From: Candidatus Sulfotelmatobacter sp.
GTDB taxonomy: Bacteria > Acidobacteriota > Terriglobia > Terriglobales > Acidobacteriaceae
Reading direction: 5' to 3'
Length of the DNA stretch: 54,010 bases
Assembly (NCBI GenBank): GCA_030041215.1
Contig: JASHOH010000109.1
Coordinates: forward strand, 1 to 54,010
The notes beneath the pieces were generated by a model. It saw nothing but the letters and a program-made list of their open reading frames with translations. It was not told where the DNA came from and did no database searches. A program made the translations under genes and the position numbers. Positions 1 through 54,010 of this stretch are shown in pieces (positions within the stretch are counted from its first letter, which is position 1; each line of letters starts with the position of its first letter).

Positions 1-1800
1 AGCGTAATCGTTGCTGTTGGGGTTTGACACAGCCGGCCCGAAGTTCTGCAGGTAATAGTGCGGCACATCATGGGCGAAAGCGCCCAGCGGGGTGAGCGGG
101 CGGCCACCCTCCATGGGTACGTTCGGGAGAAAGGGGTCAACTTTGATGATGTCGAAAATGTACTCGCCGCTCTGTTGGCTGGGGTAGAAATCGTAGATCC
201 AGGTGATAAGCGAATCTCCGCCGAATTTAAGCGCGTGGCGGCTGAAATCCAGACTCAGAGTTTCGGCGAGCTGCGCGCGATGTTCACGGGTGAGGCGCGG
301 CAACAAATCTGAGCGGCCGATGCCATCTATAACATTCTCCACTTTGATCAGTGTGCTGGTGGTATTGGTATAGGACTGCCGCAAGTCGCGGGAGAATTGC
401 GCCCGCAGGTGGCTGATGAAGCGCGATGTGATTGCCGAGGTAAGCGAGGCCGAGCCGGTATCGGTGGAGACAGTCTCCTCGCCGTTATCGGAGATGGAGT
501 CATAGGTGACGGGGCTGCCGGGGTCGAGGAAGACATTGTTCGATCCCCAATATCGCGAAGAGTTGTAGCGCAGGGCGAGCTGATTGCGTGGCGAGAGATT
601 GAGATCGATCTTGCCGAAGCCCGCATTGCCGATTTGCGCAGCAGGATATTCTCCCGCCAGAGAAGTTAAATTTGCCGCGGCCGCGCACACTAGTTGCTGA
701 TCGCTGGGTTCGAAATCGCCCGGAGTGTACTGCCCGGTGCCAGCCTGGGGAATGACCTCGGTTGTGCCATTCAGAAATTCGACCACGTTGGGAACGTGGA
801 AGTAATGCTGGTCGAAGCCGCCGAAAAAGAAAATTTTATTTTTCTCGATCGGCCCTCCGAGCGTACCTCCGCCTTGCTGCTGGCGGCCGCGGGCGTCGGG
901 ATGCTCTGGGTTGCCAATCCAGGGACATGGCCAGCCTGTTGCCGGTTCCGCCGGCAGGACTCCGTCACCCACAAAGGGATCGGACGCTCCGAAGCTGCTG
1001 TCGCGCAAGTAATAAAGACCGGTTCCGTGCCAATGATTCGATCCAGATTTTGTAATGACATTGACGACTGCCCCGCCGGAGCGCCCGAGTTCTGCCCCGT
1101 AAGAATTTGATGAAACGCGGAATTCCTGCACGACTTCATTCGAGAACTGATAGGGCGCGCGGTACAGTCCGCGAGCCTGCGCGTAGAACGCGTTATTAAA
1201 ATCGCCGCCGTCGACAAGAAAACTGTTCTGGAATCCGCGAACGCCGCCGAAAGAGAGATCGCCGTTGGTCGCAGAAGTCAGGCTGCGCGGGTCTTGCGTC
1301 ACTCCGGGCGAGAGCAGCATCAGATCGGAGAAGCGGCGGCCATTCAGCGGCAGGTCGGCGATGGCGCGCTCGTCAACCAGCGTTGAGACGGGCGCAGGCA
1401 AGGGATCGACGAGAGCGGGCGCACCCGAGACGGTGACCTGCTCGTGGGCGCCGGCGATGCTGAGATGAAATTCGATTTCGGCGGCGGCTCCGACGTCAAC
1501 GTGAAGCAACGGCGTTAATTGCGGCGACATGCCTTGCGCGGTGACGCGGGCAGAGTAATCGCCGGGCGGCAACAGATCGAGCGAGAAGCGGCCGTCGGCG
1601 TCAGACGTCGCTTCGTAACGCGTGCCGGTGGCCGTGTTTACGGCGACGATTGATGCTTGCCCGATGCGGCCGCCGCTGGGATCGACGACGGTCCCGTGAA
1701 TCGCGCCGGTGGCGGCGTCCTGGGCAGCAAGAAGCGGTCTCAGTAGCGCGGGGAACATTAACAATAAGAAGAACGCGAGGCAGAGGCGTGTGCGTGGCAT
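1..1800 (-). CDS. TonB-dependent receptor-like outer membrane protein with N-terminal carboxypeptidase-regulatory-like domain (3' end outside window)
   Basis: The reverse strand is open from an ATG at 1800 to base 1, giving 600 residues without a stop; the C-terminal part of the barrel lies outside the window. The start MPRTRLCLAFFLLLMF is a signal peptide ending near LLAAQDA. Residues about 30-110 form a carboxypeptidase-regulatory-like beta-sandwich (GAIHGTVVDPSGG, then a DADGRFSLDLLPPGDY pattern). A plug region follows with LPLNGRRFSDLMLLSPGV, the FLVDGGDFNN motif and NVITKSGSNHWHGTGLYYLRD, then barrel sequence. This is the Oar-like family that is expanded in Acidobacteriota and is presumed to import or bind oligosaccharides or peptides; the substrate cannot be read from the sequence. 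It is divergent from the methyltransferase gene at 1930. Confidence 0.88.
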   Translation of the reverse strand, partial: MPRTRLCLAFFLLLMFPALLRPLLAAQDAATGAIHGTVVDPSGGRIGQASIVAVNTATGTRYEATSDADGRFSLDLLPPGDYSARVTAQGMSPQLTPLLHVDVGAAAEIEFHLSIAGAHEQVTVSGAPALVDPLPAPVSTLVDERAIADLPLNGRRFSDLMLLSPGVTQDPRSLTSATNGDLSFGGVRGFQNSFLVDGGDFNNAFYAQARGLYRAPYQFSNEVVQEFRVSSNSYGAELGRSGGAVVNVITKSGSNHWHGTGLYYLRDSSFGASDPFVGDGVLPAEPATGWPCPWIGNPEHPDARGRQQQGGGTLGGPIEKNKIFFFGGFDQHYFHVPNVVEFLNGTTEVIPQAGTGQYTPGDFEPSDQQLVCAAAANLTSLAGEYPAAQIGNAGFGKIDLNLSPRNQLALRYNSSRYWGSNNVFLDPGSPVTYDSISDNGEETVSTDTGSASLTSAITSRFISHLRAQFSRDLRQSYTNTTSTLIKVENVIDGIGRSDLLPRLTREHRAQLAETLSLDFSRHALKFGGDSLITWIYDFYPSQQSGEYIFDIIKVDPFLPNVPMEGGRPLTPLGAFAHDVPHYYLQNFGPAVSNPNSNDYA

Positions 1801-1929
1801 AGGCTTCCCTTCGTGGCCGAAGTCTGCTCAGGACCGCACTTACCGGAAAGCGCGGTGGGAAACCGGAATCCTTTGTAGCATGAGGAAGGCGTTATTGGCT
1901 GTGATCGACGGCGTTCTTCTTGAGGATGA

Positions 1930-2409
1930 GTGCCAGAGTGGGAATTATCGTTGTCGCTTTGGGTCATCCTTCGGTTGGGTATGACGCAATCCAAGCCGCA
2001 CATTTCGTACTGGCTGCTGCTGGGAGACTTCCTTTTTTATATGGCGCTATTCTTGTTTGCTGTGGGCTGGCGGCGGGACTGGCGCTGTATTGCGGGCAGT
2101 GCGATCGCGGTTCCGGGATTCGTGCTATGGTTCACGGCAAAGCTGCAACTCGGCGCCTCGTTCACGGCCAGGCCAAACGCGCGGAAGCTGGTGACCACTG
2201 GACTTTACTCCAAGATTCGCCATCCGGTTTACCTGTTTTCCACGCTCGCGCTGCTTGGCACGGCGGTATGCCTGCACTCTGTCTATTTCTATGCCTTTGT
2301 CGCCTTGTCGGTGGTGGCGCAGTTCTGGCGCATCCGCATGGAGGAAAAAGTCCTGCGGGAAAAATTCGGGCAGGCGTACTTCGACTACCGCCGCCGCACA
2401 TGGTTCTGA
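1930..2409 (+). CDS. Isoprenylcysteine carboxyl methyltransferase (ICMT)-family membrane protein
   Basis: A 159-residue integral membrane protein with about four hydrophobic segments. The C-terminal half carries the family signature: GLYSKIRHPVYL followed after a hydrophobic stretch by MEEKVLREKFGQAYFDYRRR, the S-adenosylmethionine-binding region of ICMT/PEMT-like methyltransferases. Bacterial members mostly have unknown substrates (lipids or small hydrophobic molecules), so only the family can be stated. The GTG at 1930 follows a TTGAGG stretch at about the right distance. The ATG at 1981 (MTQSKPHISYW) is an alternative start that would give a 142-residue protein typical of the family. It lies 68 bases before the carbonic anhydrase gene and may share its transcript. 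Confidence 0.75.
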   Translation: MPEWELSLSLWVILRLGMTQSKPHISYWLLLGDFLFYMALFLFAVGWRRDWRCIAGSAIAVPGFVLWFTAKLQLGASFTARPNARKLVTTGLYSKIRHPVYLFSTLALLGTAVCLHSVYFYAFVALSVVAQFWRIRMEEKVLREKFGQAYFDYRRRTWF

Positions 2410-2477
2410 GGAGAATCGGCGCATATCCGTGTTATCTTCAAAGTTCCGTTGAACGTTTGTAAAAGAAAATCTGACGA

Positions 2478-2990
2478 ATGATCCGCCCGTTTAAGGGTGT
2501 TAAGCCAAAAATTCCGGCAAGCTGTTACGTCGACGAATCCGCCCAGATCATCGGTGACGTGGTGCTGGGCGAGCACGCATCAGTCTGGATGAATGCCGTC
2601 TTGCGTGGCGATGTGCATGAAATTCGCATCGGAGCGCACTCCAACGTGCAGGATTGCAGCGTGCTGCACGGCATGAAGCAGCAGTGGGGCGTGTATGTGG
2701 GCGAATATGTAACAGTCGGGCATTCGGTCACCCTGCATGGCTGCGTTGTCGAAGATCGCTGCCTGATCGGCATGGGCTCGATTATTCTGAATGGCGCGAA
2801 GATCGGCGCGGGATCGATTATTGCGGCCGGCACATTGATTCCGGAAGGAACAGTGGTCGAGCCGAGATCATTGTGGATGGGATCTCCCGGCAAATTCCGC
2901 CGCAAGCTGGAGGAAAAAGACCAGGAGACGATCATGCGGTATGCGAGGAATTATTTGGGGTATAGGGAAGAGTATTTGCGGGAGAGATAG
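2478..2990 (+). CDS. Gamma-class carbonic anhydrase family protein (left-handed beta-helix hexapeptide protein)
   Basis: 170 residues made mostly of hexapeptide repeats (for example IIGDVVLGEHASVWMNAV and CLIGMGSIILNGAKIGAG) that build a left-handed beta-helix. The three zinc-binding histidines of gamma-carbonic anhydrases are present: one in CSVLHGMK and two in VGHSVTLHGC. RGDVHEIRIG matches the conserved Arg-Asp region of the family. The protein belongs to the YrdA/PaaY-like group; many members are zinc or iron proteins with weak or untested carbonic anhydrase activity, so the enzymatic role is inferred. Its length is normal. The C-terminal helix (KDQETIMRYARNYLGYREEYL) is typical and probably mediates trimer packing. 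Confidence 0.88.
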   Translation: MIRPFKGVKPKIPASCYVDESAQIIGDVVLGEHASVWMNAVLRGDVHEIRIGAHSNVQDCSVLHGMKQQWGVYVGEYVTVGHSVTLHGCVVEDRCLIGMGSIILNGAKIGAGSIIAAGTLIPEGTVVEPRSLWMGSPGKFRRKLEEKDQETIMRYARNYLGYREEYLRER

Positions 2991-3041
2991 CAATCAGTCT
3001 CACGTTGCGAGTACCGAGTGAGCAGTTACCGTGCAGCACGG

Positions 3042-3168
3042 CGTCCCGGAGGGACGGTTGGAAGGCTCTTCGTGGCATTTTAGCCGTGCCTACGGCACGA
3101 GGTTTAAATTCTTACGTCGCATCCCGCCACCGAAGTGGCGGGCTACCTTCAGCCGTCCCTTCGGGACG
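3042..3168. repeat. Cluster of four short perfect palindromes
   Basis: Between the carbonic anhydrase gene and hisS there are four hairpin-forming palindromes: CGTCCCGGAGGGACG (3042-3056), CGTGCCTACGGCACG (3085-3099), CCCGCCAC-CGAA-GTGGCGGG (3123-3142) and CGTCCCTTCGGGACG (3154-3168). The first and last share the same CGTCCC/GGGACG stem with different loops. They resemble REP-type extragenic palindromes or a multi-hairpin element. None is followed by a T-run, so an intrinsic terminator is unlikely. No ORF here is credible. Confidence 0.7.
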
Positions 3169-3210
3169 AAATGCTATTGCTGAGAGCTGAGGGCTGAAAG
3201 CTGATTTTTC

Positions 3211-4590
3211 ATGATCAAAGCAGTTCGAGGAACGCGCGACATTCTCCCGCCGGAGACGGCGCTGTGGAACTTTGTCGAGTCAGCGGTGCGCGATGTCTTC
3301 CGCGCCTACAATTTTCAGGAAATCCGCACGCCGATTTTCGAGGCGACGGAATTGTTCGCGCGTGGCGTGGGCGAAGAGACGGATATTGTCTCGAAGGAGA
3401 TGTACACGTGGGAAGATCCACCAAAGCTGTTCGAGGAGTATAAGAAATTCTATCTGGAGTTCACAGCAGCGATCCGTGAAGGGAGACAGGGCCCGGGGAG
3501 AGCCCTCGAATTGTCCGACCTGGCGGGCTCGCAATTCCTCACTCTCCGCCCCGAAGCCACCGCCGGCATCGTGCGCGCTTACATCGAGCACCACCTAGAG
3601 AAGCGCGGCCTCAACAAGCTCTATCTCATCGGCCCGATGTTTCGCCGCGAGCGACCGCAGAAAGGGCGCTATCGGCAGTTTTATCAGATCAACGCTGAAG
3701 TAATCGGCCCGCCATCTTCCGGCAGCGATTCCCCCGCACGCGACGCAGAGATTCTCGAGATGCTCGCGACTCTGCTCGATCGCCTGGGCATCACCGACTG
3801 GAATCTTCAGTTGAATTCTGTCGGCTGCGCCAACGATCGCGAAAAATTCAATGCCGCCCTGCGCAAGGCTTTGGAACCGGTTGTCGGCACAATGTGCGCG
3901 GATTGCCAGCGGCGGGCGGTGACCAATCCCCTGCGCGTGTTTGACTGCAAGGTGCCGGAAGATCAGCCGATCATCCAAAAGCTGCCGCGCATCAGCCAGT
4001 TTCTGGACGAGCCCTGCCGCAAGCACTTCGAAGAGGTCCAGCAAATTCTCAAGTCCGTTGGCGTGCCGTTTGTTTTGAATGACCGCCTGGTGCGCGGCCT
4101 CGACTATTACACGCGCACAGCATTTGAGTTCACGCACGGCGCATTGGGCGCGCAGAATGCGGTCCTGGGCGGCGGCCGCTACGATGGATTGAGCGAGGCG
4201 CTGGGCGGCCCTCCGGCTCCTGGGATTGGATTTGCCATCGGCGAAGACCGCCTGGTGATGTCGCTGCAGGAAACAGCAGAAAGCGTCCTGAAAAAGCCGG
4301 ATGTGTACGTGGCTCCGCTCGGCGCCGGGATGAACCGCGAGGCAGCGCGGCTGGCGCGGGAGTTGAGGGGGCAAGATTTAATTGTCGATCTGGGCGATGA
4401 AAATTTTCGGCTAAAGAAATCGTTTGAAGCCGCAACCCGCGCGGGGGCGAAATATATTCTGATTGTCGGCGAGAACGAGGTGAAAGCGGACGCTTTTGCT
4501 TTGAAAAATCTGGCGACCGGCGAACAGGTGTCTGTGCCGCGCGGCGAGTTGGCGCGAAGAATTCGGGAAACGGCGCAGCCGCTGGCTTGA
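3211..4590 (+). CDS. hisS: Histidyl-tRNA synthetase
   Basis: 459 residues, a class II aminoacyl-tRNA synthetase that charges tRNA-His in the cytoplasm. It opens with MIKAVRGTRDILPPE, the canonical HisRS start. Motif 2 is MFRRERPQKGRYRQFYQ. The histidine-specific motifs are LVRGLDYYTRTAFEF (HisA) and GGGRYDGL (HisB), and motif 3 is GIGFAIGEDRL. The last ~100 residues are the anticodon-binding domain. It is somewhat longer than usual HisRS because of an insertion of about 35 residues between KEMYTWED and the LTLRPEATAG motif. The ATG at 3211 is preceded by a GCTGAAAGCTGATTTTTC leader rather than a strong Shine-Dalgarno sequence. This looks like the housekeeping copy rather than a HisZ paralogue, since the catalytic motifs are intact. 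Confidence 0.97.
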   Translation: MIKAVRGTRDILPPETALWNFVESAVRDVFRAYNFQEIRTPIFEATELFARGVGEETDIVSKEMYTWEDPPKLFEEYKKFYLEFTAAIREGRQGPGRALELSDLAGSQFLTLRPEATAGIVRAYIEHHLEKRGLNKLYLIGPMFRRERPQKGRYRQFYQINAEVIGPPSSGSDSPARDAEILEMLATLLDRLGITDWNLQLNSVGCANDREKFNAALRKALEPVVGTMCADCQRRAVTNPLRVFDCKVPEDQPIIQKLPRISQFLDEPCRKHFEEVQQILKSVGVPFVLNDRLVRGLDYYTRTAFEFTHGALGAQNAVLGGGRYDGLSEALGGPPAPGIGFAIGEDRLVMSLQETAESVLKKPDVYVAPLGAGMNREAARLARELRGQDLIVDLGDENFRLKKSFEAATRAGAKYILIVGENEVKADAFALKNLATGEQVSVPRGELARRIRETAQPLA

Positions 4591-4610
4591 AATCCGCGGT
4601 GAACCCGGTG

Positions 4611-4723
4611 TCATTCCGAAGCCCTGCGCTCTCACCGGCGCGGGCGAGGAATCTCCGCGTCCAGTAGTCTGTGTGCGGGGAGATCCTTCGCTCCGCCTGA
4701 AAAACAGCTGCGCTCAGGATGAC
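4611..4723. repeat. Dispersed intergenic repeat, copy 1
   Basis: This stretch runs from TCATTCCGAAGCCCTGCGCT through GCGAGGAATCTC and GGAGATCCTTCGCTCCGCCTG to GCTGCGCTCAGGATGAC. A longer diverged copy is at 24307-24441. Both copies begin and end with the same blocks (TCATTCCGA... and ...CTCAGNATGAC) and differ mainly in the middle, as expected for a non-coding repeat family. It lies in the gap after hisS. Confidence 0.7.
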
Positions 4724-4793
4724 GCCACGCCGGGAAAGCTCGTGGCCGGAACGAGACCTGCAGATGGGAGCGTCTTTTCAGGAGGAAATGGAA

Positions 4794-5264
4794 ATGAAAG
4801 GCAAACTGTTGAGCATATTTTTCATTTGCTTTGCCGCTGCGCTGATGCAGGCTCAAGCTCCTGCTTCCCCAAAGCCTCTGTCTCCGCTCGAGCAGACTTT
4901 GATCGCCAACGAGAAAAATCTGATCGAAGCCAAAAAGAAAGACGATGACGAATATTTCAAGCGAGTGCTCAGCGATGGCTTTGCTCTGGTCGCGGTCGAC
5001 GGGAAATTGCACGAGAAGCAGGAGGCCGTGGACGAGCTGGGCGATTCCGATCTGGTCGAGTTGACACCGTACAACCTGAAAGCTCTTTTCATGGCCGACG
5101 ATGCGGCGATCGTTACTTATGACGCGATTTTCCGCGAAGCGCCGAAAGAAGATGAAGGGCCGCAGCCGCGCTATCAGCATTTCAGCTCGCTCTGGGTGAA
5201 GCAAGGAGATCAGTGGAAGCTGAAGTTTCATCAGGCCACGGCGGCGCATTGGGGAGACTGGTAG
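4794..5264 (+). CDS. Exported NTF2-like / DUF4440-type small protein
   Basis: The ATG at 4794 is chosen because GGAGGA (4781-4786) sits seven bases upstream and the product then begins with a clean signal peptide (MKGKLLSIFFICFAAALMQAQA). The ATG at 4788 is too close to that site. The mature part of about 135 residues has the SnoaL/NTF2-like (DUF4440) pattern: an N-terminal helix (SPLEQTLIANEKNLIEAKKK), DDEYFKRVLSDGFALVAVDGK, then strands ending HFSSLWVKQGDQWKLKFHQAT. This cone-shaped fold serves as a binding or enzymatic pocket; the ligand is unknown. It is probably periplasmic. Confidence 0.78.
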   Translation: MKGKLLSIFFICFAAALMQAQAPASPKPLSPLEQTLIANEKNLIEAKKKDDDEYFKRVLSDGFALVAVDGKLHEKQEAVDELGDSDLVELTPYNLKALFMADDAAIVTYDAIFREAPKEDEGPQPRYQHFSSLWVKQGDQWKLKFHQATAAHWGDW

Positions 5265-5411
5265 GCGAGTCAATCGGCAATCGCTTCAGGTTTCAAGGTT
5301 TCGGATGGTTTCAGCGTTTCAAGTGAAACCTATGCTTCCCCGCTTTCAATTCGCTGACGAATCCGTCTAATTGGAGTACTATTCCTGCGTCTTAATCAGA
5401 GGAGTCCGAAC

Positions 5412-5936
5412 ATGCGAAGAGTAGCAATCATAGCCGGTTTGTGGCTGCTCGCGACGGCAGCGCTGGCGCAGACCGAAGCCCCCAAGCCTGGGCCCGAAGT
5501 CAAGAAACTGGACGCAATGGCGGGCTCGTGGCTGGTGGAAGGCGATATCAAGCCAGGTCCGATGGGGCCGGGCGGGAAGATGTCAGAAGACGAAAAATGC
5601 AGCTGGATGGACGGCGGCTTTTTCCTGGTTTGCAATGTAGACTTCAAAAGCACCATCGGCAACGGTTATGGATTGGGCATCATGGGCTATTCCACTGACG
5701 ACAAGGCTTATACCTATCACGAGTTCAATAGCTGGGGCGAGTCGATGAATTCCAAGGGAACAGTCGACGGCGATACCTGGACCTGGACCAGTGACGAGAA
5801 AATGGGCGACAAGATAATGAAGGGCCGCTTCACCATGAAGTTCACGTCACCTTCAGCGTACAACTTCGCCTACGAAATTTCCCCCGACGGAAGCAAGTGG
5901 AGCGTCGCGGTCGACGGCAAGGCAACGAAGAAATAG
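5412..5936 (+). CDS. Exported DUF1579-family protein
   Basis: 174 residues. MRRVAIIAGLWLLATAALAQ is a signal peptide with an Ala-X-Ala-like cleavage site. The mature part fits DUF1579: LDAMAGSWLVEGDIKPG, an ECSWMDGGFFLVC-like stretch (here EKCSWMDGGFFLVCNVDF), GLGIMGYSTDDKAYTYHEFNS and DTWTWTSDEK, with a predicted beta-barrel of the THAP4/calycin type. The function of the family is unknown; it is common in exported sets of Acidobacteriota. GAGGAG ten bases before the ATG supports the start. The preceding AT-rich stretch (GGAGTACTATTCCTGCG) may hold its promoter. Confidence 0.82.
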   Translation: MRRVAIIAGLWLLATAALAQTEAPKPGPEVKKLDAMAGSWLVEGDIKPGPMGPGGKMSEDEKCSWMDGGFFLVCNVDFKSTIGNGYGLGIMGYSTDDKAYTYHEFNSWGESMNSKGTVDGDTWTWTSDEKMGDKIMKGRFTMKFTSPSAYNFAYEISPDGSKWSVAVDGKATKK

Positions 5937-6026
5937 ATTTTGGGTGTCCAGCCGGAATTGAAATTAATGGGGATTCCCGCCCCATGCCTGCGCAAGCCAG
6001 AAAACACACCCCACGGAGGATGAATC

Positions 6027-6344
6027 ATGGCAAACACGTTCGGCACCGATATTTTGATTCAAGCGCCGGATTCGCAGAAAGCGGCGCGCTTTTATGTCGA
6101 GCAGCTCGGTTTTGAAATCAACGACCACAACCCCCAAATGATCGGTCTTCACGGCAAGCACATCAATTTGTTCATCGAGCCCGGTCCGAAGCTGGGCCCG
6201 GTTCTGGAAGTAACCGTGGATAATGTGGAAAAAGCCAAGGCGCGGCTGGTGAAAAATGGCTGTGAGATCGTGAAGGACGAACCCGATTGGCCGCGATGCT
6301 ACATCAAAGATCCCTATGGCTTGATTTTCAATCTGTCGAGCTAG
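6027..6344 (+). CDS. VOC-superfamily (glyoxalase/bleomycin-resistance fold) protein
   Basis: 105 residues, one vicinal-oxygen-chelate module: strand FGTDILIQAPDSQKAARFYVEQLGFEI, strand IGLHGKHINLFIEP, strand VLEVTVDNVEKAKARLVKNGCEIV and the terminal YIKDPYGLIFNLSS, where DPxG(N/L) is the family signature. H/E metal ligands are only partly conserved, so catalysis cannot be assigned. GGAGG in CACGGAGGATGAATCATGG precedes the start. The family includes glyoxalase I, dioxygenases and antibiotic-binding proteins; none is specifically indicated. Confidence 0.85.
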   Translation: MANTFGTDILIQAPDSQKAARFYVEQLGFEINDHNPQMIGLHGKHINLFIEPGPKLGPVLEVTVDNVEKAKARLVKNGCEIVKDEPDWPRCYIKDPYGLIFNLSS

Positions 6345-6488
6345 AAATAATCGTTGGACGTCCTCCACGGCGAGGCGACCAAGAGATATGCTATTTGACA
6401 GCTTCGGCACAGATATCGTGATTAGCGACGGATCCAGTCGGGGCCCTTCTTTCATGAAGCACTCTTTGAATCCGGGTAAAATACCGCG

Positions 6489-7175
6489 GTGAACACCCGC
6501 GCTATCGCCATCCTGGGCGGCACTGGGCCTGCCGGTACGGGACTGGCGCTGCGCTGGGCCCGCGCCGGCGAAACCATCATCATCGGCTCGCGCGATGCAC
6601 AACGCGCCCAGCAAGCCGCCGAAAAAATTAAACAACGCGCGGGCAATCAGTCGCTTGTCTCTGGAATGGAAAATTCCGCCGCCTGCGCGGCGGCCGATCT
6701 GCTTGTATTAACTGTTCCCTTCGAAGGCCAGGCAACGCTGCTCAAGCAACTCAAACCCGCGATTCGCGCCGGCAGCGTTCTCATCGACGCCACCGTTCCG
6801 CTTGCCGCCAGCGTTGGCGGACGCGCCTCGCGCACTCTCGGCGTCTGGCAAGGCTCGGCGGCACAACAGGCCGCTGAACTTGTGCCCAAGGGCGTCAACG
6901 TTGCTGCGGCGTTTCACAATCTGTCGGCAGAACTGCTCAATGGAGACGATGCTCTCGATTGTGACGTCATTGTTTGCAGTGATGATTCGAATGCAGGCGA
7001 GCTAACGCGAGCTTTGGCCGCAAAAATCCCCGGTGTGCGCGCCATCGATGGGGGCAAACTCGAAAATGCCCGCATCCTGGAGCAGATTACGGCGCTTCTG
7101 ATTGGTCTAAACATCCGCCATAAAGGCCACGGCGGCATCCGGATTACCGGATTGCCGCCGCAAGCTTACAAGTGA
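6489..7175 (+). CDS. NADPH-dependent F420 reductase-like protein
   Basis: 228 residues starting at a GTG. The N-terminus IAILGGTGPAGTGLALRWARAG is a Rossmann dinucleotide-binding loop. The next strand, IIIGSRDAQRAQ, carries the basic residues typical of NADPH binding. ADLLVLTVPFEGQ and GSVLIDATVPL follow, and the C-terminal half has the FHNLSAELL...DVIVCSDDSNA...IDGGKLENARILEQITALLIGLN pattern of the NpdG/F420 reductase family. Known members transfer hydride between NADPH and coenzyme F420. No F420 biosynthesis gene is in the window, so the true cofactor partner is open; many bacterial homologues are annotated only by similarity. Confidence 0.8.
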   Translation: MNTRAIAILGGTGPAGTGLALRWARAGETIIIGSRDAQRAQQAAEKIKQRAGNQSLVSGMENSAACAAADLLVLTVPFEGQATLLKQLKPAIRAGSVLIDATVPLAASVGGRASRTLGVWQGSAAQQAAELVPKGVNVAAAFHNLSAELLNGDDALDCDVIVCSDDSNAGELTRALAAKIPGVRAIDGGKLENARILEQITALLIGLNIRHKGHGGIRITGLPPQAYK

Positions 7176-7194
7176 GTTTTTCAAACCCGCCAAT

Positions 7195-10100
7195 TCAGAA
7201 CGAATACTTCAGAGAGAACTGAATCAGACGCGGCGTGCCATTGGTCTGGGTAATCTGGCCGACAAAGCACTGGCTCGACGGTCCGGGACAAACACCGTTC
7301 TCCACGTTCGCCGTGCCCGTTCCCAGCGGGTTTTGGAATGACGGATGGTTGAACAGGTTGAAGAACTCGGTGCGGAAGCGCAGGTCTTGCCTTTCGCCGA
7401 TTTTGAAGACCTTGCCGACAGTAAAGTCAACGTTGGATTGCCTTGGGCCGAGGATACAGTTGCGCGGTGAATCGCCGTAGCCGGTGGAACCATCGACACC
7501 AACGACGGGCGCCGGCTCATAGGCGTTAGGGTTCACCCAGTTTGCAATTTTGGTGGCAAGCGAACCCGAATTCAAAGCGTTGGCACAGCTAAATCCAGGA
7601 GCGAAATTTGCAGTCGCCACCGGCGAACTGGCCAGCGTGTAGGTCGATGCACCGGCCGAATCAAACACCGTGATAGGCGATCCCGATTGGGCAACAATCA
7701 CGCTGTCGACTTCCCAGCCTCCCAGTGCATATCCAACGGCGTCGTGCCGGCTGGCGTAGAAAGGTAACAGGTAGTTGAGACTGCCGGCGAAACGCTGCCG
7801 GTGATCGAAGTCGGAGAGACCACGCGAAGCCGCTCCGCTGTTCTGATCGTTGACGCGGGTGATGAAGGCTACGCTGGCGGTAGAGACGTCATCAATCGAC
7901 TTAGCGTAGGTGTAATTGCCCTGGAAATACAGCCCGTGAGAAAAGCGGTGGGATACCGTCGCCTGCAGGCCGTTGTAGTGGGAATCCGAGTTCGGATAGA
8001 ACGCCTCGAGCAAGGCCGGATTAACGCCCTGATATGGTGCTCGCGCCAAGGCATTGGCCGCGGTATTTTCAGTAATTGTGTAGGTTGTGCCCGGAGGACC
8101 GGAGACGCAGGCGCTGCCACACGTGAGCGTGAGGGGGTTAGCCGGGCTTACGAGGGCTGGCTGATCGGGATCAAAGGTCGAACGCAGACGCGTTCCTTTT
8201 GTTCCGACGTATCCAATTTCAGCCACCCAGTTTCCACCCAGCGTGCGCTGTATGGTGAGGTTCCACTGCTGCGTGGTGGGCACGACCCAGTGTGTAGGCA
8301 CGGCTAGACCGAACAGCCCATCAATATTTCCCGAATAAACCGGGGCCCCAGTTGTGCCGCTGGGGAACCCTTCGAAGAACGACGCCTGCGGCAAGAATGC
8401 CGAGCTCACAACTCCCAGCGCTGGCAGAGGAAATGGTCCGGCCGCTGCGCAATTCGCTGTTGCTCCAGTGTTGAACAGGCAACCCATTCCCAAACCGCCG
8501 GCGGCGAGGGGCGTACTCGGGCCGCCGGAAAGCGGGTAAAACGGAGCGGTGAATGAGAGATTATCTACCGCGCCAATGTCTTCACGCACGCTGTAAATGC
8601 CATAGCCGCCGCGAATCACGGTATTGTGTTTACCGGCGAAATCATAGGCAAAGCCAATGCGTGGCTCGGGCACAGTTGCGTACTCATTGCCTAACGCTGC
8701 ACTGTTTTCTGTGCCACTAAATCCCTGGAAGCCGTACTTGCTGACGCAAGTCGGGAACACGAAGGGCTGGCCAATGGTATTCGCGTTATCGAGGACGGTA
8801 TTGCCCAAGTGGCAAAGATCATCGTAAGCTGCGCCCACCCACTCGACGCGCAGACCGAGGTTTAAGGTTAGAGTCTGCGTTATACGGAAGTCGTCCTGCC
8901 CGAAGGCGCCAAAGGCAGGAATGTGGTAATTGTGGTTGGCCGCGCCGCCGCCGGCTTCGCCGAGGAAGGTGTAACCCGTCAGGAAGTTCTGGAAGTCCGA
9001 GATGCTTCCTTGTTGCAGCGATCCACTGGCAAAAAGCGGGCTGCCGCCGGGCGAAAAATAGAGCAGCCCGTTGTCCAGCACCGGCAGGCTGCGGCGTACG
9101 GACGTGCGATCGATTTCTCCACCAAAGCGCAGCTGGTGGCGTCCTTTGGTCCAGCTCACCGTGTCGAGATAAACCAGAGAATCGGACAAAGCGGATTGCA
9201 ACTGATTGGGGAACGGACCGATCTGGAAGGTATCGAGCTGGAACCTGTACATGTCCGGTGCACCGACGATGCCGCTGATCCCTAAGTCGGCCGGTGACGC
9301 CCCAGGCACAGCCACATTCTGCAAAGAATCGCTGATGATGTTTACGCCGAAGCGGAATTCGTTAATCAGCGAATTGCTGAAGGAGTGAGTTTCCGCAACG
9401 CTGCCGAAGCGCCCCCGCAATGGAACATCCAGCGGGTAGTTCAAGTTCGTAGCGTAAGCTGGATATCCGGTCTGCACTTGCAGATTGTCGGCACCGAACG
9501 GTTCGTAGGTTTCCGAATCGGACCAGAAGAAGCGCTCGGAGACACGATCTTTGCTGTGATTGAAATCGCGGTCCCAGTTAGCAGTGAACTGGTTATCTGT
9601 GTAGCGCCCAGGTGTGCTGAGCACCAGCGGTCCGTAATTTACGGTCGAACTGCAGGTGCCAGTGCTGGCATTGTAGGTTTGCGTGACGCCCGGGGTTCCG
9701 GCGACTGTGGGGATAAGATAGCCCCCGCCGCCACCAAATTGATTGGTGGACGGATTTGCTACGTTCAACAATGCCAATGCCACGGGATCGATGTCCGCGG
9801 CTGTGACCGTAACTGCTGGGCAGTTGGCGGTCGCCGGGCTGCTGAACGCCGCCGCAAGAGCTGCTGCCGTGCGTGCGCCGGGCCCTCCGGGCAAAACCGG
9901 AATGCTTGTGTTGATATACGTTCCCAGCGAGTCGCCGCTGCGCTGCCGGGTTCCCTGGTAGTTCACATAAAAGAAGCCCAATTTCGCTTTTGGGCCAACC
10001 GGGCCACCGAAATCGCCGCCGAAAATGTTCTGCTTAAGATCGAACGGACCCAGGAAATAATCGCCCGCGTCGAGATCGTTGTTGCGGAAATACTCCCAAA

Positions 10101-10872
10101 GATCTCCGTGAAAACTCGCTGTGCCGCCTTTCAGAATGGCGTTGATGTTGCCGCCGCCATTGCGACCCTGCGTGGCGTCATACAAGCTCGTGCTGACCTT
10201 AAACTCTTGAACGGAATCGGGATTCGGCACCGGTGTGTAGGTGAGTTCACCGAACGAGTAGTCAGAAGCGGAAACGCCTTCGATCAGGTAGTTGTTGTTG
10301 TCTTCGCGTCCGCCATTTACGTCAATTCGCACATCACCGCGGCCCAGGGCAGCGGCGTTATTCAGATTCGCCGTAGCGCCAGCCGAAAGGTCGAGCAACT
10401 GCTGGAAGTTTCGCGTGGCTAAGGGAAGGCTGGCGATCGTCTGGGATCCTACTGATTGTCCAGTAGTGGCATCCGCGGTGTTCACTTCCGCCACCTGCGA
10501 CTGCACTTCCACAACTTCCTTGACCGTGGTCACCTTCATCACCGCAGTCATGCGTGTGGTTTCAGTGATGCGCACCACCACCCCGGGAAACTTGGTGTCC
10601 GGAAAACCCTGAGCGCTGACTTCCACGGTGTACACGCCGACTGGCAGCAAAGTTGCCGAGAACAGACCAGTGGAGTCGGAGGTCGTCTGCCGGAGCAGCG
10701 CGCCGGTGGCTTCGTTCTTGATATTCACTTTGGCTCCCGCGATCACCGCTCCGCTCGAATCCTGCACCACGCCGCTGATCGCGCCAGTGGCTCCGCCCTG
10801 CCCGAACAAAATGCCCGTGAACAAGGCAACAAAAAGGGCCGATGCCAATATCCGCCTGTAAAGTGAATTCAT
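7195..10872 (-). CDS. TonB-dependent receptor-like outer membrane protein with N-terminal carboxypeptidase-regulatory-like domain
   Basis: 1225 residues from the ATG at 10872, which is chosen over the upstream in-frame ATG at 10896 because GGAGGA lies just ahead and MNSLYRRILASALFVALF is then the signal peptide. Domains in order: regulatory-like beta-sandwich at about 25-110 (GAISGVVQDSSGAVIAG), plug at about 115-240 (LPLATRNFQQLLDLSAG, NNNYLIEGVSASDY, NAILKGGTASFHGDLWEYFRN), then a long barrel ending in LIQFSLKYSF, the aromatic C-terminus recognised by outer-membrane assembly. Same Oar-like family as the receptor at 1-1800. The substrate is unknown. Stop at 7195, convergent with the reductase gene that ends at 7175. 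Confidence 0.93.
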   Translation of the reverse strand: MNSLYRRILASALFVALFTGILFGQGGATGAISGVVQDSSGAVIAGAKVNIKNEATGALLRQTTSDSTGLFSATLLPVGVYTVEVSAQGFPDTKFPGVVVRITETTRMTAVMKVTTVKEVVEVQSQVAEVNTADATTGQSVGSQTIASLPLATRNFQQLLDLSAGATANLNNAAALGRGDVRIDVNGGREDNNNYLIEGVSASDYSFGELTYTPVPNPDSVQEFKVSTSLYDATQGRNGGGNINAILKGGTASFHGDLWEYFRNNDLDAGDYFLGPFDLKQNIFGGDFGGPVGPKAKLGFFYVNYQGTRQRSGDSLGTYINTSIPVLPGGPGARTAAALAAAFSSPATANCPAVTVTAADIDPVALALLNVANPSTNQFGGGGGYLIPTVAGTPGVTQTYNASTGTCSSTVNYGPLVLSTPGRYTDNQFTANWDRDFNHSKDRVSERFFWSDSETYEPFGADNLQVQTGYPAYATNLNYPLDVPLRGRFGSVAETHSFSNSLINEFRFGVNIISDSLQNVAVPGASPADLGISGIVGAPDMYRFQLDTFQIGPFPNQLQSALSDSLVYLDTVSWTKGRHQLRFGGEIDRTSVRRSLPVLDNGLLYFSPGGSPLFASGSLQQGSISDFQNFLTGYTFLGEAGGGAANHNYHIPAFGAFGQDDFRITQTLTLNLGLRVEWVGAAYDDLCHLGNTVLDNANTIGQPFVFPTCVSKYGFQGFSGTENSAALGNEYATVPEPRIGFAYDFAGKHNTVIRGGYGIYSVREDIGAVDNLSFTAPFYPLSGGPSTPLAAGGLGMGCLFNTGATANCAAAGPFPLPALGVVSSAFLPQASFFEGFPSGTTGAPVYSGNIDGLFGLAVPTHWVVPTTQQWNLTIQRTLGGNWVAEIGYVGTKGTRLRSTFDPDQPALVSPANPLTLTCGSACVSGPPGTTYTITENTAANALARAPYQGVNPALLEAFYPNSDSHYNGLQATVSHRFSHGLYFQGNYTYAKSIDDVSTASVAFITRVNDQNSGAASRGLSDFDHRQRFAGSLNYLLPFYASRHDAVGYALGGWEVDSVIVAQSGSPITVFDSAGASTYTLASSPVATANFAPGFSCANALNSGSLATKIANWVNPNAYEPAPVVGVDGSTGYGDSPRNCILGPRQSNVDFTVGKVFKIGERQDLRFRTEFFNLFNHPSFQNPLGTGTANVENGVCPGPSSQCFVGQITQTNGTPRLIQFSLKYSF

Positions 10873-11123
10873 ATTGTCCTCCGCGGTAAATCTCATCCTT
10901 CACTCGCACATTGCATGGAACTGAGGGAGACACCCAGGGCGAGCAAAGATAGAAGCGGTATATATCACGAGAAGTCGCCGAAGTTCAAGAAATATAAAGG
11001 CGGGAGTGGCTGCGGAAGACGAATACGATGCATCGAAATTTCGCGATTCGTTTTGTGATTTGGATCACTGACAACCTGACTGCGTGCCTGACCGTCTGAA
11101 GGGCCCGTCTGGCGGCGTCGCAC

Positions 11124-12494
11124 TTATTGACTTACGCTATCGTCTTCTACAGCTTGCGCGGTAATCTCCGCCGGTTCGCCGCCGCCCGCAGCTTGCGCCA
11201 TAATCAGGCGCCGCGCTTCCACACGAATCTTCGGCAGATGCAGGGCAAACCAGCCGGCGCCTGTCAGGCAAGCGACCCCGCCGATGGCCACCGTGAGCGG
11301 CGCACCCAGGTGCTCCGCCAACGCGCCGCCGAGCAACGCCCCGATCGGCGCCATTCCCATGAACATCATGGAATACACTGCCATGACCCGGCCGCGCAGC
11401 GCATCAGGGACCATCACCTGAATCAGCGTGTTCGAGCAAGCCATTTGGAGCATCATGCAATACCCCACAGGCAGAAGAAGAACCACTGACAGCCAGAACT
11501 TGTGTGACATGGAGAAAACAACCAGGCTTGCCCCAAACCCGGCGCAGCACCATGCCACCCACCGCCCCAACCCCTTTACGCCTTGACGAAACGCCAGGGT
11601 CATCGCGCCGAGCAGCGCGCCCACTCCCGTCGCTCCCATCAGAATGCCCAGTCCCCTCGCGCCGCCATGCAGAATCTGGTCGGCGAAGATGGGCATGAGC
11701 ACGACGTATGGCATCCCCACGAGACTGACTAGGCCCAACAGAAGCAGGAGAGCCCGAATTGGCCCTGTCCGATTCACGAAGCGAAAGCCTTCCATCATGT
11801 GATCAAGTGGCGACGCCGTGGAAACCCTCGCCTGGCTCTGCACACGCATCAGCAAAAGCCCGATGATCACCGCGATATAGCTCACGCCATTAGCAAAGAA
11901 GCACCAGCCCTCGCCGATTTTGGCCACGAGAATTCCCGCGATCGCCGGTCCAATCACGCGCGCGCCATTGAACATGGAAGAGTTCAGGGCGATCGCGTTC
12001 ATCAGGTCGTCCTTGCCGACCATTTCCACCAGAAAAGACTGCCGCCCGGGAATATCGAAAGCATTTACCACTCCCAGCAATGCGGCGAGGAGAAACACGT
12101 GCCAGACCTGCACTCGGTGCGACAGCGTGAGCGCCGCCAGAATGAAGGCGAGCAGCATGGATGCGGTTTGCGTGGTGATCACCACGCGATGGCGGTTCCT
12201 GCGGTCCGCTGTGATTCCGCCCAATGGGGCAAGCAAGAACACCGGAATCTGCCCGGCGAATCCAACAGATCCCAGCAGCAATGCCGATCCAGTGAGCCGG
12301 TACACCAGCCACGATTGGGCCACGTTCTGCATCCAGGTGCCGATCAGCGAAATTAACTGTCCGGAGAAGAAAAGCTGGAAGTTGCGGTGACGCAGCGCCC
12401 GCCCCGCGACCTGCCAGCGTGAACTAGGTTCGCTGGCAGATCCACGACTATTCGTGCCATCTTTTTCCTGAATTGGGAATCGCGAATCCGACAC
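11124..12494 (-). CDS. Major facilitator superfamily exporter (MFS_3/EntS-like)
   Basis: 456 residues with about twelve hydrophobic segments. The N-terminal NFQLFFSGQLISLIGTWMQ and VYRLTGSALLLG, the loop LGGITADRRNRHRVVITTQ (MFS motif A region) and FDIPGRQSFLVEMVGKDDLMNAIALNS are typical of the MFS_3 branch, which contains EntS-type siderophore and drug exporters. The second half contains PDALRGRVMAVYSMMFMG, the repeat of the A motif. It sits in the inner membrane and is presumably a proton-coupled exporter of unknown substrate. The GTG start at 12494 is not strongly supported; internal starts are possible because the first ~25 residues are polar. Confidence 0.88.
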   Translation of the reverse strand: MSDSRFPIQEKDGTNSRGSASEPSSRWQVAGRALRHRNFQLFFSGQLISLIGTWMQNVAQSWLVYRLTGSALLLGSVGFAGQIPVFLLAPLGGITADRRNRHRVVITTQTASMLLAFILAALTLSHRVQVWHVFLLAALLGVVNAFDIPGRQSFLVEMVGKDDLMNAIALNSSMFNGARVIGPAIAGILVAKIGEGWCFFANGVSYIAVIIGLLLMRVQSQARVSTASPLDHMMEGFRFVNRTGPIRALLLLLGLVSLVGMPYVVLMPIFADQILHGGARGLGILMGATGVGALLGAMTLAFRQGVKGLGRWVAWCCAGFGASLVVFSMSHKFWLSVVLLLPVGYCMMLQMACSNTLIQVMVPDALRGRVMAVYSMMFMGMAPIGALLGGALAEHLGAPLTVAIGGVACLTGAGWFALHLPKIRVEARRLIMAQAAGGGEPAEITAQAVEDDSVSQ

Positions 12495-12772
12495 AGATTG
12501 TTTGGATGATTCTACGTGCGCTCACGATTACTATAACCTGTCTGCCCGGCGAGCACCGTGGATCGCTTGAGTGCAAAGGCTTTGCAGTCATCACAACAGA
12601 CCGCAAACTCAGTTCGCAGTTGTCAGTTGTCTTAAACCGACTGAGAACCGACGAGTGAGTACTGACAACTAAGTACTTGCTTCTCTAATTTTTGACTTCC
12701 CAGACCGTCCCAAGTGCGCTACAGTTGCATTTGTTTTTACCAGCCTGACCTGCCCGGGAAAGTGAGTCGCTC

Positions 12773-13228
12773 ATGACTTCTCCGCCGATTGGTGTAGAAC
12801 GCCGCATGGGACAGCGTTTCACTTTCAACTTGCCGGTCGCCCTGCGCGATGTGGCCAGCGCGGGCGAAGGATTCGGCTTCACGCAAGATTTGAGCTCGCG
12901 CGGTGCGTTTCTGTTCACCGGCATGTCGCTTTGCCAGGGCGCGGAAATCGAACTTACCTTGAAGATGCCTTCGGAAATCACTCTCGGCGAAAGCATGAAC
13001 GTGCGTTGCCGTGGACGCGTGCTGCGCGTGGTCGAACCTCCTGAGAGCGCAGACAAGAACGCCGAGCGGAGAATCGGCGTTGCGGTATGCATTCAAGGAT
13101 ACGAATATCTAGCCGAAGCCGAAGATAAATCCGCCGCTTTTCGTCGAATTTCAGCGTTACACGGCGATAATGAGATGGATCATCCTGAGACGTCGCTGCC
13201 GCTTTCGTCCCGCGCTCTTACGAACTAA
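12773..13228 (+). CDS. PilZ-domain protein
   Basis: 151 residues. The c-di-GMP-binding signature is present in both parts: an N-terminal basic stretch ERRMGQRF (RxxxR type) and DLSSRGAFLFTG, the [DN]xSxxG motif, about 30 residues later. The following strands (EIELTLKMPSEITLGESMNVRCRGRVLRV) complete the PilZ barrel, and the C-terminal ~40 residues look disordered. It would act as a cytoplasmic c-di-GMP receptor, possibly for motility, pili or exopolysaccharide. The CpaE-like gene that follows at 13469 fits a surface-appendage link, but this is context only. Confidence 0.85.
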   Translation: MTSPPIGVERRMGQRFTFNLPVALRDVASAGEGFGFTQDLSSRGAFLFTGMSLCQGAEIELTLKMPSEITLGESMNVRCRGRVLRVVEPPESADKNAERRIGVAVCIQGYEYLAEAEDKSAAFRRISALHGDNEMDHPETSLPLSSRALTN

Positions 13229-13366
13229 ATGGCGGGTTGCCAGAACGGGCTAGGGATGGCCCATTTGGGCCTTCCCAATGTCTAAGACTTCACATACAAT
13301 TCCATCATCCAGTCAGGTTCGTCGGGGCGTATTCCCGCAGTGCGGCTCGCGTGTGTACGTTTTTCC

Positions 13367-13396
13367 TTGACAAATCGTATTTTGCTGGCGTATGTG
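13367..13396 (+). promoter_or_regulatory. Possible sigma70-type promoter upstream of the CpaE-like gene
   Basis: A perfect -35 hexamer TTGACA (13367-13372) is followed after 18 bases by TATGTG (13391-13396), a weak -10. It lies about 70 bases before the ATG at 13469 in a 240-base gap that holds no credible gene. The -10 match is poor, so this is only a candidate. Confidence 0.22.
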
Positions 13397-13468
13397 CGAA
13401 GTCGGCCCTGGCGCGGCAAACGGCCGGTTACCTGAGTCACTTGGCTAACAGTACGCTCTCTTTCTAAC

Positions 13469-14734
13469 ATGCAAACACCGAGAGAAATCAGCGAGAATCG
13501 CGCCATGCATGGCATTGCAGTCGCCCTCCTCACCGAGGATCACGAACGCTTATCGGAATTGCAGGGCCGCCTCGAAGCCACTCGACTCGCGCGGGTCGTC
13601 TACAGCCACATAGGGTTCCCTGCGGGGCCAACCGATTCCATTCTGCGGCAGATTCAGGACCTGCGCGCGGAAGTTGTGCTCATCGACATTGCGCCCGGAA
13701 ACGCTCAGCCCGCCATACAGGCTATCGAACTGATTCAGGCCAATACTCTTCAGCTTGCCATTTTTGCCCACGGGCCCATGCAGCAGCCGACGACGATTGT
13801 CGCCGCCATGCGCGCCGGTGCTGGAGAGTATCTCGACAACACGGCTGGCTCTGAGGCGCTGCTCGAAGCGCTGACACGTTACAGCTCCAGCCGCACCCGG
13901 ACCCGCGGGGGCAAGGCCCGCATTTTCACGTTTCTCAGCGCCAAGGGCGGCGCTGGCGCCACCACCGCGGCCGTCAACACGGCAATCGCTCTACAGCAGT
14001 TGCACGGGCATGTCGTTCTGGTCGATTTTGCGCCCGTCGGCCATGCGCAGTTGCATCTCAACCTGCGGCCCAGCTTTGGCGTTCCCGATGCATTGCAGAA
14101 TCTCCACCGGCTCGACGCATCCCTGCTGGAAGGCCTGATGACCACCGCAAAAGACGGCCTGCATCTTCTGGCTGGCCCGCAGCAGCCGTATCCCTCCGTG
14201 CCCACACCGGCCGAACTGGCACGCCTCTTCGATCTTCTGGTGAATCACTACCGCTTTGTTGTGGTCGATGCTTCCAGCCGGCTTGATTCCACCACACGCC
14301 TGCTCTCTGACCTCTCCAATGCGGTGCTTCTGGTGGCGCAGACCGATGTTGTCTCGTTGTGGAGCGCAGCGCGCATTCATTCTTTTCTTGAGGAAGGCGG
14401 CGGGCGTGACCGTCTGCGCATCATTCTGAACCGCCACAAAAAAATTCCCGGCTTCTCGGATGAAGACGTTCAGCAGGCCACGCGCTGCAAAGTTTTGTGG
14501 AAGATTCCCAATGCCTTCCAGGCCATCTCGCCGGCTATTGATCACGGAGCGCCCGTGATCCTCCAGGAAAGTCTGGAAATAAGCCGCTCATTCCGCGGGC
14601 TCGCGGCGGCGCTGGCCGAAGCTTCCGCCACGGTCGACGGCAGCCTTGATCTTGTCTATGGACAGGAAAAAGCTGACGTCCAGAAGAAAGCGCCCGGCCG
14701 CCTTGTGATCTCGCCCGCCCGGGCAGGGCAGTAG
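13469..14734 (+). CDS. CpaE/MinD-like pilus-assembly-type ATPase with N-terminal receiver-like domain
   Basis: 421 residues. The first ~130 residues resemble a degenerate response-regulator fold (AVALLTEDHERLSELQGRL, AEVVLIDIAPGN, TTIVAAMRAGAGEYLDN). At about residues 150-170 there is a deviant Walker A, FLSAKGGAGATTAAVNTA, characteristic of the ParA/MinD/CpaE group. HVVLVDFAPVGHAQ and RFVVVDASSRLD follow as the nucleotide-associated strands. CpaE-type proteins localise Flp/Tad pilus assembly at the pole. No other tad genes are in the window, so this is an orphan or distant component. An alternative start is the ATG at 13505 (MHGIAVALLTED), which better matches the fold boundary; neither start has a clear ribosome site. 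Confidence 0.82.
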   Translation: MQTPREISENRAMHGIAVALLTEDHERLSELQGRLEATRLARVVYSHIGFPAGPTDSILRQIQDLRAEVVLIDIAPGNAQPAIQAIELIQANTLQLAIFAHGPMQQPTTIVAAMRAGAGEYLDNTAGSEALLEALTRYSSSRTRTRGGKARIFTFLSAKGGAGATTAAVNTAIALQQLHGHVVLVDFAPVGHAQLHLNLRPSFGVPDALQNLHRLDASLLEGLMTTAKDGLHLLAGPQQPYPSVPTPAELARLFDLLVNHYRFVVVDASSRLDSTTRLLSDLSNAVLLVAQTDVVSLWSAARIHSFLEEGGGRDRLRIILNRHKKIPGFSDEDVQQATRCKVLWKIPNAFQAISPAIDHGAPVILQESLEISRSFRGLAAALAEASATVDGSLDLVYGQEKADVQKKAPGRLVISPARAGQ

Positions 14735-14766
14735 AAGCGACGCCCGTAACGACCGGCGGCTGATCA

Positions 14767-15696
14767 CTAATTGTGCTTGATGAATTTTCCGTTCTTCTGC
14801 CCAGTCAGCGAGTTGTACAGAGTTTCAAGAAACACATCTTCGCCGATGAATTCTCCGGAATATTTCTTCCACGGCTCGAGCAGCTTTGCCTGCTTCATTT
14901 GATCGAGTGTCCTGCCTTCTTTTAACGCTTGCTGCACTGCGTCGCGAGTCTCCTTCAGCATTTTCGCGTAGGCGCGCACATCGTCGAGGCTGGAGATCGG
15001 ACCGTGGCCGGGAATGATCTTCACATCCGGCGGCATTTGTGCAATCACGTGATCGACAGCCTCGATCATGCCATTGATGCTGCCGCCGCTGTCGACATCA
15101 ATGAAAGGGAAGCCGTAGGTCACGAAATCATCGCCCATGTGCACAACATTCGAGCGCGGGAAAAAGATGATCGAGTCGCCATCGGTATGGCCGGCAGGAA
15201 AATACAGCGCGCGGATATCTTCGCCGTTCAAGTGCACGGTCACGTCGTGATCGAAGGTGATAATGGGCAGCGCCTCATGCGGTTGCGGTTTGGCCTCGAA
15301 ACGAATGGATCCTCCATTACCGGCAACACCGCCGCTCTCCAGCCGTTTGCGTACATTGTCCTGCGCGATGACGGGCGCCTGTTTTTGGAAATATGCATTG
15401 CCGCCGGTGTGATCGCCGTGATAATGCGTGTTGATGATGAAGCGCACCGGTTTATCAGTGATGCCTTTCAGGGCAGCCTGAATTTTTTCGGCGAGCGGGG
15501 CATATTGATCGTCGACGATCACGATTCCATCATCTCCCACCGAGGCGCCGATGTTTCCCCCTGCACCTTCGAGCATGTAAACGTTGCCCGCGACTTTGGT
15601 GACCTTCATCTGAACTTTGCTGAGGTCCTGGTCCTGGGCGGCAGCCAGTGTGAAAATCAATGAAACAAGGGCAAAAGGAACTCCTAACTTGCGCAT
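14767..15696 (-). CDS. Exported metallo-beta-lactamase-fold hydrolase
   Basis: 309 residues with a signal peptide (MRKLGVPFALVSLIFTLAAA). The metal site is intact: INTHYHGDHTGG (HxHxDH), FPAGHTDGDSIIFF with the third histidine, HMGDDFVTYGFPF with the bridging aspartate and IIPGHGPISS with the last histidine. The layout matches the secreted cyclase/quinoprotein-relay-like branch of the superfamily, not a true class B beta-lactamase family that could be named from sequence alone. It is probably periplasmic. GAGGAC before the ATG supports the start. It is convergent with the CpaE-like gene. Confidence 0.88.
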   Translation of the reverse strand: MRKLGVPFALVSLIFTLAAAQDQDLSKVQMKVTKVAGNVYMLEGAGGNIGASVGDDGIVIVDDQYAPLAEKIQAALKGITDKPVRFIINTHYHGDHTGGNAYFQKQAPVIAQDNVRKRLESGGVAGNGGSIRFEAKPQPHEALPIITFDHDVTVHLNGEDIRALYFPAGHTDGDSIIFFPRSNVVHMGDDFVTYGFPFIDVDSGGSINGMIEAVDHVIAQMPPDVKIIPGHGPISSLDDVRAYAKMLKETRDAVQQALKEGRTLDQMKQAKLLEPWKKYSGEFIGEDVFLETLYNSLTGQKNGKFIKHN

Positions 15697-15838
15697 GGAC
15701 TGTCCTCAAAAGCGATGTGACTTACGGGCAGACATTCTAAACCGGAATAAAGGCAGGCGCACTTAAGTCTGAGGCGTGTTCGTTTCTATAAGGGCTCGGT
15801 CTTTGGCATGCAAGGGATGTTCGCGGAGGAGTACTTTT

Positions 15839-16102
15839 ATGCGCGTTCACCCGAACCAAATCAATCCCAACGCACAATTGGATGGGATGTACGCGGCGCA
15901 GAAAGCGGCGGCCAAGCGGGAAGCGGCCCGCACTCGTAAGAAACTCACGGAATTCGCCTCGGCGCTGGCCGGCGAAGCCGAGATCGACGGCGCCTTCAGG
16001 GTTACATTGGAAGAGCGAGAGGGGGAATCTCGCGATGAGCAGAGTTCTCAGCAAAGCCACGCCGAACCAGACGCTGACCACACTATTTCGGACTGGGCTT
16101 AG
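15839..16102 (+). CDS. Small hypothetical charged protein
   Basis: 87 residues starting MRVHPNQINPNAQLDGMYAAQ. The ATG at 15839 is chosen because GGAGGA lies about nine bases upstream; the longer frame from 15776 adds 21 unlikely residues. The middle is a basic, probably helical stretch (KAAAKREAARTRKKLTEFASALAG) and the C-terminus is acidic and polar. It looks like a small cytoplasmic protein. I do not recognise a family; similar short ORFs near flagellar or stress genes exist, but nothing here links it to them. Confidence 0.55.
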   Translation: MRVHPNQINPNAQLDGMYAAQKAAAKREAARTRKKLTEFASALAGEAEIDGAFRVTLEEREGESRDEQSSQQSHAEPDADHTISDWA

Positions 16103-16235
16103 CCTCGTTTGGCGGCGCTTTTCGCCCGTCTAAGGCAGCTGCCCCACAAGGACCATCGCCCCGTCTAAAAACAGTGATAAAATTCCCGACACTTGCCGGC
16201 TTGGCGTTCGATGCCGGCGCAGTGAGGTCCCGGCT

Positions 16236-17384
16236 ATGTCTCCCTCCTCAGCCTCTCGCTCCCTTACTTCAACGCCAAAGCGCATCGCGTTCGTGCTGTT
16301 TTTTGTTGGCATCGCCGCGCTTCCAATCTGCGCGCAAAACGGATCAACTTCCAAAAAGCGACTATTGGGCTACTACCCTTCCTGGGGTATCTACAATACT
16401 CCGCCGTACACTCATGACGACGTGCCGTACTCTCGGCTCACGCATATCTCGCACGCGTTTGCGCTCCTCACCGCGGCGGCCGACGGCGCTATCGACACCG
16501 ACGGGATGATTGATCGGGTTCTGCTTAAGAAGGCGCACGCCGCCGGAGTCAAAGTGCTGCTCTCGATCGGCGGCGGAGCCGACAATCAGGGCGCGCGTTT
16601 TAACCGCATGGCGCGCTCGGAAACCGCTCGCCAGACGTTCGTCAAGAACGTTCACGACATCCTGTCTAAGTATGGATACGACGGCGTCGACATCGACTGG
16701 GAGGTCCCAAACGCTCCGAATCGCGCTGACTGTACTACGCTGATGCAGGAACTGCGCGATGAGCTTCCTGCTCCCTGGCTGATTTCGATGGCGGTCACCG
16801 CTGATCCCGAAAATTATGGCGTAGGCCTCGACATTCCAGCGCTCGCTCCCATCGTCGACTTCTTCAATGTAATGACCTACGACTTCTACGGGACCTGGTC
16901 GGGCGCCACCGGCCACGTTTCACCGCTGTTCCAGAGTCCCGCCGATCCCGAGCAGGCGGGCAGTACAAAAACCTCGATGGATTTGTATGAGATGACCTAC
17001 GGCGTCCCCGTCGAGAAGCTGAATATTGGAACGCCGTTCTACGGTTATGAGTGGGACGGCACCGACTTGCTCTGGGCGCAGTGCGCCTCTTGCCCCAGTT
17101 ACTCGTGGAACTACGCTACGTACATTGAAGACCGCATCAATCAGCAAGGCTGGACGCGCAACTTCGATGACATTGCGGTCGCGCCCTATTTGACAAATCC
17201 CGATATTACCGGCGTGGGGCTTCCGGGATTCATCACCTTCGACGATGCCAGCACCACCGCGCGCAAGACGAGATACGTGATGAAAGAACGCAGCTTCGGC
17301 GGCATGTTCATGTGGGAACTCAGCGCAGACTGGGACGGCCACCACCAGAAGTTATTCGATGCGTTGTACGAGGCCTGGAAGTAG
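16236..17384 (+). CDS. Glycoside hydrolase family 18 chitinase-like protein (exported)
   Basis: 382 residues. After a basic N-terminus, IAFVLFFVGIAALPICAQN is a signal peptide. The catalytic barrel starts at KKRLLGYYPSWGIYN, has VKVLLSIGGGADNQG (the SxGG motif) and YGYDGVDIDWEVPNAPN with the DxxDxDxE catalytic motif, its glutamate near residue 155. FFNVMTYDFYGTWSG and the terminal GGMFMWELSADWDG are also GH18 hallmarks. It would cleave beta-1,4-linked N-acetylglucosamine polymers outside the cytoplasm. There is no carbohydrate-binding module. Together with the S53 peptidases it suggests degradation of biomass polymers. Confidence 0.92.
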   Translation: MSPSSASRSLTSTPKRIAFVLFFVGIAALPICAQNGSTSKKRLLGYYPSWGIYNTPPYTHDDVPYSRLTHISHAFALLTAAADGAIDTDGMIDRVLLKKAHAAGVKVLLSIGGGADNQGARFNRMARSETARQTFVKNVHDILSKYGYDGVDIDWEVPNAPNRADCTTLMQELRDELPAPWLISMAVTADPENYGVGLDIPALAPIVDFFNVMTYDFYGTWSGATGHVSPLFQSPADPEQAGSTKTSMDLYEMTYGVPVEKLNIGTPFYGYEWDGTDLLWAQCASCPSYSWNYATYIEDRINQQGWTRNFDDIAVAPYLTNPDITGVGLPGFITFDDASTTARKTRYVMKERSFGGMFMWELSADWDGHHQKLFDALYEAWK

Positions 17385-17398
17385 GGTCAGAAAAAGGC

Positions 17399-17432
17399 TG
17401 CCCCAGCTTTGCGTGTTTTGCAAAGCTGGGCG
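17399..17432. terminator. Strong hairpin between convergent genes (possible bidirectional terminator)
   Basis: An 11-base-pair perfect stem, CCCAGCTTTGC (17402-17412) with GCAAAGCTGGG (17420-17430), encloses a 7-base loop and lies 15 bases after the chitinase stop and before the converging peptidase gene. No T-run follows on either strand, so it may be an mRNA-stabilising or repeat-type hairpin instead of a classical intrinsic terminator. Confidence 0.5.
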
Positions 17433-17499
17433 CCACGGCGATTTCGCCGATCCAATCACGCAACTTCCAAATCTTAAGGTCTGCTCTCCCGCTTCCGAC

Positions 17500-17998
17500 C
17501 TACTTCACCGTCAACGAAATACTTACACTTTGCGTGATTGATCCAGAAGTGCCTATGAACTTAATGCTGGTAACTCCAGTGCTGGTTCCCGAGCCTTTGG
17601 TCAAGGTTAGTGTGGTCGACCCGTTTCCTGGCGAGGCAATACTTGTCGGACTGAAGTTGGCCGAAATGCCGGTCGGTAATCCGGAAGCCGAGAATGCCGC
17701 GGTTCCGCTGAAGCCTCCCAAAGCGGCACTGGTAATCTTCACGGTGCCTTTGGCGCTGGAGCTAACCGTGACAACCGTGGCGCTTGCAGTCAGCGACAGC
17801 CCGGGTACATCCACGGTTATGGTTTGATTTTGCGTAACGCCGCCGCCGCTAGCGGTGACGGTTATGGAATAGGCCTTTGCCGCCACCGTCGAGGCTGCCG
17901 TCAGTGTCAGTACGCTTGAGCCCGAACCCGGCGACACGATAGTTCCAGATGAAGAGAACTGCCCAGTCATACCCGACGGCAATCCTGTAACCGAGAGA
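17500..17998 (-). pseudogene. Frameshifted C-terminal beta-sandwich part of the S53 peptidase
   Basis: This frame continues the peptidase encoded at 17999-19966 after a shift of reading frame near 18011-18020. Upstream the protein reads SDTLTVTLQRRD then stops. One frame over, the same bases read FSAAINLSVTGLPSGM, the expected start of an Ig-like repeat, and run on through about 150 residues of Thr/Ser/Gly-rich repeats ending ITQSVSISLTVK. Such repeats normally trail exported S53 peptidases. No ribosome site precedes the first in-frame ATG at 17982. It is either a truncated gene remnant or one protein split by an assembly indel. Confidence 0.75.
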
Positions 17999-19966
17999 TT
18001 AATCGCGGCGCTGAAGTGTAACCGTCAGCGTATCGCTGGCGGTCGAGCCGGGAATTACCTGCATGGAACTCGACGAGAGCGCTGCATGAAAAGTGGGAAC
18101 CGTGCTGGCGTCGCTCCAGTGGTTGATCATTACAGAAGCGTCAACCGAGCCAAGTCCCGATGCCTGATCGTATCCCACCGTGGCGTTGTAGCCTGTCAGG
18201 CCGGGAACGCTGTTGTTTCCGCTGGTGATGTCGTGAAACACCGCCGCTCCGCCCGCTGTCTGTTTCGCAGCCAGCGGATAAAACGTAGAGTTGGCGTTGC
18301 CTTGCCGTGCGTTCGCGTTCTGCACCACAAGCGCCATCAGCCCAGCAAACGAGGGCGAGGAGGCCGAGGTCCCGCCGACCACGTACATTGAGCCTTCCTG
18401 ATAAATCAAATAACCGTCATGACCTGAGGCCGTGAGTGAGACATCGGGCACGTCGCGTTTGCCATCATTGGGAACACCCGTGCCGGTTTGCCACGAGGGT
18501 TTACTGTAAATGGTGCTTGCTCCACCTCCGCCTGCCCAAAGCCCCCCGCCTCCGTTGGCGCCGCTTTCGTTCCAAACAACTTCGGGAATATAACTGAGTG
18601 CCGAAGCCTGCGTGTCTGATGCGTTAGTGGACGACCAATAAAGCGAGGGATTGCTGCTGTCGTTAAACTCTGTGCCGCCCACGCAAACATCGTATGGACT
18701 CGAGCACAGCGCGTTTACGCCGAGGCCATATTGGGCCGTCGATTCCGAACCGGAATCGCATCCCGCGGCGCCGCTGTCGCCCGCAGAAATGAAGGCGGTA
18801 ATTCCTTCCGATGCCGCCTGCTCCCACAAATTATTGAAGAAGCTGTTTCCCGAAGATCCTTCCCATTGTTCGCAGAGTCCAAAACTCGTGCTCATCGCAG
18901 GCGCAGTATTGTGGTTCACGATATACTGCGCGGAAAGATCGACCCCGTCCGTCGAGTTCGTCGACTGCGAGACAACAAAATCGATGGTGGCGTTCTTGGC
19001 TACTGCGCCGGACCATTCAATATCAAGGTCGGCTTCGGTTTCTTCGTCAGAATTCCAGATGCCTGGATCGGTTCCATTCACGATGATCGTCGGATTGTTC
19101 GCGGGTAAGCCGAAAAAACTTCGAAACGATACCACGTCCGACATTTTCACGTTCGACCGCGCCACGATCGCCACCGCCTGGCCGCTGCCGGTGATTGATT
19201 GTCCGTAAGCCGGACCGAGATCGTAGATGGTGGCAAAGTCGCCGGGCCCAAGATAATGCGAGCCGCTATAGGTGAAATCTGGCGTTACTTTGTTGACGAA
19301 GCTGTGCATGGGCTTCTTGCGAAAATCGTGCAGCGAGACTACTCCTCCCACAACCTGTGCCAGGGCCACGGGAATTTCCGGGTCCTTCACGTTGGCGTGG
19401 TGAATTTCTCCGTTCACACTGTAGACGTGAATCGCAGTGTGAAATGCCGCCTGCACCTGCGCCGCTGTGCCGCTGAAAATGATGGAGCGCCTTCCCGCAG
19501 TCACCTCTTCCACTTCCATGCCATGCCCTTGCAGCCATGCCGTCACCTGCGCCACGTCACCTTCGGAGACGCCAAAGCGGTCGGCATACTGCTCGGGGGT
19601 GAGCCACTGATGGTAATAAGGAGATTCCGGATTCTGCTGTGCCTCCACAAATTGATCGAGAGCGGCTTGCTGGTCAGGATCGGGCAGCAGAGTAAGAATC
19701 ATGCGTTGCATAGGGTAATCGGGTGCAACGCTCCCAATATCGTGCTCCGCCATCGCCAAAGGATGCACGTCGCCGCGCAGGGTCACGCGCTGTTCGTCGT
19801 CGATAAAGCTGGTAATGCGATCTTTAGGCTGTGCATAAAGAGGATCTGCTGGATCGGCAGGCTGGGCATTGCCCAAAGTGTTGAAGCTGAGTAACCAAAC
19901 GAAAATTAGCAAGATCACAAATGAAGATGCGCGCTGACGCCGCAGCAAATCCCAAATGCAGGACAT
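17999..19966 (-). CDS. S53 (sedolisin/kumamolisin-type) peptidase, C-terminus frameshifted
   Basis: 655 residues. Signal segment ASSFVILLIFVWLLSFNTLGNAQ, then a pro-domain of about 170 residues (YHQWLTPEQYADRFGVSEGDV, IIFSGTAAQVQAAFHTAIHVY). The catalytic domain has the sedolisin Glu/Asp pair in EADLDIEWSGA, the oxyanion aspartate in AGDSGAAGCD and the serine in VVGGTSASSPSFAG. These are acid-active endopeptidases that self-process after export. The frame ends early at about 655 where a C-terminal beta-sandwich should begin (see the fragment at 17500-17998), but the catalytic domain is complete and may still work. GGAGG eight bases before the ATG lies inside the repeat at 19964-20083. Confidence 0.88.
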   Translation of the reverse strand: MSCIWDLLRRQRASSFVILLIFVWLLSFNTLGNAQPADPADPLYAQPKDRITSFIDDEQRVTLRGDVHPLAMAEHDIGSVAPDYPMQRMILTLLPDPDQQAALDQFVEAQQNPESPYYHQWLTPEQYADRFGVSEGDVAQVTAWLQGHGMEVEEVTAGRRSIIFSGTAAQVQAAFHTAIHVYSVNGEIHHANVKDPEIPVALAQVVGGVVSLHDFRKKPMHSFVNKVTPDFTYSGSHYLGPGDFATIYDLGPAYGQSITGSGQAVAIVARSNVKMSDVVSFRSFFGLPANNPTIIVNGTDPGIWNSDEETEADLDIEWSGAVAKNATIDFVVSQSTNSTDGVDLSAQYIVNHNTAPAMSTSFGLCEQWEGSSGNSFFNNLWEQAASEGITAFISAGDSGAAGCDSGSESTAQYGLGVNALCSSPYDVCVGGTEFNDSSNPSLYWSSTNASDTQASALSYIPEVVWNESGANGGGGLWAGGGGASTIYSKPSWQTGTGVPNDGKRDVPDVSLTASGHDGYLIYQEGSMYVVGGTSASSPSFAGLMALVVQNANARQGNANSTFYPLAAKQTAGGAAVFHDITSGNNSVPGLTGYNATVGYDQASGLGSVDASVMINHWSDASTVPTFHAALSSSSMQVIPGSTASDTLTVTLQRRD

Positions 19967-20083
19967 TCCGCCTCCAAAGCCGAATTCGGCTTACCCGGCT
20001 CATCGGCGGCGGAAATGAAGCACTTGAGGGATTGGCCCACAGAACCGGTAACTGCAGTCACCTGCAAGCAGTACTGCGGGTAT
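19964..20083 (-). repeat. 120-base leader repeat, copy 1 (upstream of the S53 peptidase)
   Basis: This block matches 21759-21878 without gaps, with about 15 mismatches in 120 bases by eye. On the minus strand it ends with TTGGAGGCGGAATG, so it contains the ribosome site and start codon of the S53 gene and about 105 bases of leader. The most conserved core is CCGGTAACTGCAGTCAC with TGCAAGCAG next to it (plus-strand reading). It may be a shared promoter or regulatory leader, or the trace of a tandem duplication. Confidence 0.8.
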
Positions 20084-20109
20084 CGCTGCCACAATATTTA
20101 CCTGTTCTG

Positions 20110-21538
20110 CTAGTCATCGTCCGGAGGCTGGGGCGGACGGGTGTCGTGAACAAAATAGTCGGCATCAAGTGGCGCATTGATCGTTTGAAACGGACGCGGC
20201 CGCTGTGAGTAATCGAAACAATCAGACAAATCGTCGGCCGGCGCATCGGCATACCCCAGCGAGGGCAGGCCGAACGTGACCTCGATAAATTTCAAAATGC
20301 TTCCGAAATCGTGCTGCACGTGGGAAATGTAGCCGCGTCTCGCGTAGGGCGATACCACAACCAGTGGCACGCGAAATCCGTACTCGTAGGAATTGCGCGG
20401 TTTCGGCGGAGACACATGGTCGTACCAGCCTCCCCAATCGTCCCAGGTGATGAAGATCGCTGTATTTGACCAATGTTGACTGTGACCGATGGCATTCACT
20501 ACAGCCGCTACCCACGATGGACCTTCAGTACTTGTTGGATGGTCGGAGGCAGATCCAGTTGGGATAACCCAACTCACGGTGGGCAGGTTTCCGTTGGCTA
20601 TGTCGGTGAGCACTGGGGCGCGGTTCTGCGGCGTTGAAAGCACTACATTGTTCATCCAGTCGGCGCCGAGGCACTCGGTGGCATTTGGAGGTTCCGCATT
20701 GGGCCCGCACATGTGCTGAATGGCATTCGGCGCGGTCCAGATTGGAACCGCTAGCGGAGAGTAGTAGCGCCAGCTCAGTCCCTTCTGGCTAAGCAAATCG
20801 GTCAAAGTCGGATGCTCGAAGCACGGATATTGGCTGCTCGACTCTTGTCCGTCAGGATCAATCAACAGCACGGTTGTACCTGGAGGCGCTAAACAGCCAG
20901 ACGTCGGCAAAGTGGTGGGGGGATTTCCTGAGACGAAAAGATTGCTGTTCGCCGCCGGAGCCGAAGTACCGGAGATGATGTATTGGTGTGCGGGAAAGCT
21001 CGGACCCTGGTTAGTCTGGAACATGCGATCGGCAAACGTATATTGCTCGGCCAACTGAAAATAGGGTTGAACATCGGCCGGATCAACGTAGGCGAATTGT
21101 GGATTCGGCGGCGGGCAGTTGGGAACATTGGCGTTGCACTGCACGGGAATGAGATCAGCGCCGTCCATGGCGCATTCACCAGTCGGCCTGATCGCACATC
21201 TGCACAAACGCGCTGTGGGAATGAACTGGATCGTACTGGTCGGGATTGGGTCCAACATCTCCCAAGTCAAGAGGCTGGAGAGGGATCCTCTGGCCCTTCG
21301 AATTGATCCCGCTGCTGGCAATGTCGGCTCCCGCCGCGATCAGCACCGGGTCGTGAAACAGGTTGTCGGGTGTGCGGTTCTCCTGGAAGATGATCACCAC
21401 ATGTTGGATGGGCGAATCTGTTGTGCCGCCACATCCGTTCTCGAGGAGAAAGGTCCCAATACCAAGCAGCAACGCAAAGCTGGATAGCAATACTGGACGA
21501 TTCAAACGGCGTGCTGCCTTTCGACCCCTGCCAGTCAA
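20110..21538 (-). pseudogene. Phospholipase C-like phosphoesterase, split by a single-base frameshift
   Basis: Two overlapping frames together encode one phosphoesterase of the phospholipase C/acid phosphatase family. The N-terminal part (from 21538) has a hydrophobic export segment and HVVIIFQENRTPDNLF, the family metal-binding opening, and ends HSHSAFVQMCDQADW-stop. Dropping the single base at 21181 rejoins it to the downstream frame as CDQADGECAMDGADLIP, a normal family sequence. The rest has PSFPAHQYIISGTSAP, IFITWDDWGGWYDHV, RVPLVVVSPYARRGYISHVQHDFGSILKFIE and a terminal acidic tail. About 475 residues would be produced if intact. It hydrolyses phosphate mono- or diesters outside the cell in known members. 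It is either an assembly error or a recent pseudogene. Confidence 0.82.
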
Positions 21539-21758
21539 CTCCCGATCTTTGAGGAACTACATCCCCGGCGAGTTCGCGAAAGTCCGTTTCCAAACGACTG
21601 GTCACGGTTGACAATGATCGGGGTTGCCGGCACAGCGAGATCAGCGCCACTGTACTCAGAGCGGAAGCAAACCTTGAAGGCACGAAGGTAGGGTTGAGCG
21701 TACATCGTGCATTTGTGCGGACCACATCGGGCGGAGAGCCAAATTGAGATGCCTAGAT

Positions 21759-21878
21759 CATTCCGCCTCCAGTGCGGAATTCGGCTTACCCGACACATCG
21801 GCGACAGAAATGAAACACATGAGGGATTGGCGCGCAGTTCCGGTAACTGCAGTCACGTGCAAGCAGCACTGCGGGTAT
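21759..21878 (-). repeat. 120-base leader repeat, copy 2 (orphan leader)
   Basis: Gap-free match to 19964-20083 with about 15 mismatches. On the minus strand it also ends with a GGAGGCGGAATG ribosome site plus start, but the next codons are ATC TAG, so translation would stop after two residues. It lies about 220 bases upstream of the phosphoesterase start and just downstream of the 749-residue gene, so the two copies flank the phosphoesterase as direct repeats. Confidence 0.78.
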
Positions 21879-21925
21879 GGTTGATGGGGAATCCGGCGTG
21901 TCTTGTGCCAAAATTGCGCCAAAAC

Positions 21926-24175
21926 CTACGCCTTCGCGCCTTTTTTCTTCTCGAGCGCGGCGTAGATCGCAGGGTCCGTGCAGACTTCGTAGTAAGTTTT
22001 CTCGGTCCATCCCTGAACTGAGAAATCTTGTGTGTTAATTCGCGGTACACGGCTCACGCGCACCACGATTTTGTGGAAGATGTCGCGGCCCACCGGAACC
22101 GTGCCGCTGAACAGCCGGTACTCCCCCTTGTCGGACGATGCCAGCGAAGCCGGCAGCTTCACGTTGAGTGGCGTGAGTGAAATTTCCTGCTCCAGCTTGC
22201 GGAATGCCGCTTCGTTCATGCGAATTCCGCCCAGGTTGAAGCTGACAATCGAATCCTCCGGATTCGCGGTTTCGTCTTCGGACTCGAACACATAGACGTG
22301 GAACGGTCCGGCCTGCGACTCCATAATTTTCCGGGCGCGCTTGTTGCAGGAAGAGAGACGGTCGCTTTGGTTGAGCGCCTCGGAGATCATGATCTGCCGC
22401 TCGCCATCGAGCAGATAGAGCGGCGCGGTCTCCTGTAGCGTGATGCCGATGCCCAGCTCCAGTCCAGGCATTTTCGACCGCTGCATGAGCTGATTATAGC
22501 CGCGGACAATTTCGATGATCTCGCGCGCCAGCACGCAGGCGCGGCTGACGGCAAGTTCGGGTTCACCGGCGCGTTCGAGAATGGCCAGGATGATCGCGTC
22601 GCCTTCGAGAAAGACTTTTTGCGCTTCGTACTTGCCAAGGAGTTTGTTCACCGGATCATAAAAGTTGAGACTAAAGTAGGATGCCGGGTTCATGCCTTTT
22701 TCCATCAGCGTGCGCGTCAGCCGCGTGGAGTCGCGCACGTCGGCTTTCAGCACCACATGACGCAGCACGCGGTCTTCTTCCGCCTGCTGCTGCTCTTCGG
22801 GAAGAAGGAATTCATAGAGCGTACCGTTCATGCGGGAAAGCTCGCGCACCTTATCGCTCTGAGCAAGGTTCACGGAGTCGAGAATAGCGTTGAGCGTTTC
22901 CAGCCGCCGTAGGTCGCGATGATATTGAGAGAAGTCCAGCAAGAAACGAGCCGCCAACTTGGCGCGTTCCGCGCCCCGGCATCCTGCAACTTTGCCCACT
23001 GCCGCGTACAAGCTGCTGGGTGAGAGCTTGCCATGTTCCTGGATCATGCGCTCCACGCGGTCGCATTCCGCACGCGAAATCAGCGCGTTCTTAATTTGCT
23101 GCGGATTAATTCGGGGAGCATATTCGCTGAGCAGCGGCACCACGTGATAGGAGGCGATCACGTACTCCATGACCTCCTGATCTTCCAGCAGGCGCACCCA
23201 TTTCGCCAGCCGCTCCTGTTGCGCAATCCCTTCGGGCGTGGAATCGTCAGGCGTCCCTGTTCCTACCAGCGCGCGCGCATTCTCAGGAGCACACAGCCAT
23301 GCATCGATGGTTTCACTGGTGGTGTCTTCTCCATAAAGTGAGCGAACAAAGCCCCAGACGATGTCCTGCAATCGGGGATAGCGGTCCTGGTCGCGGTCCC
23401 AGTGGCCCAGCATGACGTAATGCTCGGCGCAGAGGTAATCGTCGCGGCCGTCATCGGAAAAAACCAGCCGGTTTACAAACGAGCCGTAGCTGCCGAGAGC
23501 AGCGGTGGCGCCACCCTCGCTATCATTGACATCCCCGAATAGCGACCTGCGGGTGCGGGCCAGGGTTTCTTTTTCGATCTCGCGAATGGTTTCGAAAAGA
23601 TCCTGTCCGGTTTTGCGCAGGACGATCTTCTTGCGTACCTGGAAGGCGGCCATGCGCTCGCGATATTCGATGCTCTTCTCCTGACGCAGGCCGTCATAGC
23701 CCTTCAGCAGCAAACGGCAGCGCTCAAGCAATTGCGCAAACTGCTGGCTCATTTCGCTGCGCAGGAACTTGGTAATGGCAAGACGCGCCAGCAGATCGAC
23801 TGATATGTTCTCTTCTTTTTTTGCGCGATTGAGCGCGGCCAGGTGGAGCTCGGCCAGCGCAGATTTGAAGTCGCCTTTTTCGACCGGCGGGCGAGGGGTT
23901 CCCACCACGGCGTTTCTCATCCAGGATGGTCCCTGTGTGCGTGCGGGAGCCTCGGCAGCGAGCAATCCTTCCAGTTCGCCGTGGCGGGCAATCAGCCGGG
24001 TGATATGCGCTCGTGCAGTGTCAATAAACACGGTGCTGAGCGCCACGTCGTAGCGCAGATTGTCGACGCCAACCGTGAGTCGATCGAGAGCTATTGAGGG
24101 CGCAGCCGAAATTGACTGAGGCAGCGGCGCTTGCTGGGGCGTTGCTCCCAGGCGAAAAATGGGCAGTCGAGGCAT
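21926..24175 (-). CDS. Large uncharacterised protein with C-terminal nucleotide-cyclase-like domain
   Basis: 749 residues with no signal peptide. The first ~460 residues are mostly helical and charged (for example RLAITKFLRSEMSQQFAQLLERC), and I recognise no family in them. From about 470 the pattern resembles a class III adenylate/guanylate cyclase catalytic domain: VLKADVRDSTRLTRTLMEKG (metal-aspartate strand), QKVFLEGDAIILAILE (second metal-aspartate hairpin), LELGIGITLQETAPLYLLDGERQIMISEALNQSDRLSS (the glycine-rich strand and base region). Some substrate-specifying residues are not identifiable, so activity is uncertain. A further ~100-residue C-terminal domain follows. It could be a signalling or scaffold protein. 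The gene stands alone, with a repeat on each side. Confidence 0.7.
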   Translation of the reverse strand: MPRLPIFRLGATPQQAPLPQSISAAPSIALDRLTVGVDNLRYDVALSTVFIDTARAHITRLIARHGELEGLLAAEAPARTQGPSWMRNAVVGTPRPPVEKGDFKSALAELHLAALNRAKKEENISVDLLARLAITKFLRSEMSQQFAQLLERCRLLLKGYDGLRQEKSIEYRERMAAFQVRKKIVLRKTGQDLFETIREIEKETLARTRRSLFGDVNDSEGGATAALGSYGSFVNRLVFSDDGRDDYLCAEHYVMLGHWDRDQDRYPRLQDIVWGFVRSLYGEDTTSETIDAWLCAPENARALVGTGTPDDSTPEGIAQQERLAKWVRLLEDQEVMEYVIASYHVVPLLSEYAPRINPQQIKNALISRAECDRVERMIQEHGKLSPSSLYAAVGKVAGCRGAERAKLAARFLLDFSQYHRDLRRLETLNAILDSVNLAQSDKVRELSRMNGTLYEFLLPEEQQQAEEDRVLRHVVLKADVRDSTRLTRTLMEKGMNPASYFSLNFYDPVNKLLGKYEAQKVFLEGDAIILAILERAGEPELAVSRACVLAREIIEIVRGYNQLMQRSKMPGLELGIGITLQETAPLYLLDGERQIMISEALNQSDRLSSCNKRARKIMESQAGPFHVYVFESEDETANPEDSIVSFNLGGIRMNEAAFRKLEQEISLTPLNVKLPASLASSDKGEYRLFSGTVPVGRDIFHKIVVRVSRVPRINTQDFSVQGWTEKTYYEVCTDPAIYAALEKKKGAKA

Positions 24176-24306
24176 TTTTCGATGACTGAATGTTGCAAAC
24201 TGCTGAATACACGCGTACAGGTCGAGGCTAGCACGCTGTGAAGAGGCCTCTAAAGTTACCTAGGTTACGGGTTGGAGGTCAATTTGAATTCCACCGGTAG
24301 TTGGCG

Positions 24307-24441
24307 TCATTCCGAGCCCCGCGCTTTCACGAGCGGGGCGAGGAATCTCACACTCAATGACCCTTAAGGCAAGGAGATCCCTTCGCCATGCGCAGGACAG
24401 GCTCTTCGCTCCGCCTGAGAAACGGCTGCGCTCAGCATGAC
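24307..24441. repeat. Dispersed intergenic repeat, copy 2
   Basis: Starts TCATTCCGAGCCCCGCGCTT, contains GGGGCGAGGAATCTC and AAGGAGATCCCTTCG, and ends CTCTTCGCTCCGCCTGAGAAACGG-CTGCGCTCAGCATGAC (dash inserted to break the run). It matches 4611-4723 at both ends with an extra ~20 bases in the middle. It fills most of the 360-base gap between the cyclase-like gene and the molybdenum hydroxylase genes. Confidence 0.7.
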
Positions 24442-24535
24442 TTCTAAAAAAATTCGCAGCATTTGCCGGAGAGACTGGTATATCTAATTTCAAATACTCT
24501 TATGTCTCATCCTTAAGCAGTCGGGAGGTTGCCTT

Positions 24536-25006
24536 ATGATCGGCTTTTCCGTAAACGGTAGGCGGGTCGATCTCGATGTCGACCCTTCCACTCCACTCCT
24601 TTGGGTTATCCGCGAACAACTTGGCCTCACGGGAACAAAATTCGGTTGTGGCATGGCGCAATGTGGCGCATGCACGGTGCACATCAACGGCGAGGCGGTT
24701 CGTTCTTGTGTCACTCTGGTTTCGCAGGCTACTGGCCAGTCTGTGACCACGATTGAAGGCTTGTCGCCGGATCTGACTCATCCCCTGCAACGCGCATGGG
24801 TGGAAGAGGACGTTCCGCAATGCGGTTATTGTCAGTCGGGTCAGCTCATGAGCGCGGCCGCTCTGCTGCGGGACCATCCTCATCCCATGGATGACGATAT
24901 CGATGCGGCCATGACGGGCAATATCTGCCGCTGCGGAACTTACCCGCGCATTCGCCGGGCAATTCATCGGGCGGCCGACATGATGGCGAAGGGAGGTGCG
25001 CGATGA
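24536..25006 (+). CDS. iorA: (2Fe-2S) small subunit of an isoquinoline 1-oxidoreductase-type molybdenum hydroxylase
   Basis: 156 residues, normal length. The plant-type [2Fe-2S] cluster is formed by [21 protein letters not shown], and the second cluster by [12 protein letters not shown] and [12 protein letters not shown]. It shuttles electrons from the molybdopterin subunit encoded next. GGGAGG lies 8-10 bases before the ATG. Its last four bases overlap the following gene (ATGA), indicating co-translation. The neighbouring Tat-signal subunit shows that this is the periplasm-directed, two-subunit type without an FAD subunit; the small subunit would be carried along with its partner. Confidence 0.92.
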
Positions 25007-27162
25007 TCCGGCAGACGGTTGTTCCCTTTGAGCGGCGCGAGTTCTTGAAGTTGTCGGTGGCAGCAAGCGGCGGATTGCTGATCGGATTTCAATTTCCCGG
25101 GATCGGCAAGCTGGCTTCCGCGGAGGAATCGAAAACATTTATGCCTAATGCGTTCGTGCGCATTGGTACCGACGAGCGCATTACTGTGATAGTGAACCAC
25201 TCTGAAATGGGACAAGGCGTATACACGTCATTGCCCATGCTGTTAGCGGACGAGCTCGATGCAGACTGGAGCAAGGTGGGATTCGAATCCGCTCCCGTCG
25301 ATCCGAAATATAATCATCCCGCATTTGGAATACAGATGACTGGCGGAAGCTCCAGTGTCTGGTCGGGATTGCAGCAATTTCGTCAGGCCGGCGCCGCGGC
25401 TCGCGCGATGCTGATCGCCGCCGCTGCCCAGCAATGGAATGTGGAAGCTTCCACCTGCCGAACCGATTCCGGCGCCGTGTTCAACCCGACGGGGGCCAAG
25501 CTCAGCTATGGCCTACTCGCAAGTGCGGCGGCGCAGCTTACTCCTCCTGAGCACGTTGAACTGAAAGATCCGAAGAACTTCAAATTGATCGGCAAGCCAA
25601 TCAAACGGCTCGACACGCCCGAAAAGCTGAACGGCAAAGCGGAGTTTGGAATCGATGTGAAACTGCCGGGGATGGTCACCGCGGTGATTGCGCGGCCTCC
25701 GATTTTCGGAGCAACTCTAATAAGCTTCGACGATTCCCGTGCTCGTTCGATGCCGGGAGTGAGAAAGATTGCGGCCGTACCCACAGGCATCGCCGTTATT
25801 GCTGATACTTTTTGGCAGGCCAACATGGCGAGGGATGCGGTACGGATCGAGTGGGACGAAGGCAGCATGCGCGACTTCGATACTGCCCGCATGATGGAGG
25901 AGTTTCGCGAGCGCGCCAAAACCCCGGGAACAACCGTTCGCAAGGACGGGGACGCCGAGGCTGCGCTAAGCAGCGCTGCGAAAAAGATCGAAGCGGTCTA
26001 CGAAGTCCCCTATTTGTCACATTTGATGATGGAGCCGCTGAACTGTGTGGTGGATTTGCGTCCCGATTCCTGCGTGCTGTGGACGGGCACACAATTTCAG
26101 ACGATTGACCGTGCAAATGCGGCGAAGACTGCAGGGCTGCCGCCGGAGAAAGTCCAGATTCATACAACTTTCCTTGGTGGAGGTTTTGGACGCCGCGCCA
26201 ATCCGCATTCCGATTTTGTTATTGAAGCCGTGCAGGTCGCGAAGGTAGCGGGTGCGCCGGTGAAAGTGATGTGGACGCGCGAAGACGATATGAATGGCGG
26301 GTATTATCGCCCTGCATTTCTGCATGCCATCGCCGGCGGAATCGATGGGAGCGGGAGTGTGGTGAGTTGGAGGTCGCGCCTCGTTGGGCAATCGATTATG
26401 GCCGGAACGCCCTTTGCAGACATGATGATGAAAGGCAAAGGTTACGATCCGGCATCGGTAGAAGGAGTTGACGATCTTCCTTATGCCATTCCCAATATCG
26501 CGGTAGAGTCACATCAGGCGGAAATCGGTGTGCCCGTGCAATGGTGGCGTTCTGTTGGGCACTCTCATACGGCATTTGCGGTCGAGTCCTTTGTGGATGA
26601 ACTGGCGGCGGTGGCACATAAAGACCCTTATCAGTTTCGCCGGCAAATGTTGCAAAAGCAGCCGCGGCATTTGGGCGTTTTGGACATGGCCGCGCAAAAA
26701 GCTGGCTGGGATAAGCCGCTGCCGAAAGGCATGGGACGCGGAATTGCCGTGCATTTTGCTTTCGGCAGTTACTCAGCGCATGTTGCCGAAGTGTCCGTCA
26801 CGGACAACAAAGTCCGAGTGCACCGCATGGTTTGCGCCATCGATTGCGGGGAGTATGTGAACCCGAACATTATTGCTGCACAAACTGAGGGCGGCGCAAT
26901 TTTCGGGCTTTCGGCGGCGCTGTTCGAAGAACTTACTTTCGAAAAAGGGCGGCTGCAACAGACTAACTTTCACACTTTTCCTGTGCTGCGGATGAATGAA
27001 TGTCCTGAAATTGAAACTCACATTGTGGAGAGTAAAGAGAAGGCCGGCGGCATCGGTGAGCCCGGCGTTCCCTGTGCTGCCCCTGCGATCGCTAACGCCA
27101 TCTTCGCAGCGACCGGCAAGCGTGTTCGCAGGCTGCCAATTCGACTTTCGGAGGCTGTATGA
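25003..27162 (+). CDS. iorB: Molybdopterin-binding large subunit of an isoquinoline 1-oxidoreductase/aldehyde dehydrogenase-type hydroxylase
   Basis: 719 residues. The N-terminus has a twin-arginine-type signal, [16 protein letters not shown], as in IorB-like enzymes that are folded with molybdenum cofactor before export. The xanthine-dehydrogenase-family molybdenum-binding domain is evident in [56 protein letters not shown] and the active-site end [20 protein letters not shown], which carries the conserved glutamate. Substrates of this family are N-heterocycles or aldehydes; the actual one is unknown. The operon has no visible cofactor-maturation gene or cytochrome partner. Confidence 0.92.
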
Positions 27163-27229
27163 AGCCGGCTGCCAATACGCTTTGCCAGCGACGTGATTCC
27201 CGCAGACCGCGGGATCAGTTCTTCGAGCT

Positions 27230-27727
27230 TCAACCGGCGCGAAAATCGCGCACGTCTTCGTGTGGCTGAAATACGGATGCGAAGGGAAGGTTTCGCGCTT
27301 CGGCCATTTTGCGGTTGATCTCTTCGAAATCCTTTTTTACCCAGCCGACGCTGGAGAGTTCAATCTCGCCGTCCTGAGCAACCCAGAACAGGCTTGGCAC
27401 GTTAGTTAAACCGTATGCGTTCGACACGGGATAAGTTTCCTTGTCGTCGAGCAGAACGGGGAAGGTGACGCCGAATTCCTTGTTGAACGCGGCGGTTTCA
27501 CGAGGGTCGTTCTGCGAAACTCCAATGATCTGCACCCGGTCGTGACCGTAGGTGCGCTCAAGCCGCTCCAGGAATGGGAAGGCATATTGGCAGACCGGGC
27601 ACGACACCTTGAAAAATGCGAGCAGAACTGGCCCGCGCGCCAACTCGTCACGCAAAACGAAACGCTTACCATCCATGGCTTTCAATTCGAATTCGGGCGC
27701 TTTGGTGCCCACGGTCAATGCCGCCAT
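27230..27727 (-). CDS. Thioredoxin-fold redoxin (TlpA/AhpC-TSA family)
   Basis: 165 residues from the ATG at 27727, chosen because GGAGGA lies seven bases upstream and MAALTVGTKAPEFELKAMDGK is the usual family start; the longer frame to 27778 is not supported. The CXXC site is SCPVC in LLAFFKVSCPVCQYAFPFLERL, followed by IIGVSQNDPRETAAFNKEF and YGLTNVPSLFWV, where the cis-proline is in NVPS. It lacks a signal peptide, so it is probably a cytoplasmic thiol-disulfide or peroxide-reducing protein. It lies convergent to iorB. Confidence 0.87.
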   Translation of the reverse strand: MAALTVGTKAPEFELKAMDGKRFVLRDELARGPVLLAFFKVSCPVCQYAFPFLERLERTYGHDRVQIIGVSQNDPRETAAFNKEFGVTFPVLLDDKETYPVSNAYGLTNVPSLFWVAQDGEIELSSVGWVKKDFEEINRKMAEARNLPFASVFQPHEDVRDFRAG

Positions 27728-27846
27728 CGGTAGTCCTCCAGTTCTTCTATGACCCAAAATTCGTCGCAGCCAGCGCATACGCCCCCCGGGTGGGCTGACT
27801 GGCTTCTATTTTAAATGATGGAAAAAAAGCAGTTGTAACGGCGGAA

Positions 27847-29028
27847 TCAGAGGTGCGGTTCACGCAGGAGATTCTTACGTCCGCAGCCGGGCGACGTAGT
27901 TCGAAGATGGGCCTTTTGGGGATCTTTACCGGCCAGGATGCCTGCGCGGCGGAGTATTTTCCGCGCCAGACCAGTCAGCGCGACGTGCCCCAATCGATGG
28001 CTCGCAAACCATTTCCCGCGAGCACCGTTGGTCTGTGTCGCACGCCAGACCTGCACCGTGTAGTCGGTGATGGTGATGGAATGCCGCAGGGTCAAACAAG
28101 GCCGAGAGGCGCTGGGGGTTGCCGTGGTGGCCGGATTATTGCCGTTTCGGCGATTCACGAAGTGAGTTGTAGAGATCGCTGTACCCATTTGCGGATGCGC
28201 TTTAGCCCCCAATGCTTTCATCTCCGGCAGCTCCCACATGCCAGCCATCAAGGACGCATTTCGCGCCCGCTGCACCAGAAACACTTCGCTGTCCCCATTC
28301 CGTTCGCCGCGGCAAACCAGCGCATAGTGAATCTCACGTTTCTTCTGCGGGGCTGGCTTAGCCATTGCCGCCAATTCTCCGCGCGTTGCGCAGAAATCTC
28401 GAAGCGGGCACAGCAAGCACGCCGGGTTGTGCGGCGTGCAAACCACAGCTCCCAGCTCCATCATGGCCTGATTGAAATCGCCGGGACGGCTGGGATCGAG
28501 CACGGCATTAGCACTTTCCCAGATTCTTTCCCCAGCCAGACGGTTGCCGAGAACTCGCTGCAACACCCGTTCGACATTGCCGTCGACAACGGCAGTGGGC
28601 TCTCCGAAAGCAATGCTCGCGATCGCGGCGGCGGTGTAGCGGCCGACGCCGGGAAGATCGAGCCATTCCGCCGCTTTGGAGGGAAATGTTCCGCGATTTC
28701 GACGCACGATAACTTTCGCAGCCGAATGCAACATTCTCGCCCGACGGTAGTATCCTAGACCGCTCCACGCGGCCAGGACGCTGGCTTCTCGCGCGGCCGC
28801 GAGTTTCTCGACGTTGGGAAACCGCCGCAGGAAGTCGTGATAGTGCTCAATCACCGCGGCGACACGCGTCTGCTGAAGCATGATCTCGGATACCCACACA
28901 TGATAGGCATCGCGGCTCTTGCGCCATGGAAGAGCGCGGGCATGGACGTCGTACCAAGCAAGCAGTTGGGAGCGCAATGAAGATGCGATCAAATTGGCTC
29001 GCGAGGCATGTGTTTCTGGCGACTTCAT
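27847..29028 (-). CDS. mutY: A/G-specific adenine glycosylase
   Basis: 393 residues from the ATG at 29028 (MKSPETHASR); the open frame upstream is low quality. MutY removes adenine mispaired with 8-oxoguanine in base-excision repair. Visible hallmarks: LLAWYDVHARALPWR, EIMLQQTRVAAVI (catalytic glutamate in the LQQT region), the helix-hairpin-helix LDLPGVGRYTAAAIAS, AVVDGNVERVLQRVLG with the catalytic aspartate, and the [4Fe-4S] cysteines in CTPHNPACLLCPLRDFC. The C-terminal NUDIX-like domain (HYALVCRGERNGDSEVFLVQR, AGMWELPEM) recognises 8-oxoguanine. The last ~35 residues are basic and probably disordered. Confidence 0.95.
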   Translation of the reverse strand: MKSPETHASRANLIASSLRSQLLAWYDVHARALPWRKSRDAYHVWVSEIMLQQTRVAAVIEHYHDFLRRFPNVEKLAAAREASVLAAWSGLGYYRRARMLHSAAKVIVRRNRGTFPSKAAEWLDLPGVGRYTAAAIASIAFGEPTAVVDGNVERVLQRVLGNRLAGERIWESANAVLDPSRPGDFNQAMMELGAVVCTPHNPACLLCPLRDFCATRGELAAMAKPAPQKKREIHYALVCRGERNGDSEVFLVQRARNASLMAGMWELPEMKALGAKAHPQMGTAISTTHFVNRRNGNNPATTATPSASRPCLTLRHSITITDYTVQVWRATQTNGARGKWFASHRLGHVALTGLARKILRRAGILAGKDPQKAHLRTTSPGCGRKNLLREPHL

Positions 29029-29162
29029 GGCAATCCCAAGATTATGCCAAACCCCGGAGCCTCCTTGACAATTGACCTCTCGCTCGCTCCGCGAAATAAT
29101 ACCCCTGCCTGGCATCCGCAACCCGCGCGTGAGTTCATTCACGCCCAACAGCGAGGACCACC

Positions 29163-29390
29163 ATGAACGACTTCAACCGCAAGGTCGAAGAGGCCTCGGC
29201 GCGCGTCAGCAAGACGGTGGCCGACGCCGCAGAGCGCCTGGAAAAAGAGATTCCCGAGTTCATCAAATATCTCAACGACGAGGTCGTTCCTGCCGTGCGC
29301 CAGCATTCGACCAAGGCCCTTCGCATTGCCAGCGCAAAGTTAAACGAATTCGCCGACTACATGGAACAGCACACCCCGCCGCGCAAGTGA
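29163..29390 (+). CDS. Small amphipathic helical protein, coupled to rlpA
   Basis: 75 residues, almost entirely helical in pattern and alternating charge: NDFNRKVEEASARVSKTVADAAERLEKE... It has no signal peptide or cysteine. GAGGA sits just before the ATG. Its TGA stop overlaps the GTG of the RlpA gene by four bases (GTGA), so the two are translationally coupled. I do not recognise a family; such short, charged helices often bind nucleic acid or membranes, but nothing here shows that. Confidence 0.65.
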   Translation: MNDFNRKVEEASARVSKTVADAAERLEKEIPEFIKYLNDEVVPAVRQHSTKALRIASAKLNEFADYMEQHTPPRK

Positions 29391-30169
29391 GGCACAAGGC
29401 AGCTTCCCTAGTCTTTTCCTTTGCAATCTTCATACTGCTGTTGTTGCTGCTCAGCGGGTGTGGCCATCCCAAGCAGGCGTGGGTGAATCCGCCTCCGGCG
29501 CCTGAGCTCACTTCGACTGAATCGTCGCAACCGGAAGAAGCGGCAAGAAGCGATCGTGAAAAGGGACCAGAAGAAACCAGTGGCGGTTTTGCCGAGCCAG
29601 CCATTCCCGCCAACTCGCTTCCGCTGGCCATCGAGACGGGATTAGCAAGCTGGTATGGCCCACCTTACCATAATCGCGTCGGAGCGAACGGCGAAGTCTA
29701 CAACATGCACGCCATGACTGCGGCGCACCGCACCCTGCCGCTGGGAACGATCGTTCGTGTCACAAATTTGAAGACCGGCCACGCGGCCTTGGTTCGAATT
29801 ACTGATCGCGGGCCCTTTATTCCAGGGCGCGTTATCGACCTGTCGCTGGCTGCCGCGCGCAAGCTAGATGTTTACTTGCCCGGCACGGCAGAAGTGAAAC
29901 TGGAAGTGATGCAGACTCCCGCGCCACTGAATACTGGAGGAAAGTGGGCGGTGCAGATCGGGGGATTTCGTCACGAACATGAAGCTTCGAAGCTGGCCGG
30001 TCATCTTGAGCGCCGGTATCACACGGCAAAAGTGCTGCGCTTCGCCAGTCCGGCGGGGGATTGGTGGGTGCGCGTCCGCGTGCTCGATGACGACCACGGC
30101 CGGGCGCAGCAGCTGGCCGCCGAGACCACCACCGCGGAAGGGGCCGTTTTCCTGGTACGGCTGGACTAA
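29387..30169 (+). CDS. rlpA: RlpA-type septal lipoprotein (DPBB plus SPOR domain)
   Basis: 260 residues starting at GTG 29387, which overlaps the preceding stop. The N-terminus is a lipoprotein signal: RHKAASLVFSFAIF, then leucines and the LSGC lipobox, so it is anchored in a membrane as a lipoprotein. The double-psi barrel spans about 85-170 (GLASWYGPPYHNRVGANGEVYNM, MTAAHRTLPLGTIVRVTNL, ITDRGPFIPGRVIDLSLAAARKLD); the conserved HRTLPxGT and DRGPF motifs are intact. The C-terminal ~75 residues (WAVQIGGFRHEHEASKLAGHLE) form a SPOR domain that binds denuded peptidoglycan. Members are lytic transglycosylases or structural septal proteins; which one cannot be decided here. Confidence 0.93.
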   Translation: MRHKAASLVFSFAIFILLLLLLSGCGHPKQAWVNPPPAPELTSTESSQPEEAARSDREKGPEETSGGFAEPAIPANSLPLAIETGLASWYGPPYHNRVGANGEVYNMHAMTAAHRTLPLGTIVRVTNLKTGHAALVRITDRGPFIPGRVIDLSLAAARKLDVYLPGTAEVKLEVMQTPAPLNTGGKWAVQIGGFRHEHEASKLAGHLERRYHTAKVLRFASPAGDWWVRVRVLDDDHGRAQQLAAETTTAEGAVFLVRLD

Positions 30170-30280
30170 GTTCACCATAAGCGTGGAGACAAAGAGGGAA
30201 AGATGTTTCTCGTGTGTCTCTGCTATGCGGTGGCTTCACTCCTGTTGCAGATGTTATCGTTCTCGTCGGGTGACGACACG

Positions 30281-30628
30281 ATGGCTGATTCCAACTGCCT
30301 TTTCTGCCGCATTCTTCGCGGCGAAATTCCTTCGAAGAAAGTCTATGAAGACGAACAGATATACGCTTTTGAAGACATCAATCCCAAGGCCCCCACGCAT
30401 GTGCTGGTGATTCCCAGAAAACATGTAGCGGGATTGAGAGAAGCGCAGGCCGACGATGCCGAGATCATCGGCCGCTGTCATCTTATCGCGGCCAAGATCG
30501 CACGCGATCGCAACATCGAGAAGGGATACCGCACAGTGCTTAACGTAGGACCTGAGTCCGGGCAATCAGTATTTCATTTGCACGTGCACTTGATCGGCGG
30601 GAGGAAAATGAGTTGGCCGCCGGGGTAG
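30281..30628 (+). CDS. HIT-family (histidine triad) nucleotide-binding protein
   Basis: 115 residues starting MADSNCLFCRILRGEIPSKKVYEDE, the standard HIT opening; the ATG at 30281 fits the family better than the longer frame from 30203, which adds a hydrophobic leader. The triad is FHLHVHLIGGRKMSWPPG near the C-terminus. HVLVIPRKHVAGL is the phosphate-binding region. HIT proteins hydrolyse nucleoside phosphoramidates and dinucleotides in the cytoplasm. It follows rlpA by 111 bases and may share its transcript. Confidence 0.92.
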   Translation: MADSNCLFCRILRGEIPSKKVYEDEQIYAFEDINPKAPTHVLVIPRKHVAGLREAQADDAEIIGRCHLIAAKIARDRNIEKGYRTVLNVGPESGQSVFHLHVHLIGGRKMSWPPG

Positions 30629-30682
30629 TGCCGAGTTGCGAGTATCGTGACGAGGGTGCCCTTCGATTCAGTCCAGCTTTAG

Positions 30683-31342
30683 TTACTGCACTGCCGGGCT
30701 CTCCCCTTCGGGTGCGCCGTGACGGCGTAGCAGTTGCGGCAGGTTCTGCGAAAAAGCTGAACGCGGCAACACCATATCGCAGCCTACTTCATGCGCTTTC
30801 TGTTTCAAGTCACCCTGCACATGCGAGAGAAAGCCGATAATTGACGTTCCCTTCTTTAGCTTCGATTTCAGCCTGGGGATAAGCGTCAATGGCTTCGCAT
30901 TGGCATTGTTGAGATCGAAAATGATCAGCGACGGCTTTTCCTCGCCGTTCTGCTCCATGCGCTCGGCGAGATCTTTGTCAGTCTTCGCGAACTCGACCTT
31001 AACGTTCAGTTTGCGCGCGGTCTCCTGAATCTTTGCCTGGAAGAACAGGTCGTCGACAAAAGCAAAGATGCGAGAGGCGGAATCCTCGTGTGCGGGCAGA
31101 GGCTCCGGCTCGACAGCGAATGGCGCCGCGAAACCGTGGCGCGGTCCGCGGCGGCCGCCCTGGCCGTTGCCGTTGCCCGACAACACCGCGCGGTAGCTGT
31201 GGTCCATGGGCGCGGTATAGATGCCGTCCTGATTGTGGCGCGCTTGCGCGGGCCGCTGCCCGCGCTGATTCTGGTGTCGGCGTCCGCGCCGCCGCCTTCT
31301 TCCTCCTCCGCCTCCGGAGGGTTTTCCTGGTCCTGCGTTCAT
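30683..31342 (-). CDS. Receiver-like domain protein with arginine/glycine-rich N-terminus
   Basis: 219 residues with GAGAGG just before the ATG. The first ~80 residues are an Arg/Gly/Gln-rich disordered tail (GGGGGRRRRRGRRHQNQRG), a composition seen in nucleic-acid-binding tails. The C-terminal ~125 residues resemble a CheY-like receiver: ASRIFAFVDDLFFQAKI, PSLIIFDLNNANAKPL and TSIIGFLSHVQGDLKQKAHEVGCDMVLPRSAFSQNLP. The phosphoacceptor region is IFDLN, with the aspartate present but the acidic pocket replaced at the start (VDD). It may be a pseudo-receiver; no DNA-binding domain is visible beyond the tail. Confidence 0.68.
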   Translation of the reverse strand: MNAGPGKPSGGGGGRRRRRGRRHQNQRGQRPAQARHNQDGIYTAPMDHSYRAVLSGNGNGQGGRRGPRHGFAAPFAVEPEPLPAHEDSASRIFAFVDDLFFQAKIQETARKLNVKVEFAKTDKDLAERMEQNGEEKPSLIIFDLNNANAKPLTLIPRLKSKLKKGTSIIGFLSHVQGDLKQKAHEVGCDMVLPRSAFSQNLPQLLRRHGAPEGESPAVQ

Positions 31343-31970
31343 AGTCCTCTCAAAATTGGGTTTGATTTTTGACCCGTTACAGGGTTAAAAAATTTCAACG
31401 ATTTCGCGTTTCCCACTGGTTGCGGCAGATTGTCAGGCCGTTGGGCGTCCTGCCGGTTTTCTTCTATCGAACTTCTTGCACGCTTACTCAAAAGGTCGTC
31501 AGCGGCGGACTCGCAGCACGCGCATCCTGCACGCTGCAATGCGCGGTGCAGTGTGCGTGGCGCGCTCGCCCAATGGAAAAATGCAATGCGGTCGACGGCT
31601 GTTAGTAAAGCGAACTCGCACTCGTAAGCTAGACCTTAAAACTTGCGTTTCGGCTTATCCGTTATCGGAATCCGTAGCACCCGACGGGGACGGCGGGCGC
31701 GGAAGGCCTTCGCGGGAACGAGGCCAATGAGAACAACCTAATCCTACTAGTGTTGGCGCAGCCGCGCAAGGGCAAAGTTAGGAGAGGTTTTGCACAACGG
31801 GACATGGCTGGGCGGAACCGCGACTGCTGGCCACCTAGGTCGAGCGCTCCAGAGCTGCCGGATTTCCGCCCCATTATCCGAATGCAGCTTTTCAGACCTT
31901 GAAGGGCCTCCTGGGTATTCTTTCTTATTTTTTAATACAACGAATCAAAACATCACAGGTTGTCGGCACT
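31343..31970. other. Gene-free intergenic stretch
   Basis: About 630 bases between two minus-strand genes. The several short ORFs here overlap each other in different frames and have no recognisable domain, start signal or coding bias. An AT-rich patch at about 31920-31980 lies just after the S53 peptidase stop. I see no tRNA, repeat or convincing promoter. Confidence 0.5.
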
Positions 31971-34900
31971 TTACTGCGACACATTTAGTGTTATTTGAGT
32001 TGAATTTGTCAGTGGAGACGCCCCGCCGGTTGTCGCGCTGATTGTGATGGTGTACGTGCCAGCTGGCGTTCCTGGATTGGAGCCTCCGCTGCCCCCGCTG
32101 TTGCCTCCGCCTCCGCAAGACCCTAATCCGATTGTGCAGCAAGTGAAGACCACAATCATGCTCAGCAGGCGGATACCTCGTTTGCGCGAGCCCACGGCAA
32201 AAACAACTCCGAACAGCCCAGGCAGCAAAAACGCATATACAAGGCGGCCGCTGCCAAAGGGACGCCGAATTTGAGTCGTTGGGCCAGTAGTTGTCAGGAC
32301 GGCTGTAACGGCGAGCAAGTTCGTCGGCTGATTGTTGTTTACGGTGCATGCGATCTCGGCGCTTGCCAGGTTCGGACTACCACTGCATGAATATGTGAGT
32401 GGAACTGCTGTTGTCGCGCCCGTCCCAGTGCCAACAATAAAGCTCGGGGAGCTAGTGCTGCTTACCACAATCTGCACCGACGCCGTTCCGCCCGCAATGA
32501 CCGGGAAGGTCGCGCCGTTCGTGGAGGCGAGTGTGAAGGATTCGGTGGTTGGCGTGACAGTAAGACTGACAGTCGTAGTGGTTTTCGGCGACGCCTGCGG
32601 AGTGATCGTGATCGTTTGCGCACCCGAAGGAATCGCCATGTTGGGTACCGTTGCGATGGTCAGCGTGGTCGTCGCATTAGAGGTGCCGTTAAACGTAACG
32701 CTCGATGGATTGAAGCTGCAGGTCGCGCCCGTGGGCAGTCCGGTGCAACTGCTGGTGCTGAAATTCACTACGGTCCCGGTTGAGCCGGTGATGGGTGAAA
32801 TCGTAATCGTAGTACTCGTCGAGGCGCCTGCCGAGACAGGACTCGGATTAAGAGTGCCGGCCGTAAGCTGGTAGTCGGGGGCCAGAGACGCCGCCCAGGC
32901 GACCGCTAATGCGTGAGCATCAACCGAGCCGAGACCGGCCGCGAGGTTGTAACTCGTGGGACTCGCGTCATTTGAAGCGCTGAAGCCAAATACCCCCGCA
33001 GATGGACATATAACATCGCTCGGCTGTCCCGTGGGATCTCCAGCTTGGCAGTAAACGTCGCTGTCGCCGCTGGTAACCAGATGAAAAGCGCCGTTCGCGG
33101 GAGTTTGGGCAAGCGTATAGAGAGAGGGATTGATGTTGCTCAAGCTTGAGCCGCCCAGATACTCCTCGATAAGCGCTACGGTTGCGGCAAAAATCGGAGA
33201 TGAAGCCGACGTTCCGCCGATGATGGAGGGATCAATAACGAAATTGCCGTCAACGACCGTTCCGTCGGCGGCTGTCGCTATGCCGCTGGCACAACTGCTG
33301 GTGGTCTCAGTGTCGTACGGAGGGGTGCTGGACAGCTCCTCCACGGGCGTGCAGAAAATATATCCAGGAAAATTTGGAGAAGCGAGCAAGGATACGTCGG
33401 GCACAAAGCGATACGTGCTCTGCGGGCTTCCCAGGCCGGGGATGGTGACCGAAGATTGCCAGCTTGGTTGAGGAAATCCGGCCTGACAGATGCCTCCCGA
33501 GTTCATGGTGACGCAGTTGCTCACGCCACCGCCTCCTTCTGAAATCCAGATATCCTCCTGGGCAGCTTGTGCGCTTGTGATGTCGACCCAGTTGTTTACC
33601 GCCGGAGGGCCGCCAGTCTCGCAGAAGGTTGCGCTAAAAAGACCTTCCTGGCAACCCTGGGCAAAAGCCACATCGTCGTTCCACAAGATCTCGGTTCCGA
33701 TCACATTGGTATTTACGGATTCGCCATTGCTCCCGTTAGTTGCGCTCCAATAAGTACTGCTGAATTCAGATAGTGGTATGGCCGTGCCCCCGACCCCCGT
33801 CACCTCGGGACTGCTGGCCGGATAGTTCACGCCAATCCCGCCGATCGCCGGATCATAGGGCAGCGGCGGCGTGGATGTACTTGTCGTGCCCGGCGGGTTC
33901 GTGTCACAGGCGAATGACCCGCTGTCGCCGGCCGAGTTCATGATTGTGATTCCTTCGCCGACCCCCTGCTCGAGTTCGGTTTCCAATAACCCGCCCTGGG
34001 CTGTGGTTTCGAGCTCGCATAATCCGTAGCTCATGGTGATGACCGGAGCGACAACGTTATCGATGGCGTATTCCAGGGCATTAATGACGCCGCCGGTCGT
34101 TCCGGTCGAATTAATGGGCGAGGTAACGAACACAATCTGAGCGTTATAAGCGACTGCTCCTGACCACTCGAGATCGAGATCGGATTCAACCACATCACCG
34201 AGGGACACAGGCTGGTCCTCCCCGACCAGCACATATTCGAAATTGGCGGTGTCACATGGTGAGGTGATCACACCCGCAGAGGTTAAGGTGCATCCGCCGC
34301 TACCAGTGGGAATTGGGGAGTAACCAAACCCAGTGCGAAAGTCGTTGATGTCGGCGTAGTAGACATCGGTCTGCCCTATGATTGCGATCTTCTCACCGGT
34401 GCCGTCAATTCCTGAACTGTACAGCGGATTGAGGTCATAAAGCGTCGCGATGTCTCCCGGCGCGAGGAAATACTCCGTTTGCCCTTGGATGGTCGTTGTG
34501 TAGGTCGGATGCGGCCCCTTCGGTCCTCCGCTTGGGCGCACGTACATCGGCTTGGGCCGGAAATCGGTCAGCCCGCGAACGCTTGTCACGACACCGCTTA
34601 GCGCCGCAGGGATCGAAAGCTGAGTCGAATTAGCAATGTGCTTTTCGCCGTTAATGTCGTAGCGATGAATTTCAGTCTTGAACGTATTTTCAAGCTGCGA
34701 TGCCGTGCCGCTGAATACCACTGCGTTGCGTCCGCGGGCGACGCGTTCGATCGTGAGTCCCTCCGCCTGCAACCAGCCGGTAATCTTATTCACATCATTT
34801 TGGCTCAGCCCGAAATGATCGGCGTATTGCTCGGGCGTTAGCCATTTGTGATAGTTTGGCGATTTTGGGTCCTGTTGCTGGGACAAAAGCAGGTCGAGCG

Positions 34901-35135
34901 CCGCCTGCTGGCTCGGGGACGGCGCGATGCTGAGCGCAACCGAACCAAATGGAAGCGAGGCCTCAGCGCGCCCCTGATCGTATTGTGGCTGAGCTTTGAG
35001 ATTAACGCTGTGGGCCAGTAGCACCATGCGGCTGGAATCAATCGGTCCCACGATGCGGTCGGGCTGTGCCGCAAAGCACAGGGACGACGCGACAAGCGGC
35101 AGCAGAAATTTACACGTTTGCGTCAGTAATCGCAT
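31971..35135 (-). CDS. S53 (kumamolisin-type) peptidase with C-terminal beta-sandwich repeats and membrane segment
   Basis: 1054 residues. Signal peptide MRLLTQTCKFLLPLVASSLCFAA, then pro-domain (YHKWLTPEQYADHFGLSQNDV, VVFSGTASQLENTFKTEIHRY). The catalytic domain has ESDLDLEWSGAV (Glu/Asp), AGDSGSFACD (oxyanion Asp) and IGGTSASSPIFAATVA (Ser). After about residue 755 come at least two Thr/Ser-rich beta-sandwich repeats (PSSVTFNGTSNATTTLTI). Near 955 there is a hydrophobic segment, LVYAFLLPGLFGVVFAVGSRKRG, followed by another, a GSCGGGGNSGGSGG linker and a last sandwich. It is probably exported and perhaps surface-anchored. GGGAG precedes the start. This is the intact counterpart of the peptidase at 17999. 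Confidence 0.92.
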   Translation of the reverse strand: MRLLTQTCKFLLPLVASSLCFAAQPDRIVGPIDSSRMVLLAHSVNLKAQPQYDQGRAEASLPFGSVALSIAPSPSQQAALDLLLSQQQDPKSPNYHKWLTPEQYADHFGLSQNDVNKITGWLQAEGLTIERVARGRNAVVFSGTASQLENTFKTEIHRYDINGEKHIANSTQLSIPAALSGVVTSVRGLTDFRPKPMYVRPSGGPKGPHPTYTTTIQGQTEYFLAPGDIATLYDLNPLYSSGIDGTGEKIAIIGQTDVYYADINDFRTGFGYSPIPTGSGGCTLTSAGVITSPCDTANFEYVLVGEDQPVSLGDVVESDLDLEWSGAVAYNAQIVFVTSPINSTGTTGGVINALEYAIDNVVAPVITMSYGLCELETTAQGGLLETELEQGVGEGITIMNSAGDSGSFACDTNPPGTTSTSTPPLPYDPAIGGIGVNYPASSPEVTGVGGTAIPLSEFSSTYWSATNGSNGESVNTNVIGTEILWNDDVAFAQGCQEGLFSATFCETGGPPAVNNWVDITSAQAAQEDIWISEGGGGVSNCVTMNSGGICQAGFPQPSWQSSVTIPGLGSPQSTYRFVPDVSLLASPNFPGYIFCTPVEELSSTPPYDTETTSSCASGIATAADGTVVDGNFVIDPSIIGGTSASSPIFAATVALIEEYLGGSSLSNINPSLYTLAQTPANGAFHLVTSGDSDVYCQAGDPTGQPSDVICPSAGVFGFSASNDASPTSYNLAAGLGSVDAHALAVAWAASLAPDYQLTAGTLNPSPVSAGASTSTTITISPITGSTGTVVNFSTSSCTGLPTGATCSFNPSSVTFNGTSNATTTLTIATVPNMAIPSGAQTITITPQASPKTTTTVSLTVTPTTESFTLASTNGATFPVIAGGTASVQIVVSSTSSPSFIVGTGTGATTAVPLTYSCSGSPNLASAEIACTVNNNQPTNLLAVTAVLTTTGPTTQIRRPFGSGRLVYAFLLPGLFGVVFAVGSRKRGIRLLSMIVVFTCCTIGLGSCGGGGNSGGSGGSNPGTPAGTYTITISATTGGASPLTNSTQITLNVSQ

Positions 35136-35318
35136 GGCAGGCTCCCATTTGGGGCAGGAATTCGAATGTTGGCTTTTCTTGAGTTTAAGATACGGCTTTC
35201 ATGCACTGTGATCAAGTCTCGAACAATCAGGGTTGTATCCGGACAAAAATGTTACAAACCCACGCCCGCCGGACAAGTCGCGGCCTTGGCCGGTAGTTCC
35301 CGGCTCCGGTGATCAAAG

Positions 35319-36053
35319 TCACATGCCAAGCAGATTAGGGTGGAATTTCCTATATCCGCGTTCTTGCGCCCACAGGTTCAATGGGATGGAAGCCAGTTCA
35401 TCGACCAGGGGGTCGGCAAGGCCGTTCTTTGTCAGATCGATCGACTTGATGTATCCGTGGCAGCTATCGCAGCATTCCACGCGGATGTGGGGCATCTCAG
35501 CGGCCGTATAGACCGGAATCTTGGCGGGTACTTCCTCGCCGCAGCCGGGGCAGATCACGCGGCGGAAGGGCCATTCTGTCAGGCAAAAACCGCATAACAG
35601 ATTGCGTTGTCCGCCGTCGCCTTGTTGCCGCAAAACCCCGGCTGCGGGTTTGCGATTACACCACGGGCAGATTGCGGTCGAATAATTCTCTAGATGCAAG
35701 CCAGCCGCACCGCGCGAGAATTCGGCAAAAGGCTGAAGATAAGCGAAGGCAAGAAATTCTTCGGGAGTAGAGGGCTCTGCGCCCGACCAGATTGTTTCCA
35801 GAAGAGATGTGCGCGTCTGTGGCGGAGCAGGACTCAGCCTTTGCGCAACCAGGGCGACTCGTTCCGGCCCGTGCTCCTCCACGAGTTGGAGAAACCTTCC
35901 GAATTCTGCTGCACGTTCCGGATTTCGACGGTACAAATCCTCCTGAAAGCGCGCGACATGAACGTAAAAGCCGAGTATTTCCGTCGCGAACGAGTGTGCG
36001 GCGGCAAGTTTCTCCGCGCGCCGGATTCGCTGTTGCCAGACAGTATCGCGCAC
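35319..36053 (-). CDS. fdhE: Formate dehydrogenase accessory protein FdhE
   Basis: 244 residues. The C-terminal half has the four cysteine pairs of FdhE that bind iron (rubredoxin-like): CPWC, CGFC, CPGC and CCDSC, in ICPWCNRKPAAGV, LLCGFCLTEWPFRRVICPGCGEE and VECCDSCHGYIKSIDL. The N-terminal helical part (RAEKLAAAHSFATEILGFYVHVA, FLQLVEEHGPERVA) fits the family. FdhE assists maturation of respiratory formate dehydrogenase and interacts with its catalytic subunit. It is divergent from fdnG, which starts 284 bases away, consistent with that role. GTG start; about the expected length for a family that is usually ~300, so slightly short at the N-terminus. Confidence 0.9.
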   Translation of the reverse strand: MRDTVWQQRIRRAEKLAAAHSFATEILGFYVHVARFQEDLYRRNPERAAEFGRFLQLVEEHGPERVALVAQRLSPAPPQTRTSLLETIWSGAEPSTPEEFLAFAYLQPFAEFSRGAAGLHLENYSTAICPWCNRKPAAGVLRQQGDGGQRNLLCGFCLTEWPFRRVICPGCGEEVPAKIPVYTAAEMPHIRVECCDSCHGYIKSIDLTKNGLADPLVDELASIPLNLWAQERGYRKFHPNLLGM

Positions 36054-36337
36054 GCGCCGATTATCAGGCTTCAGACGTCATCGGGCAACCCTGGTGCTGC
36101 CGAATGCAACCACCGGGTAGCCAAGAGCATCATCCGTGAGGGAAACAAAATGGGACAAAGGGGGGCGCCAGTTTTCGCTGTGGTTCGGAGTGAAATCAGG
36201 CTATTCTCCCTCCGCCATTGACTCACGTGTGGCAGGGGACTATAGTTCTCCTCACGTTTGCGCTGCGGTTCCGTTCGACCCTGGGGTAAAAGACAGGTCG
36301 GCAACACTGGCTGATTGAAGCAGTCGGAGGACTTGCA

Positions 36338-39300
36338 ATGGAGCTCTCCCGCAGAACCTTCCTCAAAGGCGCAGTTGTTGGCGGCGCAGGTTTTTCTCTT
36401 CTCGGCTTTGATCTCACTCCCGCGCAGGCCCAGCTCAAAGAACTCAAAATCGCGCGTGCTACGGAGACGCGATCGACCTGTCCCTACTGCGCGGTAAGCT
36501 GCGGCGTCCTCATTTATACGATCGGCGACAAGGCCAAGAACGTCACGCCACAGGTGATTCACGTAGAGGGCGACCCGGATCATCCCATTAATCGCGGGAC
36601 CTTATGTCCCAAGGGCGCGTCTCTCGAGCAGGATATTCTGAATGAGCGCCGCTTGCTCAAGCCGCAGGTGCGGCGTCCCGGTGCGACAGACTGGCAGGAC
36701 ATTTCCTGGGACCAGGCCATCGACGAGATCGGCCACTGGATCAAGAAGACGCGGGACAACACATTCATCGAAAAAGATTCTCAGGGACGCACCGTCAACC
36801 GCTGCGAAAGCCTGGCCTGGATCGGTGGCTGCACCGACACTAACGAATTCAATTATCTGGTTGTAAAAACTATGAGGAGTATGGGCCTGACCTATGTTGA
36901 AAATCAGGCCCGTGTTTGACACGGCCCCACGGTCTCAAGTTTGGGACCAACATTTGGTAGAGGGGCCATGACCAATGGCTGGATCGACATCAGAAACACC
37001 GACATGATGCTGATCATGGGCGGTAATCCAGCCGAGAACCACCCCTGCGGCTTTAAGTGGGCCATCGAAGCCAAGCGCAATCGCAACGCGAAGCTGATCT
37101 CGGTCGACCCACGCTTCACACGCACATCGGCAACAGCTGACCTGTTCTGCCAGATTCGCGCGGGCAGCGATATTGCCTTCCTCGGCGGCATCATTAATTA
37201 CGCGATCCAGAACAACCGAATCGCACACGATTACCTGGTCAACTACACCAACGCTGCCTTCATCGTGAAGGAAGGTTTCAAGCTGCCGGAAGACGGCCTG
37301 TATTCTGGCTTTGATCCGCAAACCCAAACCTACGACCGGTCGACCTGGAACTATGAAGAAGGCAACGATTCAGGAGCAGTTGTTGCGGGCCACGCTGCCC
37401 CGCCGCCCGCGACTTCACTGCCGCCGGGAGCGCCTAAGCCTCTGCCGCCCCTGCCAGGAAAAGTCGGATACGATTTGACCCTCCAGCACCCGCGTTGCGT
37501 CTTCCAGTTGTTGAAGCAGCAGTATTCGCGCTATACGCCTGAGGTGGTCGAGCGCATCACCGGCATTCCGAAAGATCAATTCCTCAAAGCCGCCGACATG
37601 TTCACATCTGTCCGCAAGGACGGTGACATGAAGAAAGTGGCAACGGTCATCTATGCAGTCGGCTGGACACAGCATAGTTACGGTACGCAGATCATCCGCA
37701 CGGCAGCAATTCTGCAGTTGGTGATGGGAAATGTCGGCCGGGCCGGAGGCGGCGTCAACGCCCTTCGTGGCCATTCCAACATTCAGGGCGCGACTGACAT
37801 GGGCGGCGTCTTCGACATCTGGCCCGGCTATCTGAAAGTTCCGAATCCGACCGATAGCGACCTTGCCACGTATCTCAAGCGCATCACTCCGACCGCATCG
37901 AAACCCGGACCTTGGGACTCATTCAACTACTGGTCGAACACGCCGAAGTTCGTCGTCTCGCAGTTGAAGTCATTTTTCGGCGACGCGGCCACGAAAGAAA
38001 ACGATTTCTGCTTCAACTGGATGCCCAAGGTTGACCGCAATTATTCCTGGGCCCAAATCTGGGACAACATGTACCGCGGTTCGGTGAAAGGTCTGCTCGC
38101 CTTCGGCATGAACGGCGTCTGCATCGGGCCCGATTCGCAGAAGAATATCGAAGCTCTCAAAAAAGCAGACTTCCTCGTCGTTGGTGAGATTTATCCCGAT
38201 GAAACCAGCGAATTCTGGCGCTCGCCCGGCATAACCGCCGACGAGATGAAGAACATCAAGACCACGGTCTATCGCCTGGCTTGCGCCGGCTTCGCCGAGA
38301 AAGATGGTTCGATGACCAACTCGGCGCGCTGGCTGCAATGGAAGTATGCCGCCGTTCCGACGCCCGGCGAGTGCCGGTTGGACCAGGACATCGTCGCGCA
38401 AATTTTCCTGAAGGTGCGCGAACTTTATCAGAAGGAAGGCGGCAAATTCCCTGACCCGATTGTGAAGCTGACCTGGGCGTACTCGGATGCGAAGCGTCCG
38501 CCACTCGCCGAGCTTCTGAAAGAATTGAACGGCAAGGCGCTCGCTGATCTTACCGATCCGAAGACGCAGGTCACGATCAAGAAGGGCCAACAACTTCCCG
38601 GCTTTGCATGGCTCAAAGATGACGGAACGACGGCTTGCGGCAACTGGATCTATTCCGGCTGCTGGACGGAAGCCGGAAATCAAACCGCGCGCAGGGAAAC
38701 TGGCGATCCGTCGAATCTGGGCGTGTATCAGAATTGGGCGTGGTCCTGGCCGGCCAATCGCCGCGTGCTGTATAACCGCGCCTCGTGCGATCCTTCAGGC
38801 AAGCCGTGGGATCCGTCGCGAAAACAGGTCTGGTGGAACGAAGGCGCGCAAACCTGGGCCGGCGTCGACGTCCCCGATTTCAAGCCCGACTCCGATCCGA
38901 AGGATCACATGGGCCCATTCATCATGAATCCCGAAGGCGTAGGCAGAATCTTCGGTCCTCTTGCGGCTTTTGCCGATGGACCGTTCCCCGAACATTACGA
39001 GCCCATCGAAAGCCTTGTGGTCAATGCGCTGCATCCGAATCAGTCGAACAATCCTGTGGTGAAAAAATTCAAGACGGATGCCGACAAGTACGCCGGCCCC
39101 AACGACGGCTATAACGTGATCTGCACCACGTACAGGCTGACCGAGCATTATCACTACTGGACGAAGAACAATCCCATGAACGTGCAGTTGATTCCGGAGC
39201 CGTTCATCGAGGTTCCGGTTGAGTTGGCGCAGGAATTAGGAATTAAAGGTAACGACAAGATCAAGGTGACGAGCATTCGCAGCTACTACATTGCCAAGGC

Positions 39301-39511
39301 GTTCGTGACCAAACGAATCAAGCCGATGATGGTCGATGGCAAAAAGGTCTACCAGATCGGCATTCCGATCCATCAGGGATATCGCGGAATTCAGGAGGAC
39401 GCCGGCCGCGACGCGCGCACAATTTTGAACCGGCTGACGCCAACAATCGTCGATCCGAATGCTTATACACCAGAATTCAAGGGATTTTTGGTGAAGGTGG
39501 AGAAAGTGTGA
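36338..39511 (+). CDS. fdnG: Formate dehydrogenase catalytic subunit, selenocysteine-containing (UGA readthrough)
   Basis: A 1057-residue product with an in-frame TGA at 36917-36919 decoded as selenocysteine 194. The frame before and after the TGA is the same (36338 and 36941 differ by a multiple of three). The sequence ENQARV-U-HGPTVSSLGPTFGRGAMTN matches the active site of the respiratory FdnG/FdoG subunits. N-terminus: twin-arginine signal LSRRTFLKGAVVGG, then the [4Fe-4S] site TCPYCAVSCGVLIYTIG...GTLCPKGAS. It binds bis-MGD molybdenum (or tungsten) cofactor and oxidises formate in the periplasm, passing electrons to FdnH. GGAGG lies seven bases before the ATG. Without recoding it would be called two truncated genes (193 and 856 residues). 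Confidence 0.95.
36917..36948 (+). promoter_or_regulatory. SECIS hairpin directing selenocysteine insertion at UGA 36917
   Basis: The UGA is followed after 11 bases by a six-base-pair stem GGTCTC (36931-36936) / GGGACC (36943-36948), one pair being U-G, closing a six-base loop AAGTTT with a central GU. This is the spacing and shape of bacterial SECIS elements in formate dehydrogenase mRNAs, which are bound by SelB. Confidence 0.85.
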
Positions 39512-39583
39512 AGAAGCTACTGGTTGCTAGCCTCCTAGCGGTTTTAGCTAATGGCTAGAAGCTGGCAGCTGAAAGCTGGTTTT

Positions 39584-40471
39584 ATGAGTGAGGCCACACT
39601 CGCAATTAAGAAGATCTCCGGCCACCCCGGCCCGGCGCCCGGCGCCAACGTCGAGCGGGACTATCAGGTCGCCAAGCTCATCGACACCACCACCTGCATC
39701 GGCTGCAAGGCTTGCGAAGTCGCCTGCCTGGAATGGAACGGCTACACCTTCACTGAAACTTTTTTCGACAACAGCTACCAGACCATGCCGGCGACCACAT
39801 GGAACTACTGGAACCTGATCAAGTTCAATGAGCATGAGCGGGAAGATGGCACGTTGCAACTGCTGATGCGCAAAGATCAGTGCATGCACTGCGCCGATCC
39901 CGGTTGCCTGGCTGCCTGCCCGGCCGACGGCGCCATCGTGCAATATACCAATGGCATTGTCGATTTTCAGCAGCAGAACTGCATCGGCTGCGGTTATTGC
40001 GTGAGCGGCTGCCCCTTCGATATTCCGAAATTCGACCCGACGACAAAAAAGATGTTCAAATGCACGCTGTGTGTTGATCGGGTCAGCGTGGGCCTCGAGC
40101 CAGCGTGTATCAAATCGTGTCCTACAGGCTGTCTGCACTTCGGCAGCAAAGAAGACATGAGCTATCTCGCCGAATCCCGCGCGAAACAGCTACGCGAGAA
40201 CTTCGGCTTCGAAAAAGCTGGGGTTTACGATCCTTCGGGCGTCGGCGGCACGGGCGTGATTTACGTTCTGCACGATGTGACCAATCCCGAAGCCTATGGC
40301 GGATTACCGAAGGACCCGCATATTCCCTGGGTCGTCCGTTTCTGGAAAGGCCCCGCCAAGTGGATCGGCAATCTAGCTATGCTCTTCGGCGTCATCGGCG
40401 TCACGATCCACTACTTCCGCTATGGCCCGAAGGAAATCCACCCCAGGCATGACAACGGAGGGAAATTGTGA
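39584..40471 (+). CDS. fdnH: Formate dehydrogenase iron-sulfur (beta) subunit
   Basis: 295 residues. The ATG at 39584 (MSEATLAIKKISGHPGP) is chosen over 39551. Four [4Fe-4S] cysteine groups are visible: CIGCKACEVACLEW, CMHCADPGCLAACPADG, CIGCGYCVSGCPFDIP and CTLCVDRVSVGLEPACIKSC. Near the C-terminus a hydrophobic helix, WIGNLAMLFGVIGVTIHYF, anchors it in the membrane next to the gamma subunit, as in FdnH/FdoH. It passes electrons from the molybdenum site to the cytochrome b subunit. It is 72 bases after fdnG and overlaps fdnI by four bases. Confidence 0.95.
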   Translation: MSEATLAIKKISGHPGPAPGANVERDYQVAKLIDTTTCIGCKACEVACLEWNGYTFTETFFDNSYQTMPATTWNYWNLIKFNEHEREDGTLQLLMRKDQCMHCADPGCLAACPADGAIVQYTNGIVDFQQQNCIGCGYCVSGCPFDIPKFDPTTKKMFKCTLCVDRVSVGLEPACIKSCPTGCLHFGSKEDMSYLAESRAKQLRENFGFEKAGVYDPSGVGGTGVIYVLHDVTNPEAYGGLPKDPHIPWVVRFWKGPAKWIGNLAMLFGVIGVTIHYFRYGPKEIHPRHDNGGKL

Positions 40472-41163
40472 GCTCCCACGTCATCTCAACTCCACGAACC
40501 ACTGGCGAGCCCGGTGAGCGCATTCTCCGCTATACCCTTACCGAACGCGTCAATCACTGGTTCGCCGCGCTGACTTACATCTATTGCCTGATCACCGGCC
40601 TCGCCTTCTGGTCGCCGTATATGTACTGGCTTGCGGCCATCGTAGGCGGCGGACCGACGGCGCGCTTCTGGCATCCATGGCTTGGCGTCGCCTTCACCGT
40701 GTCTGTGTTCTGGATGCACCAGATGTGGGACCGTGATATGCAGATCACCGATGCCGACCGGCGCTGGGCGAAGGTGATCAAACTCTACATCGAGAACGAT
40801 GACCAGAATCTTCCTCCCGAAGGCCGCTTCAATTATGGCCAGAAATTGTTTTTCTGGCTGATGTTTTACGGCATCATCCTGCTGCTGATTTCCGGAATCG
40901 GTCTCTGGTTCGTCGAAGATATCCCCTGGAGCCTGCGGTGGTTGCGCTATCTTTCGGTGACTGTTCACGTCATCGCCGCAATGGCCACCATCGCCGGGTT
41001 CATCATTCACATTTACATGGGCACAGCCATGGTGCGCGGGGGATTCACTTCGATTATTCGTGGAGAAGTGACAGCGGATTGGGCGAGGACTCACCACCGG
41101 CTGTGGCACGAGGAAGTCATGAGGCGCCAGCCGCCGCCAGGTGCAGTGGGTTCGCGCAAATAA
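40468..41163 (+). CDS. fdnI: Formate dehydrogenase cytochrome b (gamma) subunit
   Basis: 231 residues, starting at a GTG that overlaps the fdnH stop (GTGA). About four transmembrane helices: the first contains LTERVNHWFAALTYIYCLITGLAFW with a haem-binding histidine, others include FWHPWLGVAFTVSVFWMHQMW, LFFWLMFYGIILLLISGIGLWF and VTVHVIAAMATIAGFIIHIYMG, with histidines placed as in the two-haem FdnI family. It carries electrons to the quinone pool in the inner membrane. Together with fdnG and fdnH it makes a complete membrane-bound formate dehydrogenase. No quinone-reacting partner follows. Confidence 0.93.
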   Translation: MSSHVISTPRTTGEPGERILRYTLTERVNHWFAALTYIYCLITGLAFWSPYMYWLAAIVGGGPTARFWHPWLGVAFTVSVFWMHQMWDRDMQITDADRRWAKVIKLYIENDDQNLPPEGRFNYGQKLFFWLMFYGIILLLISGIGLWFVEDIPWSLRWLRYLSVTVHVIAAMATIAGFIIHIYMGTAMVRGGFTSIIRGEVTADWARTHHRLWHEEVMRRQPPPGAVGSRK

Positions 41164-41357
41164 ATCACAAAAGTTTACACGTATTGACGGCCAACCAGCA
41201 GGTCCCCTTTCTTTTGATCGTTCCCTGGCTGACGCGCGAACGCGGCACTGCATCCTAGAGACACAAGACGGTAATCTGGAGTAATCTAGTCGGAACGTTG
41301 TCCATCCCGCACAATTACAAATACCAGAAACCGTCCGTGAGTGTAGGAGATTTGGCA

Positions 41358-42431
41358 TTGCCTTCACAGTGCAAGTTTGTTCTCACCGTTATCGGTTTCG
41401 CCTTGGCTTGCACCTCACCTAGTGTGTCCCAGCTTCGGCGGCAGTGGCCGATTCCGGAATCTGCGCAAACGGTGCTCGGCGACAACGACGCCCCCGATCA
41501 ACCCTCGGGATGCATCAGCGGCGCAGTCGTCGATCAAAGTGGCGCCGTGGTCGCCGGAGCGCAGGTGTCTGTCACCAGAAACGGCCAATCCCTCAATCAG
41601 CAAGCCACCACTGGCGCCGACGGTCAGTTTTTCCTGGCCAATATTGCGCCCGGGACTTTTGATCTCACCATAACGGCTGCTGGTTTCTCGCCGGGTACGT
41701 ATTCGGGCGTTCTGCACTCAAAGGAAATCGACACAGTACCGCCAATTGTTCTGGTTGTGGCTTCTTCTACAACCGAGGTTTCGGTCGGGCTCTCGCGCGA
41801 GGAAATTGCAGAGGAACAGATCAAGGTGGAAGAGCAGCAGCGAGTCCTGGGCATAATCCCAAACTTTTACGTCAGCTACAATCCGCACGCGGTGCCGCTA
41901 ACGTCGAAGCAGAAATTCAGGCTTGCCGCAAGAACGGTGATCGATCCATTTACGTTTCTGATCGTCGCCGGTACCGCCGGGGTAGAGCAGTGGCAAAATC
42001 ACTTCATCGGGTATGGCCAAGGGACGGAAGGCTACGCCAAGCGATTCGGCGCCAACTATGCCGACACGGTGACTGGCACATTCATCGGCGGTGCTATATT
42101 GCCGGCAATCTTGAAGCAGGATCCGCGCTATTTCTACAAAGGAATTGGCAGCTTGCGCTCGCGGTTTTTCTACGCTGTGGCGATGTCGCTGGTCTGCAAG
42201 GGTGACAACGGACACTGGCAGCCAAACTATTCCGGCATTCTCGGCAGCCTGGCGGCGGGCGGTATTTCCAATCTGTACTATCCTGCGGCCGACCGCGACA
42301 GCGCCGCCTTGACCTTCGACAACACGGCTATTGGCATCGGATCCAACGCCATCAGCAATCTGCTCCAGGAATTCCTGATTCCCAAGTTGACGCCAAACAA
42401 GGCCCTGCGCCGCAGCCAAGCCCAGCAGTGA
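41358..42431 (+). CDS. Exported protein with carboxypeptidase-regulatory-like domain
   Basis: The TTG at 41358 is preferred: AGGAG sits eight bases upstream and the product begins LPSQCKFVLTVIGFALACTSPSVSQ, a signal peptide; the open frame extends back to a TTG at 41298. 357 residues. An Ig-like regulatory domain at about 45-135 (GCISGAVVDQSGAVVAGAQVSV, LANIAPGTFDLTITAAGFSPG) is followed by about 200 residues with the repeated glycine-rich pattern GTAGVEQWQNHFIGYGQGTEGYAKRF, FIGGAILPAILKQDPRYFYKG and NAISNLLQEFLIPKLTPN. I do not recognise the C-terminal family; it recurs in Acidobacteriota as an exported protein of unknown role. It has a short gap after fdnI, but no sign that it belongs to that operon. 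Confidence 0.72.
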   Translation: MPSQCKFVLTVIGFALACTSPSVSQLRRQWPIPESAQTVLGDNDAPDQPSGCISGAVVDQSGAVVAGAQVSVTRNGQSLNQQATTGADGQFFLANIAPGTFDLTITAAGFSPGTYSGVLHSKEIDTVPPIVLVVASSTTEVSVGLSREEIAEEQIKVEEQQRVLGIIPNFYVSYNPHAVPLTSKQKFRLAARTVIDPFTFLIVAGTAGVEQWQNHFIGYGQGTEGYAKRFGANYADTVTGTFIGGAILPAILKQDPRYFYKGIGSLRSRFFYAVAMSLVCKGDNGHWQPNYSGILGSLAAGGISNLYYPAADRDSAALTFDNTAIGIGSNAISNLLQEFLIPKLTPNKALRRSQAQQ

Positions 42432-42556
42432 CGGCGAGTGCTCCTTCATGTCCCTGGCGGTTTGCCAAAATCGCTTGTTCCCTTCGGCCAGTTTTGTTAA
42501 TCCGATAGGTACTTCGTGGCATCCAAGAGTGAAATAACGCTTCGCGAAGGTGGTGA

Positions 42557-44227
42557 ATGAAGGGACATATGCCTTCCCCTGTACGTTTCTGCTCGGTTGT
42601 TACTGTATTCATTCTTTTTCCAGCGCTTCTGTTCGCCGGTGTCGACAAGAATTTTCATGACGCACCCGACTCGGTCAAAGACACCGCGAATCCTTATGAA
42701 GGGCAGCCTGCCGCGATCGCTGCGGGCAAGCAGCTTTACGGGCGAAATTGTCTTTCGTGTCATGGCAAATCGGGGCAAGGTAGCGGAAATGTGCCATCAC
42801 TCGTCGATGGCAAGCTTGAATCGGCTGCGCCGGGCGAGGTTTTTTGGTTCATCACCAAGGGGGACAAAGACAACGGCATGCCCTCATGGGCACAATTGCC
42901 TGTAAGGCAGCGGTGGCAAATTGTCAGCTACGTTAAGTCGCTCGGTCTGCCTCAGACTACAAATCGCGTCGTGAGTGCTCTACCCGCTGATACCGGCGGA
43001 TCGACGATCAAAGCTCCCCCTCCGCAGCCGCCGTTTACCGACTTCCGCTACGAGCAGCCCGGAACAGTGCGCAAGATCACGGTCAACGATCTTCCCAAAC
43101 CTTATGCGACGCGCTCGGCAGATAATGGCCCTGATCTGGTCGCGCGGCCGGAGAACGCCTGGCCCAAAGCGCCAGCCGGATTTAAAGTCGAGCTCTACGC
43201 CACTGGACTCGACAATCCGCGCACGCTGCGCACCGCGCCCAACGGCGACATCTTTCTGACAGAAAGCCAATCAGGCGTAATTCGCGCCTTCCGTGGTCTT
43301 ACGCCCGACGGCAAGCCCGAACTCTCTGCCGTTTTTGCAACCGGGCTGAGGCGGCCTTATGGTTTGGCTTTTTATCCTCCCGGCCCGAACCCCAAGTGGC
43401 TTTATGTCGGCAGCACCGCCGAGGTGGTCCGATTTCCGTATCACAACGGCGATCTGAAAGCTACGGGTTCGTCGCAGCATGTCACGGATTTACCCAATAC
43501 CGGCGGCCACTGGACGCGCGCTGTTGCCTTCTCGCAGGATGGCAAGATGCTGTTCATTGCGGTCGGCTCGGCGTCCAACGTCGACGATCCCGACACTCAT
43601 CCCGACGAGAAGAATCGTGCCGACATTCTGGTATGCGACCCCAACAACTGCCAGCCAAAGGTGTACGCGTACGGCATCCGGAATGCCGGTGGCGGAATTG
43701 CGGTAAATCCTGATACCGGCGAGCTCTGGTGCTCGGTGAATGAGCGCGATGCTCTGGGTGACAATCTCGTTCCCGACTACATCACACGCGTGCAGGAAGG
43801 CGGATTTTATGGCTGGCCATGGTGGTATATCGGAGCGCACCAGGACCCACGGCACCAGGGAAAACATCCGGAGTTGAAAGATAAGGCAATCGTGCCGGAC
43901 GTGCTGCTACAGCCGCACAACGCGTCGTTGGAATTCACCTTCTACAGCGGCAGCCAATTTCCCGGCGAGTACAAGGGAGACATTTTTTCTTCCCAGCATG
44001 GCTCGTGGAACAAAACCGTGCGCGCGGGATACGAGGTCATTCGCGTTCCGTTACATCAGACCGGTCACGCCAGCGGAGAATATGAAGACTTTCTTACCGG
44101 CTTCGTTCTGCCGGACGGTAATGTCTGGGGAAGGCCTGTCGGCATCACTGTCGCCGCTGATGGGGCGCTGCTAGTGAGTGATGACGGTTCGAATTCGATC
44201 TGGCGAGTGAGCTACACTCAAAAATGA
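42557..44227 (+). CDS. Exported fusion of a cytochrome c domain and a PQQ-type sugar (sorbosone) dehydrogenase domain
   Basis: 556 residues. Signal segment CSVVTVFILFPALLFAG, then a short cytochrome c domain: GKQLYGRNCLSCHGKSGQG has the CxxCH haem site near residue 67, and GDKDNGMPSWAQLP supplies the likely methionine ligand. From about 200 a six-bladed propeller of the glucose/sorbosone dehydrogenase family: FKVELYATGLDNPRTLRTAPNGDIFLTES, YGLAFYPPGPNPKWLYVGSTAEVVRF, KMLFIAVGSASNVDD, VQEGGFYGWPWWYIG and VGITVAADGALLVSDDGSNSIWRV. Such fusions oxidise sugars with PQQ in the periplasm and pass electrons to the attached haem. The last housekeeping-type gene before the tRNA scar. Confidence 0.88.
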   Translation: MKGHMPSPVRFCSVVTVFILFPALLFAGVDKNFHDAPDSVKDTANPYEGQPAAIAAGKQLYGRNCLSCHGKSGQGSGNVPSLVDGKLESAAPGEVFWFITKGDKDNGMPSWAQLPVRQRWQIVSYVKSLGLPQTTNRVVSALPADTGGSTIKAPPPQPPFTDFRYEQPGTVRKITVNDLPKPYATRSADNGPDLVARPENAWPKAPAGFKVELYATGLDNPRTLRTAPNGDIFLTESQSGVIRAFRGLTPDGKPELSAVFATGLRRPYGLAFYPPGPNPKWLYVGSTAEVVRFPYHNGDLKATGSSQHVTDLPNTGGHWTRAVAFSQDGKMLFIAVGSASNVDDPDTHPDEKNRADILVCDPNNCQPKVYAYGIRNAGGGIAVNPDTGELWCSVNERDALGDNLVPDYITRVQEGGFYGWPWWYIGAHQDPRHQGKHPELKDKAIVPDVLLQPHNASLEFTFYSGSQFPGEYKGDIFSSQHGSWNKTVRAGYEVIRVPLHQTGHASGEYEDFLTGFVLPDGNVWGRPVGITVAADGALLVSDDGSNSIWRVSYTQK

Positions 44228-44263
44228 TTACGGGCGCGAGGGAATTCAGTTCGCAAGAGCAAA

Positions 44264-44308
44264 TGGTGGGCGCTATAGGATTCGAACCTATGACTTCCAC
44301 CGTGTGAA
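44264..44308 (-). tRNA. 3' fragment of a tRNA-Val(CAC) gene (probable attachment-site scar)
   Basis: Read on the minus strand, 44308-44264 gives TTCACACGGTGGAAGTC, then ATAGG-TTCGAAT-CCTAT (T-arm) and AGCGCCC-A-CCA (acceptor, discriminator, encoded CCA). It begins in the anticodon loop (TTCACAC, anticodon CAC for valine) and contains the 3' anticodon stem GGTGG, variable loop, T-arm and acceptor strand. The matching 5' half is absent upstream: the bases before it (TCTAGTCGAA) cannot pair with GGTGG. It is not a functional tRNA. Such 3' fragments are left when an element integrates into a tRNA gene. Confidence 0.82.
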
Positions 44309-44648
44309 TTCGACTAGAAACGGTAACTGCTGATTTTACAAACGCTCGGGGACTGCCAAAGTAACCAAAATCACCGCAAGGATACGGTTTCATCGGGAGC
44401 CGAATCGGGAGTTTTTTGCCGAGTTTTTGGCGCGATAAGCACGGATACAAAACGGGTGAATGTTTTCTGTGGAAAAGCGCCTTTCTCGGTGGAAAAGGGG
44501 ATTTTGACAACTCCAATCGGGAGTTGCTTCTTGTCTTGCGGTGCGGGTGCACACCTGCACTAGCGGTGACGAACGCCATACGAGCGCGTCAGTTCCCAGA
44601 ACCACGTCTAAACCACCTGCCATCGAGAATCGGCTACCATTTGCATCT

Positions 44649-44906
44649 ATGACGAACGAAGAACGTATGCAGCGAGAGGCGAATCTGATTGCTACGATCA
44701 GAGCAAAGCTCCCCGATTTCGCAAGAATGTGCGCGGATAACACAGAGGCGGTGATGCTTCACCAAGATGCCTTTGCTGCCGACTACCAAGAAGACGAGTA
44801 CATGCTACTCGGCATGGCAATCAAGTATGCCGGACTCCGGGGGAAAGAAGTGCATGTGATCGGAAAGAATCGGAGCAGTCTTGCCGAAGAAGAGAGAATT
44901 CACTGA
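44649..44906 (+). CDS. Small hypothetical protein
   Basis: 85 residues starting MTNEERMQREANLIATIRAKLP. The ATG at 44649 gives a more compact, better balanced product than the frame from 44541, whose first 36 residues look non-coding. It is charged and helical, with no signal peptide or cysteine pair. The stop is nine bases before the zinc-ribbon gene, suggesting one transcript. I do not recognise a family. Confidence 0.55.
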   Translation: MTNEERMQREANLIATIRAKLPDFARMCADNTEAVMLHQDAFAADYQEDEYMLLGMAIKYAGLRGKEVHVIGKNRSSLAEEERIH

Positions 44907-44915
44907 GCGAAGACG

Positions 44916-45185
44916 ATGAGTCCAACAACAGATGCTCCCACGATTACACCTGATCGCGAGCTTCACGAAGACAAGAACCGCGGCGAATCAGAGCCTCCGC
45001 GTATTCGCTGCCCGCTGTGCGGCTGGTCGCCTCGGAAGGAAGATCACTGGTTCTGCACCTGCGGATTCGAATGGAACACGTTCGACACGGGAGGAGTCTG
45101 CCCCGCATGCCTTCGCCAGTGGACTGAAACGCAGTGCCTGTCGTGCAGCCGATGGTCGCCGCATTCCGATTGGTACGCGCACTGA
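44916..45185 (+). CDS. Zinc-ribbon protein
   Basis: 89 residues. Four cysteine pairs or knuckles are visible: RCPLCGWSPRKEDHW, CTCGFEWNTFDTGGVCPACLRQW and TQCLSCSRWSPHSDWY. Two zinc ribbons are implied (CPLC with CTC, and CPAC with CLSC). The tail RWSPHSDWYAH reappears in a diverged copy at 46091. The family is found as a short stand-alone protein, and I cannot assign a function; zinc ribbons of this size often bind nucleic acid or protein partners. Confidence 0.72.
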   Translation: MSPTTDAPTITPDRELHEDKNRGESEPPRIRCPLCGWSPRKEDHWFCTCGFEWNTFDTGGVCPACLRQWTETQCLSCSRWSPHSDWYAH

Positions 45186-45251
45186 CTAGCTGCTTCCCCA
45201 AACGCAAGAAGGTTTGAACTAGAATCTGAACGCACCTGTATAAGGAGGAGG

Positions 45252-46082
45252 ATGCCCGCGATTTCGACCACTGCCGTCTCTTCGCAGCGTGAAACGCGAG
45301 TGCCAACTGCTGACGACTCCCTCACGATTTGTGCGATCAGCATTGTGGCAGGCATCCTGACGAATATCCTGCACGAGGGCGTGGGGCACGGGCTTATCGA
45401 TTTGCTGACCGGAGCAAAGTCTGGCGTGCTCACGACGGTAGCGTGGTCAAGTGCCTTCGGTTCCCGTCTGGTCGAGGCAGGCGGAACTCTGGCAAATCTA
45501 GCGGCTGGGCTGATCTTTTGGTTCCTGCTGCGTAGTGCCAAGAATGCCTTAATGCCAACTCGTTACTTCCTGCTCATCAGTTATGCATTTAATTTGTTTA
45601 CCGGAACTGGTTACTTTTTCTTTTCAGGTGTAACCAATTTCGGAGATTGGGCGGCTGTGATTGCGGGGCTGCGTCCGCATTGGCTTTGGCGGGCACTGCT
45701 GGTGGTTGTGGGAGCGTCTTCGTACTTTTCCGCCGCGCTGGTTGTCGGGATCGGACTGGTGCGTCACGTTGGAGTCCCGCGAAACCAACAGAGGCGCTTG
45801 CGAAAATTGACCATCGTGCCGTACCTCTCCGCGGTTGTTCTAGCAAGCTTGGCGGGATTGCTGAATCCGCTTGGGATGCAACTTTTGTGGCAATCCGCGC
45901 TGCCCGCGACTGCTGGCGGTCAGAGCGGGCTGCTGTGGTTGCAATACTACATACCGCGAGGAACGGAGCCGGAGCGAGTGCCAGACCGACTTGCTCGTAG
46001 CTACATGTGGATCGTTGTGGCGGCTGTTTTGGCATTTGTCTATGTTGTCGTTCTGGGACGCGGAGTAACGCTGCACCGTTAG
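45252..46082 (+). CDS. Polytopic membrane protein with an HExxH motif (M50-peptidase-like)
   Basis: 276 residues, about seven hydrophobic segments. The first membrane segment contains NILHEGVGHGLIDLLTGA, with HEGVGH (H41, E42, H45) placed as the zinc motif of site-2/M50-type intramembrane peptidases. A later NLFTGTGYFFFSGVTNFGDW and LNPLGMQ may supply the third ligand region (an aspartate is in NFGDW), but this is not certain. AAGGAG lies four bases before the ATG. It would reside in the inner membrane. No partner or substrate is indicated, and its neighbours are a zinc-ribbon gene and a duplicated tail of that gene. Confidence 0.7.
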   Translation: MPAISTTAVSSQRETRVPTADDSLTICAISIVAGILTNILHEGVGHGLIDLLTGAKSGVLTTVAWSSAFGSRLVEAGGTLANLAAGLIFWFLLRSAKNALMPTRYFLLISYAFNLFTGTGYFFFSGVTNFGDWAAVIAGLRPHWLWRALLVVVGASSYFSAALVVGIGLVRHVGVPRNQQRRLRKLTIVPYLSAVVLASLAGLLNPLGMQLLWQSALPATAGGQSGLLWLQYYIPRGTEPERVPDRLARSYMWIVVAAVLAFVYVVVLGRGVTLHR

Positions 46083-46090
46083 GCGACATC

Positions 46091-46126
46091 CGATGGTCGC
46101 CGCATTCGCTCTGGTATGCGCAGTGA
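46091..46126 (+). pseudogene. Remnant of a second zinc-ribbon gene (3' tail only)
   Basis: Read as codons this is RWSPHSLWYAQ-stop, matching RWSPHSDWYAH-stop at 45150-45185 with 30 of 36 bases identical. Apart from the changed D/L codon the differences fall in third codon positions, as expected of two genes once under coding selection. Nothing else of the second copy remains upstream, where the M50-like gene ends. Confidence 0.65.
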
Positions 46127-46153
46127 CCGATTCCAATTCACGGTCGTCAGATT

Positions 46154-46336
46154 CTATAGCGTACCGATCCGTTCCCAGCCATTAGGGTAGGCCGTCACCA
46201 GACCGAGATCATCTACGACGATCTCAGCCGAGAATCCCGTGTTGCTTTCGTACCGATAGGCGTCTTTGGTAAGCCGCGTGTAACGTTGGGATAGTGGCTG
46301 AACCGCTGAACCGTAAGCTCGGCGAACCTGACCCAA
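46154..46336 (-). pseudogene. C-terminal remnant resembling a putative glycolipid-binding protein
   Basis: About 60 residues ending at a TAG at 46154. QPLSQRYTRLTKDAYRYES, SAEIVVDDLGLVTAYPNGWERIG resembles the C-terminal end of the putative glycolipid-binding family (PF06475), where PLxQRYTRL and YRYES...LVVDDxGLVxxYP recur. Upstream on this strand the frame closes with TAG after about six more codons, and the N-terminal two thirds of the family are absent. It is interpreted as decayed DNA in the island. The family call rests on memory of the pattern, so it needs a profile search. Confidence 0.45.
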
Positions 46337-46555
46337 GCGGCGACGATCCTAGGTCTTGCTTTTGCGCTCACGAATCGTAGCTCGATCACCAATCAGCACA
46401 TTTTGTGCAGGACACCACAAGACCAAAAAAAGCCGAGATGAATGAAGGAGCATCGCTCGATACTGTCGATAAAGAAACTGGCGCGGACTCAACGCATTCC
46501 GAGTCGTTGCAACTGATTTACATCATCCCGTCAGTGCTCGCGGCTTCGCACGCTG

Positions 46556-46852
46556 TCATGGAGCGCGGTGCGTCCGCATAAACTCATAGGCGGCGTGGAC
46601 GGTCTTGAAATCCTTTCGGACTTCATCATTCGCATGGTTCTCAGTATCGACAATCGCATATCCGCCTGAGCCGGCCCTCATCGGCAAAACAACATACCTC
46701 TTGTGCTCATTCCCATCGGCATCACGCCAGACGGCTTTGTCGTAAGAGGGGAAGTCGGGTCTCTCTTTAGGAGGTATTCTGCCTTCGGGAGTCTTCATAA
46801 ATCTCAGGCTGGGGATTCCTTTGTAGGATTTGCAACCCTCTCCAAGGATCAC
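46556..46852 (-). CDS. Hypothetical protein
   Basis: 98 residues from a GTG at 46852. An alternative start is the ATG at 46798 (MKTPEGRIPPKERP). The sequence DKAVWRDADGNEHKRYVVLPMRAGSGGYAIVDTENHANDEVRKDFKTVHAAYEFMRTH looks like real coding sequence, compact and mixed, with a possible beta-rich fold. No domain is recognised and there is no signal peptide. Its neighbours on both sides are gene remnants. Confidence 0.5.
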   Translation of the reverse strand: MILGEGCKSYKGIPSLRFMKTPEGRIPPKERPDFPSYDKAVWRDADGNEHKRYVVLPMRAGSGGYAIVDTENHANDEVRKDFKTVHAAYEFMRTHRAP

Positions 46853-46899
46853 TGCCTATCATAGCAACATAAGCCGCCATCGTTTTCGCCAGACTGGAA

Positions 46900-47046
46900 T
46901 CAGGCAGGCTTGCGACGGTGCCGGGATGTCGGACGGCGTGCCTCATGCGCGGTCACAAACTTGTGCGCCATGCCGAGCAAGTCCCGCAGGACATCGGGTG
47001 CGACGCGGGACAGGCGAACCAGCACCGCGCTCCGGATTACACTCAC
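46900..47046 (-). pseudogene. Short remnant or small ORF, resembling a C-terminal fragment
   Basis: From a GTG at 47046 this reads SVIRSAVLVRLSRVAPDVLRDLLGMAHKFV and ends RRPTSRHRRKPA at a TGA; the frame extends upstream as YTLKESFDHRA without a start. The pattern VLVRLSRVAPDVLRDLLGMAHKFV could be the end of an MmcQ/YjbR-like or similar protein, but this is uncertain. It is too short to be a complete protein of that family. Confidence 0.35.
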
Positions 47047-47583
47047 GGCGCGATGGTCAAAAGATTCCTTTAAGGTATAGCGGCCCGGCCCCTAGCCGCC
47101 GAGCGGCGGGTTGAGTGATACATTTCTGCACCCTGCGCGGAGCCGGGCAAATTCGGGAAGGTGGTATTCAGTTTTGATCCTCCGAGTGCTATTACAAGTA
47201 TTCCCACCTCTGTAGTCAGTGATCTCTATCACACGATCAGGGGGCTGATTTCTGCCGGATCGTTGTTGATAGAATCCCTGCCGCCTGCCGCTGAACGCCA
47301 GCCGTCATTGTTCCGCCTCGTGACGCCAATCGCCCCCATTTCTGGGTCTCCTCACCGCCGAGCAGGGGACAAACCACCACTGGTCAGAAAGGCTTCCGCC
47401 ACAGTAGCCGCAAGCGGCTGAATCCATTGACCCCAGAATTTCGGATTTTGCTGGTTCGGCGGGTAAAGGTTTTGAGCAGTAAGGCGGTTGCTGACATCCT
47501 TCCTTTCCCGGATTAGGGTGCTTGGACGCGACACTTCGCTCGGCTAGAAGGTCAGATCGTTCAGGCATAATTACTCTTTCGCT
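47047..47583. other. Mostly non-coding stretch before hen1
   Basis: No credible gene. A GC-rich hairpin-prone segment, CCGCCGAGCGGCGG, is at 47097-47110. On the minus strand a 112-residue frame (47305-47643) carries one CGYC pair but overlaps the start of hen1 and has no start signal or known domain. The 160 bases directly before hen1 are moderately AT-rich (TTCAGGCATAATTACTCTTTCGC) and may hold its promoter, but no clear -35/-10 pair is seen. Confidence 0.45.
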
Positions 47584-48984
47584 ATGCTTCTGACGATCAC
47601 GAACACTAACCCTCCGGCCACGGACTTGGGCTATCTGCTCCACAAGAACCCAAGCCGCGTGCAGACGTTCGAACTGTCATTCGGGAAAGCTCACGTCTTC
47701 TACCCTGAAGCGACGGCAGACCGTTGCACGGCTGCTCTTCTGCTTGATGTTGATCCAGTCGGTCTGGTTCGCACTCGGCGAGGACCTGCTGGCGAAGGGG
47801 GAATGCTAGATCAATATGTCAATGATCGCCCCTACGTCGCTTCTTCATTCATGAGTGTCGCCATCGCGAGGATTTTCAACTCTGCGCTGGCAGGCACCAG
47901 TAAAGGTCGCCCGGAACTGGTAAACACTCCGCTGCCTCTCTCGGCGCGTATCGCAGTATTGCCATGCCGTGGCGGTGAGGCGTTCTTGCGGCGTTTGTTT
48001 GAGCCGCTTGGTTATCAGGTCAAGGCAGAGCACCATCCGCTCGATGAGAAGTTCCCTGAATGGGGTGAAAGCTCTTATTACACCGTTGAGATCGCCAAGC
48101 AGGTTTCGTTGCAAGATTTGCTCACACATCTCTACGTTCTGATTCCAGTGCTCGATGCGGATAAACATTATTGGGTCGGGAAGGACGAGGTTGAAAAGCT
48201 GCTTCGCCATGGCGAAGGCTGGCTGCAAGCACACCCAGAGCGGGAGGCGATTGTAAGTCGATACCTGCGCGGATTCCGCAAACTGACGCGGGAAGCCTTG
48301 GCTCGGCTCACGGAGGATGAGTCCCTCGACCCCGATGCCGAACAGGAAACCAAGGAAGAGCAGGAACAGGCGATTGAGGCTCCCCTTCGGCTCCATGACG
48401 TTCGCCTCGATCAGGTTGCGGCGGAACTCAAGGCAAGTGGTGCAAAGCGAATTCTTGATCTTGGCTGTGGGGAAGGCAAGCTCATTAGGGAGCTTTTGAA
48501 AGACAGGCAATTTGACGAAATCCTCGGAATGGACGTTTCTTACCGGAGTCTCGAAACCGCAGCCGAACGCCTTCATTTAGACACATTGCCGCCGAAACAG
48601 AAAGAACGAATCAAACTGATTCAGGGATCACTTATGTACCGGGACAAAAGGCTGGCAGGATTCGACGCGGCTGTCGTGGTTGAAGTCATCGAGCATCTGG
48701 ACGAGCCTCGGCTGGCAGCTTTTGAGCGTGTACTGTTCGAATTCGCCCGTCCGCAGACGGCAGTCCTGACAACACCGAATGCCGAATACAACGCTAAATT
48801 CGAGACGTTACCCGCTGGGCAGTTTCGTCATCGTGACCACCGCTTCGAGTGGACACGCGAGCAGTTCCAGAATTGGGCGACCCGGATTGGAACGAAATTC
48901 GGCTACTCCGTAGTGTTCAAGCCTGTGGGCGAAGAGGATCAGAGACTCGGAGCGCCAACGCAGATGGGGGTCTTCCGTCTATGA
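47584..48984 (+). CDS. hen1: 3'-terminal RNA ribose 2'-O-methyltransferase Hen1
   Basis: 466 residues, the normal two-domain bacterial Hen1. The N-terminal domain (MLLTITNTNPPATDLGYLLH, SRVQTFELSFGKAHVFYPEA) binds and helps the ligase partner. The C-terminal methyltransferase has the SAM loop ILDLGCGEG (290-298), the metal-binding VVEVIEHLDEP (E367, E370, H371) and H416 in FRHRDHRFEW; these four positions match the manganese site of characterised bacterial Hen1. It methylates the 2'-OH of the 3'-terminal nucleotide of a cleaved RNA before sealing, which blocks further cleavage at the same site. Its TGA overlaps the ATG of pnkp (ATGA), so the two are translationally coupled. Confidence 0.95.
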   Translation: MLLTITNTNPPATDLGYLLHKNPSRVQTFELSFGKAHVFYPEATADRCTAALLLDVDPVGLVRTRRGPAGEGGMLDQYVNDRPYVASSFMSVAIARIFNSALAGTSKGRPELVNTPLPLSARIAVLPCRGGEAFLRRLFEPLGYQVKAEHHPLDEKFPEWGESSYYTVEIAKQVSLQDLLTHLYVLIPVLDADKHYWVGKDEVEKLLRHGEGWLQAHPEREAIVSRYLRGFRKLTREALARLTEDESLDPDAEQETKEEQEQAIEAPLRLHDVRLDQVAAELKASGAKRILDLGCGEGKLIRELLKDRQFDEILGMDVSYRSLETAAERLHLDTLPPKQKERIKLIQGSLMYRDKRLAGFDAAVVVEVIEHLDEPRLAAFERVLFEFARPQTAVLTTPNAEYNAKFETLPAGQFRHRDHRFEWTREQFQNWATRIGTKFGYSVVFKPVGEEDQRLGAPTQMGVFRL

Positions 48985-51536
48985 AGGTCACCATCCCCGA
49001 ACTCTCCCTCGTGCTGCTCGTCGGGCCTTCAGGCTGTGGCAAGTCTACGTTCGCTCGTCAGCATTTCAAGCCCACTGAGGTCTTGTCGTCCGACTACTGT
49101 CGCGGACTTGTCGCTGACAACGAGAATGACCAGAGCGCGACAAAAGATGCGTTCGAAGTCCTCCATTTCATCGCCCGGAAGCGTTTGGCTGCTGGAAGAC
49201 TGACTGTCATTGACGCCACGAACGTCCAGCCGGACTCGCGAAAACCGCTTGTTGCTTTAGCACGCGAGTTTCACGTCATGCCGATTGCTATCGTGCTCGA
49301 CTTTTCTGAAAAGCTCTGTCATGAGCGGAATCGGAACCGTCCAGACCGCGACTTCGGGCCGCACGTTGTGCGGAACCAATCTCAGCAGTTACGCCGCTCC
49401 CTTCGAGGGCTCGACCGCGAAGGTTTTAGGGGTGTGCATGTCTTCAAAACCCCTGAAGAGCTAGAGGGACTCGAAATTGAGCGGCAGCCGATGTGGACGA
49501 ATCGGCGCAACGAGCACGGGCCCTTCGACATCATCGGCGACATCCACGGCTGTTTCGATGAATTACAGGAATTGCTTGCGAATCTTGGATATTCGGTTGA
49601 AAAGAATGACGACGGTTACCGGGTCAAGACTCCTGAAGGTCGAAAGGCAATCTTTCTTGGCGATCTCGTGGATCGCGGGCCGAAGATTCCTGACGTTTTG
49701 AAGTTGGTGATGGGCATGGTCGGCAGTGGGACGGCGCTCTGCGTCCCCGGCAACCACGATATGAAGTTGCTGCAAAAACTGCGCGGGAAGGATGTGAAGA
49801 TCGCGCACGGTCTTGCCGATTCAATTGCGCAACTTGAGGCACAGCCACCCGACTTCAAGGGGAAGGTTGCTGATTTTATCGACGGCCTCATCAGCCACTA
49901 CGTCCTCGATGACGGAAAGCTGGTCGTTGCCCACGCGGGAATGAAGGAAGAGATGCAAGGACGTGGCTCTGGTGCGATCCGATCCTTTGCCCTCTTCGGG
50001 GAAACCACGGGCGAAACTGACGAATTCGGGCTCCCGGTTCGCTACAACTGGGCGGCGGACTATCGCGGAAAAGCATCTGTGGTGTACGGGCATACTCCTG
50101 TCTCAGAACCACAGTGGCTTAATCGCACGGTGAATATCGACACGGGCTGCGTATTCGGTGGAAAGCTCACTGGACTGCGCTACCCGGAAAAGGAATTCGT
50201 GTCCGTGCCAGCGCATCGGACGTACTACGAGCCCGCGAAGCCGCTCGTAGCTGCGCAGCCCGCATCAGATTTGTCTCAGCAGCACGAACAGGATGACGTT
50301 CTCGACATTGATGATGTCATCGGAAAGCGGATCATTGAAACGAGACTCCACGGGAACCTGACCGTTCGGGAAGAGAACGCCATAGCCGCTCTCGAAGCGA
50401 TGAGCCGCTTTGCAAGCAACCCGAAGTGGCTCATCTACCTGCCGCCCACAATGTCGCCGAGCGAGACCAGCAAGCAGGAAAGGTTGCTTGAACATCCCGC
50501 CGAAGCCTTTGCCTACTATCGGAAGGAACACGTCGAGAAGGTCATCTGTGAACAGAAGCACATGGGTTCACGAGCAGTCGTCATTGTCTGCCGCGATCAG
50601 AATGCTGCCCAGCGTCGGTTCGGAATCACGCAGGAAGAGATCGGCGTCTGCTACACACGGACGGGGAGACGGTTTTTCAACGACCGTGCACTGGAAAAGG
50701 AATTCCTCAGCCGTGTGCAGATGGCGGTTTCGAAATCGGGTCTCTGGGATGAACTCTTAACCGATTGGGTGTGCCTCGATTGCGAACTGATGCCTTGGTC
50801 TTCAAAAGCTCAGGATTTGCTGCGGCAACAATATGCACCGACAGGTGCGGCGGCTCGCGCTGGACTTGCAGACTCTATAGCTGCCTTGCACCGCACCAGT
50901 CAGCATGTACCAGAGGCTTCCGAACTAGCTCGACGCTACGAGGAGCGGCTAGAAATGGCGCGGCAATACGTCAAGGCATATCGCCAATATTGCTGGACTG
51001 TTCGGTCGCTGGCAGATTTGAAACTTGCCCCATTCCACCTGCTCGCCACGGAAGGTACAGTTCACATCGATAAAGATCACGTTTGGCACATTACGACGTT
51101 GGCTCGGTTGTGCTCTGCTGATCCTGAGCTACTCCTAGCAACACCGTACAAAGTGGTCGATCTGGGCGATGACAACAGCCAGCAAGAAGGGATTGCGTGG
51201 TGGGAAAAGTTGACTACCTCTGGAGGCGAGGGCATGGTTGTGAAGCCTCTCCAATTCGTTACTAGGAACAGGCGCGGCTTGATTCAACCTGCCGTAAAGT
51301 GCCGTGGGCGAGAGTACCTGCGCATCATTTATGGGCCGGAATACACGGCTCCTGAACATCTTGAACGCCTTCGTGCCAGAGGACTCGGTACGAAGCGGTC
51401 ATTAGCTTTGCGCGAGTTCACCCTTGGGATCGAAGCTCTCCAGCGATTCGTTGACCGCGATCCACTGAGACGTGTGCACGAATGCGTCTTTGGTGTGCTC
51501 GCGCTGGAAAGTGAGCCCGTTGATCCGAGGCTCTGA
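48981..51536 (+). CDS. pnkp: Polynucleotide kinase-phosphatase-ligase (Pnkp) of the RNA repair system
   Basis: 851 residues from the ATG at 48981; the frame to 48849 lies inside hen1. Domains: kinase at about 1-165 with P-loop GPSGCGKSTF (K21); phosphatase at about 175-420, calcineurin-like, with DIIGDIHGCFDEL, GDLVDRGP, VPGNHDMKLL, VVAHAGM and VYGHTPVSEP; ligase/adenylyltransferase at about 480-851 with adenylation lysine K526 in EQKHMGSRAVVIV, EGMVVKPLQFV and AVKCRGREYLRIIYGPEY. It heals and seals cut RNA: removes 2',3'-phosphates, phosphorylates the 5' end and, with Hen1, ligates. Length is close to the described bacterial Pnkp. Its substrate is probably ribotoxin-cut tRNA, which is known for the family, not shown here. 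Confidence 0.96.
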   Translation: MKVTIPELSLVLLVGPSGCGKSTFARQHFKPTEVLSSDYCRGLVADNENDQSATKDAFEVLHFIARKRLAAGRLTVIDATNVQPDSRKPLVALAREFHVMPIAIVLDFSEKLCHERNRNRPDRDFGPHVVRNQSQQLRRSLRGLDREGFRGVHVFKTPEELEGLEIERQPMWTNRRNEHGPFDIIGDIHGCFDELQELLANLGYSVEKNDDGYRVKTPEGRKAIFLGDLVDRGPKIPDVLKLVMGMVGSGTALCVPGNHDMKLLQKLRGKDVKIAHGLADSIAQLEAQPPDFKGKVADFIDGLISHYVLDDGKLVVAHAGMKEEMQGRGSGAIRSFALFGETTGETDEFGLPVRYNWAADYRGKASVVYGHTPVSEPQWLNRTVNIDTGCVFGGKLTGLRYPEKEFVSVPAHRTYYEPAKPLVAAQPASDLSQQHEQDDVLDIDDVIGKRIIETRLHGNLTVREENAIAALEAMSRFASNPKWLIYLPPTMSPSETSKQERLLEHPAEAFAYYRKEHVEKVICEQKHMGSRAVVIVCRDQNAAQRRFGITQEEIGVCYTRTGRRFFNDRALEKEFLSRVQMAVSKSGLWDELLTDWVCLDCELMPWSSKAQDLLRQQYAPTGAAARAGLADSIAALHRTSQHVPEASELARRYEERLEMARQYVKAYRQYCWTVRSLADLKLAPFHLLATEGTVHIDKDHVWHITTLARLCSADPELLLATPYKVVDLGDDNSQQEGIAWWEKLTTSGGEGMVVKPLQFVTRNRRGLIQPAVKCRGREYLRIIYGPEYTAPEHLERLRARGLGTKRSLALREFTLGIEALQRFVDRDPLRRVHECVFGVLALESEPVDPRL

Positions 51537-51544
51537 GGAACAAA

Positions 51545-52087
51545 ATGGCAACTCCGGAACTCACTCCTGACCAAACTGCGCAAGTCTCCGAACTGGTCGC
51601 CGAATACATTTCAGCACAGCGCGGGAAGTATGCGGCTCGCGCTGTCCCGGTGTCCGCGCAGCAAAGAGCGCCTCTGGAGGCATTCTTTGCGCGGGAAGTT
51701 CTCGACAATACCCGCATACTGGTGCTCGAAGGCGAGCGAGTGGCAAACCCAGACTTTTATCCGATGCTCCGAAGTTTGGGATTCACGAACCTGCCTGACC
51801 AATCTGCAATGGGTGCAATTACTTTCTGCGATGTTGTCGTTTCACACCAGCGATTCACGGCTGCTCTCTTATTTCACGAACTCGTTCATGTAGAGCAGTA
51901 TCGGCAACTCGGCATCCCACGATTTTCCGAACTTTACGTTCGTGGATTTCTGAATGGTGGCAGCTACGAGGCGATCCCGCTGGAAGTGAATGCGTATAAC
52001 CTTGAAGGTCGCTTTCGGCGTGATCCGCGCCGGGGGTTCTCGGTACAGGCGGACGTTGCGCAGTGGTCGGCTGAGGGCAGACTTTGA
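51545..52087 (+). CDS. Uncharacterised zincin-like protein (HExxH) in the RNA-repair operon
   Basis: 180 residues with GAGGAA five bases before the ATG, eight bases after the pnkp stop. The central helix AALLFHELVHVEQYRQLG has the HExxH zinc motif (H111, E112, H115). About 30 residues later, SYEAIPLEVNAYNLEGRFRRDPR offers E147 (or E142) as the third ligand, the arrangement of small metallopeptidases. The N-terminal half is helical and then beta-like (ARILVLEG... as RILVLEGERVANPDF). No signal peptide, so it acts in the cytoplasm. I cannot name a family. Its stop shares one base with the next start (TGATG). Place in the operon suggests a role with RNA repair, such as protein processing, but this is inference. 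Confidence 0.72.
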   Translation: MATPELTPDQTAQVSELVAEYISAQRGKYAARAVPVSAQQRAPLEAFFAREVLDNTRILVLEGERVANPDFYPMLRSLGFTNLPDQSAMGAITFCDVVVSHQRFTAALLFHELVHVEQYRQLGIPRFSELYVRGFLNGGSYEAIPLEVNAYNLEGRFRRDPRRGFSVQADVAQWSAEGRL

Positions 52088-52737
52088 TGACCCGCGCTGA
52101 ACAACTCATCTCTGCGGTACAGCAATCGGGATTCCCCTACCTCGATAGCCTGATTCACCTGTTCGTGGGCGGCAGCGAACTGCATGGCGCAAAGGTGAAG
52201 AACACCGATGATCTGGATATTTACGGCGTCTATCTGGAACCGCCAGAACTCGTGCTTGGGCTGGACAAGAAGGATTTCTATGTCTGGAGCACCGCTGGGA
52301 ACGAGCGCCAAAATGGACCGGACGACATTGACGTGTGCCTCTATTCTCTTCGGAAGTGGGCAGGACTGGCGGCAAAAGGGAATCCAACCGCACTGCATTT
52401 CTTGTTCTCCCGCGACTATGCACCGAGCCCTGAACCGTGGAAGAAGGTGCTCAAGCACAAAGATATTTTCCTCTCACGCCAAGCAGCCACTCAGTTTCGT
52501 GGCTTCGCTGAAGCGCAGCTTCGACGTTTACAGGGGATCGGGACTGTCCTCGCGGTCGTTCCCCTGCCATCGGCAGCAGAGCGCCGACGCCGCGAAGTCA
52601 TGCTGGCACGAGTCATGCTCGTCGCGATAGACCACATCGTCTCAGGCGAGGGACTGGGATTGGAAACGGCCCGCGATCTGGTTCGCGAGGTCGAGCATAC
52701 GTACCCGGAGTTAGCGGCAGAGCGTGGTGAACTGTGA
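52087..52737 (+). CDS. RlaP-like DNA polymerase beta-superfamily nucleotidyltransferase
   Basis: 216 residues from the ATG at 52087, overlapping the preceding stop by one base. The nucleotidyltransferase fold is marked by FVGGSELHGAKVKNTDDLDIYGVYLEP: the GGS loop (G29, S30) and the catalytic carboxylates D42 and D44 in DDLDIYG. A basic C-terminal half follows (FRGFAEAQLRRLQGIG, ARVMLVAIDHIVSGEG). The pattern fits the RlaP family (RNA repair pathway DNA polymerase beta family), which is predicted to add nucleotides to RNA 3' ends. The operon placement behind hen1-pnkp supports that reading. Its actual activity has not been shown here. Confidence 0.75.
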   Translation: MTRAEQLISAVQQSGFPYLDSLIHLFVGGSELHGAKVKNTDDLDIYGVYLEPPELVLGLDKKDFYVWSTAGNERQNGPDDIDVCLYSLRKWAGLAAKGNPTALHFLFSRDYAPSPEPWKKVLKHKDIFLSRQAATQFRGFAEAQLRRLQGIGTVLAVVPLPSAAERRRREVMLARVMLVAIDHIVSGEGLGLETARDLVREVEHTYPELAAERGEL

Positions 52738-53063
52738 GCGAGCAGTCACCCGTCATTGACTAAGATTCGCAACGTTGCCCGCCTGACGAGTTCGCCAAAT
52801 TTCCGAAGTGACAAATTTCGTCAATCCCTTCTTATTTGAGTCGAAAAGACGCTCTGTAAGCCGTCTTTGGTCTTATTCGCTGCGCGAAAGCCCTCGATAA
52901 GCTTCGAAGCCGCATCGTAGTTGAATCGCGAGCCGTTTTGCTCACGGCCCACATCATACGAATTGAGGCGGCGGTGACGCTGGGAAATCGCAGCAGCTTC
53001 CCGGCCCCACGCACCGGGCGCGTGGAGACGAAACACCGGCATACCTGACCCAAGGAGATCAAA
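52738..53063. other. Intergenic stretch between the nucleotidyltransferase and methyltransferase genes
   Basis: About 325 bases. A hairpin CCACGC (53007-53012) / GCGTGG (53020-53025) with a 7-base loop lies 40 bases before the methyltransferase ATG, perhaps a terminator or leader structure. A minus-strand frame (52821-53010) reads GREAAAISQRHRRLNSYD and looks partly protein-like but continues antisense into the methyltransferase gene; it is not accepted. Confidence 0.4.
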
Positions 53064-54010
53064 ATGGCACGAGAAAAGAAGAAGACGGCACTTGAGGAGG
53101 ATTACGAGAACTGGGCGGCCAACATGGTCGAGGCGAACCCTGACCCGGCCCGGCGAATAGCCGCTTACTGGCGCTGGAAAGGTTTCCCGTTTCATGATCT
53201 CCGAGAAGCCCAGCGGCTCAAGCACCTGACGAAGCTGCTCAACTACGATCATGAGAAACTGATCGAGAATGGCATCGTTCGGCAGACCATGCACGGGTTG
53301 GCGCTTGCTGGATCGTATTTCGCCCACGCCAATGCTGTCCGGTGTGGCGGCAAACTCACGTCCCTAGAGGTCTACCGTAATGACGATTTTTTCGTCCCTG
53401 CTATCCAGAAACGAATTAAGTCTGTGGGCCGTGAACTCCTCACCGCAAACGACATCCGCAAAGCCTGCAAGACCTTTTCCGGTGCTCAAGGAGTAAGCAA
53501 CTTCCGACCGACTGCCGCCGCCGCTATCTATCACCGCTACATGCCGGAGCACGGCGGCGTGACATGGGACATGTCGGCAGGCTGGGGAGGTCGTTTTCTC
53601 GGAGCACTAGCTTGCACGCGAGTAAGGCACTACATCGGCTGCGATCCTGCACAGGAAACCGCTTGGGGCTGGTTGGCAATGGCGAGCGAACTCAACAACA
53701 CTGCTAAGCGTCTTGGTCGTGAAATGGGAGTGGAGTTCTACCCGGAGCGTAGCGAAGAGATGCGCCCCCACCTGAGCTTCGCCTCCGTTGATCTGTGTTT
53801 CTCGTCACCTCCCTATTTCGCGCAAGAGATTTATAGCGATGAAGAGACGCAGTCATGCAAGCGGTTCCCCAAGAAGGAGGATTGGCTCGACGGGTTCTTA
53901 GGCGCGACGCTCGACAACTGCGCTTATTGCCTCAAGCCGGAAGGCATCCTTGCCGTCAACATTGCGAATGTTTCGACCTTTCCCGATCTGGAGCAGGCAT
54001 TCATGGGATT
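53064..54010 (+). CDS. SPPY-motif nucleic-acid methyltransferase (3' end outside window)
   Basis: Open from the ATG at 53064 to the window end: 315 codons without a stop. AAGGAG lies six bases upstream. A helical N-terminal region (DYENWAANMVEANPDPARRIAAYWRW) is followed by the methyltransferase core: TWDMSAGWGGRFLGALA (SAM-binding motif I), HYIGCDPAQETAWG, and SVDLCFSSPPYFAQEIYSDEE, in which SSPPY replaces the usual DPPY/NPPY motif IV of N4/N6-amino DNA methyltransferases. The target could be DNA or RNA. No restriction gene is visible in the part shown. The order of motifs (I before IV) suggests a beta-class-unlike, gamma/epsilon-type layout. Typical of phage and island cargo. Confidence 0.78.
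   Translation, partial: MAREKKKTALEEDYENWAANMVEANPDPARRIAAYWRWKGFPFHDLREAQRLKHLTKLLNYDHEKLIENGIVRQTMHGLALAGSYFAHANAVRCGGKLTSLEVYRNDDFFVPAIQKRIKSVGRELLTANDIRKACKTFSGAQGVSNFRPTAAAAIYHRYMPEHGGVTWDMSAGWGGRFLGALACTRVRHYIGCDPAQETAWGWLAMASELNNTAKRLGREMGVEFYPERSEEMRPHLSFASVDLCFSSPPYFAQEIYSDEETQSCKRFPKKEDWLDGFLGATLDNCAYCLKPEGILAVNIANVSTFPDLEQAFMG

Follow-up and report, generated by a model that had tools for sequence, protein, structure and literature searches.

A Hen1-Pnkp RNA-repair cassette with an adjoining gluzincin gene and a truncated RlaP gene in uncultured Terriglobia

Hen1-Pnkp repair and the layout of the locus

RNA cut by ribotoxins can be repaired in bacteria by the Hen1-Pnkp pair. According to PMC4411300, and in line with what is known of the two families, Pnkp heals the ends of the cut RNA, Hen1 methylates the 2'-OH of the RNA 3' end and thereby unlocks the Pnkp ligase, and the RNA sealed in this way withstands a second cut. 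A further protein, RlaP, associates with RNA ligases and has been predicted to be a nucleotide restorer (PMC7824862 and PMC6514570, both citing Burroughs & Aravind 2016), and the first of these sources places the predicted restoration of lost nucleotides before ligation.

The window analysed here, 54,010 bases long, is all of contig C239 from the draft genome of a soil bacterium (5.03 Mb, 251 contigs). Four open reading frames follow one another on its forward strand (Table 1), with a 4-nt overlap between hen1 and pnkp, an 8-nt gap between pnkp and the zincin gene, and a 1-nt overlap between the latter and the fourth frame; re-reading the coordinates returned all four positions, the 8-base gap and the 1-base overlap as the original prediction had given them. 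The equivalog models of both repair enzymes were matched end to end (Pnkp over residues 1-851 of 851), above the curated cut-offs of 340 bits for TIGR04074 and 750 bits for TIGR04075, and the three Pfam domains of Pnkp cover kinase, phosphatase and ligase. P-loop, metallophosphatase and ligase-lysine motifs, which we take to be its catalytic motifs, were seen in Pnkp, and a methyltransferase domain in Hen1. As in the bacterial Pnkp-Hen1 RNA repair complex, the two genes are complete, adjacent, overlapping and on the same strand; their earlier recognition as a pair for the repair of ribotoxin damage was right, and the cassette is, as predicted from its genes, a standard Hen1-Pnkp repair unit. 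What sets it apart from the described complex is that pnkp is followed on its 3' side by two further genes, of which one has no family name and the other is broken.

Table 1. Coordinates, in the window, of the cassette and of neighbouring features
Feature	Position	Strand	Description
89-aa ORF	44916-45185		Zinc-ribbon-like by eye
276-aa protein	45252-46082		Apparently membrane-spanning, HEGVGH motif
hen1	47584..48984	+	3'-terminal RNA ribose 2'-O-methyltransferase, N-terminal Hen1_L domain, 466 aa; TIGR04074 738.5 bits, PF12623 387 bits
pnkp	48981..51536	+	Polynucleotide kinase-phosphatase-ligase, 851 aa; TIGR04075 1471.7 bits; PF13671, PF00149, PF16542
zincin gene	51545..52087	+	Gluzincin-type putative metallopeptidase, 180 aa, HELVH + Glu147
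Fourth ORF (whole)	52087..52737	+	From ATG 52087; rlaP 5' part and tail
rlaP 5' part	52087..52545	+	Residues 1-153, NTase domain and first helix of helical half; PF10127 65 bits
Chimeric tail	52546..52737	+	63 unrelated codons in frame with the RlaP fragment
DNA methyltransferase-like gene	53064-54010		Weak PF01555, PHROG 12517; runs off contig end

The hen1-pnkp homology with other genomes stops near the cassette borders, which suits lateral movement; its occurrence is sporadic and its flanks are unshared. The proposal that the cassette is island-borne keeps this point in its favour and is otherwise weak, as no tRNA was found and no integrase was identified among the part of the window's genes that was annotated. 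A promoter and terminator scan returned fewer sites than in shuffles, and evidence for one transcript was not found in it. Among the neighbours, the 276-aa protein matches no Pfam or NCBIfam family, and the methyltransferase-like gene lies next to the fourth ORF's foreign tail. In L072/L208, a 62% homologue of the 89-aa ORF is located about 0.7 kb behind a close zincin whose frame is broken; the ORF was considered as a third partner of the zincin and dropped, the arrangement occurring at one locus only (L072 is the same contig as L042 and L208).

The truncated RlaP gene and its relatives

The fourth ORF matched PF10127 with 65.2 bits (cut-off 23) over profile positions 18-140 of 249, with NTase core motifs present. 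Like RlaP, it has an N-terminal NTase domain, the conserved GGSELHG and DDLDIYG, and a link to an RNA ligase operon; unlike RlaP, it lacks the C-terminal helical half and carries the foreign tail. Residues 1-153 are 92% identical to P0122, a 265-aa RlaP relative whose predicted model, with helices to residue 258, was the source of the domain limits. Homology ends at residue 153, with the fusion at 52,545/52,546, and nucleotide homology to another genome's copy stops at 52,535-52,545. Among the other RlaP relatives listed, 96 of 119 are 255-300 aa long, and the listed relatives align to about two thirds to three quarters of the window ORF. The C-terminal half missing here (GKKGQRHE...HGYDIKAAMH...) is present in five of eight aligned relatives; P0169 has only its last part, and the short P0172 and P0180 also diverge. 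The 63-codon tail is absent from these eight relatives, and its only match outside the window, in 61 genomes searched, was a weak one (35%) to a 129-aa ORF in G032. A PDB sequence search with the window RlaP returned only 12 chance-level kinase rows. Being truncated and fused to foreign codons, this RlaP probably does not work in this genome. It had been described as an RlaP-like nucleotidyltransferase, of which it is not an intact example, and the suggestion that it restores lost 3' nucleotides holds as an already published prediction for the family but probably not for the truncated, chimeric copy of the window.

It is conceivable that the truncation is an assembly chimera and that all four genes are intact in the living organism, since this is a draft genome in many pieces, the contig ends only 1.5 kb beyond the junction and full-length RlaP relatives are common in metagenomes. 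However, the sequence has no gap and the reading frame continues through the 63 fused codons, a second genome (G348, described below) independently lacks rlaP, its homology to the window ending at 52,078, and breaks also affect the remaining close RlaPs detected in genomes, all of which makes a chimera unlikely.

RlaP of another kind recurs beside hen1-pnkp. In 397 genomes of the order, an even sample of a larger group, a Pnkp match exceeded the cut-off in 30, those of G167, G207 and G232 not end to end; the flank examined beside Pnkp was 1.5 kb as a rule, with less DNA on the downstream side in G167 and in G058, where the contig stops after about 0.6 kb. Within these flanks an RlaP tandem was found in three of the 30 genomes: the cluster of G012 consists of rtcB, hen1, two tandem RlaP genes, both over the PF10127 cut-off, and pnkp; in G168 the tandem lies between hen1 and pnkp; and in G207 it is directly upstream of pnkp, the DNA examined not reaching hen1. 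With G303, in which wider DNA revealed the tandem upstream of hen1, the count becomes at least 4/30, a lower bound because such wider DNA was examined, among other genomes, only for G012, G023, G043, G058, G168 and G303. The tandem proteins share about 22-30% identity with the window RlaP and represent a distinct subfamily. Going by these gene orders, the association of RlaP with Hen1-Pnkp recurs and is independently assembled. At L036:4033-12084, in a genome of the window's genus, rtcB (by eye), hen1, two tandem RlaP genes and pnkp form one cluster, the second RlaP there having a CPCC cysteine-rich domain. Viral contigs searched with RlaP gave nine loci, eight of them with RlaP matches of 27-50%, and no Pnkp, Hen1 or zincin in the surrounding DNA examined.

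The zincin and its association with hen1-pnkp

The metal site of the zincin is intact, with H111, E112 and H115 (HELVH) and a downstream conserved E147. The HExxH motif, the distal Glu and a predicted structure with a zincin-like fold place it among the gluzincins, with a putative peptidase role. The protein belongs to no family in Pfam, NCBIfam, PADLOC or PHROGs; a PDB sequence search gave nothing up to E 10, Foldseek gave no match at E <= 0.001, a plasmid search one 35% partial match only, and viral contigs one distant partial match (37%, residues 92-154). At the fold level only, and with 15% identity, it matches the C-terminal metallopeptidase of VgrG2b (MA(E) gluzincins, DUF4157-like), from which it differs as a stand-alone protein of 180 aa with no VgrG or delivery domain found and no Pfam match. 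A stress- or toxin-linked protease in its own right, akin in fold to antibacterial effector gluzincins, would not aid the repair genes but be guarded or balanced by them; such a role is very unlikely, given that family searches found no delivery domain, the Foldseek match is not significant, zincins are a huge fold class and no immunity gene was recognised.

The same genome encodes on another contig (C236; L004:5786-6568) a 260-aa zincin homologue with HGLVH, in which the catalytic Glu is replaced by Gly and the metal ligands are kept. Homologues of this H[G/A/S]LVH type were found at 21 loci, all within the window's genus, and adjoin a divergent TetR-family gene (Pfam) in 19 of the 21, L004 included; by motif and neighbourhood the type is a conserved, predicted non-catalytic zincin paired with a regulator.

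Among the 30 Pnkp genomes, a zincin beside Pnkp was found in the window's own and in none of the other 29 within the flank examined; the short flank of G058 does not allow absence to be inferred there. The Hen1 and Pnkp of G023 are 89 and 86% identical to those of the window, yet no zincin lies in the flank examined. A second genome with the hen1-pnkp-zincin order is G348, whose zincin is 85% identical; it stands outside the 30 because its pnkp, gapped and split in the assembly, scored below the cut-off. Its homology to the window stops in the last codons of the zincin gene, and no rlaP match was found downstream. By its length, the contig of this locus (L069/L172) in G348 is apparently the same as that of L069. 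Seen from the zincin, hen1 or pnkp is nearby at one of 46 genome-contig loci (L069) and at none of the other 45 in the DNA examined, several contigs being short (L070 and L071 look like one contig). The commonest neighbour within 5 kb, by a crude ORF comparison, is infB, at 4/46 loci; this gene for translation initiation factor IF-2 lies 1.5-3.2 kb upstream of zincins of a 44-51% identity group (L082, L086, L088, L097). In 45 genomes of the genus, a search for close zincins gave, besides that of the window, a single copy, in G037, which is interrupted.

Metagenome protein clusters, of which the best 120 were listed per family without gene context, each gave the size of their longest contig; exactly equal sizes between families were counted and compared with an expectation from shifted sizes, only the 8000 Pnkp candidates sharing most words being scored. 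Among the matches listed, contigs of at least 10 kb gave 24 zincin, 50 Pnkp and 19 RlaP sizes, with three exact zincin-Pnkp matches (12,074, 23,169 and 41,941 bases) against 0.044 expected, two RlaP-Pnkp matches (18,180 and 31,068) against 0.022, and none for zincin-RlaP; single shifts reached 2, 1 and 2, respectively. From 3 kb upward, again among the matches listed, the counts were 4 against 0.41, 2 against 0.35 and, for zincin-RlaP, 2 (8,492 and 3,460) against 0.17; here individual shifts gave up to 4, 3 and 3. The 4,417-base zincin-Pnkp match would, if real, leave little room between pnkp and the zincin gene. Close zincins and close RlaPs are thus tied to Pnkp contigs more often than chance, in terms of a shared contig and not of order or spacing. 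For this RlaP subfamily, these contig coincidences are the only sign of hen1-pnkp elsewhere, and no second genome with the adjacency was found. Having a second genome and shared metagenome contigs, the zincin escapes the refutation proposed at the outset, namely that it would lie beside hen1-pnkp in no other genome.

Across the 397 genomes, co-occurrence was weak, with tests that ignore kinship and multiple testing: Pnkp with any zincin in 9/30 (p 0.02), Pnkp with any RlaP in 5/30 (p 0.04, the E-value limit missing the G207 tandem), and zincin with any RlaP in 8/26 (p 0.03). Close zincins (six genomes) and close RlaPs (four) have three genomes in common (G000, G037, G199), two without the window genome; this is given little weight because thresholds were set post hoc and most copies are remnants. 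In a tree of 120 listed zincins and the genome copies, the contig-linked ones group in a single clade (107 tips, support 0.83) that also includes L069, L072 and L043, L046 being just outside. The zincin of L072 is frame-broken, those of L043 and L046 are interrupted or partial, that of G199 is a fragment, and the close RlaPs of G437, G037 and G199 are broken or fragmentary; the window zincin is unbroken, and the L069 copy aligns along 178 of its 180 residues. The 3' end of the cassette is decaying in the two genomes examined, the window's and G348.

The main rival explanation takes Hen1-Pnkp as the whole system and the zincin and RlaP fragment as passengers that landed beside it in a single small lineage and have no function in common with it. 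The erosion of the 3' end in both genomes that have it speaks for this, as do the scattered, mostly solitary zincin genes away from hen1-pnkp with no widely shared neighbour, the genes downstream of pnkp elsewhere, none of which was common, by eye, to more than two genomes, and the broken or fragmentary close zincin or RlaP copies away from pnkp in G015, G037, G057, G199 and G437. Passengers would not, however, lead one to expect the several metagenome contig coincidences, the tight 8-nt and 1-nt spacing or the independent RlaP tandem of other hen1-pnkp operons, nor that, of the genome copies inside or bordering the close zincin clade, just the two beside hen1-pnkp are unbroken. The passenger explanation is accordingly considered possible but doubtful.

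A probable variant, partly decayed, of known RNA repair

The reading preferred here, with a probability of roughly 0.6, is that of a mobile Hen1-Pnkp cassette which, in one lineage of uncultured Terriglobia, gained two genes behind pnkp, one for a small gluzincin in which no signal or delivery domain was found and one for an RlaP nucleotidyltransferase. Pnkp would heal the cut RNA ends, and Hen1 would 2'-O-methylate the 3' end and unlock the ligase, so that the sealed RNA would resist recutting; in intact relatives, RlaP may add back lost 3' nucleotides before sealing. In the window genome, recombination would have cut rlaP at about 52,545, which likely leaves sealing by Hen1-Pnkp, alone or together with the zincin, as all that works. 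The zincin might, and this is held weakly, serve as an accessory protease directed at a protein brake or at the damaging toxin, removing it while repair is on. A bolder version, an extended Hen1-Pnkp-gluzincin-RlaP operon of uncultured Terriglobia in which a protease without precedent in RNA repair acts on proteins where the damage lies, switching or clearing them, and RlaP rebuilds lost 3' nucleotides before the 2'-O-methylated seal, with a decaying copy here, is tentative and rather improbable.

A complete two-enzyme kit with a zincin gene and a half-lost RlaP looks like a variant of a known system and not like a new pathway. The undescribed extended repair system first envisaged thus gives way to a real, partly decayed variant of known repair, in which the predicted role of RlaP is already published, the copy at hand is broken, and the new part is the zincin. 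Recognising the truncation keeps a non-functional copy from being picked for a gap-filling test, and the recurrent link of RlaP with Hen1-Pnkp makes the gap-filling prediction directly testable. No description of a proteolytic step in bacterial RNA repair was found in the literature searched, and Burroughs & Aravind 2016 may already have it; if the zincin truly belongs to the cassette, it would bring such a step to bacterial RNA repair and point to a protein target, be it a toxin, an inhibitor or a stalled factor.
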